Shown here: positions 1 to 24,410 of the stretch, in pieces | Layout: every line of letters starts with the position of its first letter | Position numbering within the stretch: position 1 is the first letter of the stretch | Virus record (IMG/VR): IMGVR_UViG_3300044491_000021 | Span: 1-24,410 of that record | DNA: 24,410 nucleotides | From: a virus | Strand: one strand, 5' to 3' | The notes under the pieces: model-generated | Told to the model about the DNA's origin: nothing | The model's input: only the letters and a program-made list of their open reading frames with translations | Database searches by the model: none | Program-made: the position numbers and the translations under genes

Positions 1-165
1 AATGAAGCATTGTTTCGTGCTACAATGAACCTACCTGCTGCTGCCGCTCACTGCGGTATGACGCACAAGGAAATGAAACTGACCTTTTGGGAATACCTAA
101 AATATCATGACAAAGACTTTGAAATCCCTGAAAACACCATTGCGCTACCCAGGCGGGAAGAGTAG
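1..165 (+). CDS. Partial small protein, function unknown (3' end only)
   Basis: An open frame enters from the left edge and stops at TAG 163-165, giving 54 visible residues. They include a run of small hydrophobic residues (PAAAA) and a compact amphipathic stretch (MKLTFWEYLKYHDKDFE). I do not recognise a domain; the composition resembles small conserved proteins next to the clamp-loader genes of cyanomyoviruses, but that is an impression. The last 59 nt overlap the start of the downstream methylase in another frame, so the final 19 or so residues may be a late extension. It could also be the C-terminus of a larger protein. Confidence 0.55.
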   Translation, partial: NEALFRATMNLPAAAAHCGMTHKEMKLTFWEYLKYHDKDFEIPENTIALPRREE

Positions 166-973
166 AGCACTCAGCAAACTCTTCCAATACATGCCTGATC
201 TGAAAGATTTTCGTGAGTATCGTGAACCATTCTTGGGTGGTGGTAGCGTAGCACTTGAAGTGTCTAAGCGTTATCCTCATTTGAATATCGTAGTCAACGA
301 TCTCTACGAACCTCTTTATAATTTCTGGCGTGAACTGCAGGACCACGGTAATGAAATTACGGACATACTCCTCCAACTTAAACAAAGGCACCCTGACCCC
401 GCTTCCGCGAAAAAACTTTTCTTGGATGCTAAGGAATACCTATCAGGATCTTCAACGACAGATAAGTTCCCTCCTTACAATGAGAATATCTGGCGTGCTG
501 TTTCTTTCTACGTTGTCAATAAGTGTTCTTTCTCTGGTCTTACTGAGTCTTCGTCATTCTCAAAGCAAGCAAGTGATTCCAATTTCTCCCTTGCGGGTAT
601 CGAACGACTCCGTGATTATCAAAAATTGATTGGCAATTGGAAAATTACTAATCTATCTTATGAAAAACTTTTTAGCGACAGCAAGTCAACCTTCATCTAT
701 CTCGATCCCCCATATGAGATCGGATCTAATCTTTATGGTAAGCGAGGAAACATGCACAAAGGATTTGACCACGACCAGTTTGCTGTTGATTGTGACCGTT
801 TTGTCAGTCCTCAACTTATATCTTACAATTCGTCGCAACTGATTAGAGACCGCTTCAAGCAGGGATGGACAGCTGCTGAATTTGCACATACTTACACCAT
901 GCGCTCTGTGGGGAGTTATAATACAGATCAAGCAACTCGCAAGGAACTAGTCCTTTTCAACTATGAAGTGTGA
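107..973 (+). CDS. dam: DNA adenine (N6) methyltransferase, Dam / D12 class
   Basis: Transfers a methyl group from S-adenosylmethionine to N6 of adenine, probably in GATC as in T4 and bacterial Dam; the target is inferred. The protein has 288 residues, normal for the D12 class. The N-terminal AdoMet-binding motif is LRYPGGKSR (PGGK at 15-18), followed by FLGGGS, and the catalytic motif is DPPY at 200-203. The start at 107 is the only ATG that keeps the conserved TPLRYPGGK intact, and it forces a 59-nt overlap with the preceding frame. No restriction partner is visible, so it is an orphan methylase. Possible roles are protection of phage DNA from host nucleases or marking for repair or packaging. 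Confidence 0.93.
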   Translation: MTKTLKSLKTPLRYPGGKSRALSKLFQYMPDLKDFREYREPFLGGGSVALEVSKRYPHLNIVVNDLYEPLYNFWRELQDHGNEITDILLQLKQRHPDPASAKKLFLDAKEYLSGSSTTDKFPPYNENIWRAVSFYVVNKCSFSGLTESSSFSKQASDSNFSLAGIERLRDYQKLIGNWKITNLSYEKLFSDSKSTFIYLDPPYEIGSNLYGKRGNMHKGFDHDQFAVDCDRFVSPQLISYNSSQLIRDRFKQGWTAAEFAHTYTMRSVGSYNTDQATRKELVLFNYEV

Positions 974-1103
974 AGTCACCCTCTACAAAGCAGGCACCGT
1001 CTTCAAGGAAGAGGTGATTGCTACAGATTACCAGGATGCTCGTAAGGTTGCTGTCGCCCGTAATCCTGGTGCCAAAATTGTAGGTGTTACTGCAAAATTC
1101 TAA
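963..1103 (+). CDS. Small conserved-type protein, 46 aa, function unknown
   Basis: The ATG at 963 lies inside the last codons of the methylase gene, and the TAA at 1101-1103 overlaps the next ATG by one base, so this ORF fits an unbroken translational-coupling chain. The peptide is compact and mixed alpha/beta in character: a short strand (CEVTLYKAG), a charged turn, a helix (YQDARKVAVARNP) and a final strand (AKIVGVTAKF). No metal site, membrane segment or catalytic motif is visible. Proteins of this size and layout are common in cyanophages, but I cannot assign a role. Confidence 0.7.
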   Translation: MKCEVTLYKAGTVFKEEVIATDYQDARKVAVARNPGAKIVGVTAKF

Positions 1104-1312
1104 TGTGGCGGATATGGGCAAAAGCATTAGGTGAAAAGTATGGACGCTCAGACAGAGAGGCTGATATTATTGCTGGCATACGCACCCTTATTTTTATTTC
1201 TTACTTGGTTACCAACCTTTTTATTATTAGTGGAGTGATTAGACACTGGAATGACGTACCAACTAAAAGACTACCTGTACAGCATCAATCAATCGAAAAA
1301 GAATATTCTTGA
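1103..1312 (+). CDS. Small single-pass membrane protein, 69 aa
   Basis: Starts one base inside the stop of the 46-aa ORF (TAATG). Residues 1-21 are charged and amphipathic. Residues about 22-46 form one clear hydrophobic segment (IIAGIRTLIFISYLVTNLFI), followed by a polar C-terminus. The last 62 nt overlap the beginning of gp62 in another frame, an unusually long overlap for this phage; the membrane segment ends before the overlap starts, so the shared part is probably tail-like. It could tether a replication component to the membrane, but nothing in the sequence proves this. Confidence 0.7.
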   Translation: MWRIWAKALGEKYGRSDREADIIAGIRTLIFISYLVTNLFIISGVIRHWNDVPTKRLPVQHQSIEKEYS

Positions 1313-1637
1313 TGGCGACGTTGATGCTGAGCGAGGTTATCCTCCTTACATTGTTAATAGGTGCCTCAGTTCTTTTACGGATACTATCTTGTATGTCAAT
1401 GAGATGAACAAGAATCCTAATCTTCCTAAGAAGATGCAATATGACTTTTTACTAAATAGTGTGAAACCAAGGAAAAGATTTTCTCCTTGGGCACGTAAAG
1501 ATTCTATTGATTATCTTGAAGTAGTCAAAGAGTATTATGGTTATAATGACGATAAAGCACTCCAAGCACTCAGGGTTCTCACCAAGGATCAATTAGATCA
1601 TATTACAAAAGCATTGAATAAAGGTGGAAGAAAATGA
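1251..1637 (+). CDS. 62: Clamp-loader small subunit gp62
   Basis: In T4, gp62 joins four gp44 ATPase subunits to load the gp45 sliding clamp for gp43 polymerase. Here it has 128 residues, shorter than T4 gp62 (187) and in line with a short cyanophage form. The call rests on features such as the YPPYIVNRCLS and KKMQYDFLLNSVKPRKRFSPW segments and on its place directly before regA, the T4 order 44-62-regA-43. The gp44 and gp45 genes are not in the window; the dam gene and two small ORFs lie upstream instead. Its stop overlaps the regA start as ATGA. Confidence 0.88.
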   Translation: MTYQLKDYLYSINQSKKNILDGDVDAERGYPPYIVNRCLSSFTDTILYVNEMNKNPNLPKKMQYDFLLNSVKPRKRFSPWARKDSIDYLEVVKEYYGYNDDKALQALRVLTKDQLDHITKALNKGGRK

Positions 1638-2059
1638 GTGTTGATACTGAGATCCAGTGGAAGCAAACTGATATGGTTGAAGTGGTTCTTGGTGAACCTG
1701 ATGACTTCCTAAAAGTAAGAGAAACTTTAACTCGTATTGGTGTAGCGTCTCGTAAAGAAAAAAAGATTTACCAGTCCTGTCACATCTTACATAAACAAGG
1801 TAAGTATTATATTGTACACTTCAAAGAGTTATTTGCTCTTGATGGTAAAAATACTAACTTGTCTTTGAATGATGTACAGCGTCGTAATCGTATCGTACAA
1901 CTTCTTAGTGATTGGGGACTAATCACAGTTGTAAATGTAGATAAGATTGCTGATCTTGCACCACTCAATCAAATTAAAGTTCTTTCATTCAAAGAAAAGA
2001 ATGATTGGACACTAGAATCCAAGTATAATATTGGTCGAAAGAAGACAGCAGTTGAGTAA
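1634..2059 (+). CDS. regA: Translational repressor RegA
   Basis: RegA binds the ribosome-binding region of phage early mRNAs and blocks initiation, and in T4 also controls its own mRNA. This 141-residue protein is slightly longer than T4 RegA (122). It fits the family by position (62-regA-43 order) and by its pattern: an N-terminal beta segment with VEVVLGEPDDFLKVRETLTRIGVAS, a lysine-rich loop, the QSCHILHKQGKYYIVHFKELF core and a later RNRIVQLLSDWGLI helix. It starts at the ATGA overlap with gp62 and is therefore likely translationally coupled. A hairpin follows directly after its stop. Confidence 0.9.
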   Translation: MSVDTEIQWKQTDMVEVVLGEPDDFLKVRETLTRIGVASRKEKKIYQSCHILHKQGKYYIVHFKELFALDGKNTNLSLNDVQRRNRIVQLLSDWGLITVVNVDKIADLAPLNQIKVLSFKEKNDWTLESKYNIGRKKTAVE

Positions 2060-2080
2060 ACCGTAAGTTTTAATACGGTT
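2059..2080 (+). terminator. Hairpin after regA, terminator-like but without a U-run
   Basis: AACCGTA (2059-2065) pairs with TACGGTT (2074-2080) around an 8-nt loop, starting on the last base of the regA stop codon. The 7-bp stem is only moderately GC-rich, and the following bases (CTCCACTATT) do not form a U-tract. It may be a weak terminator, a 3' end stabiliser or a processing site that separates regA from the heat-shock gene. Confidence 0.5.
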
Positions 2081-2165
2081 CTCCACTATTAAACGTTTGC
2101 TGTAAATCTTTAAATAATATTGTGATGCCTAACGGGTCGCATGTAAACGTCGCTTATCTAAGGAC
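2081..2165 (+). promoter_or_regulatory. Leader/promoter region of the small heat-shock gene
   Basis: Noncoding stretch between the regA hairpin and the heat-shock gene. It contains an AT-rich TTTAAATAATAT block (2110-2120) that resembles both a sigma70 -10 (TAATAT) and a weak T4-late box (TTAAATAA). It is followed by two copies of GTCGC (2136-2140 and 2149-2153, the second preceded by C) eight bases apart. TAAGGA (2159-2164) precedes the ATG at 2166 with only one base between, too close for a normal Shine-Dalgarno. A promoter here is likely because the gene follows a hairpin, but its type is uncertain. Confidence 0.4.
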
Positions 2166-2570
2166 ATGACTAATATTACTTGGGAACATTATACCCCTTA
2201 TTCAATTGGATTCAATGAAACATTCAGCAGACTTGATGCTCTCGCAGGAGGTGGAACAAATTACCCACCTTACAATGTTGTCGATGGAGGTAGTGGTAGA
2301 ACACTACTGGAAGTCGCTCTTGCTGGATTTTCAGGAGGAGATATTGAAGTCGAGACGGAACGAAATGTCTTAACTGTATCTGCTAGGAAAGCACCAGCAG
2401 ATAAAGAACGTAAGTATTCTCACAAAGGAATTTCATATCGAACATTCTCTCGTAACTGGCAGATGGCAGATGATGTGGAAGTTGAAGACGTTAAGTTTGT
2501 TGACGGTCTCCTTACAATCACTCTTGTCAAACACTTGCCAGAGAAACAGAAGAGAAAAAAATGGTTCTAA
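2166..2570 (+). CDS. Small heat-shock protein, Hsp20 / alpha-crystallin family
   Basis: An ATP-independent holdase chaperone that keeps unfolding proteins soluble; Hsp20 genes are widespread in cyanomyoviruses. The 134-residue protein has an N-terminal arm with YPPYNVV, then an alpha-crystallin domain at about 47-125: LLEVALAGFSGGDIEVE, NVLTVSAR, the GISYRTFSRNWQMADDVEVE segment and DGLLTITLVK. The C-terminus is short and basic (KQKRKKWF) and lacks a clear IxI oligomerisation motif. The gene stands alone between a hairpin and a strong terminator, so it is probably its own transcription unit. Its role might be to help fold replication or capsid proteins; that is inference. Confidence 0.92.
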   Translation: MTNITWEHYTPYSIGFNETFSRLDALAGGGTNYPPYNVVDGGSGRTLLEVALAGFSGGDIEVETERNVLTVSARKAPADKERKYSHKGISYRTFSRNWQMADDVEVEDVKFVDGLLTITLVKHLPEKQKRKKWF

Positions 2571-2579
2571 ATACAAGTG

Positions 2580-2605
2580 AAGGGGACTTGACGGTCCCCT
2601 TTTTT
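2580..2605 (+). terminator. Intrinsic terminator after hsp20
   Basis: AAGGGGAC (2580-2587) pairs perfectly with GTCCCCTT (2594-2601) around a 6-nt loop TTGACG, followed by a T-run to 2605. This is a textbook Rho-independent terminator. The loop is also the -35 element of the next promoter. Confidence 0.92.
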
Positions 2606-2616
2606 GGTGCTAAAAT
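2588..2616 (+). promoter_or_regulatory. Sigma70-type early promoter overlapping the terminator
   Basis: TTGACG (2588-2593) and TAAAAT (2611-2616) are separated by exactly 17 bases, each matching the consensus at 5 of 6 positions. Transcription would start near 2623, giving a leader of about 15 nt before the ATG at 2638. It would drive the block from 2638 into gp43, UvsX and gp41. The -35 hexamer is exactly the terminator loop. Confidence 0.75.
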
Positions 2617-2637
2617 AAAATCAAACTCAAAATAATT

Positions 2638-2970
2638 ATGGCAGTATCGGTAGTCACATTTAAGACTGGTGATCGCATCATTACTGAGTTAAAAGAGATC
2701 TTTGATAGTGAAGGTGAAGACAAACGTGGTGTTTGCCTTCTTATGGAAGATCCTTACATTCTCAATCTTGATGGTGCAACACCACAATATCTAACTGAGC
2801 AGCATGGTATGGAATACCAAGTGCGCTTCAGTAAGTGGAATCCTTATTCTCCAGATTGGCAGTTTAAGATTCCATATGACTGTGTTATGACAATTAGCAC
2901 ACCAGAACCAGGACTGGAAAATGCTTGGAAACAAAAACTTACAGAAAAAAAGGAACTAGAAAATGAGTGA
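2638..2970 (+). CDS. Conserved phage protein, first of three related tandem ORFs
   Basis: 110 residues, function unknown. Visible pattern: an opening strand with a turn (VVTFKTGDRIITEL), an acidic loop, a second strand ending in EDPYILNL, then FSKWNPYSPDWQFKIPYDCVMTI and a C-terminal helix ending WKQKL. The same layout appears in the next ORF and, weakly, in the third. The pattern of short strands with a GDRI/GERV turn suggests a small beta-barrel (Sm- or SH3-like), but this is only inference. It is the first gene after the early promoter and shows no strong Shine-Dalgarno. It overlaps the next gene by 8 nt. Confidence 0.8.
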   Translation: MAVSVVTFKTGDRIITELKEIFDSEGEDKRGVCLLMEDPYILNLDGATPQYLTEQHGMEYQVRFSKWNPYSPDWQFKIPYDCVMTISTPEPGLENAWKQKLTEKKELENE

Positions 2971-3349
2971 ACCAAATTATAATCATAACGTTCGTGTAGT
3001 AACTCTTGTTACTGGTGAGCGTGTGCTGTGTCTTTTTGGTGCAGTTCGTGATGTTAATGATGATACCAAGATTAGTGCGTATCGTATGATTTATCCTTTT
3101 ATTCTTACTTTGGGTCAACCAAATGAGGATGGTACAACTCCTATTAACTATACTAGGTTTAATCCGTTCAGTCCCTTTGAGGAACATGTTATTACTGGAG
3201 ATCATATCATTAGTGCAGTCCTTCCTGATGATTCTATTTTCCAAAACTACCGCACTAAACTACTAGAGGCAGGACTTAAGGACGAACAAATTTACTATCC
3301 TGAGGAGTCTAATGGAAATAACAGCGAACCTGATCAATCTGCAGAATGA
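2963..3349 (+). CDS. Conserved phage protein, second of three related tandem ORFs
   Basis: 128 residues. It aligns by eye with the preceding protein: VVTLVTGERVLCL matches VVTFKTGDRIITEL, YPFILTL matches DPYILNL, FNPFSPFEEHVITGDHIISAV matches WNPYSPDWQFKIPYDCVMTI, and NYRTKL matches AWKQKL. The C-terminal 25 residues are a polar, acidic extension (about EESNGNNSEPDQSAE). It starts inside the end of the first ORF and overlaps the third by 38 nt, so the three are probably translated together. Function unknown; position just before DNA polymerase suggests expression with the replisome. Confidence 0.8.
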   Translation: MSEPNYNHNVRVVTLVTGERVLCLFGAVRDVNDDTKISAYRMIYPFILTLGQPNEDGTTPINYTRFNPFSPFEEHVITGDHIISAVLPDDSIFQNYRTKLLEAGLKDEQIYYPEESNGNNSEPDQSAE

Positions 3350-3569
3350 ATGGATCATTGCTCAAGTAGAACCTGCTGAAGGAGACACTTTGCCAGGTGA
3401 CCCTGATGTGTGGATGGTAGAACCATATGTTGTAGACTGTGAAGGTCAGATCACTCCATGGGCACCACATGCTGATGAGCGTGAGTTTAACGTCAGGTCC
3501 TCAGACCTGACTGTTGTGACCAACCCTAGCAAGCAACTGCTTGCTCGTTATATTGAATGTCTTGAATGA
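3312..3569 (+). CDS. Conserved phage protein, third and most diverged of the tandem ORFs
   Basis: 85 residues. It keeps the order of features of the two preceding proteins: an opening strand (NEWIIAQVEPAEGD), a DPDVWMVEPYVVD strand comparable with EDPYIL, a proline/tryptophan turn (TPWAPHADEREF) in the place of WNPYSP/FNPFSP, then SSDLTVVTNPS and a C-terminal helix (QLLARYIECL). The similarity is structural rather than strong identity. Its stop overlaps the gp43 start as ATGA, so it is directly coupled to DNA polymerase. Function unknown. Confidence 0.75.
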   Translation: MEITANLINLQNEWIIAQVEPAEGDTLPGDPDVWMVEPYVVDCEGQITPWAPHADEREFNVRSSDLTVVTNPSKQLLARYIECLE

Positions 3570-6055
3570 AGTTTTACACTAGTGTTGAGCAAGCAGGTAA
3601 CCGTCTGCTTGTACGTGGTTATGAGAACGGCAATCGCTACAGCGTTAGGGTTCCTTTTAACCCTACGCTGTATTTGCCTACAAAGAACTATTCAGAATGG
3701 CGTACACTAGAAGGTGATTGTGTAGAACCTCATAAGTTTGGATCTATCACGGAGGCACGAGACTTCGTGAAGCAGTACAAAGAAGTTGATGACTTTGAGA
3801 TCTATGGAAACTCACGGTTTCTGTATCAGTACATCGCTGAGCAACACCCTGAAGAAGAACTTAAGTTCGACAGCAGCAAGATACGTGTGTTTACTATTGA
3901 CATTGAGACCGCAGCAGAGAATGGATTTCCAGATATTGAGTCTGCCGATCAGGAGATTCTTGCTATCAGTATCAAGGACTCCTTCACGGGTCGTATAACG
4001 GTGTTTGGTGCCCGTGCGTTCAACAACCAGGACGCTATGGTTGATTACATGCACTTCAGGTCTGAAGAGACTATGCTTGGTGCATTCCTTGAATACTGGC
4101 AGCAAAATTACCCCGATGTAATCACTGGATGGAACGTGCAGTTGTTCGACATGCCGTACATTCACAACCGTGTTAATCGCATTCTTGGTGAAAAGTATGT
4201 GAAACTCTTGTCTCCTTGGAAACTAGTATCACAAAGAAAGATCTACATTAAAGGTCGTGAGCAATGTACAATTGATACTCTTGGTATCTCTCAACTTGAC
4301 TATCTTGAACTGTATAAGAAGTTTACTTATACGAACCAAGAGAGTTACCGTCTTGATCACATCTGTTCTGTTGAACTGAACGAGAAGAAACTAGATCACT
4401 CTGAGTTCGATACGTTTAAAGAGTTCTATGAGAACGACTGGCAGAAGTTCATTGAGTACAACATCCATGATGTTCGCCTGGTGGACAAACTGGATGACAA
4501 GATGAAACTGATTGAACTGGCATACACCATGGCATATGATGCCAAGGTAAATTATGAAGATGTGTTTAGTCAGGTTCGCATGTGGGATAATTATATTTAC
4601 TGCGAGCTCTTGAAGAGGAAGATTGCTATTCCTCCTAAGAAAGAAGCGACCAAGACAGAGAAGTATGCGGGTGCTTATGTCAAAGAACCGAAACCAGGAT
4701 TCTATGATTGGGTTGTGTCTTTTGATCTCAACAGTCTGTATCCTCATCTTATTATGCAGTACAACATCTCTCCAGAGACGTTACAAGACACCAGACATCC
4801 ATCAGTCACCGTTGATAAGATACTTGAGAAGCAAGTAGAGATTGATGGTGAGTACGCTGTGTGTGCTAACGGAGCACAGTATTGCAAAGACAAGCATGGT
4901 TTTCTTCCTCAGATGATGAAGAAGATGTATGACTCTCGTGTCATTTTCAAGAAGAAAATGATTGCTGCCAAGAAAGAATATGAGAAGACACCTACTGTCG
5001 AACTCATGAAAGAGATTGCGAGATGTAACAATATTCAGATGGCAAAGAAGATCTCTTTGAACTCTGCTTATGGTGCTATCGGTAACGAACACTTTAGGTA
5101 CTATCGTCTTGCTAACGCTGAGGCAATCACTTTGTCTGGTCAGGTCTCTATCCGTTGGATTGAGAACCGTATGAACGGATACCTAAATAAACTACTCTCT
5201 ACTGAGGAGGTGGATTATGTTATCGCAAGCGATACCGACTCAATCTATCTTAATCTTGGACCTCTTGTTGATAAATTTTTTAGTGCTAAGTCTAGCGACA
5301 AAGCAACAATTGTGGGGATACTTGACAAGATCTGCGAAGAAAAACTGGAACCTTTTATCGAGAGTTCATATCAAGAACTTGCGAACTACGTTTCGGCATA
5401 CGATCAAAAGATGCAAATGAAGCGTGAGAATATCGCTGATCGTGGTATCTGGACTGCGAAGAAGCGTTACATTCTCAACGTTTGGGACAGTGAAGGTGTT
5501 AGATACAAGGAACCCAAGATGAAGATTATGGGTCTGGAGACGGCGAGGTCTTCTACTCCAGCTTATTTCAGAGACAAATTGTATGCAGCGTTTAAGATTA
5601 TTATCGGCAAGACAAATGATGAACTTATCAGTTTTATCAATGATGTCCGAACAGAAACGAGAGAGCGACCTTACGAAGAAGTCGCCTTCCCCAGAGGATG
5701 TAACAACCTGGCAAAGTATCGCCACCCAACTGAGATTTACCAGAAAGGAACACCCATTGCAGTAAGGGGTGCTCTTCTTTATAATCACTATGTAAAGAAG
5801 TATAAGATTGAGAACAAGCATCCTCTCATTCAAGAGGGTGAGAAAATTAAGTTCATGTATCTCAAGACACCAAATCCAATTCACGAGAACACTATTAGTT
5901 TCTTTGGTGAGTTACCGAAGGAGTTTGGTATCGAGAAGTATGTGGATTATCAAACACAATTTGAAAAGTCATTCCTCGAACCGTTGAAAAACGTGCTACA
6001 ATGTATTGGTTGGACCCACGAGAAGACCATTACAATTTCGAGTTTCTTTTCATGA
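3566..6055 (+). CDS. 43: Family B DNA polymerase gp43
   Basis: Replicative polymerase with 3'-5' proofreading. It has 829 residues, a little shorter than T4 gp43 (898). Exonuclease motif I is FTIDIETA with D112 and E114; exonuclease II is GWNVQLFD with N190 and D195; an exonuclease III-like YNIHDVRLVD follows. Polymerase motif A is DLNSLYP (387-393), motif B is KISLNSAYG (495-503) and motif C is SDTDS with D556 and D558. All catalytic residues are present. The C-terminal tail (FEKSFLEPLKNVL...) is where T4 gp43 binds the gp45 clamp. It starts at an ATGA overlap with the preceding ORF. No intein, intron or homing-endonuclease insertion is visible. Confidence 0.98.
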   Translation: MKFYTSVEQAGNRLLVRGYENGNRYSVRVPFNPTLYLPTKNYSEWRTLEGDCVEPHKFGSITEARDFVKQYKEVDDFEIYGNSRFLYQYIAEQHPEEELKFDSSKIRVFTIDIETAAENGFPDIESADQEILAISIKDSFTGRITVFGARAFNNQDAMVDYMHFRSEETMLGAFLEYWQQNYPDVITGWNVQLFDMPYIHNRVNRILGEKYVKLLSPWKLVSQRKIYIKGREQCTIDTLGISQLDYLELYKKFTYTNQESYRLDHICSVELNEKKLDHSEFDTFKEFYENDWQKFIEYNIHDVRLVDKLDDKMKLIELAYTMAYDAKVNYEDVFSQVRMWDNYIYCELLKRKIAIPPKKEATKTEKYAGAYVKEPKPGFYDWVVSFDLNSLYPHLIMQYNISPETLQDTRHPSVTVDKILEKQVEIDGEYAVCANGAQYCKDKHGFLPQMMKKMYDSRVIFKKKMIAAKKEYEKTPTVELMKEIARCNNIQMAKKISLNSAYGAIGNEHFRYYRLANAEAITLSGQVSIRWIENRMNGYLNKLLSTEEVDYVIASDTDSIYLNLGPLVDKFFSAKSSDKATIVGILDKICEEKLEPFIESSYQELANYVSAYDQKMQMKRENIADRGIWTAKKRYILNVWDSEGVRYKEPKMKIMGLETARSSTPAYFRDKLYAAFKIIIGKTNDELISFINDVRTETRERPYEEVAFPRGCNNLAKYRHPTEIYQKGTPIAVRGALLYNHYVKKYKIENKHPLIQEGEKIKFMYLKTPNPIHENTISFFGELPKEFGIEKYVDYQTQFEKSFLEPLKNVLQCIGWTHEKTITISSFFS

Positions 6056-6228
6056 GTAAGAAAATCTTTGTAGTCACATGGACTAATCATGTCGTAGGTC
6101 AAGTAGGATCTGAGGACATTAAGTGCTTTGAAGACTACGATACCGCTTTGGCATTTGCCAAACTCATGCGGAACAGTTATAATTATGTCAACTTTTATGA
6201 GGAACGAGTAGATCAATGGGATTCTTAG
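6052..6228 (+). CDS. Small protein between gp43 and UvsX, 58 aa, function unknown
   Basis: The frame is open from 6001, but the start is placed at ATG 6052, which forms an ATGA overlap with the gp43 stop like most genes here; the upstream extension would lie wholly within gp43 coding sequence. The peptide [17 protein letters not shown] begins with a beta strand, then [17 protein letters not shown] forms a helix and the C-terminus is acidic and aromatic. No known motif. It overlaps uvsX by 13 nt and its end carries the GAGGAA that serves as the uvsX ribosome-binding site. Confidence 0.7.
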
Positions 6229-7232
6229 ACACCGTAATTAAAGAAAGTGGAAACGAGTTTGCTGGTCTGGTTAGCGAAGGAATTGCTGCTGGCGACATTA
6301 CTGATTATGTTGATACTGGCAGTTATATCGTTAACGCCTTGGTTAGTGGTTCGTTGTTTGGAGGATTGCCTTCCAACAAAGTTACTGCCTTGGCAGGAGA
6401 ATCGAGCACGGGCAAGACTTTTTTTGCTCTCAGCGTCGTTCGTAATTTCCTTGATGCTAATCCTACAGGTGGCGTCATTTATTTTGAGACTGAATCCGCC
6501 ATTTCCCGTGACATGATTGAGTCTCGTGGTATCGATTCGTCACGCATGATTATCATGCCTGTAGCTACTATTGAAGAGTTCAGAACTCAAGCATGTAGGA
6601 TCCTTGATAAGTACCTCAAGGAACCTAAGGACGAGCGTGTGCCTATGATGTTTGTGCTAGACTCTCTTGGTATGCTTTCAACCACCAAGGAGATGCAGGA
6701 CGTTGCTAACGATAAGCAGGTCAGGGACATGACTAAGAGTCAATTGATTAAGGGTGCCTTCCGTGTTTTGACGTTGAAACTCGGACAAGCACAAGTGCCT
6801 ATGATCGTGACCAACCATACATATGATGTGATCGGTTCTTATGTCCCTACAAAAGAGATGGGAGGTGGTACGGGTCTGAAGTATGCTGCTTCTACTATCA
6901 TCTACCTTAGCAAGTCTAAGGAACGTGACAGTAAGAAAGAAGTTATTGGTAACATTATCAAGTGTGAGGCAAAGAAATCACGTCTAACTATTGAGGGTTC
7001 TAAAGTTGCAACACGCCTATTTTTTGACGAGCGGGGACTTGACAAGTATTACGGCTTACTGGAACTGGGTATTGAGTACGGAGTCTTCGGGAAGAACGGT
7101 AATCGGGTTCTTATTGGGGAATCTTCCGTTTATCCTTCTGCTGTACTTTCTGATCCCGAAAAATATTTCACCCCCGAAGTGATGGAACAACTCGAAGAGG
7201 CAGCACGTAAAGAATTCTCCTATGGCAACTGA
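6216..7232 (+). CDS. uvsX: RecA-like recombinase UvsX
   Basis: Forms filaments on single-stranded DNA and drives strand exchange, which in T4 starts recombination-dependent replication and repair. It has 338 residues, a little shorter than T4 UvsX (391). Walker A is GESSTGKT (61-68), preceded by [10 protein letters not shown]; the catalytic glutamate region is FETESA (90-95); Walker B is MMFVLD (144-149) followed by SLGMLST. An L2-like glycine-rich loop ([15 protein letters not shown]) is present, and the C-terminus is acidic. Translation starts 6 nt after GAGGAA-type sequence in the preceding ORF. Its end overlaps gp41 by 11 nt, so recombinase and helicase are co-expressed. Confidence 0.96.
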
Positions 7233-8610
7233 GCGTATTGAACAAACTATCTTGCGTAACCTTCTCTTCACTGAGGAGTATTACCGCAAGGTAGTTCCCT
7301 TTCTAAAAGCAGATTATTTCCAAGAATATCATGAAAAAATTGTCTTTGAGGAGATTGCTGACTTCGCTTCTAAGTACGACAAGATTCCTACTCAGGAAGT
7401 CCTTTCGATTAACTTACAAAATCGTAATGATCTTACTGACGACACGTACAAAGATTCGATACAGACAGTCCAAGGACTTACCGACGAGTGGGTCGATTAC
7501 GAATGGCTCCTCGATGCCACAGAAAAGTGGTGTCAAGACAGAGCTATATACCTCGCCCTTATGCGGTCGATCAAGATCGCAGATGGAGGCGATAAGAAGA
7601 TATCAAAGGATGCGATACCTAGCATTCTACAAGAAGCACTAGCAGTTTCCTTTGATGAACATATTGGACACAGTTACACAGAGCAAGCAGAAGAACGCTA
7701 TGATTTCTACCACCGTAAAGAAGAAAAAGTCCCATTTGATTTGGAGAAGTTTAACTTCATTACCAAAGGTGGTCTCTCTAACAAGACTCTCAATGTCGCT
7801 CTTGCTGGAACGGGCGTCGGGAAGTCTCTATTCATGTGCCATTGCGCTGGTGCCGCGCTCACACAGGGGTACAACGTACTCTACATTACATGTGAAATGG
7901 CAGAGGAAAAGATTGCTGAACGAATTGACGCAAACCTTCTGAACGTAAGTGTCAAAGACATTGTAGATCTGCCCCAGGTCATCTTTACCAGTAAGGTAAA
8001 TGAGATCGCTAGGAAAACCCAGGGTAAACTTATCATCAAAGAGTATCCAACTGCATCAGCACATGCTGGTCATTTCAAGGCACTGCTCAGCGATCTCAAA
8101 TTGAAGAAAGATTTCAAACCTGATATCATCTTCATTGATTATTTAAATATTTGTGCAAGTGTGAGGTACAAAGGTGCGATCGTCAACAGTTATACGTATG
8201 TCAAGGCTATTGCTGAGGAACTTAGGGGTCTTGCTGTGGAGGTTGGGGTTCCTATTGTCTCAGCTACTCAAACTACTCGCAGTGGTTATGGCAATAGTGA
8301 TCCTGACCTTACCGATACTTCTGAGTCTTTTGGTTTGCCTGCCACTGCTGATTTTATGTTCGCTCTCATCAGCACTGAGGAGCTTGAACAACAAGGTCGC
8401 ATCATGGTCAAACAACTTAAAAACAGATACTCAGATCTCGTTACCTCACGAAAATTCATGGTGGGAATTGACAGATCCAAAATGAAGCTGTATGATGTAG
8501 CGGACGATGCTTCCGCTATCAGCATCGATGCAGAGGACCCTGGTGAGGAGTTCTCACAATTTGCAGACACACAAAACCGTTTATCTAAATTTGCTGAGTG
8601 GAATGTATGA
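7222..8610 (+). CDS. 41: Replicative DNA helicase gp41 (DnaB family)
   Basis: Hexameric 5'-3' helicase that unwinds the lagging-strand template and works with primase gp61. It has 462 residues, close to T4 gp41 (475). Walker A is GTGVGKS (196-202); the catalytic glutamate lies in YITCEMAEE (221-229); Walker B is [10 protein letters not shown] (300-309); the sensor region is [12 protein letters not shown]. The N-terminal 150 residues are helical as expected for the DnaB collar. The partner primase is about 8 kb away at 16622, separated by late-type genes. It overlaps uvsX at its start and the MazG gene (ATGA) at its end. Confidence 0.96.
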
Positions 8611-9011
8611 CTATTGATTTTAACCGTTACGAAGAATTTGTTGCTGCTGTTACAAGTAATGCTAGTACGAATTTTGTTGACTTTGCTGATCGTATTGGTG
8701 AGCTTGACCGAGAAGGTGCCAATATTGAGAGACTGCTTACTGCTGGTGTTGGAATTAATGCTGAGGGTGGTGAGTTTCTTGAGATCGTTAAGAAAATGGT
8801 ATTCCAAGGAAAACCATGGAACGAGGATAACCGTGAGCATCTTATCATTGAGTTGGGTGATCTGCTATGGTATGTCGCTCAAGCAACAATGGCACTGGAT
8901 ATCAGCTTTGATGAAGTCATTGCAACCAACGTGAAGAAACTTGAGAAACGTTATCCTGAAGGTTCATTTGACATCTACTTCTCAGAAAACCGTAAAGCAG
9001 GTGACCGATGA
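8607..9011 (+). CDS. mazG: MazG-type nucleotide pyrophosphohydrolase
   Basis: Hydrolyses nucleoside triphosphates to monophosphate and pyrophosphate. Cyanophage MazG was first thought to lower host ppGpp, but a role in nucleotide recycling is better supported. With the start at ATG 8607 (ATGA overlap with gp41) it has 134 residues; a GTG at 8598 would add three. The metal-binding pattern is visible as E53-G-G-E56 and, on the next helix, E82-L-G-D85 in ELGDLLWYVA. Single MazG domain of a compact all-alpha type. It follows gp41 and precedes a thioredoxin-like gene, consistent with a nucleotide-supply group. Confidence 0.9.
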   Translation: MTIDFNRYEEFVAAVTSNASTNFVDFADRIGELDREGANIERLLTAGVGINAEGGEFLEIVKKMVFQGKPWNEDNREHLIIELGDLLWYVAQATMALDISFDEVIATNVKKLEKRYPEGSFDIYFSENRKAGDR

Positions 9012-9220
9012 AATTACTTACACTAGACGACTACCAGAGAGCAGGCGAAACCTTTTGGCCTAAGTATTGGTACATTGCTAAAGAACTGGGGGAAGATGCT
9101 AAACCAGAGCAAGTCCTCAAAGTTATGGAAGCGATTGGTGGTGTCGCACTGAAGGCAGCACTAGAAGAAAAACTAGCAGGTCCATTTGGATTCAACAAAA
9201 AGGAGAAAGATGAAGACTAG
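9008..9220 (+). CDS. Small conserved-type protein, 70 aa, function unknown
   Basis: Starts at an ATGA overlap with the mazG stop and overlaps the next gene by 11 nt. The N-terminal part (LLTLDDYQRAGETFWPKYWYIAKELG) looks like an amphipathic helix rich in aromatics. A second helix (AKPEQVLKVMEAIGGVALKAALEEKLAG) follows, then a lysine-rich acidic tail. It contains the AAAGGAGAAAG ribosome-binding site of the thioredoxin-like gene near its end. No catalytic residues are recognisable. Confidence 0.75.
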   Translation: MKLLTLDDYQRAGETFWPKYWYIAKELGEDAKPEQVLKVMEAIGGVALKAALEEKLAGPFGFNKKEKDED

Positions 9221-9509
9221 ATTTATTCTGTTTACCAAAGACAGTTGTGGTCCTTGTGGTCTGGTAAAGAGATACTTCAATGCTCTCAAAGATGACCGCA
9301 CTAATCTTATTGAAGAAGTCCAACTTGAGGACTTCAGCGATGAACCAATCCCAGAAGAGAACATTGCTCTTGCTAAGAAGTATGGTGTGACTGCTACTCC
9401 TGTTCTCATTATCATTGATGAAGAGACAGAAGAACTACTAGAGACTTACTCCAGCGGTATGCCTATCACTCAAAACATTCGTAAGTTGTGGACTAAGTAC
9501 GGTGTATAG
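9210..9509 (+). CDS. Thioredoxin-like protein (CGPC)
   Basis: 99 residues with the redox motif C13-G-P-C16 after a first strand (TRFILFTKDS), and the cis-proline of the fold in TATPVLIII. The start at 9210 is chosen because AGGAG lies about 6 bases upstream; a TTG at 9186 in the same frame is less likely. Thioredoxins donate electrons to class I ribonucleotide reductase and other disulfide enzymes. The nrdA and nrdB genes are present in the window, so this may be their reductant, as T4 NrdC is for T4 reductase. That link is inference, as the genes are about 8 kb apart. Confidence 0.88.
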   Translation: MKTRFILFTKDSCGPCGLVKRYFNALKDDRTNLIEEVQLEDFSDEPIPEENIALAKKYGVTATPVLIIIDEETEELLETYSSGMPITQNIRKLWTKYGV

Positions 9510-9705
9510 TTTCTGGATCCACCTAGTAGCATTCTTCCAAGTGGTTGTGATGAATTGCATTCAACCAGTCAACTGGCAGTATTGCTACAGGGTGGATCAG
9601 TGGCTCTTGCCAGATTTGGTCGAAGGGTATAGACTATGGACTGGAGAGACCCACCCTTATTCTCATGAGAAAGACTACCTCAAAAGCATACCTCCCTCTA
9701 AATAG
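9502..9705 (+). CDS. Small aromatic-rich protein, 67 aa, function unknown
   Basis: The frame starts at GTG 9502, overlapping the thioredoxin-like stop, and ends at TAG 9703-9705. An internal ATG at about 9550 would give a shorter form (MNCIQPVNWQ...). Residues 2-17 are hydrophobic (SFWIHLVAFFQVVVM), possibly a membrane-associated helix. The rest is rich in Trp, Tyr and Asp (NWQYCYRVDQWLLPDLVEGY). The 3' end of the gene forms the left arm of the terminator hairpin that follows. The start codon is the least certain part. Confidence 0.6.
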   Translation: MYSFWIHLVAFFQVVVMNCIQPVNWQYCYRVDQWLLPDLVEGYRLWTGETHPYSHEKDYLKSIPPSK

Positions 9706-9723
9706 TTAGACGGAGGTTTTTTT
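9691..9723 (+). terminator. Terminator hairpin that also holds the next Shine-Dalgarno
   Basis: CCTCC-C-TCTAA (9691-9701) pairs with TTAGA-C-GGAGG (9706-9716), ten pairs with one C-C mismatch, closing a 4-nt loop ATAG. Seven T residues (9717-9723) follow. GGAGG (9712-9716) is also the ribosome-binding site of the gene starting at ATG 9724, seven bases on. The octamer TCTAAATA (9697-9704), one base from a T4-late box, lies across the loop and includes part of the upstream stop codon. Confidence 0.85.
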
Positions 9724-11142
9724 ATGGCAAATAAGCAACCAACTATTACTGGTGAGTGGCAGTCTGCACTATTAAAAGTTATGGATTCTCTTGGTGATGA
9801 GAATTATTCATACTTTAATATTGATATTACAAAGACTGCTGACCCTGAAGGTAGAGCATCTATTTACTTTGCGATGAAAGTAATAGTTCCTCGTTCTGAT
9901 AGAACCAGGGCAGCAAGTTTTATTCAAGAAAGTTTGACTAAAAAAGGATTTGCACCTCAAATTAAAAGGAATGGAAATCAGTTAGATATTCCTGTAAAAA
10001 ATAAGTTTATTCGTATTGATATTAAACCAGTTGGTGGTGGATCAGGTGCTGGTGCAAAAGAGACTGCTAGGAATGAGGCAGCACAGTGTTTGTATTGTGC
10101 CCTAGCATTTAATGTTTATCGTGGGAAGATTGATGAAGACATACCTATCAGTGAAGACGCATTCAATCAAGCATTTACTACTATCGATGTTGATGTAAAA
10201 AAAGAAGATCTCTTGGTTCTCTCTCCAGAATGGGTTACATCATCTATTCGTGGAGCAAATGAACTTTGGGATAAATTCCATACATCTGGTAAAACCTATA
10301 GGTTTCATAGAGGCAAAGGTATTGACGACAAAGAAATTAAGAATGCATTTTCTAGGGTAAGATCTCAAACACCATTTTCTTCTGAGGACAAGTGGAATCC
10401 TGCTGACATCTGGATTGTCTCTAATGATTTTAATAAATCAAAATTAAATGATATTGATACCATCGATGCACTGAACCATTTTCTGTTGCAAGAGTATGAT
10501 GCAAATAGATTGATTGGTGTGTCTCTCAAGAAAGTTGAAGGTACTGCTAATCTATCTGAAAAAAATAAAGACCAAGTTGATAAAGCAAACAAGGTTGCTA
10601 ACTATGGTTTTAAAAATGTTGGATTGATTTATAAAAATGCCAGAGGTAAAGATAAGAACCCTATGGACTTGTATTTGTTCTTTGGTACAGGAACATATGA
10701 CAAGTTCCAAGCAAGAAACTTTGGTGGTGCAAACTCTGCTTCTTTCCAGTTAGAACTTAAAGGTTCCTCTGCTAACCAAGGTCGAATTGGTGGTGGTAGT
10801 GTATTCAAAATCCTTGACACTCTCGGTGTTAGTTATAAACCTTTTAACAATCAGACACTTTGGACGCAGTGTGCCCCCAAGAGCGCCCAGCGTGCTACAA
10901 TATCTCAAGAGATATGCGACCTGCTGACCGAGCACAATGCAACAGGACTTCCAAAGAACTGCACCCAAGTCATTGGTGAGATCGCAAACATGGGTCAGTC
11001 TTACAGGTACAGTAAACTTCTTGGTTTGAGACTGCTAGATGCTATCAAAAAGTCTGGCAAAGCAGATGAGATTATGCGAGAGCTCTATTTGTATGGAGCA
11101 TCACAAAGTAAAAAATCTGGGTTCTATCTCAAACTAGAGTAA
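9724..11142 (+). CDS. Large conserved-type phage protein with a possible PD-(D/E)XK-like nuclease core
   Basis: 472 residues, no certain family. The N-terminal part carries GRASIYFAMKVIVPRSDRTRAASFI and an IKPVGGGSGAGAKETARNEA segment (about 100-120). The central part has KWNPADIWIV with D228, followed 39 residues later by LIGVSLKK (S267, K269). This spacing of a P-x-D strand and an S-x-K strand resembles the active site of PD-(D/E)XK restriction-type nucleases, with Ser in place of the usual Asp/Glu. A C-terminal helical region ends in SGFYLKLE. The Shine-Dalgarno lies in the terminator hairpin. The nuclease call is a hypothesis; it could be structural. Confidence 0.8.
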   Translation: MANKQPTITGEWQSALLKVMDSLGDENYSYFNIDITKTADPEGRASIYFAMKVIVPRSDRTRAASFIQESLTKKGFAPQIKRNGNQLDIPVKNKFIRIDIKPVGGGSGAGAKETARNEAAQCLYCALAFNVYRGKIDEDIPISEDAFNQAFTTIDVDVKKEDLLVLSPEWVTSSIRGANELWDKFHTSGKTYRFHRGKGIDDKEIKNAFSRVRSQTPFSSEDKWNPADIWIVSNDFNKSKLNDIDTIDALNHFLLQEYDANRLIGVSLKKVEGTANLSEKNKDQVDKANKVANYGFKNVGLIYKNARGKDKNPMDLYLFFGTGTYDKFQARNFGGANSASFQLELKGSSANQGRIGGGSVFKILDTLGVSYKPFNNQTLWTQCAPKSAQRATISQEICDLLTEHNATGLPKNCTQVIGEIANMGQSYRYSKLLGLRLLDAIKKSGKADEIMRELYLYGASQSKKSGFYLKLE

Positions 11143-12347
11143 TGGCAAACATCAAACAACTCAAACACCTAGAGCACCTGGAAGATGAGATGCTTAACTA
11201 TGGCGTCGATGGGTGCATGGCGGCAGTTTCTTTTTTGAAAGAATTGAAAAAGATGCTGGGTCACCAAGAGAGTGCTGGTTTTATGCAGACCAAGTGGGAC
11301 GGCGCACCCTCTGTTGTTTGTGGTGTTGATCCTTTGTCTGGTTTGTTTTTTGTTGGTACTAAGTCTGTCTTTAATAAAACAGAACCCAAGACATGTTTTA
11401 CTGAAGAAGCGATTGATGGGTATTACTCTGGAGACCTTGCTGAAAAACTAAAGTTTTCTCTACGCTACTTTAGTAAGTTGGGTATTAAGGGTGTCATTCA
11501 GGGAGACTTGTTATACACAGATTCTACTAGAACAAGAGAGACAGTAAATGGAGAACAACTCTACACATTTCGACCAAACACTATTACTTATGGCATCCCT
11601 ACTGACCACGATATTGGTAAACAAGTTGGGAAATCAAAGATTGGAGTAGTATTTCATACACACTATGTTGGAACTGAGTTAGCAGAGATGCAAGCTCGTG
11701 CTGGTGCTCCTATTCATGAGTTTAATAAAATTCCTGAGGTTGCTGTAATTGATAACGACACACCTATGGATCGTGTTGGATTCTCTAAGGCAGAAATGCA
11801 AAGGTTTGATGGTTACATTTCTAAGATCGAACGTATGTGTCGTATCTGCGGAGACTTTCTTGACGAACTGGTTGGTGCAAGTGGTAGCACTGGTGACGCA
11901 AAGTTTCATATTTCTACTTTCTTGAAACCATACTTTAATGATCAAATTAAAAATGCTCGCAGCATCGGTAACATTGATGAAGCATTGTATGATCTAGCAA
12001 ATTTTTATCATGCTAAAACTAGTAAAGAACTTGCCAAGATTAAGACTGCTGCAAATCTTACTAAGAAGCGTAATCTTGTATACCAGAGCGAAAATTACCT
12101 AGTAGACAATGTGTATAAGTTTAAGGCAATGATTGCTTTGTACAAAGAACTGCAGGCAGTGAAGCAAATGGTTATAGATAAACTGGACCACCTGGAAGAG
12201 TTTAGAACATACGTTCAGACTGATAAAGGATATAAGGTTACGACTCCTGAGGGATATGTTCTGCATAAAGATGGCAGTATGATCAAGTTTGTCAATCGCT
12301 TGGAGTTTGCTTACAATAATTTTACTCTGCAAAAGCAATGGCGTTAG
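11142..12347 (+). CDS. KxDG nucleotidyltransferase-like protein (RNA/DNA ligase superfamily)
   Basis: 401 residues. K51-W-D-G54 in TKWDGAPSVV fits motif I (KxDG) of covalent nucleotidyltransferases, where the lysine is adenylylated. GVIQGDLLY (D122) is a plausible motif III-type strand. EGYVLHKDG starting at E370 and IKFV (K382) fit motifs IV (EGxV) and V. Between them is a long helical insertion (about 200-340) rich in Lys and Glu. All motifs are in the correct order and spacing is broad but possible. The enzyme may ligate, cap or adenylate nucleic acid ends; substrate unknown. It starts one base inside the stop of the previous gene and overlaps the next by 10 nt. Confidence 0.85.
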   Translation: MANIKQLKHLEHLEDEMLNYGVDGCMAAVSFLKELKKMLGHQESAGFMQTKWDGAPSVVCGVDPLSGLFFVGTKSVFNKTEPKTCFTEEAIDGYYSGDLAEKLKFSLRYFSKLGIKGVIQGDLLYTDSTRTRETVNGEQLYTFRPNTITYGIPTDHDIGKQVGKSKIGVVFHTHYVGTELAEMQARAGAPIHEFNKIPEVAVIDNDTPMDRVGFSKAEMQRFDGYISKIERMCRICGDFLDELVGASGSTGDAKFHISTFLKPYFNDQIKNARSIGNIDEALYDLANFYHAKTSKELAKIKTAANLTKKRNLVYQSENYLVDNVYKFKAMIALYKELQAVKQMVIDKLDHLEEFRTYVQTDKGYKVTTPEGYVLHKDGSMIKFVNRLEFAYNNFTLQKQWR

Positions 12348-12901
12348 ACGGAAAGGTTTGTTACTTTACATTTGGTAGGTTCCAACCACCTACTACAGGA
12401 CACAAAGAGAACTTTGATGGCGTGAAGAAAGCAGCAGGTTCTCATGATTATCGTATCTACATTTCCCAGACTGTAGATAAAAAAGGTAGCAACCCTCTCC
12501 CACCAGATCGTAAGAAATATTATATGGATAAGATGTTTCCAGAACATCGTGGTAAAATATTTTCAGGTCCAAGACAACCCGTTGAAATTCTGCAAGATCT
12601 TATGCTGGCGGGATATGATGAGGTTGTCTTTTTAGTAGGTTCTGACAGGGTTTCTGCCATGCAGTTCCTTCATAAATATAATGGAAAAGATTTTTCGTTT
12701 AGAAAAATCGAGATTAAGTCTTCTGGAAGCAGAGATGCTGACGGGGACACTTTTGCTATATCTGGAACAAAGATGAGACGTGCAGCGTTTGCTGGAGACT
12801 TCAAACTTTTTCGTCAAGGTATTCCTAAAGCATTAAATGATAATGATTGTCGCGCTTTGATGTCAGAGATCGTGGCAAATTTGCCTAAAAATTTTAAATG
12901 A
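12338..12901 (+). CDS. HxGH-type nucleotidyltransferase (NMNAT / cytidylyltransferase-like)
   Basis: 187 residues. The N-terminal FGRFQPPTTGH (T19-T20-G21-H22) corresponds to the (H/T)xGH motif of the nucleotidylyltransferase superfamily. VVFLVGSDR (96-104) is the usual central strand, and ISGTKMR (141-147) is the C-terminal ISSTxxR-type motif. Members join a nucleoside triphosphate to a phosphate-containing acceptor, for example ATP plus nicotinamide mononucleotide to give NAD, or CTP plus glycerol phosphate. The acceptor here cannot be told from sequence. It overlaps the KxDG protein by 10 nt and its stop overlaps the following gene as ATGA, so the three enzymes form one operon. Confidence 0.9.
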   Translation: MALDGKVCYFTFGRFQPPTTGHKENFDGVKKAAGSHDYRIYISQTVDKKGSNPLPPDRKKYYMDKMFPEHRGKIFSGPRQPVEILQDLMLAGYDEVVFLVGSDRVSAMQFLHKYNGKDFSFRKIEIKSSGSRDADGDTFAISGTKMRRAAFAGDFKLFRQGIPKALNDNDCRALMSEIVANLPKNFK

Positions 12902-13152
12902 AAGATTTTAAGAAATTAAGAGAAGAAGCACTGCGTCAGCAGCAGCGACATACTGAAGTATTCAAAGAAGGTGATGCTGTCATGTCTTCACGTACAGGAG
13001 ACAAAGGACACATTCATAGAGTTGGTGGTAACTATGCTATAGTTATTGCTGAAGAGGGACACATGTTCCGTGAGTGGATTAAGAATATTAGATCTATAAA
13101 TAATACCAGAAGAACTTCCCTGTTAAACGATGAATTACCAGAAGCCAATTAA
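12898..13152 (+). CDS. Small KOW-like protein with a capsid-targeting-like N-terminus
   Basis: 84 residues. The first 11 (MKDFKKLREEA) resemble the capsid-targeting sequence of T4 internal head proteins (consensus close to MKTYQEFIAEA), with an LxE-type site for a prohead protease. The middle, EGDAVMSSRTGDKGHIHRVGGNYAIVIAEEG, has the beta-turn layout of a KOW/SH3-like nucleic-acid-binding barrel. The C-terminus is basic and overlaps the next gene by 23 nt. A TATAAATA box lies in its 3' end. Role in the virion interior is inference. Confidence 0.75.
   Translation: MKDFKKLREEALRQQQRHTEVFKEGDAVMSSRTGDKGHIHRVGGNYAIVIAEEGHMFREWIKNIRSINNTRRTSLLNDELPEAN
13095..13102 (+). promoter_or_regulatory. T4-late-type promoter box TATAAATA
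   Basis: A perfect TATAAATA octamer followed by A lies within the end of the previous gene and 28 bases before the ATG at 13130. In T4 such boxes at -10 are recognised by gp55-directed RNA polymerase late in infection. It would transcribe the lysine-rich proteins that follow. Confidence 0.65.
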
Positions 13153-13744
13153 TAGTGTTAACTCAAATGATTTATTTTCGTCTGGGTTGATGGAACAGTA
13201 TGGCAAGTGGATGGAAGGTGACTGTTTCCAGAATACCGAGATGCCTGAGTTGCACCTATCAGAAGCACCTTTTGATGGTATGGATCCTCAGTCAAATGGT
13301 GCTGAGATCGAAGACACCACTAAGCGTAAGAAGACTGCTAAGAAGGGTGGATATGTCGGTCAAGAGTCTGCACCTAAGAACGAAGAGACTGAAGTTCTTG
13401 AGCGTGAAGAGTATGAGATCGATGGTGAGACTTATGTAATTGAGAAGGCAAAGGGTCTCGATGGTAAGGCTTGCTGGAAGGGATATAAGCTTGCTGGTAC
13501 TAAGAAGAAGGGTGGTAAGACTGTTGACAATTGTGTCAAGGCAGGTGACGAATTAGTCCATGACGGTGAAAAGTTAGACGAGAAGAAGTTAGACGCTGTT
13601 AATCATGCTGAACTTAAGGGTAAGCATTCTGAGCGTAAAGATAAGGATATCGACAATGATGGCGATGTAGATAAGTCTGACAAGTACCTTCACATGCGTC
13701 GTAAGAAAGTTTCTAAAATCATTGGAATGAAGGGAAAGAAATGA
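13130..13744 (+). CDS. Lysine-rich, EF-hand-like putative virion protein
   Basis: 204 residues, very rich in Lys, Glu, Asp and Gly. Near the C-terminus DIDNDGDVDKSD (about 178-189) is an EF-hand/dockerin-type calcium loop, followed by KYLHMRRKK. A second recognisable unit, CWKGYKLAGTKKKGGKT with a later Cys, occurs at about 117-140, a type of motif seen in cyanophage structural proteins. The start at 13130 overlaps the previous gene; an ATG at 13190 is an alternative. It overlaps the next gene as ATGA. It may be a prohead core or decoration component, but this is inferred from composition and the late promoter. Confidence 0.8.
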   Translation: MNYQKPINSVNSNDLFSSGLMEQYGKWMEGDCFQNTEMPELHLSEAPFDGMDPQSNGAEIEDTTKRKKTAKKGGYVGQESAPKNEETEVLEREEYEIDGETYVIEKAKGLDGKACWKGYKLAGTKKKGGKTVDNCVKAGDELVHDGEKLDEKKLDAVNHAELKGKHSERKDKDIDNDGDVDKSDKYLHMRRKKVSKIIGMKGKK

Positions 13745-14178
13745 AGACATTTAAACAACTTCGTGAGGAGTGTGGGTGTAAAGATAAAGAACGTAAAGCA
13801 AAAAAGAAGAAGTCTGGTAATGTAGAAATCATGCCTACTGTCAATGATGGACAGAAAGGTATGGTTACTAAACCTACTAATGAGTCTGTATTTGCTGGTA
13901 ATTATGAAGGACCACTCTATGCCCCTCATCCTGATCTAGTCAAGGAGGTAGCACCACCTGGAAAAAAGTACGAAAGGATGGTCAAGCACATAAAGAAAAA
14001 CTATCCGAAAGATAAAGAAGGTATTGCTTATGCTACTGCTTGGAAGCATAAGAACAAGAAAGAATCGTTTGAGGGTGGTGTGCAAAAAGCACGCCGTGAT
14101 CATAGATCTGGCACGCTACTAACCTTCAAACAGTTCTTGTCAAAGTTGACAGACATTTTAGATGAGTGGGAGAAATAA
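13741..14178 (+). CDS. Basic protein with capsid-targeting-like N-terminus, putative internal head protein
   Basis: 145 residues. The start MKTFKQLREE closely resembles the T4 capsid-targeting sequence and is followed by a strongly basic stretch (KDKERKAKKKK). The central GKKYERMVKHIKKNYPKDKE plus IAYATAWKHKNKK is a repeated unit in cyanomyovirus structural proteins as I recall. Near the C-terminus LLTFKQFLSKL repeats the FKQ(L/F) pattern of the N-terminus. The high charge would suit binding to packaged DNA. It is coupled to the previous gene by ATGA, and its stop is part of a late-type box. Confidence 0.78.
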   Translation: MKTFKQLREECGCKDKERKAKKKKSGNVEIMPTVNDGQKGMVTKPTNESVFAGNYEGPLYAPHPDLVKEVAPPGKKYERMVKHIKKNYPKDKEGIAYATAWKHKNKKESFEGGVQKARRDHRSGTLLTFKQFLSKLTDILDEWEK

Positions 14179-14181
14179 ATA
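14174..14181 (+). promoter_or_regulatory. Late-promoter-like box AATAAATA
   Basis: One mismatch from TATAAATA; it includes the TAA stop of the preceding gene (14176-14178) and lies 25 bases before the next ATG at 14206. A weak late promoter is possible. Confidence 0.4.
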
Positions 14182-14205
14182 GTATGGCTCATTGAGGGTC
14201 ATACC

Positions 14206-14409
14206 ATGCTCGCATTTCTACTTCCACTCGCATCCAAAATTATTTCTGACGCTGTTGCTAAGCTTCCCGACGACGAGGAACTTGGTGAGAAGTTAGTTGA
14301 AATCTGCCTAGTTATTCTTGGTAAAGCAGTCAAACTAACCAAGACAGATATGGACGATAAACTACTCGCGGTTGTCGAACAGGCAATTCAGAAACGCGAA
14401 GAAGACTGA
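14206..14409 (+). CDS. Small protein with hydrophobic N-terminus, 67 aa
   Basis: The first 17 residues (MLAFLLPLASKIISDAV) are hydrophobic with one Lys and one Asp, too short and polar for a sure membrane segment. A second hydrophobic helix (LVEICLVILGKAVKL) follows at about 30-44, and the C-terminus is a charged helix. This could be a small membrane-associated or helical-bundle protein. I would not call it a holin, since neither segment is a clear transmembrane helix. It lies between two late-type boxes and so is probably expressed late. Confidence 0.7.
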   Translation: MLAFLLPLASKIISDAVAKLPDDEELGEKLVEICLVILGKAVKLTKTDMDDKLLAVVEQAIQKREED

Positions 14410-14412
14410 GAA

Positions 14413-14420
14413 TATAAATA
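14413..14420 (+). promoter_or_regulatory. T4-late-type promoter box TATAAATA
   Basis: A perfect TATAAATA octamer (extended to TATAAATAA) in an AT-rich spacer, about 40 bases before the ATG at 14461. GGAG (14448-14451) provides the ribosome-binding site. This is the clearest late promoter in the window and precedes a structural-type gene. Confidence 0.8.
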
Positions 14421-14460
14421 AATTTTAGGAAAAATAGTTTATCAACTGGAGTACGTATCC

Positions 14461-15147
14461 ATGTCCTTGTATAGTCGTGCTGAAACGCAAGCACAATCAA
14501 TTAAAGTTCTAAACACAACTGAGAAGGCTTCCGTTGCCAAGTATGAATCTGACGGGACCCTTGTAGCACATGACGGTAACACTAATGCTACCGCTGGTGC
14601 TGAAGGTAATGCTGCCATTCAAGCAAGAGTTGTCTTCATCGATGATGTTGAGGCAACCCTCGCTGAGAATACTGAGCGTGGTTTAAACGCTCCTGGTTGG
14701 TGGCAGTATACTTCATACACCGATGCTTCTGGCGAAACCCGCCACAAGTGTGTACATCTAGCAGCATTCAAAGATGCTCCTGCTAACACTGCTGATAGTG
14801 ATGATGATGTTGCAGCGGATGTTGCTTCTGCGATCACCATCTCGGCACAACCTGTTGATGTCGGTGCCGCTTCTGATCCATTCACTGGCACCTTTGGTGT
14901 TACTGCGGCAGCTGATGCTGGCACAGTTGAATATCAGTGGCAGCGTCAAACTGCTACCAGCACTCGCTGGGTCAATATTACTGCAACTCTTGATGGTAGC
15001 GTATACAGCGGTCAGACTGGCGCAACTCTTACAATCACTGGCGCTGCTAAGGCAGACCTTGATGGTTATAAGTATCGTGTCAAACTTACTTCCGATGCTG
15101 GTGCTGAGGAAGTCATCTCTACCGCAGCAACTTTAACATTCGCATGA
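14461..15147 (+). CDS. Virion structural protein with C-terminal Ig-like domain
   Basis: 228 residues, rich in Ala, Thr, Ser and Gly as are many capsid or fibre proteins. Residues 1-105 form a domain with VVFIDDVEATLAEN and a WWQYTSYTDASGE segment of unknown fold. A low-complexity acidic linker (about 106-122) follows. Residues 125-228 form an Ig-like domain: ITISAQPVDV, VEYQWQRQ with the core Trp160, ATLTITG and DGYKYRVKL in place of the usual D-x-Y-x-C, so the disulfide is missing. Ig-like domains in T4-like phages (for example Hoc) decorate capsids and help weak surface binding. The preceding late promoter supports a virion role. Confidence 0.85.
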   Translation: MSLYSRAETQAQSIKVLNTTEKASVAKYESDGTLVAHDGNTNATAGAEGNAAIQARVVFIDDVEATLAENTERGLNAPGWWQYTSYTDASGETRHKCVHLAAFKDAPANTADSDDDVAADVASAITISAQPVDVGAASDPFTGTFGVTAAADAGTVEYQWQRQTATSTRWVNITATLDGSVYSGQTGATLTITGAAKADLDGYKYRVKLTSDAGAEEVISTAATLTFA

Positions 15148-15152
15148 TCTGA

Positions 15153-15506
15153 ATGAACTTTGATGAATTGACGCCAGATAACTGGCTCTTCTTTGCTATT
15201 CAAAACTACAATAACCCGTCGTCCGTAACTTATTCAGACTTTGAAGAAGACTTAAAGAGATTTAAGTACATCAAACGACTGCTTAAGAGATATGAGACGA
15301 CGGGTGAACTCAAAACTCATTTGATTTTAAATCATGTGATTGTATTGTATAATGTGTTTGGTGATGCGGCGACTCCGCTGCTTTTTTATAAGACTGAGGC
15401 AACATACTGGCGTCAAATTACTGCCTTTATGTTGTTTCTAAATAGATTACCACCTAATTTTACTGATGCTGACGAAGAATGTCTAAAGAGTCTGAATCTA
15501 ATTTGA
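15153..15506 (+). CDS. Conserved phage protein, 117 aa, function unknown
   Basis: Begins MNFDELTPDNW, with a helical, aromatic-rich body: SDFEEDLKRFKYIKRLLKRYETTGELKTHLILNHVIVLYNVFGDAATPLLFY, then a tryptophan-containing helix and LNRLPPNFTDAD. The pattern of a basic helix, then an ILNH...LYNVFG segment, matches a small family that I recall as widespread in T4-like and other large phages, but I cannot give its function. The ATG follows the previous stop by 6 nt without a clear Shine-Dalgarno. It overlaps the next gene by 28 nt. Confidence 0.8.
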   Translation: MNFDELTPDNWLFFAIQNYNNPSSVTYSDFEEDLKRFKYIKRLLKRYETTGELKTHLILNHVIVLYNVFGDAATPLLFYKTEATYWRQITAFMLFLNRLPPNFTDADEECLKSLNLI

Positions 15507-16198
15507 ATGAGATGGCAAACATTGCTGGATCTGGTGAAGGTCTAGCATTACCACCTGCCTTTGTCTTTGTTAATCCTAAGTCACATCGTAAGTATAAGAA
15601 AGGTAATCAAGATAAAGTTGATGGGCGCACCAAAGGTGCCCGCTCTCTCCTCAATCGTATCCAACGTAGAAAAATGAAAGAACAAACCGAAACTCAAATT
15701 GATGAGGCAATTGTGTCTGACACAGAGAGGGCACAAAAGTCTATTGCTCAAAACAAAAAACTCTCTCGTTCCAAAGATCTTCAGAAGAAGAGAAAGGAAG
15801 CGAAAGAGAAGATGATGAACAAGACAAAAGAGATGGACACTCTTATGAAAGCTCGTCTTTCTGATTTCAAGAAGAAAGAGAAAGATCAGCAGAAAAAAGT
15901 TCAAATGCAAAAAAACTCTGTTGAATTTGAAGGTAATGTTATGATGGAAAATCAAGATGTAATCCAAGTTGCTTTGGATGTTGCAACTTCTGAACTCAAC
16001 CCCGCAGGTGAAGGTTCATTTGCAAAAGTTCAGTTTGGTGATGGTAGCGTCCAAAACCTAGACAATTTTTCTGCTAAGCGTATTGCTGCTTGCTACGCTC
16101 AGTTGGACGACACCCACAAGCAACAGTTTCAATATATGCTCAACAAAGATGCTGCTTCTTATCAGTCAGCACTTGACTTCGCAGTGAGAAATGTCTAA
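15479..16198 (+). CDS. Charged coiled-coil protein, putative virion component
   Basis: 239 residues. After a short N-terminus (MANIAG at residue 12 is an alternative start, ATG 15512), a highly basic region (about 35-65) is followed by a long Lys/Glu/Gln helix at about 75-145, predicted by eye as coiled coil (KKRKEAKEKMMNKTKEMD and KKKEKDQQKKVQ). The C-terminal 90 residues look globular (VIQVALDVATSELNP, FGDGSVQNLDNFSAKRIAACYAQL, FQYMLNKD). It overlaps the previous gene by 28 nt and the next by one base (TAATG). Scaffold, core or internal head protein are all possible. Confidence 0.75.
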   Translation: MSKESESNLNEMANIAGSGEGLALPPAFVFVNPKSHRKYKKGNQDKVDGRTKGARSLLNRIQRRKMKEQTETQIDEAIVSDTERAQKSIAQNKKLSRSKDLQKKRKEAKEKMMNKTKEMDTLMKARLSDFKKKEKDQQKKVQMQKNSVEFEGNVMMENQDVIQVALDVATSELNPAGEGSFAKVQFGDGSVQNLDNFSAKRIAACYAQLDDTHKQQFQYMLNKDAASYQSALDFAVRNV

Positions 16199-16635
16199 TG
16201 GCGTTTGGTCTTGGTAAATTAGCAGTTTTAGAAAGTAAACTGGACATTTATGAAGATCTCTCTAAAGAGATGCTTGACAAGCTCGAAAGAGCAGTAGGTA
16301 CAATCTCAGAAAACAGCAACAGAGTTGCTGTAATCTTGGAGCGCCATGAAAATCGTTTGGATGAAAGTGAGAGGGCAGATAAACTTATTATCGGTATGCT
16401 TGAGGAGATGAAGGAGCGTCACGAAAAAGATAATAAGACTTTGCATGATAGGGTATCTGCTCTACAAAAGAAAGTAGAGGTGAATGCTAAATTTGTGATC
16501 GGTGCTGGTGCTGTCCTAGCAACCATTGTGACAGTGCTACAAGTGGTCCCACCCGTCATCAAAGTCTTGACACCGCAGTCCTCTGCTGTTAGTATGTCTG
16601 AAGTGGTGGTGATGCCTTTTAGTGAGCTTTCTTGA
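16198..16635 (+). CDS. Coiled-coil protein with a C-terminal membrane segment (XhlA-like layout)
   Basis: 145 residues. Residues about 11-94 are a continuous charged heptad region (LESKLDIYEDLSKEMLDKLE ... ALQKKVE). Residues 98-123 form one hydrophobic segment (FVIGAGAVLATIVTVLQVVPP), and a short tail follows. This layout, coiled coil then one C-terminal membrane helix, is that of XhlA-type lysis-associated proteins, though the order alone does not prove function. It shares 14 nt with the primase gene. It could help lysis or tether complexes to the host membrane. Confidence 0.75.
   Translation: MAFGLGKLAVLESKLDIYEDLSKEMLDKLERAVGTISENSNRVAVILERHENRLDESERADKLIIGMLEEMKERHEKDNKTLHDRVSALQKKVEVNAKFVIGAGAVLATIVTVLQVVPPVIKVLTPQSSAVSMSEVVVMPFSELS
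16567..16595 (+). promoter_or_regulatory. Candidate sigma70-type promoter before primase
   Basis: TTGACA (16567-16572), 17 bases, then TAGTAT (16590-16595, 4 of 6 matches). It lies inside the end of the coiled-coil gene and 27 bases before the GTG of gp61. It is placed where expression would need to change from late structural genes to replication and nucleotide genes. The -10 is weak. Confidence 0.45.
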
Positions 16636-17611
16636 CGTTAAGTATATCCAACTAGTATCCTCTCGCCTTACCCTCTTCAGCCGCAAGAAAGCAGACCTGT
16701 ACAATTTCAGGTGTCCTTACTGTGGTGATAGTCAGAAGAGGCGTAACAAGGCGAGGGGATACCTTTTTAAGATCAAGAATGACTTTGTGTTTAAATGCCA
16801 CAACTGTGGCATGGGTAGAACACTTGCTAATTTTTTAAAGGATCAAGACACAATGCTCCATGATCAATATGTCATGGAGAAATTTAAAGATGGTAGAACT
16901 GGTAAGGGAACTACCGTACCCAATCCTAAATTCAATTTCACACCTCCAAAATTTGTAAAACGTGATACAGGTTTAGAGAAAATTTCTTCGCTAAATATTT
17001 CTCACCCAGCGAGAGAATATCTTGAGAACCGAGGCATCAAAGATCTAGATTATTTCTATTACTGTCCTAAGTTTAAAGCTTGGACAAATGAACAAAAGAA
17101 GATGTTTGATAATCTCCGTCAAGATTCTCCACGTATTATTATTCCATTCCGAGACAAAGAAGGTAACCTGTTTGGATATCAAGGCAGATCGCTAGCCCCT
17201 AAGGCAAAACTAAGATACATCACGATCATGCTGGATGATGAACAACCCAAGATCTTTGGTTTAGATAGAATAAAAGACGACAAACCTGTTTATATTGTTG
17301 AGGGACCATTTGATGCGACCTTCTTGGAAAACTCAGTTGCTATGGCTGGGTCCGACGCTGATGCTAGGACGTTTGGTTGGAGCAATTATATTTGGGTATT
17401 TGATAATGAACCACGCAACCGAGAGATCGTCAATCGTATCTCCAAAGTCATCGACCGAGGAGATAAAATAGTCATTTGGCCTAAGAAAATACAACAAAAA
17501 GACATCAACGATATGGTCCTTGCTGGACATAACGTTCAAGATGTAGTAGACTCTAACGTCTACAGTGGATTAGAAGCAACCCTAAAATTTAACGACTGGA
17601 AAAAAGTATGA
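16622..17611 (+). CDS. 61: DNA primase gp61
   Basis: Makes RNA primers for Okazaki fragments together with helicase gp41. 329 residues, close to T4 gp61 (342). An N-terminal zinc ribbon has C31-P-Y-C34 and C59-H-N-C62. A TOPRIM catalytic domain follows: YIVEGPFDA with E227, VFDNEPRN with D261, and KDINDM with D294. Translation starts at GTG (16622) inside the previous gene, with no clear Shine-Dalgarno. Its stop overlaps nrdA as ATGA. In T4 the genes for primase and helicase are also apart. Confidence 0.94.
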   Translation: MSFLDVKYIQLVSSRLTLFSRKKADLYNFRCPYCGDSQKRRNKARGYLFKIKNDFVFKCHNCGMGRTLANFLKDQDTMLHDQYVMEKFKDGRTGKGTTVPNPKFNFTPPKFVKRDTGLEKISSLNISHPAREYLENRGIKDLDYFYYCPKFKAWTNEQKKMFDNLRQDSPRIIIPFRDKEGNLFGYQGRSLAPKAKLRYITIMLDDEQPKIFGLDRIKDDKPVYIVEGPFDATFLENSVAMAGSDADARTFGWSNYIWVFDNEPRNREIVNRISKVIDRGDKIVIWPKKIQQKDINDMVLAGHNVQDVVDSNVYSGLEATLKFNDWKKV

Positions 17612-19929
17612 CAAACGGGCACGGTATCAAAGTAAAGAAGCGTAGTGGCGCTGTGGAGGCGTTGAACCTAGACAAAATCCATAAGATGGTTGAGGAGGCA
17701 TGTGAGGGTCTAGGGAGCGGTGTGAGCGCCTCTCAGGTCGAAATGAACTCTGGTCTCCAGTTCTTCGATGGAATCGAGACAAAGGACATTCAGGAGATTC
17801 TGGTAAGGTCTGCAAGTGATCTTATCAGTCTGGACAATCCTAACTATCAGTTTGTTGCTGCTCGCTTGCTACTGTTCGCAGTTCGCAAGCAAGTCTTCGG
17901 ACCATCATGGGTAGACGGTTACCCCTCTGTCCTTAACCACTGTTACAGTTGTGTTGAGAAGGGTGTGTATGATCGTGAAATTCTTGATAAGTATACATAC
18001 GAAGAGTGGACCAAGATTAATTCTTGGATGGATCACGAACGAGATATGCTGTTCACCTATGCAGGTTTGCGTCAGGTGGTAGATAAGTATTTGGTTCAGG
18101 ATCGTAGTTGTGGTGAGATGTACGAGACTCCTCAGTACATGTATATGATGATTGCTGCCACTCTATTCCAAAATTATCCTAAGGAAACGAGACTGGAGTA
18201 TGTCAGAAAATACTACAACGCAATCAGCAAGCACAAAATCAACATTCCCACACCTATCATGGCAGGAGTGCGAACTCCACTTCGACAATTTGCTAGCTGT
18301 GTTCTTGTTGATTCTGATGACACCCTCGATAGCATCTTTTCTAGTGACATGGCGATTGGCCGCTACGTTGCTCAACGTGCAGGAATCGGTATCAACGCAG
18401 GCAGAATCCGTGGCATCAACAGTAAAATCAGAGGCGGAGAAGTTCAACACACAGGTGTTGTCCCTTTCCTTAAAAAGTTTGAATCGACTGTCAGATGCTG
18501 TACACAGAATGGCATTAGGGGTGGAAGCGCGACTGTACACTTCCCAATCTGGCACCAAGAAATCGAAGACATCCTTGTCTTAAAAAATAACAAAGGTACA
18601 GAGGACAACCGTGTCAGAAAACTCGACTACAGCATTCAAATCAGTAAGATCTTCTACGAAAGATTCATCAACAATGAGGACATTACCCTATTCTCACCTC
18701 ACGATGTCCCAGGTTTGTACGATTCTTTTGGGACTCCTGATTTTGATGATCTCTATAAACGTTATGAATCTGATGGAAGCATTCCAAAGAAGACTATTGG
18801 CGGTCAAGAACTTCTTTTGGACCTCTTGAAAGAACGTGCTGAAACTGGTCGTGTATATATTATGAACATTGACCATTGCAATGAGCACTCATCTTTTAAA
18901 GACAAGGTTTATATGAGTAATCTTTGTCAAGAGATCACGCTTCCTACTAAACCACTTCAGCATATTGATGATGACAATGGAGAGATTGCCCTGTGTATTC
19001 TTTCTGCTGTCAACGTAGGTAAGGTTACTAAGACTGAAGAACTTGAGGAGATTTGTGACCTAGCAGTTCGTGGTCTAGAGGAACTCATTGACTACCAAGA
19101 ATATCCTGTTGAGGCAGCAAAACAAAGCACCCTTAACCGTAGGTCTCTTGGCATTGGTTATATTGGTTTAGCACATTACCTAGCAAAGCAAGGAGAACAC
19201 TACGATGACCCACGAGCATGGCAACTCGTCCACGACTTGTCTGAATCTTTCCAATATTTCTTGCTTAAGTCAAGTAATGCCCTCGCTCAAGAGAAGGGAG
19301 AGTGTGGATATTTTGATCGAACCAAGTATGCAGACGGTATCCTCCCAATCGACACTTATAAGCGTGACATCGATGAGTTCTGTGGAGGAGAATTAAAGCA
19401 TGATTGGGATTCTCTTAGGGCGTCTATCACCACCCACGGTCTTAGGCACTCAACATTGTCCGCTCAGATGCCATCAGAGAGCAGTTCCGTTGTGTCAAAC
19501 GCAACAAATGGAATCGAGCCACCTAGAGCCTTTTTGTCCACTAAAAAAAGCAAAAAGGGACCACTCAAACAGATCGTTCCTCAGTATGGTAGTTTCAAAA
19601 ATAACTACACTCTTCTTTGGGACATGAAGGACAATGATGGTTACATCAAAGTTGTCGCTGCTATGCAGAAATTCTTTGACCAGGCAATTTCTGGTAACTG
19701 GAGTTATAATCCAGAGAACTATGACAACAATGAGGTGCCAGTATCTGTTATGGCAGGTGATTTCTTGAAGACTTACAAGTACGGATGGAAAACTTCTTAT
19801 TATCAAAATACTTATGATCAAAAAGGAGAGGAACCTGTACTAACAGAGGAGAAAAAGGAATCAATCGAAGACCTATTAACACAAATTCTAGAGACCGAGG
19901 AGGACGACTGTGACAGCTGCAAAATTTAG
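17608..19929 (+). CDS. nrdA: Ribonucleotide reductase class Ia, large (alpha) subunit
   Basis: Reduces ribonucleoside diphosphates to deoxyribonucleotides. 773 residues, close to E. coli NrdA. The N-terminal 90 residues form an ATP-cone (KVKKRSGAVEALNLDKIHKMVEEA) for activity regulation. Catalytic residues by family alignment: C231 (RQFASCVL) and C463 (LCILSAVNVG) for the disulfide pair, C440 in SNLCQE with N438 and E442 as the radical site, and the mobile C-terminal pair C768 and C771 in CDSC. Cys spacing at the C-terminus is CxxC rather than the CxxxxC of E. coli. It overlaps nrdB by 20 nt, an arrangement that couples the two subunits. Confidence 0.97.
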   Translation: MTNGHGIKVKKRSGAVEALNLDKIHKMVEEACEGLGSGVSASQVEMNSGLQFFDGIETKDIQEILVRSASDLISLDNPNYQFVAARLLLFAVRKQVFGPSWVDGYPSVLNHCYSCVEKGVYDREILDKYTYEEWTKINSWMDHERDMLFTYAGLRQVVDKYLVQDRSCGEMYETPQYMYMMIAATLFQNYPKETRLEYVRKYYNAISKHKINIPTPIMAGVRTPLRQFASCVLVDSDDTLDSIFSSDMAIGRYVAQRAGIGINAGRIRGINSKIRGGEVQHTGVVPFLKKFESTVRCCTQNGIRGGSATVHFPIWHQEIEDILVLKNNKGTEDNRVRKLDYSIQISKIFYERFINNEDITLFSPHDVPGLYDSFGTPDFDDLYKRYESDGSIPKKTIGGQELLLDLLKERAETGRVYIMNIDHCNEHSSFKDKVYMSNLCQEITLPTKPLQHIDDDNGEIALCILSAVNVGKVTKTEELEEICDLAVRGLEELIDYQEYPVEAAKQSTLNRRSLGIGYIGLAHYLAKQGEHYDDPRAWQLVHDLSESFQYFLLKSSNALAQEKGECGYFDRTKYADGILPIDTYKRDIDEFCGGELKHDWDSLRASITTHGLRHSTLSAQMPSESSSVVSNATNGIEPPRAFLSTKKSKKGPLKQIVPQYGSFKNNYTLLWDMKDNDGYIKVVAAMQKFFDQAISGNWSYNPENYDNNEVPVSVMAGDFLKTYKYGWKTSYYQNTYDQKGEEPVLTEEKKESIEDLLTQILETEEDDCDSCKI

Positions 19930-21097
19930 AGTTGGTAACGAGAATATGCGTAGCAAAGTAGATGGGATGACGGTGTTTAACACCACCCAAGTAGATAGTA
20001 CCAAACAAAAGATGTTCTTTGGTGCCCCTCTTGGGGTCCAGAGATATGATAAGTTTAAGTATCCTGTGTTTGATAAACTTACACAGCAACAACTTGGATT
20101 TTTCTGGCGTCCTGAAGAAGTATCATTGCAAAAAGATCGTGCCGACTATCAGACACTTAATGCAGCACAAAAGCACATCTTCACTAGTAACCTTAAGTAC
20201 CAAATCCTCTTGGATTCTGTACAAGGGCGTGGTCCTGGGATGGCTTTTATGCCTTATTGTTCATTACCCGAACTTGAAGGTGCCATGAACATCTGGCAGA
20301 CCATGGAGATGATCCATAGTCGCTCCTATACTCATATTATCAAGAATGTCTACGCTGATCCTTCTGATGTTTTCGATCACATCCTAGACGACGAGAAGAT
20401 CCTTTCACGGGCACAGTCAGTTACCCGTGCATATGATGAGTTTTTACAAGCAGCACAGTCTTACGGGTCTAGCAACATGTGGGAACATAACCTTGATGGA
20501 GTCCCAATGGCACAGGCAGAATTCTATGAACTCAAAAGAAAACTATATCGAGCGGTCGCTAATGTCTATATCCTTGAGGGAATTAGATTTTACGTGTCGT
20601 TTGCTTGTTCTTTCGCATTCGGGGAACTTAAACTTCTGGAAGGAAGTGCTAAAATTATCGGACTCATCGCGAGGGACGAATCACAGCACATGACCATCAC
20701 TCAGAATATTATGAACAAGTGGCGTGATGGTGATGATCCTGATATGGTAGAGATTGCCAAGGAAGAAGAAATCAATGTATACAACATGTTCAAAGAATGT
20801 GTTGAGGAAGAAAAACTTTGGGCAGAGTATCTGTTTAAAGATGGTTCCCTTATTGGTCTTAACGACAAACTACTGGCTAAGTATGTTGAATGGACTGCCA
20901 ATCGTCGCCTGAAGTCTATTGGACTCAAGGCAATTTTTGACACTCCTATCAGCAACAATCCTCTGCCATGGACAGAGCATTGGTTATCTTCTAAGGGTAT
21001 GCAAGTAGCACCACAGGAAACAGAAGTAGAATCTTACCTTATCGGGAGCATTAAACAAGATGTTAAGAAGGATACGTTCGCTGGTTTCCAGTTATGA
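19910..21097 (+). CDS. nrdB: Ribonucleotide reductase class Ia, small (beta) subunit
   Basis: Holds the diiron site and tyrosyl radical that start catalysis in NrdA. 395 residues. Iron ligands by alignment with E. coli: D102 (LLDSVQGR), E133 and H136 (MEMIHSRSY), and E257 and H260 (RDESQHM); the radical tyrosine is Y140 in SRSYTHI, so this is a Y-radical class Ia enzyme. Translation is taken from GTG 19910, which has a strong GAGGAGG (19897-19903) a few bases upstream inside nrdA. ATG codons further in are alternatives. The C-terminal tail (FAGFQL) is short and would dock on NrdA. Confidence 0.96.
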   Translation: MTAAKFRVGNENMRSKVDGMTVFNTTQVDSTKQKMFFGAPLGVQRYDKFKYPVFDKLTQQQLGFFWRPEEVSLQKDRADYQTLNAAQKHIFTSNLKYQILLDSVQGRGPGMAFMPYCSLPELEGAMNIWQTMEMIHSRSYTHIIKNVYADPSDVFDHILDDEKILSRAQSVTRAYDEFLQAAQSYGSSNMWEHNLDGVPMAQAEFYELKRKLYRAVANVYILEGIRFYVSFACSFAFGELKLLEGSAKIIGLIARDESQHMTITQNIMNKWRDGDDPDMVEIAKEEEINVYNMFKECVEEEKLWAEYLFKDGSLIGLNDKLLAKYVEWTANRRLKSIGLKAIFDTPISNNPLPWTEHWLSSKGMQVAPQETEVESYLIGSIKQDVKKDTFAGFQL

Positions 21098-21255
21098 TGA
21101 AAGAATCTTTGCCTGGTTGGAAGGTAAAGGCACTTCAAGATCCAAACGTGAGCGAACGCCACGCGAGGATCGTGATGGACGGACCCAAGTCTCTCAGCGA
21201 GGCGTGGGTCCTAAGCGCCATGCGCCTCAAGTACCAGATCCTTGGGACTGACTAA
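21094..21255 (+). CDS. Small protein after nrdB, 53 aa, function unknown
   Basis: Starts at an ATG overlapping the nrdB stop (ATGATGA; ATG 21094 or 21097) and ends at TAA 21253-21255. The sequence MMKESLPGWKVKALQDPNV then a helix-rich stretch (ERHARIVMDGPKSLSEAWVLSAMRLKYQIL) looks like a real compact protein rather than random coding. The coupling to nrdB and the absence of a better frame support it. Nothing identifies a function; it could be a small regulator of the reductase. The stop codon is part of a CTAAATAA box. Confidence 0.7.
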   Translation: MMKESLPGWKVKALQDPNVSERHARIVMDGPKSLSEAWVLSAMRLKYQILGTD

Positions 21256-21259
21256 ATAA
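21252..21259 (+). promoter_or_regulatory. Weak late-promoter-like box CTAAATAA
   Basis: CTAAATAA includes the stop codon of the 53-aa gene and precedes the nuclease-like gene by 22 bases. It has TAAATA but the first bases do not match TATAAATA, so promoter activity is uncertain. Confidence 0.3.
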
Positions 21260-21281
21260 TTTTAGGTTTTGTTATGAAAAT

Positions 21282-21713
21282 GTGGAAGAGATTTACCCAA
21301 ACCCTTGGAAATATATGGGCACCGTGTTTGATGGGAGCCTTATTGGGGACAACTGGGGTTTTGTTTATAAGATTACCAATCAGTCCAACGAACGACAGTA
21401 CATTGGGCGAAAGTATTTTTGGCAAAAAAGGAAGCCAAGGGGGGGTAAGCGCAGAGTCACTTCAGAAAGTGATTGGAAGCGGTATTATGGGTCATGTCCC
21501 GAACTCAAAGACGACATCAAACTCTTTGGGAAAGATTGTTTCACCAGAGAAATCCTGTCAATGCACAGGACACCTGGAAGGGTCAACTACGAAGAGACCC
21601 GACAGCTTTTTCTTCACGACGTTCTGACGGAGGCACTTGACAATGGAACGCCTGCGTACTATAATTCAAACATCCTCGGACGCTATTACAGGAAAGACTA
21701 CTTTAATGCTTAA
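21282..21713 (+). CDS. GIY-YIG nuclease-like protein
   Basis: 143 residues (with a GTG start at 21282; an ATG at 21315 would remove 11 residues). GFVY at 26-29 and YIG at 40-42 are about 10 residues apart, as in the GIY-YIG fold, followed by R43 of the catalytic GRK. A conserved-looking E104 in NYEETRQLF could bind the metal. The rest, including the segments KRRVTSESDWKRYYGSCPELK and NSNILGRYYRKDYF, resembles nuclease-like proteins seen in cyanophages. It may be a homing-type or resolving endonuclease, standing alone without a DNA-binding domain. Another reading frame (21274-21627) overlaps it and is not favoured. It overlaps the next gene by 8 nt. Confidence 0.82.
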   Translation: MEEIYPNPWKYMGTVFDGSLIGDNWGFVYKITNQSNERQYIGRKYFWQKRKPRGGKRRVTSESDWKRYYGSCPELKDDIKLFGKDCFTREILSMHRTPGRVNYEETRQLFLHDVLTEALDNGTPAYYNSNILGRYYRKDYFNA

Positions 21714-22290
21714 GATTTTGATTGCCTCTACTACCCTCTCTGTAGGGTTTCTAGGACCACAAATTCCTAATGCAACGGAGGCACCTGAGATGCCTGAGGT
21801 CCAACCTCTTCCTACGATACAGTATAATATTACATGGAAGTGCCCTGATTGTACACCTAATGAACAGTATGTTTTAGAAGAACTCCAGAAGCATACCAAA
21901 ATTACTGATCGTAATGCTCTTGCTACCATCATGGGTAACATTAAGCAGGAGAGTAAGTTTATCCCTAACATCTGTGAGGGTGGTTCTCGTATCTCTTACA
22001 CTGAATGTAAGGTTGGTGGGTATGGTTTGATCCAATGGACTTCTATCGGTCGCTACAAGGGTCTTGGTAACTTCTGTGCTAAATATGTGTGCGATCCCAG
22101 TAGTCTGGAAGGTCAGACTCGCTGGATGATTAACGAACCTATCTTCCAACGTGTCCTTCCTGTATTTGAAGGTGGGGGACAAAGTATAACTTATTACATG
22201 AAACCTGCTTACCGTTGGTTAGGGTGGGGTATCAAAGGTAATCGTGAAATCTACGCTTACGATTACCATAAAAAACTGGTGTGGTCTTGA
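21706..22290 (+). CDS. Secreted lysozyme-like peptidoglycan hydrolase
   Basis: 194 residues from ATG 21706, with AGGA about 10 bases upstream; the frame is open further back inside the nuclease gene. The N-terminus (MLKILIASTTLSVGFLGPQ) looks like a short signal peptide or signal anchor, with a possible cleavage after NATEA. The catalytic region at about 69-118 has ALATIMGNIKQESKF with E82 as candidate acid, and GYGLIQWTSIGR, the pattern of phage-tail lysozyme-type domains. Six or more cysteines (46, 49, 90, 101, 124, 129) suggest disulfides, as expected for an exported protein. It may be the endolysin or a tail-associated lysin; the host wall is Gram-negative type. Confidence 0.82.
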   Translation: MLKILIASTTLSVGFLGPQIPNATEAPEMPEVQPLPTIQYNITWKCPDCTPNEQYVLEELQKHTKITDRNALATIMGNIKQESKFIPNICEGGSRISYTECKVGGYGLIQWTSIGRYKGLGNFCAKYVCDPSSLEGQTRWMINEPIFQRVLPVFEGGGQSITYYMKPAYRWLGWGIKGNREIYAYDYHKKLVWS

Positions 22291-22319
22291 CACCACACCA
22301 CGGATAGTGTAAACTATCC
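22277..22319 (+). terminator. Two adjacent hairpins after the lysozyme-like gene
   Basis: First: TGGTGTGGT (22277-22285) pairs with ACCACACCA (22292-22300), nine perfect pairs around loop CTTGAC. Second: GGATAGT (22302-22308) pairs with ACTATCC (22313-22319) around GTAA, a GNRA-type tetraloop. The first starts inside the coding end (stop TGA 22288-22290). Neither has a U-tract, so termination is uncertain; the pair may also stabilise or process the RNA before tRNA-Arg. Confidence 0.65.
22287..22315 (+). promoter_or_regulatory. Sigma70-type promoter for the tRNA region, -35 in a hairpin loop
   Basis: TTGACA (22287-22292), 17 bases, TAAACT (22310-22315, 4 of 6). Transcription would start around 22322, just before tRNA-Arg at 22326. 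The -35 falls mainly in the loop of the first hairpin and the -10 within the second. Confidence 0.55.
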
Positions 22320-22325
22320 AAGTGA

Positions 22326-22398
22326 GGGCACGTAGCATAATGGATAATGCATCAACCTTCTAAGTTGTCGATTGCTGGTTCGAGTCCAGCCGTGCCTG
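22326..22398 (+). tRNA. tRNA-Arg (UCU)
   Basis: Cloverleaf folds by eye: acceptor GGGCACG with CGTGCCT (one G-U), D stem GCAT/ATGC, anticodon loop CTTCTAA with TCT at 22359-22361, T stem GCTGG/CCAGC with TTCGAGT. The anticodon stem has one T-T mismatch. 73 nt, no encoded CCA. It reads AGA codons. Confidence 0.92.
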
Positions 22399-22414
22399 TT
22401 TGGTAGTCGTGTTG

Positions 22415-22422
22415 TATAAATA
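22415..22422 (+). promoter_or_regulatory. T4-late-type promoter box TATAAATA
   Basis: A perfect TATAAATA octamer with a following A lies between tRNA-Arg and the HNH gene, 21 bases before its start at 22443. It suggests the HNH endonuclease has its own late promoter. Confidence 0.65.
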
Positions 22423-22442
22423 ATACAGCGTGTCTGCCAATT

Positions 22443-22886
22443 ATGAGAAAAGATCTTGACGCCAAGAGAGATTACATAGTAAACTCTCTTATGTCTGGTG
22501 TGTCTCCAACTCAACTCTGCCTTGAGTTGAATTGTAAAATAGACACATTAAGATCTCGATGGAAAAAGTGGATCCCAGATTATACACCCGATTATACTAA
22601 GCAAATTAGAAATCATGGTGGATATAATAAGTGGGAAACCTTATCCAAATATACTTCTAGCAAAGGTAAAGAATGCAAACGCAGTATTTTACATAGATTG
22701 CTAGTAGAAGAACGAGGTGATACTTGTTCTGAATGTGGTATTCCTTCTACTTGGAATGGAAAACCTTTGCGGTTGCAAGTCGATCACATTAATGGTGAAA
22801 GATATGATAACCGACCTACTAATTTGAGATTGTTGTGTCCTAATTGTCATACGCAAACGGACACCTTCTCAAATAAAAAACGATAA
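22443..22886 (+). CDS. HNH homing endonuclease with N-terminal helix-turn-helix
   Basis: 147 residues. Residues about 11-43 (YIVNSLMSGVSPTQLCLELNCKIDTLRSRW) fit a helix-turn-helix. The HNH nuclease domain has zinc ligands C95, C98, C132 and C135, the catalytic pair D114-H115 in VDHINGE, N127 in PTNLRLLCPNCH and H136. This is the layout of free-standing HNH endonucleases that spread between phages. No strong Shine-Dalgarno is seen. The stop TAA abuts tRNA-Leu with no base between, so the gene lies exactly inside the tRNA cluster. Target site unknown. Confidence 0.92.
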   Translation: MRKDLDAKRDYIVNSLMSGVSPTQLCLELNCKIDTLRSRWKKWIPDYTPDYTKQIRNHGGYNKWETLSKYTSSKGKECKRSILHRLLVEERGDTCSECGIPSTWNGKPLRLQVDHINGERYDNRPTNLRLLCPNCHTQTDTFSNKKR

Positions 22887-22968
22887 GCACTAGTGGCGGA
22901 ATGGTAGACGCAGCAGACTTAGAATCTGCCGCCTTCTGGGCGTGGAAGTTCAAATCTTCTCTGGTGCA
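22887..22968 (+). tRNA. tRNA-Leu (UAG)
   Basis: Acceptor GCACTAG with CTGGTGC (one T-G), D stem GCG/CGC, anticodon stem GCAGA/TCTGC with loop CTTAGAA (TAG at 22920-22922), a long variable arm CGCC/GGCG and T stem GGAAG/CTTCT. 82 nt, class II, no encoded CCA. It begins immediately after the HNH stop codon. Confidence 0.93.
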
Positions 22969-22970
22969 TT

Positions 22971-23042
22971 GCCCGAATAGCTCAGCGGTAGAGCACCTCC
23001 TTTACACGGAGATTGTCGGGGGTTCGATCCCCTCTTCGAGCA
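22971..23042 (+). tRNA. tRNA-Val (UAC)
   Basis: Acceptor GCCCGAA with TTCGAGC has one C-A mismatch at the third pair. D stem GCTC/GAGC, anticodon loop TTTACAC (TAC at 23003-23005) with a C-A mismatch at the top of its stem, T stem GGGGG/CCCTC. 72 nt, no encoded CCA. Only two bases separate it from tRNA-Leu. Confidence 0.9.
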
Positions 23043-23071
23043 TTACTCATTAAGAGGTTAAATGCTTAACA

Positions 23072-23320
23072 ATGTTAACAGTAAGATGCAAGGTTTGTCG
23101 CAAAGAATTGACAAGCACTAGCAAAGTTCAGTTCTGCGGTTGCCCCAATCAGATGAGGGTAGTAGATGACACCGTTGGAGCAGTTGATTTAGGGGAAGTC
23201 GTCTTAGTCAATCATGAAAAGAATATTAAATATAACGGGATTCTAACAGAAAGTGACCTAAAATACCAGGAGGAACGACGCCAACGCAAGGTCCGTCGCA
23301 TTAATTTTGAGGAACGGTAA
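23072..23320 (+). CDS. Small zinc-ribbon-like protein, 82 aa
   Basis: A Cys pattern C6-x2-C9 and C22-x-C24 at the N-terminus suggests a zinc ribbon with a noncanonical second half. The middle (DTVGAVDLGEVVLVNHEKN) is a beta-rich segment, and the C-terminus is a basic helix (YQEERRQRKVRRI), possibly binding nucleic acid. AGAGG lies about 16 bases upstream of ATG 23072. An ATG at 23062 is in another frame. Its stop overlaps the next start (TAATG). Function unknown, though small proteins of this type recur in cyanomyoviruses as I recall. Confidence 0.75.
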   Translation: MLTVRCKVCRKELTSTSKVQFCGCPNQMRVVDDTVGAVDLGEVVLVNHEKNIKYNGILTESDLKYQEERRQRKVRRINFEER

Positions 23321-23559
23321 TGATTAATCTGGACGCTCGTTATGAAAGTTACCTTCATACCAACAAATGTTTTACTATTAACGGTAGTTGCGAGCATGTA
23401 ATAGCATATGGGTGGACGGATAATGGTTCGACTATTGATGGGTATTATGTCTTGACAAAAAACTATAAACTCTTGTATAATCTTGAGGAACAGTGCATCG
23501 CACTGAAAGAAAGGAAGGTCAATCCGATTGGCGACGGAACCGCTCTTGAAAAGCGTTGA
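23320..23559 (+). CDS. Hypothetical protein, 79 aa, 3' end overlaps tRNA-Ser
   Basis: Starts one base inside the previous stop, so it is likely translationally coupled. Sequence is soluble and Tyr/Asn-rich (MINLDARYESYLHTNKCFTI, EHVIAYGWTDNGST, YYVLTKNYKLLYNLEEQ); two Cys, no known motif. The last 47 nt, encoding about KVNPIGDGTALEKR and the TGA, lie inside tRNA-Ser, and a consensus promoter is embedded in the coding region. It is either a real gene whose end has merged with the tRNA, or a frame left open by chance; the coupling favours the former. The basic/acidic C-terminal tail encoded in the tRNA is probably not functionally constrained as protein. Confidence 0.6.
   Translation: MINLDARYESYLHTNKCFTINGSCEHVIAYGWTDNGSTIDGYYVLTKNYKLLYNLEEQCIALKERKVNPIGDGTALEKR
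23452..23481 (+). promoter_or_regulatory. Consensus sigma70 promoter for tRNA-Ser, tRNA-Pro and talC
   Basis: TTGACA (23452-23457) and TATAAT (23476-23481) match the consensus at all 12 positions, with an 18-base spacer. Transcription would start near 23488, about 25 bases before tRNA-Ser. It lies inside the 79-aa reading frame. No terminator with a U-run stands before talC, so read-through to the transaldolase is likely. Confidence 0.88.
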
Positions 23560-23599
23560 GGTGTTAAATCCCTTGGGAGTTCGACTCTCCCACCTTCCG
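23513..23599 (+). tRNA. tRNA-Ser (UGA)
   Basis: Acceptor GGAAGGT pairs perfectly with ACCTTCC, anticodon stem CGCT/AGCG with loop CTTGAAA (TGA at 23547-23549), variable arm GAGG/CCTT and T stem GGGAG/CTCCC with TTCGACT. Position 8 is C instead of the nearly universal U, and the D stem has only about three pairs. 87 nt, class II, no encoded CCA. It overlaps the end of the 79-aa frame. Confidence 0.9.
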
Positions 23600-23602
23600 T
23601 TT

Positions 23603-23674
23603 CGGGGTATAGCGCAGAGGTAGCGCGATGCTTTTGGGAAGCATAGGTCGCAGGTTCGATCCCTGCTACCCCGA
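23603..23674 (+). tRNA. tRNA-Pro (UGG)
   Basis: Acceptor CGGGGTA with TACCCCG, D stem GCGC/GCGC, anticodon stem ATGCT/AGCAT with loop TTTGGGA (TGG at 23635-23637), T stem GCAGG/CCTGC. 72 nt, no encoded CCA. Three bases separate it from tRNA-Ser. Confidence 0.95.
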
Positions 23675-23675
23675 C

Positions 23676-23690
23676 TTGGTAACTTACCAA
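23676..23690 (+). other. Short hairpin between tRNA-Pro and talC
   Basis: TTGGTA (23676-23681) and TACCAA (23685-23690) form a 6-bp stem with an ACT loop, two bases after the tRNA. Weak and without a U-run; it may be a processing signal rather than a terminator. Confidence 0.4.
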
Positions 23691-23707
23691 AACCTTTATT
23701 ACTAATC

Positions 23708-24355
23708 ATGCAAATTTTTCTAGACACTGCCAACTACAGAGAGATCGCTGAGCGTTATGCGACTGGTCTTGTCTCTGGTATCACGACCAATCCTACACTT
23801 GTACGTAAGTCTGGTGTAAATTATTTTGATTTCATCCGCACTCTCTCAAAAGATTTTGCTTTTGAGAGTATCTCTGCAGAGGTTGATGGAAATAATGCTG
23901 ATGAAATGATTAGCAACGCACAACAGTACATTGCTATTGGTTCTGAAGTTACCATTAAGCTTCCTCTCACTAAGGAGGGTCTTATCGCATGTAAGATCCT
24001 TTCTGATGAGGGAGTAAAAACAAATGTCACACTCTGTTTCTCTGCCTCTCAGGCAGTCATGACCGCTTTAGCAGGTGCCACATACATCTCCCCGTTTGTG
24101 GGTCGGATGAACGATAATAGTTTCAGTGGCGTGGAACTAGTACGTGCTATTGGTGGTCTATACGCTGCTAAGCGAGTGGAGACTAAGGTTCTTGCCGCTA
24201 GTCTTCGTGACGTTCACCACGTCTCTCGCTGCCTCTTGTACGGTGCTGATGTAGTCACACTACCTACCTCTGTATTTGACAAAATGTATAACCATGTCCT
24301 GACTGATGCAGGGCTTGCAATTTTTGAAAAAGATTTCAAGGAGATCAATGGTTGA
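23708..24355 (+). CDS. talC: Transaldolase TalC (fructose-6-phosphate aldolase-like family)
   Basis: A host-like metabolic gene common in cyanophages. The enzyme moves a three-carbon unit between sugar phosphates in the pentose phosphate pathway, which is thought to favour ribose-5-phosphate and NADPH for phage DNA synthesis while the Calvin cycle is inhibited. 215 residues, the short TalC type rather than the longer host TalB. Motifs: FLDTANY with D6, GITTNPTL with N28, and VTIKLPLT with K84 as the Schiff-base lysine. No strong Shine-Dalgarno is seen. Transcription probably comes from the promoter at 23452 through the tRNAs. The stop overlaps the next gene by 8 nt. Confidence 0.96.
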   Translation: MQIFLDTANYREIAERYATGLVSGITTNPTLVRKSGVNYFDFIRTLSKDFAFESISAEVDGNNADEMISNAQQYIAIGSEVTIKLPLTKEGLIACKILSDEGVKTNVTLCFSASQAVMTALAGATYISPFVGRMNDNSFSGVELVRAIGGLYAAKRVETKVLAASLRDVHHVSRCLLYGADVVTLPTSVFDKMYNHVLTDAGLAIFEKDFKEING

Positions 24356-24410
24356 AGTTCCGTTTGCTGAGTTTGAAAAAGACTTCGATGCTTATATGGA
24401 TCGCATCGAA
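24348..24410 (+). CDS. Start of a small protein, possible Phd/YefM-type antitoxin (partial)
   Basis: AAGGAG (24338-24343) precedes ATG 24348 at a good distance, and the frame stays open to the window edge, giving 21 residues (MVEVPFAEFEKDFDAYMDRIE). The pattern of a short strand followed by an amphipathic helix with F-x-x-x-F-D-A-Y-M-D-R-I-E resembles the N-terminal DNA-binding part of Phd/YefM antitoxins. No toxin gene is visible because the window ends. Low certainty: many short proteins could start this way. Confidence 0.5.
   Translation, partial: MVEVPFAEFEKDFDAYMDRIE

Follow-up and report, generated by a model that had tools for sequence, protein, structure and literature searches.

A predicted intrinsic terminator with a proposed -35 box in its hairpin loop, between hsp20 and the replication operon of a T4-like cyanophage

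The short gap between hsp20 and the replication genes of a T4-like cyanophage raises the question of whether the same bases can end one transcription unit and start the next. The DNA analysed here (the window), an IMG/VR virus record of 24.4 kb, matches T4-like cyanophages across most of its length: Sf-CH1b aligns with 86% of it at 84% identity, and S-WAM2, S-RSM4, ACG-2014j and ACG-2014h are the next matches. The fragment belongs to a T4-like cyanophage of the Kyanoviridae, close to Sf-CH1b, S-WAM2 and S-RSM4. Between the hsp20 stop codon and the ATG at 2638 lies a 37-base element (2580-2616) with the sequence AAGGGGAC-TTGACG-GTCCCCTT-TTTT-GG-TGC-TAAAAT (Table 1). As originally predicted, a perfect 8-bp stem (stem-loop 2580-2601) encloses exactly TTGACG, 17 nucleotides before TAAAAT; six T occupy 2600-2605.

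Table 1. Features of the hsp20/replication junction and of the second hairpin (positions are those of the window)
Feature	Position	Strand	Basis
gp62 clamp loader	1251-1637	+	PHROG match (phrog_225 and phrog_242 cover gp62 and regA)
regA	1634-2059	+	PHROG match (phrog_225 and phrog_242 cover gp62 and regA)
hsp20, small heat-shock gene, upstream transcription unit	2166-2570	+	PHROG 432 (Hsp20), E 2.3e-47
hsp20 stop codon TAA	2568-2570	+	sequence
Stem, left arm AAGGGGAC	2580-2587	+	sequence; covariation in 20 junctions
Hairpin loop TTGACG, proposed -35 box	2588-2593	+	TTGAC invariant in 20 distinct junctions
Stem, right arm GTCCCCTT	2594-2601	+	sequence; covariation
T-run, U-tract of the predicted terminator, inside the 17-nt promoter spacer	2600-2605	+	sequence
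Extended -10, TG-C-TAAAAT (TGCTAAAAT)	2608-2616 (TG 2608-2609; TAAAAT 2611-2616)	+	spacer of 17
Predicted transcription start	2622-2624 (about 2623)	+	promoter geometry, 6-8 nt past the -10
Next ATG after the element	2638	+	sequence
Downstream operon	2638-8610	+	PHROGs: two PHROG 431 genes, a PHROG 483 gene, gp43, uvsX, helicase
gp43 DNA polymerase	3566-6055	+	PHROGs
uvsX	6216-7232	+	PHROGs
Replicative helicase	7222-8610	+	PHROGs
Second hairpin, TGGTGTGGT-CTTGAC-ACCACACCA, 9-bp stem	22277-22300	+	sequence
Promoter-like TTGACA-17-TAAACT at the second hairpin, before tRNA-Arg (22326-22398)		+	sequence

The element contains the parts of an intrinsic terminator as well as those of a promoter. RNA folding gives -13.7 kcal/mol (z -3.5) for the hairpin at 2580-2601, and 2580-2605 has the typical order of a stable GC-rich RNA hairpin and then TTTTTT on the transcribed strand. 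TTGACG-17-TGCTAAAAT corresponds to a promoter of the sigma-70/SigA type, its conserved boxes lying within the 16-18 nt distance of that type, and TTGACG-17-TAAAAT with its TG reached 10 of 12 matches in a promoter scan of the window. Taken alone, plain scans of the window for promoters and terminators are uninformative, being at or near chance level, and promoter-scan scores in particular are no better than chance (30 sites versus 29.2 in shuffles); the case must therefore rest on comparison. The joint feature (stem of at least 7 bp, TTGAC loop, T-tail and -10) is found once in the window and never in window shuffles. The window also has two perfect 12/12 sites of the sigma-70 type: TTGACA-17-TATAAT at 21637-21665, in the overlap of two ORFs and near the end of ORF 21282-21713, and TTGACA-18-TATAAT at 23452-23481, before a tRNA-Ser.

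At the homologous junction of the window and nine relatives, TTGACG, the spacer of 17, the T-run and the TG-extended -10 are all kept, and the stems differ yet stay complementary (GGGGAC/GTCCCC, GGGTGC/GCACCC, AGGCAC/GTGCCT, GGGTAC/GTACCC). Covariation was analysed in hsp20/gp43 junctions from reference phages and IMG/VR, 20 distinct sequences in all. TTGAC is invariant in all of them (with G as sixth loop base in 18), as are the T columns 22-26, the TG and positions one and two of the -10. Across these junctions 96.9% of the stem pair cells are paired, and sliding the pairing partner by a single column lowers pairing to 56-63%. Cells with changes on both sides number 19, a count inflated by kinship, versus a shuffled mean of 4.7, and none of 500 shuffles was as high. 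The stem is kept by compensatory change, as in intrinsic terminators, and the terminator parts and promoter parts of the element are conserved together. S-PM2 and Syn1 are more distant, with an Hsp20 identity of only 43-46%, and an unrelated hairpin occupies the same junction; at its apex is a weaker -35-like hexamer (TTGCTC, 3/6; TTGCCC, 4/6) that stands 17 nt before TATACT.

The scan that had been proposed together with the original prediction, TTGAC-loop stems versus shuffled controls in cyanomyoviruses, gave a clear excess. Ten complete cyanomyovirus genomes have 28 stems of at least 7 bp with a TTGAC loop (7.75 expected), 12 that also have a -10 (0.575 expected) and 9 with a T-tail in addition (0.075 expected; largest shuffle set 1). 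Five of these nine strict cases are the homologous hsp20 junction and hence not independent; each genome has only 0-2 strict cases and three of the ten (Syn9, S-PM2 and Syn1) have none. T-tailed hairpins with a TTGAC loop occur ten times in the ten genomes, and all but one have a -10 at 16-18 nt.

To leave the left arm free, IMG/VR was scanned with the pattern TTGAC...TTTTTT...TGNYANACT; the matches listed are a non-random sample. Among the matches listed, a stem of at least 6 bp surrounds TTGAC in 49 of 114 unique sites, versus 7.3 expected (maximum 15) when left flanks are exchanged among these 114 sites. By a loose classifier, the stem is present in 48 of the 87 listed sites that are T4-cyanophage-like versus 1 of the 27 others, and the listed hairpin sites precede about 26 downstream-gene families. 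The same pattern in bacterial genomes has a stem in 8 of 115 cases (2.9 expected). When only TTTTTTATGNTATAMT was searched, with neither -35 nor stem specified, T-tailed hairpins were present at 40 of the 119 sites listed (0.26 in shuffled flanks); for 19 of the 40, the best -35 agreed with TTGACA at four or more of the six positions and was never more than 1.5 nt from the loop centre. An extended -10 follows 19 of 109 strong cyanomyovirus terminators versus 3.4% of random positions, and in 15 of these 19 a -35 match of at least 4/6 lies no further than 2 nt from the loop centre. For RB49, T4 and KVP40 the count is 2 of 92 strong terminators, which is background level. The coincidence of -35 and loop is partly forced, as a -10 directly after the T-run puts the -35 at the apex by geometry alone.

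The terminator-promoter arrangement thus recurs at many cyanomyovirus junctions, far beyond chance. It had been predicted to be a recurrent compact design in this genome: the recurrence holds across cyanomyovirus junctions, but the 24-kb fragment itself contains one true case. In other cyanophage-like contigs, going by our reading of the translations, a fused element follows an apparent major capsid gene or regA, and these look like the ends of other operons.

The second hairpin, at 22277-22300, had been put forward as another instance of the design. It exists and has TTGAC in its loop, but it has no U-tract on the plus strand (a T-run is present on the minus strand) and its stem is not conserved, and we reject it as a second terminator-promoter copy. 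Its left arm consists of the last codons of ORF 21637-22290, and the loop contains the TGA stop. S-RSM4 and S-H9-1 keep the promoter boxes, but their stems lose pairs without compensation. The sequence favours a promoter with a hairpin over a terminator-promoter fusion. The tRNA-Arg begins about 10 nt after the end of the -10 of TTGACA-17-TAAACT, which leaves just a few bases between the predicted start and the tRNA. A palindrome, GGATAGTGTAAACTATCC (GGATAGT...ACTATCC, 22302-22319), lies over this -10 and is conserved in S-RSM4 and S-H9-1 except for one base. Stems with a TTGACC loop and no -10 are also found directly before tRNA-like sequence in S-RSM4 (29549), S-WAM2 (160789), ACG-2014i (155838), S-MbCM7 (155249) and Sf-CH1b (169820).

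Late-like boxes are found near hairpins too. The hsp20 stop codon and the following ATA form CTAAATA (2567-2573), which is near the cyanophage late box NATAAATA and kept in nine close relatives; S-PM2 and Syn1 have AATAAATA. A late start 6 nt past this box would coincide with the base of the hairpin. In the ten genomes, a late-like box (TATAAATA or CTAAATA type) stands at most 24 nt after 24 of 109 strong T-tailed hairpins versus 0.5% of random positions, and fusions of terminator and late promoter seem to be at least as common there as the early type.

Very probably, then, 2580-2616 is an intrinsic terminator fused with an early promoter of the host sigma-70/SigA type. A polymerase arriving from the clamp loader-regA-hsp20 side would form the GC-rich RNA hairpin and the U-tract and be released at about 2601-2606. 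With no polymerase passing, holoenzyme would take TTGACG, the loop of the RNA, as -35 box and TGCTAAAAT as extended -10, and transcription of the gp43/uvsX/helicase operon would start at about 2623. The same bases would be used twice in the same direction: the loop is the -35 box and the U-tract is the spacer. The predicted start lies downstream of the hairpin, so the promoter would escape attenuation by its own terminator, with transcripts that lack the hairpin. On one DNA molecule the two uses would be mutually exclusive, as an elongating or terminating polymerase would cover the promoter. The benefit may be compact insulation of adjacent operons. The fusion is near the shortest possible, with a -10 after the T-run setting the -35 at the apex, which supports compaction as the basic benefit. 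The host group, the cyanobacteria, to our knowledge lacks Rho. The original claim that one 37-nt element stops hsp20 and starts the replication operon thus stands for the parts, which are present and co-conserved; termination and initiation, like the sigma factor, the timing and the benefit of compaction, are what we infer from them. A counterpoint to the fusion is that TTGACG and TAAAAT are imperfect boxes, and the T-rich spacer may weaken the promoter. A DNA cruciform that exposes the -35 box was considered and set aside: the T-tail and the direction fit RNA instead, and sigma binds the -35 as duplex DNA.

Two readings would add to the fusion rather than replace it. In the window the stem begins 9 nt past the hsp20 stop codon (6-15 nt in relatives), and at distances of about 9 nt the tR2 terminator was almost fully repressed by ribosomes in E. 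coli (PMC4824070). Termination may therefore be weak while hsp20 is translated. We tentatively entertain a conditional terminator, in which ribosomes that finish hsp20 mask the hairpin; with the same reserve, termination and promoter clearance would hinge on hsp20 translation. In E. coli tR2 is repressed at the short end of the 6-15 nt range, but sequence dependence is strong at such distances between stop codon and terminator (PMC4824070), and transcription and translation are not known to be coupled in infected marine cyanobacteria.

The second addition, which we regard as rather doubtful, is a hand-off by recycling termination: the overlap would pass a polymerase that has just terminated to the overlapping promoter. 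It is equally doubtful that transcription on the hsp20 side would in this way be coupled to that of the replication genes. After intrinsic termination, E. coli RNA polymerase often stays bound to its template and starts again from the nearest promoter (PMC6978380, PMC6978322, PMC11347151), and the predicted release site falls inside the promoter; recycling in E. coli, however, spans roughly 1000 bp (PMC11347151), which makes an overlap unnecessary. That the overlap was selected as a hand-off switch, with upstream transcription setting the firing of the replication operon and hsp20 translation setting termination via masking, appears unlikely. If true, cyanophages would be using the fusion as a recurrent regulatory unit, and compaction would not be its only role.

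The remaining readings would replace the fusion. The element could be a terminator only, with TTGACG as a favoured loop similar to UUCG and an incidental -10. Among the loop pentamers of 109 strong T-tailed hairpins only those of UUCG loops are indeed more frequent than TTGAC, and in the RNA fold a U-G pair narrows TTGACG to a small UGAC loop. However, nine of ten TTGAC-loop terminators have a -10 at 16-18 nt, TG and -10 are conserved at fixed spacing, and several UUCG-loop terminators precede late-like boxes instead; we rejected the favoured loop on the nine T-tailed cases with a -10 and consider this reading very improbable. Slightly less probable still is a promoter only, with the inverted repeat as the operator of a protein that binds DNA over the -35 box and no RNA hairpin. 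Inverted repeats over -35 boxes are classical operators, and the promoter at 22277 also has dyads around its -35 and -10. A protein site would keep its bases, though, whereas here the arms (GGGGAC, GGGTGC, AGGCAC, GGGTAC) vary with compensation and only the loop is fixed, and a U-tract directly follows the hairpin; the covarying arms led us to reject the operator. Chance or the simple shared ancestry of a few phages can hardly be the explanation: the hsp20 junction is homologous in five of the genomes scanned, but the hairpins precede about 26 downstream-gene families among the matches listed, their stems differ, and shuffles and permutations speak against it.

Cyanomyoviruses are among the most abundant marine phages, and the signature of the fused element (stem, TTGAC loop, T-run and TG-extended -10) is a searchable marker that could locate operon ends and early promoters in their genomes. 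According to a cyanophage review, sigma-70-like motifs were not found upstream of early genes of S-RSM4 (PMC2984593); the fused element is present in S-RSM4. The natural set of one loop with many stems may also serve as a test bed for the use of polymerase recycling after termination by phages.

Each half of the element resembles a known system. Like an intrinsic terminator it has a GC-rich stem, a short loop and a U-tract just past a stop codon on the gene strand, but its loop is a conserved -35 box. Like an extended -10 sigma-70 promoter it has TG-N-TANANT, a 17-nt spacer and TTGACG, but the -35 is embedded in a predicted terminator and the spacer is the U-tract. In the literature searched, with incomplete journal coverage, we came across no account of a terminator loop that contains a -35 box. 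Bacterial terminators near promoters share an adjacency that could allow reinitiation (PMC11347151), but the cyanophage terminator and promoter overlap base for base, and the bacterial scan had only 8 stems in 115 sites.

The closest comparison is with the PeSL cassettes of T4-like phages, reportedly described by Arbiol in 2010 and Comeau in 2014. PeSLs are 'promoter early stem loops', to which gene shuffling in T4-like phages is ascribed (PMC4503421); they recur between genes, and their stem-loop is described as a terminator joined to an early sigma-70-type promoter (PMC4503421, PMC3950731). PMC4503421, a 2015 study of S-PM2, cites the 2014 PeSL paper with its title on composite promoter-terminator motifs, judges PeSL density in S-PM2 to be far lower than in other T4-likes and places a promoter and two stem-loops at separate sites. 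Like PeSLs, the element joins an early promoter and a stem-loop between genes of a T4-like phage, and it recurs at many junctions, judged by the downstream-gene families among the IMG/VR matches listed. The geometry differs. RB49 has about 17 strong early promoters with perfect hairpins that lie in the spacer between -35 and -10 or enclose the -10 and have no T-tails; the distance from loop centre to -35 centre is 11-12 nt in the spacer type and 20-22 nt in the type around the -10. The cyanophage loop is instead centred on the -35, with the T-tail in the spacer, and T-tailed TTGAC-loop hairpins with a -10 are absent from RB49, T4 and KVP40. The differing stems between loci argue against shuffling cassettes that are identical in sequence, as far as the arms of the hairpins can tell. 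Compared with PeSLs by way of the RB49 sequence and the published descriptions, the element looks like a PeSL-like cyanophage variant, a cassette of promoter and terminator, rather than a PeSL proper.

Follow-up and report, generated by a model that had tools for sequence, protein, structure and literature searches.

A late operon in a group of abundant ocean viruses pairs an exchangeable nuclease-like gene with a predicted ligase-fold protein and a nucleotidyltransferase

Four described systems resemble parts of the locus at positions 9690-14178 of the window, the 24,410-nucleotide stretch of viral DNA analysed here (IMG/VR record IMGVR_UViG_3300044491_000021). In T4, the homing endonucleases I-TevI, I-TevII, I-TevIII, segB and mobE, and gene 49, have a late promoter placed inside a hairpin that sequesters the ribosome-binding site on a long early/middle transcription unit (PMC2988022, PMC3014915). 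The locus shares this arrangement, but its first gene (P1) is PD-(D/E)XK-like rather than GIY-YIG or HNH, its position is always filled in the window's clade, and it is coupled to DUF6267 and a nucleotidyltransferase. T4 RNA ligases 1 and 2 and the Naegleria RNA ligase, of the covalent nucleotidyltransferase superfamily, share the predicted fold of P2 and have motifs I, III, IV and V in the same order. P2 differs in having D122 where motif III usually has Glu, a helical insert of ~135 residues between motifs III and IV, an N-terminal HLEHxED motif, and no significant sequence-profile similarity to them. Type II restriction endonucleases and other PD-(D/E)XK nucleases share a D...SxK signature in strand context with P1. 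However, Ser replaces D/E in most types of protein found at this position, including P1, and no methyltransferase partner was noticed beside them. The virion cytidylyltransferase/NMNAT-like protein of cyanophages (T4-GC190) belongs to the P3 family, but in the window's clade it is split into the nucleotidyltransferase (P3) and its C-terminal domain (P4).

The sequence-only reading described three overlapping genes encoding a possible PD-(D/E)XK-like nuclease, a protein with motifs I, IV and V of covalent nucleotidyltransferases and a classical HxGH nucleotidyltransferase, lying just before genes with capsid-targeting-like starts. This observation is confirmed. The three reading frames are present and overlap by 1 and 10 nt, their motifs are conserved in relatives, and P4 and P6 do begin with capsid-targeting-like sequences. 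Two details differ: P3 has TxGH rather than HxGH, and Ser stands in P1 where the canonical motif has D/E. Co-occurrence of the genes, which had been set beforehand as a test, also holds. DUF6267 is adjacent to or near the nucleotidyltransferase in most loci with enough sequence and is fused to it in S-PM2, although in S-CREM2 the two are in different places in the genome.

Table 1. Features of the late operon in the window, with the sequence and model evidence for each.
Position	Strand	Feature	Properties	Support
9690..9723	+	Control element	Hairpin 9690-9717, 3' arm with Shine-Dalgarno GGAGG 9712-9716; T tract; T4-type late promoter core CTAAATA 9698-9704 in 5' arm/loop	dG -13.5, z -3.8
9724..11142	+	P1, PD-(D/E)XK-like protein (variant SxK) in the exchangeable slot	472 aa; E118, D228, S267, K269, Q329, R331, Q342 and E344 invariant	phrog_1462; AF2 model pLDDT 84.6
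11142..12347	+	P2, DUF6267, predicted ligase-fold covalent nucleotidyltransferase-like protein	401 aa; motif I K51WDG, III Q120GD122, IV E370GYV, V K382; helical insert ~216-351	PF19782, 3e-124; AF2 model pLDDT 88.3
12338..12901	+	P3, (H/T)xGH nucleotidyltransferase, NMNAT/cytidylyltransferase-like	187 aa; T19TGH22, ISGTKMR	phrog_3041 (annotated as cytidyltransferase), 5e-68; CTP_transf_like, 18.7 bits
12898..13152	+	P4, corresponds to the C-terminal domain of the nucleotidyltransferase protein of other phages	Capsid-targeting-like start MKDFKKLREE	blastp to C-terminal part of Melnitz-2 and P-SSM3 nucleotidyltransferase proteins; phrog_395 209-276
13130..13744	+	P5, probable internal virion protein	Late promoter motif TATAAATA 27 nt upstream	phrog_4359; DUF7201
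13741..14178	+	P6	Capsid-targeting-like start MKTFKQLREE	phrog_12887

P2 belongs to Pfam family DUF6267, which no paper in the literature searched names. Motif I is conserved in 90/91 diverse homologues (K51 90/91, D53 91/91, G54 90/91), and the residues of the later motifs are near-invariant (D122 91/91, E370 90/90, K382 90/90) and lie next to or in strands of the model. In a structural comparison with VIA-align, RNA and DNA ligases fill most of the top 50 matches. The best is the Naegleria RNA ligase (5cou, Z 8.1 over 182 residues), followed by T4 Rnl2 (2hvq, 7.0) and 2c5u (6.7), with DNA ligases at about 5.5-6. Foldseek alone gave only E > 0.1, so the structural support is of moderate strength. 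Profile-profile comparison by hhalign with T4 Rnl2 alone, and with 20 RNA ligase relatives, gave nothing significant, although the best alignment sets K51 on the Rnl2 motif I lysine and D122 on motif III. DUF6267 also occurs on 34 bacterial or archaeal contigs, taken as a group rather than one by one, and the possibility that the family is a host or MAG feature was considered.

The conserved D228 and K269 of P1 are present in 25/25 sequences, but so is Ser267 in place of the acidic residue; therefore, P1 is classed only as PD-(D/E)XK-like. Padloc, NCBIfam and Pfam give no family for this protein. A structural search of the PDB with the P1 model returned matches mainly to residues 4-109 (Pol-beta/RsfS-like), so that the N-terminal domain filled the list and the absence of PD-(D/E)XK structures there says nothing about the core. 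The best fold matches in BFVD are unnamed phage proteins; the matches to other cyanophage proteins include the protein found in the equivalent position of P-SSM3 at 16% identity. Searches of PDB sequences with profiles of P1, P2 and one other family from this position (c3) gave nothing useful.

The position of P1 is a swap slot, which the sequence-only reading missed. In the window's clade it is filled in 78 of 78 loci by at least nine nuclease-like types, and elsewhere a nuclease-like gene lies immediately upstream of DUF6267 in 68/99 loci; 31 of 99 distant loci lack an adjacent one. The scan for D...(S/E/D)xK had no control on unrelated families and matches often by chance in singleton clusters, so only the multi-member clusters are argued from. 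Near-identical genomes differ only between the start and stop of the slot gene. Two loci (L045 and L046) are 88% identical up to the slot start and 94% identical after its stop, with no similarity inside. At least 12 slot changes are seen on a 67-row DUF6267 tree. Other slot proteins hit type II restriction endonuclease models, one family matching PADLOC REase_II at 4e-10 to 2e-12, and a few (e.g. at loci L142 and L174) carry the canonical ExK.

The control element was also missed by the sequence-only reading. The same element precedes all slot types in the clade: 44/46 leaders fold and 41/46 contain GGAGG. A late-promoter-like motif is found in 50/51 cases versus 0/81 for upstream genes, and the Shine-Dalgarno sequence is hidden in 47/47 read-through leaders. 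These counts come from folding each leader on its own; a covariation analysis of the hairpin was set aside because MAFFT misaligned the stems. The promoter and hairpin indicate that the operon is late.

P3 carries both the (H/T)xGH and ISxTxxR motifs, and G21, H22 and R147 are invariant in 8 diverse members. Both His and Thr occur at the first position in the family, and S-SZBM1 has HAGH. The Pfam CTP_transf_like score is below the gathering cut-off of 21 bits, which is a library threshold rather than a chemical feature. Orthologues of P3 are virion proteins by mass spectrometry: in S-SM1 the T4-GC190 protein SSM1_190 is in the virion (PMC3037559), and the nucleotidyltransferase is also in virions of S-SZBM1 (PMC9146016) and S-CREM2. 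In S-SZBM1 this protein has a capsid-targeting start, whereas DUF6267 and the slot gene, which have no such start, were not found in the passages of the virion table examined. In relatives, DUF6267 and the nucleotidyltransferase usually carry capsid-targeting starts (78/98 and 33/45, versus 18/110 controls; Fisher p 7e-21 and 2e-11). The pattern, an N-terminal sequence with an (L/I)xE site, is loose, since it matches 16% of control genes and misses several T4 head proteins, and was used only for comparison between groups. P1-P3 of the window's clade lack it.

The interpretation offered by the sequence-only reading is partly supported. It had proposed that the proteins could together cut, adenylate or seal nucleic acid ends, or link NAD-type chemistry to them, in repair of host RNA or DNA damage, virion DNA end processing or counter-defence. 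The nuclease-like, ligase-type and HxGH-type assignments, the strong co-occurrence and a link to virion proteins are supported. The chemistry is not shown, the window's own P1-P3 lack capsid-targeting starts, and the present evidence does not tell repair, counter-defence and DNA-end processing apart.

The most likely role is late or virion-borne cutting and sealing of nucleic acid ends, but this remains tentative. What the computation establishes is the late promoter inside a hairpin that hides the ribosome-binding site of the first gene, the identity of that gene as one of many exchangeable PD-(D/E)XK-like proteins, the predicted fold and catalytic motifs of ATP-dependent nucleic acid ligases in P2, and the presence of P3 orthologues in virions. 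The activities and the joint function are inferred, including any lysine-AMP formation and strand joining by P2. In this view, P1 would be a sequence-specific endonuclease kept off until late because it is dangerous to replicating phage DNA. P2 would seal or adenylate nucleic acid ends, and P3 would make or recycle a nucleotide cofactor or end group for the same job. The products would act at virion maturation or, when packaged (many relatives; at least the P3 orthologue in cyanophages), on arrival in the next cell, with the nuclease directed against non-self DNA (host or rival phage) and the ligase/nucleotidyltransferase pair mending or protecting ends. The fold and motifs of P2, the motif conservation of P1 and its fold kinship with the P-SSM3 slot protein, the slot that is always filled in the clade, the fusion in S-PM2, the gene-for-gene exchange, the restriction enzyme homology of other slot proteins, the late promoter and hairpin, the nucleotidyltransferase in virions and the capsid-targeting starts in relatives favor this reading. 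The lack of demonstrated activity for any of the three, the non-significant profile comparisons, the lack of capsid-targeting starts on P1-P3 of the window's clade, the absence of DUF6267 and the slot gene from the passages of the S-SZBM1 virion table examined, the separation of the nucleotidyltransferase and DUF6267 in S-CREM2 and the 31 loci without an adjacent nuclease-like gene count against it.

An alternative that is less likely, but survives best, is that the slot nuclease is a homing-type selfish endonuclease which spreads by cutting rival phages at or near this locus (marker exclusion), with P2 and P3 merely the conserved landing pad. The T4-like hairpin, the exact gene replacement and the repeated slot changes are consistent with this, and in locus L164 a GIY-YIG-like gene sits in the slot with the nuclease-like gene one place up. 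However, no empty alleles were found among the 78 loci of the clade, the same hairpin serves T4 genes that are not homing endonucleases (e, soc, 49), and the association with DUF6267 spans very distant phages, some with capsid-targeting starts on the nuclease.

It is also possible, though unlikely, that P2 is a true RNA ligase (Rnl1/Rnl2-like) that mends tRNAs or other RNAs cut by host defence, with P3 as NMNAT-like support. The best structural neighbours are RNA ligases, and none of eight complete DUF6267-bearing genomes (seven cyanophages and Melnitz-2) has another recognisable RNA ligase, while T4 does. The differences in Z are small, however, and no kinase/phosphatase partner was noticed beside P2. 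The late promoter and a DNA-type nuclease partner fit poorly, and acting early on broken RNA would need packaging, which the start of the window's P2 does not suggest.

A more novel reading, which is improbable but not excluded, is a phage-borne system that works like restriction-modification but is built differently. A swappable, late or virion-delivered sequence-specific nuclease would be combined with a constant ligase-fold enzyme and nucleotidyltransferase that mends or caps the phage's own ends in a way independent of the nuclease's target. This would explain why the nuclease changes while DUF6267 and the nucleotidyltransferase stay about 80-90% identical.

A metabolic role, in which P3 is an NMN adenylyltransferase carried in to raise NAD and P1 and P2 are unrelated in function, seems improbable. 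It is the published reading of virion NMNAT-like proteins in S-SCSM1, S-CBWM1 and S-CREM2 (PMC9602691, PMC10665884), and P3 has a weak profile match to NadR (6gye). The fusion and the tight linkage instead point to a joint function, and the Pfam score of P3 is below the cut-off. Least likely is that P2 is the missing replicative DNA ligase of cyanomyoviruses in place of T4 gp30: although a recognised gp30 is lacking (PMC2984593), PF01068, PF01653 and PF09414 are absent from S-PM2, P-SSM3, S-WAM2, S-SM1 and others, and P2 lies between gp41 and gp61, the operon starts with a late promoter, relatives carry capsid-targeting starts, Stenotrophomonas phage DLP_6 has both DUF6267 and a DNA ligase, and host ligase can substitute (PMC2984593).

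Cyanomyoviruses are said to lack both a recognised DNA ligase and the T4 enzymes that degrade host DNA, and to use perhaps an undescribed method (PMC2984593). The locus offers concrete candidates for ligase-type and nuclease-type activities and gives a predicted fold to DUF6267. The pairing suggests an unrecognised nucleic acid weapon or repair kit. The locus also shows a nuclease slot that turns over gene by gene in abundant ocean phages, which makes phage-phage or phage-host nucleic acid conflict directly testable with cultured isolates.

The window is a virus contig of 24,410 bases and is of the marine cyanomyovirus type. The nearest named record is Synechococcus phage S-WAM2, with about 85% nucleotide identity. 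The gene order is DNA polymerase, UvsX, gp41 helicase, MazG, thioredoxin, then P1-P6, a head protein, gp61 primase and NrdA/NrdB. The sequence-only reading had described three overlapping genes here (P1-P3), and this observation held, since all three ORFs are exactly where it placed them and overlap by 1 and 10 nt. P4 is called 'ribonucleotide reductase alpha subunit' or 'NrdB' in PHROGs and in several GenBank records of relatives; it is instead a small domain that forms the C-terminal part of the nucleotidyltransferase protein in other phages, and the real NrdA/NrdB lie further along the window. P5 carries a DxDNDGDVDxSDKYLHxRRK repeat and a CWKGYKxAGTKxKGGKxVDNCVK motif, which are shared with the C-terminal parts of the nucleotidyltransferase proteins of other phages and with their neighbours. 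P5 and P6 are probably internal head proteins.

Features with coordinates (window positions unless another locus is named)
Feature	Positions	Description
Leader element	9690-9723	Predicted hairpin with GGAGG and CTAAATA, followed by a T tract, right before P1
P1 N-terminal domain	9733-10050	P1 residues 4-109
P4	12898-13152	84 aa; small domain
P5, P6	13130-14178	Probably internal head proteins
NrdA/NrdB	17608 and 19910	Real NrdA/NrdB
GIY-YIG-like gene	L164:4028-4708	In locus L164, directly before DUF6267

P2 belongs to the Pfam family DUF6267 (3e-124), a name that was not found in the papers searched. An AlphaFold2 model built from 91 sequences of the window and of fetched contigs has a pLDDT of 88. 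A Foldseek search with this model returned nothing significant in the PDB. A structural aligner, however, ranked Naegleria RNA ligase (Z 8.1), T4 Rnl2 (7.0) and T4 Rnl1 (6.7) first, and RNA and DNA ligases filled nearly all of its top 50. The catalytic positions of that superfamily (K51, D53, G54, D122, E370 and K382) are near-invariant. Profile-profile comparison did not reach significance, so the kinship rests on the predicted fold together with the motifs. A helical insert (about residues 216-351) lies between motifs III and IV. Eight complete DUF6267-bearing genomes (seven cyanophages and Melnitz-2) have no other recognisable DNA or RNA ligase, while T4 does. DUF6267 also occurs on contigs binned as bacteria or archaea (loci L168-L201; e.g. 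Nonlabens, Prochlorococcus single cells and MAGs), which is probably phage sequence in the bins.

P3 is a (H/T)xGH nucleotidyltransferase (NTase) with the motifs TTGH and ISGTKMR. It stands next to DUF6267 in 103 loci, within 6 kb of it in 49, and is fused to it in S-PM2. Of the other 46 loci, 28 end within 3 kb downstream and 18 have room but no match nearby. In INPHARED, DUF6267 and this NTase are found in almost the same numbers of cyanophage records (368 and 376 Synechococcus, 61 and 61 Cyanophage, 24 and 24 Prochlorococcus). The P3 family also occurs in phages of enterobacteria and Pseudomonas (Pseudomonas, Klebsiella, Erwinia and Escherichia), several of them jumbo phages; those groups do not appear among the organisms listed for DUF6267. 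The orthologue in S-SM1 is T4-GC190, which Sullivan et al. detected in purified virions (PMC3037559). It was also detected in S-SZBM1 (PMC9146016) and S-CREM2 (PMC10665884), and NMNAT-like proteins were detected in S-SCSM1 and S-CBWM1 (PMC9602691), although those authors note that carry-over with purified virions is not excluded.

P1, the nuclease-like protein, has invariant E118, D228, S267 and K269 and further polar residues. Its N-terminal domain resembles the Pol-beta nucleotidyltransferase / RsfS fold (Z up to 9.6), a domain of unknown purpose on a nuclease-like protein. The gene directly upstream of DUF6267 (the slot) is not always P1. Among 158 such proteins there are 30 sequence clusters, most but not all of which are nuclease-like. 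In each of the four largest clusters a scan for a conserved D followed by (S/E/D)xK gives exactly one match, for example KWNPADIW...GVSLKK, LTDITL...VYLSVKFG, PKTDI...RISLKKA and PKADLAL...GFISHK. Several clusters are linked by profile comparison over this segment. One cluster hits type II restriction enzyme models at 4e-10 to 2e-12, and the predicted fold of P1 matches the P-SSM3 slot protein at 16% identity.

The slot is filled in 78 of 78 loci of the window's clade and in 68 of 99 loci elsewhere. Close pairs of loci show exact exchange. Loci L045 and L046 are 88% identical up to the slot start and 94% identical from its stop, with no similarity inside; the pairs L071/L079 and L071/L076 behave alike. 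On a DUF6267 tree of 67 loci the slot type changes at least 12 times among 9 types; however, the tree is of the neighbour gene, so recombination near the border could affect it. In locus L164 a GIY-YIG-like gene occupies the slot, with the P1-like nuclease gene one place further up, which may represent a homing insertion into the slot.

The leader element right before P1 reads ACCTCC-C-TCTAA-ATAG-TTAGA-C-GGAGGT. GGAGG is the ribosome-binding site of P1, and CTAAATA is a T4-type late promoter core. The published cyanophage late promoter is NATAAATA (PMC2984593), so CTAAATA is a close variant. The element is kept before all slot types of the clade. A late-promoter-like motif occurs upstream of 50/51 slot genes, but of 0/81 upstream control genes and 0/56 DUF6267 genes; in distant relatives the counts are 49/71 against 24/333. 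In computed folds the ribosome site is hidden in 47/47 read-through leaders (mean unpaired probability 0.001) and is partly free (0.43) in the predicted late transcript. This is the arrangement described for T4 genes e, soc and 49 and for the homing endonucleases I-TevI, segB and mobE (PMC3014915, PMC2988022). On this evidence, which is from sequence alone, the operon is taken to be late.

In relatives outside the window's clade, 78/98 DUF6267 and 33/45 NTase proteins start with a capsid-targeting-like peptide, such as MINFNSFITE-DKGG or MKTYQRFMTE, against 18/110 control genes. The slot protein does so in 26/69. In the clade itself P1-P3 do not. The NTase of S-SZBM1 begins MRFRQFIIEA and was in the virion, while DUF6267 and the slot gene of this phage lack such starts and were not seen in the passages of the virion table examined. 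Therefore, packaging of P1-P3 in the window phage is not supported, and packaging of the NTase family is.

The presence of the NTase in virions and the hairpin device are already known. The ligase-fold assignment of DUF6267, its near-constant pairing with a nuclease slot that is exchanged gene for gene, and the late switch shared by all slot types of the clade were not found in the papers searched. The fold and motif findings are results of computation, whereas the joint function of the three proteins is inferred, as is the late timing. The strongest rival to the interpretation preferred here is a homing-type reading of the slot. Late, guarded expression, an interchangeable nuclease, a ligase-fold partner and a virion-linked nucleotidyltransferase best fit a kit that would cut foreign nucleic acid and mend or protect the phage's own nucleic acid ends, either at virion maturation or on entry.

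Follow-up and report, generated by a model that had tools for sequence, protein, structure and literature searches.

A candidate head-cargo operon with a capsid-targeting-like N-terminus in a genome fragment of a T4-like cyanophage

P1 and P3, two small proteins encoded in a 24,410-nucleotide stretch of viral DNA (the window), probably belong to a head-cargo operon of Kyanoviridae, in which the N-terminal helix of P3, similar to the capsid-targeting sequence (CTS) of T4 internal proteins, would target P3 while remaining uncleaved or poorly cleaved; we put the probability of this reading at about 0.6. The window, 24.4 kb long, represents part of the genome of a marine T4-like cyanophage (Kyanoviridae) and is 81–84% identical in megablast to Sf-CH1b, S-WAM2, S-RSM4 and their relatives. 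A preliminary description of this DNA had pointed to the starts of P1 (MKDFKKLREEA, 12898–13152) and P3 (MKTFKQLREEC, 13741–14178), and both open reading frames and both starts are as given there. It took the two for small basic internal head proteins with T4-type targeting signals, which the protease gp21 would remove after residue 9 or 10. The basic character is strong in P3 (pI 9.7, charge about +12.8) but only weak in P1 (pI 9.2, charge about +1.9). T4-type targeting fares well insofar as a CTS appears to be in use in this phage family, on the cytidylyltransferase (CyT), and the start of P3 may act as the targeting half of the signal, but residue 8 is R; the proposed removal by gp21 is doubtful, as P1 and P3 both carry R8 and not I/L. 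As an internal head protein P3 is a good candidate from an operon in a cargo neighbourhood, while for P1 the claim is weakened by a variable E10 and by a start that aligns with a linker of CyT.

Both genes belong to a series of forward-oriented genes, most of which overlap, flanked by the helicase and MazG genes and by the primase gene. On the + strand this series encodes, in this order, a 472-aa protein of phrog_1462 (9724–11142), homologous to the virion-flagged S-SCSM1_90 (32% identity, E 2e-41), a 401-aa DUF6267 protein (PF19782; 11142–12347), a cytidylyltransferase/NMNAT-like CyT of 187 aa (12338–12901), P1 (84 aa, phrog_4808), the modular P2 (204 aa, phrog_4359; 13130–13744), P3 (145 aa, phrog_12887), a 67-aa protein and a head protein recognized by its PHROG match (phrog_613; 14461–15147). 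PDB sequence searches with the DUF6267 protein and with CyT gave no useful match. The window CyT starts MALDGKVCYF, without the CTS that its fused homologues have in other phages, and P1 matches the C-terminal part of the cytidyltransferase family phrog_395; the window operon is a split-gene version of the cyanophage CyT operon. Its membership of a virion-cargo neighbourhood is supported by the virion listing of several product homologues in other phages, including, besides CyT and S-SCSM1_90, S-SZBM1_139, which shares phrog_4359 with P2, and S-SZBM1_136, the positional counterpart of the head protein (sequence likeness judged by eye).

In T4 IPIII, residues 4 and 7 target the protein and residues 8 and 10 permit processing, according to the available text of the Black review (PMC9026906); IPII and IPIII start MKTYQEFIAEA and IPI starts MKTFKEFTST. 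The fused CyT begins F-x-x-F-(I/L)-x-E in all nine named cyanophages, followed by A in eight: MKKFSAFLNEA (S-SM1), MKKFSAFLSEA (Syn9), MKSFSQFLTET (P-SSM2), MKKFSAFLKEA (P-SSM4), MKGFSNFLIEA (S-H34), MAMRSFLTFLTEA (ACG-2014f), MKNFSSFLTEA (S-CREM2), MRFRQFIIEA (S-SZBM1) and MKSFLQFLKEA (S-SCSM1). Among the matches listed from environmental sequences there are 44 distinct CyT N-termini; with two that start inside the protein excluded, F-x-x-F-(I/L)-x-E-A is found in 42 of 42, F3, F6, I/L7, E9 and A10 being invariant while positions 4 and 8 vary. CyT is virion-listed in four phages, as given in the available text of the respective reports: S-SM1 (PMC3037559), S-CREM2 (PMC10665884), S-SZBM1 (Table 1 of PMC9146016) and S-SCSM1 (PMC9602691, with which the flags in the sequence record agree). 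PMC3037559 names S-PM2 as a phage whose CyT went undetected in an earlier study, and this CyT, as annotated, has an N-terminus without a CTS. A gp21-type prohead protease is annotated in S-CREM2, S-SZBM1 and S-SCSM1, and the major capsid proteins exhibit LLTE-A (S-CREM2), ILTE-A (S-SZBM1) and MINE-A (S-RSM4) at the place of the FLTE-A cut of T4 gp23, which are presumably their own cut sites. With this start and virion presence in four phages combined in one protein, albeit one outside the window, signals of the T4 type appear to be in use in cyanophages.

The value of such a start as a predictor of virion presence was assessed by scans in which alternative starts were permitted; the gene caller recovered 50 of the 52 virion entries of S-CREM2 and 47 of the 48 flagged in the S-SCSM1 record (45 in the text of the paper). 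A T4-derived CTS pattern matches four of the 224 S-CREM2 proteins, namely the kinase ORF14, the SAM hydrolase ORF6, CyT (ORF154) and ORF136, each of which appears among the 52 virion-listed proteins (hypergeometric P 0.0023); with L allowed at the first position ORF13 is added, also virion-listed, and the virion-listed, Cas9-annotated ORF12 has RFASFMAEA at residues 18–26. In S-SCSM1 one of five strict matches, CyT, is virion-flagged (P 0.59), three of the other four have alternative start codons, and several of the strict matches are unrelated proteins. The rule is good in S-CREM2 but uncertain in S-SCSM1. A tighter pattern applied to three phages yielded 5 virion-listed proteins of 7 (P 0.0028, with the S-SZBM1 virion rate of 30/220 taken as the size of the published table over our own gene count). 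Its two misses, S-SZBM1_191 (MKSFKSFLSES) and S-SCSM1_30 (MKTFKQFMSES), are MK(S/T)FK-x-F-(L/M)-SES proteins with the best P3-like starts in other phages, and both are absent from the virion lists of their phages; S-SZBM1_191 matches phrog_1742 and S-SCSM1_30 resembles it by eye. For S-CREM1 the available text of its paper reports 14 virion proteins.

In the window, the search pattern of the preliminary description, M-K-x-(F/Y)-(K/Q)-x-(F/L)-x-x-E, was found in exactly two of the 34 called genes, P1 and P3. It recurs in 2 of 233 genes of S-RSM4, which are the P1 and P3 orthologues, in 3 of 280 in T4 (IPII, IPIII and gp61.1), 1 of 220 in S-SZBM1 and 1 of 291 in S-SCSM1, and in none of the 224 in S-CREM2, 256 in S-PM2 and 228 in Syn1. 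Since this motif is partly derived from P1 and P3 themselves, we preferred a fairer, independent profile, built from T4 internal proteins together with cyanophage proteins from other lineages and compared with shuffled N-termini as the null; its scores are circular in S-CREM2, S-SZBM1 and T4, on which it was partly trained, and independent in S-RSM4, S-PM2, Syn1 and the window. P3 ranked first and P1 second of the 34 window genes, at P about 0.011 each, a level at which about 0.4 genes of 34 are expected by chance, so the window sequences by themselves are just mildly unusual. The S-RSM4 orthologue of P3 (MKTFKQFREEC) reached P 0.00026 (rank 2 of 233) under the same profile, and this score, together with the presence of F or Y at position 4 in all 63 distinct P3 homologues from the best 80 loci, raises P3 above chance.

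Each of the three homologue sets consisted of the 80 best relatives, out of 240, 119 and 553; that of P3 comprises 63 distinct sequences from its 80 best-scoring loci. The CTS-like segment of P3 (MKTFKQLREECGC, 13741–13779) carries F4, L7, R8, E9, E10, C11 and C13 and is predicted to be helical at residues 4–10. Within these 63 homologues position 7 is F, the T4 targeting residue, in 46 and L, as in the window, in 17; R8 occurs in 56 (L8 in two), E10 in 59, and C11 and C13 in 61 each. The window protein, with R8 and E10, departs from the T4 processing rule of I/L8 plus E10, and R8, as against I/L in T4 and in every CyT signal examined, renders cleavage at this place doubtful and targeting without cleavage likelier. 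Two homologues read MKPFKDFLNEA, with every T4 CTS determinant present and no cysteines. The pN/pS ratio of P3 is lowest at residues 2–13 (0.14 vs 0.20–0.49 elsewhere). According to a low-confidence structure model (pLDDT 58.7), P3 is disordered except for the N-terminal helix 4–10 and C-terminal helices. Behind the constant start the homologues exhibit exchangeable pieces: a central module that is DUF6321-like (a name taken from the annotation of a match in Sf-CH11, and the type found in the window), DUF3008 or missing, and a C-terminus consisting of one of two helix modules or of none; a Pfam search with P3 assigned no family. Small size, basic character, a diverse body and a constant N-terminus are the traits of internal head proteins, and P3 appears, by its sequence, to be the best candidate of this kind in the window.

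The C-terminal helix of P3 (TFKQFLSKLTDILDEWEK, 14122–14175) contains, at residues 128–133, the second FKQF-type segment, TFKQFL, to which the preliminary description had rightly drawn attention. This helix is the best-predicted part of the model, and some homologues lack it or have another piece in its stead. Of 55 residues, 41 are identical between one P3 variant and S-SCSM1_93, the only virion-flagged relative of P3 and related by a shared module, which ends in RTFKEFLEYIE, similar to TFKQFL, and has no N-terminal CTS. A scan for C-terminal FKQF-type patterns over the called genes of seven genomes, among which the stop of S-SCSM1_93 does not figure, returned mostly unrelated proteins and one virion-flagged protein, S-SCSM1_97. 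In S-CREM2 the virion-listed gp155 occupies the position after CyT that corresponds to P3; it starts MSRFEELR and has VDVMP where P3 has VEVMP; family searches found no link between the two, and the likeness is one of position and of inspection by eye.

P2, located between P1 and P3, has a pI of 6.0, a DUF7201 match and a modular architecture, with a CW-GYK...GTKKKGGK...NCV module and an EF-hand-like module whose loop, DIDNDGDVDKSD (residues 173–184, 13646–13681), we take to fit the spacing of an EF-hand. Residues 16–22, FSSGLME (13175–13195), have the counterparts FSQALIE in S-PM2, FSRALIE in Syn1 and FSSGLME in S-RSM4, and might, speculatively, constitute an additional targeting or processing site.

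For P1 a different origin of the motif has to be weighed, which we hold to be an even bet: that its likeness to a CTS is a relic of gene splitting, a diverged piece of the CyT-barrel linker with a lead helix, and that P1, whose start would have no targeting role, is a partner of CyT or of nucleic acid. Structure prediction, confident for residues 22–66 (12961–13095), gives a small five-stranded β-barrel, KOW/SH3-like with moderate confidence (fold match of these residues to the SPT5 KOW3 domain, 2do3: E 4e-3, TM 0.52, a weak match, as to KOW/Tudor/SH3-like barrels in general), while residues 1–20 form a low-confidence helix outside it, and the start (12898–12930) aligns, ungapped in every row but one, with the linker WEYAPKLD...FRD of the fused CyT. 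P1 is the barrel set free from the CyT C-terminus, with a start that may be merely the old linker. The identity to the linker is low across these 11 residues, which argues against the relic, and so does the constancy of the hydrophobic positions, since among the matches listed F4 is found in 51 of 51 distinct P1 homologues and position 7 is L in 48 and Y in 3, including contigs in which P1 is instead fused to P2-type modules and starts MYNFSEY. Position 10, by contrast, varies in favour of the relic (E in 35, Q in 13, V in 2, K in 1 of the same 51; S-PM2 has MKDFREIKNKA, with K10), and 48 of the 51 have R8; with F4 and L7 followed by R8, E9, E10 and A11, window P1 lacks the T4 set of residues 4, 7, 8 and 10 taken together. 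An equation of the LRE of P1 with the LREAY helix of the fused CyT was rejected, as the ungapped alignment places P1 residues 12–22 there instead. The label of ribonucleotide reductase subunit, attached to phrog_4808 and to several GenBank records, was also ruled out, because P1 has 84 aa, a KOW/SH3-like fold and an alignment with the CyT C-terminus.

For P3 the question is rather whether the N-terminus is the part that matters. Recruitment through the C-terminal FKQF helix or the lysine-rich body, with the N-terminus used otherwise, e.g. for metal binding by the CGC cysteines, would agree with the conservation of C11 and C13, with the well-predicted C-terminal helix and with S-SCSM1_93, virion-flagged with the C-terminal motif and without the N-terminal one; we nevertheless regard it as unlikely, for several homologues lack the helix or carry another in its stead, whereas all 63 from the best 80 loci keep the N-terminus, and in the two cysteine-less members this segment is a complete CTS. 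That P1 to P3 work in the infected cell, in replication or nucleotide metabolism, is suggested by the adjoining gp41, MazG, gp61 and NrdAB (primase, ribonucleotide reductase), and the virion listing of the homologues would then be carry-over, a caveat that the authors of the S-CREM2 (PMC10665884) and S-SCSM1 (PMC9602691) papers raise, in the available text, for non-structural virion proteins as possible purification carry-over; the listing of CyT in four phages and the enrichment of CTS matches among S-CREM2 virion proteins make this improbable. Or perhaps short, amphipathic K/F/L/E-rich starts are simply common in small phage proteins and have no meaning? The 0.4 such scores expected in 34 genes and the unrelated strict matches in S-SCSM1 are in line with this, but the family-wide conservation of P3, its canonical members, the score of the S-RSM4 orthologue and the genuine CTS on the operon's CyT in other phages leave chance an even slimmer prospect. 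Our preferred reading, a cargo operon with an uncleaved or poorly cleaved targeting helix on P3, has against it the P of about 0.011 in the window, R8, the 1/5 in S-SCSM1, the unlisted S-SZBM1_191 and S-SCSM1_30, the lack of an N-terminal signal in S-SCSM1_93, the variable residue 10 and linker-aligned start of P1, the carry-over caveat of the proteome papers, and the absence of any split-lineage P1 or P3 from the virion lists examined.

In most cyanophages examined the packaged CyT is a single chain that runs from a CTS (F-x-x-F-[IL]-x-E, presumed cut, A) through the catalytic domain to a KOW/SH3-like barrel, with lysine-rich modular proteins encoded behind it; in the window lineage this chain is split, CyT having lost its CTS, the barrel being the separate protein P1, and P2 and P3 being the modular proteins. 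In the P3 helix the putative targeting half (F4, F/L7) is conserved and the processing half (I/L8) is replaced by R. On the preferred reading, P3 would be drawn into the prohead core by this helix, possibly aided by the C-terminal FKQF helix as a second core contact, and would remain in the head with its N-terminus probably uncleaved or inefficiently cut, bound to DNA by its lysine-rich disordered body, and may exit along with that DNA; P1 may enter the head likewise, or by binding a partner. Injection and a role in counter-defence, which the preliminary description raised along with DNA protection, are possible for these candidates. A broader version, in which a head-export signal of the T4 type serves Kyanoviridae generally to load enzymes and modular DNA-binding proteins for delivery at infection, the window operon being the split-gene form of this cargo set and P3 being held in the head by an uncleaved signal, has in our view about equal odds of being right or wrong; the cargo would then include CyT/NMNAT and, in S-CREM2, the SAM hydrolase, an APH/ChoK-like kinase, the Cas9-annotated nuclease and a small neighbouring protein.

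The cyanophage proteome papers (PMC10665884, PMC9602691) describe enzymes in virions and, in the available text, leave it undecided whether these are cargo or carry-over. A readable N-terminal signal would make this question directly testable and head cargo predictable from genome sequence. A search of the open literature, with subscription journals outside its range, found no publication linking capsid targeting to cyanophages. The nearest literature on capsid targeting consists of the Black review (PMC9026906) and the SPN3US paper (PMC5694885).

Among known systems, the T4 internal proteins IPI, IPII and IPIII share with P1 and P3 the N-terminal M-K-x-(F/Y)-x-x-(F/L) helix and with P3 a body that is small, basic and modular and follows an unvarying N-terminus, and IPI and P3 both start MKTFK-x-(F/L); they differ in having I/L8 (R8 in P1 and P3) and unrelated bodies, and packaging and cleavage are putative for P1 and P3. 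The propeptides of SPN3US gp53 and gp54 are, in the available text (PMC5694885), identical in their first 15 residues while the bodies have diverged, like the constant start of P3, but they are longer, belong to a giant phage and have an A-x-E motif. A further counterpart is the packaged CyT/NMNAT (T4-GC190; S-SM1, S-CREM2, S-SZBM1, S-SCSM1), encoded in the same operon as that of the window, with a C-terminal barrel homologous to P1 and a catalytic domain homologous to the window CyT; it is one long chain that begins with a complete CTS, whereas in the window CyT has no CTS and the chain is split.

phrog_4808 and several GenBank records name the orthologues of P1 (window 12898-13152) as ribonucleotide reductase alpha subunit or NrdB. 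This annotation looks mistaken, because both fold and homology indicate a KOW/SH3-like barrel. In the neighboring P2, the motif F-S-x-x-L-(M/I)-E (window 13175-13195) is kept in all four homologues compared and is a possible candidate for an additional targeting or cutting site.

The DUF6267 protein encoded further upstream in the same operon (window 11142-12347) contains KWDGAP, QGDLL, EGYV and KFVNR, arranged in the same order as the nucleic-acid ligase/nucleotidyltransferase motifs. Each of the 5 homologues compared has either KWDGAP or KYDGAP together with EGFV/EGYV and K-x-V-(N/D)-R, and four of them have a QGD/QAD motif; a sequence search of the DUF6267 protein against the PDB gave no useful match. 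The proteins encoded behind the cytidylyltransferase (CyT) gene in S-SM1 (L293:7441-8862; L-numbers denote sequence stretches of the compared phages), Syn9 (L294:3911-5500), S-SZBM1 (S-SZBM1_139, L009:8989-10362) and S-SCSM1 (L304:30062-31624) all possess alanine/lysine-rich, histone H1-like stretches, and all except S-SZBM1_139 exhibit an EF-hand-like DxDNDG motif.

Starts resembling the T4-type capsid-targeting sequence (CTS) occur also elsewhere. S-CREM2 ORFs 12-15 (L016:7704-13331) form a run of proteins listed in the virion proteome of that phage, comprising a Cas9-annotated nuclease (ORF12, RFASFMAEA at residues 18-26), ORF13 (MKDLHSFLTE), a kinase (MKRFDAFLTE) and ORF15 (MNFSEFNES). The head scaffold protein, encoded in S-RSM4 at L037:9292-10443 (phrog_237) and by the gene in the corresponding position in S-PM2 and Syn1, begins with MLNEKFEEF(V/A)(T/S)E, which scores near the top as CTS-like within these genomes. 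Despite their MK(S/T)FK-x-F-(L/M)-SES starts, S-SZBM1_191 (phrog_1742, L006:32312-32629) and S-SCSM1_30 (L305:44215-44535) are absent from the virion lists of their own phages.

Two virion-listed proteins whose positions correspond to window 15479-16198, S-SCSM1_97 (L304:33122-33307) and S-CREM2 gp160 (L005:10343-11236), share the segment GFTG-x-x-A-x-x-GP-x-AGYDPLM, which is similar to the start of mature gp23; residues 17-70 of S-CREM2 gp160 match the major head protein phrog_696. In T4 itself, gp61.1 (L310, T4 18966-19130) exhibits the CTS-like start MKTFKEFIKED and its gene adjoins the primase gene 61, just as the cyanophage cargo operon precedes its own primase gene.
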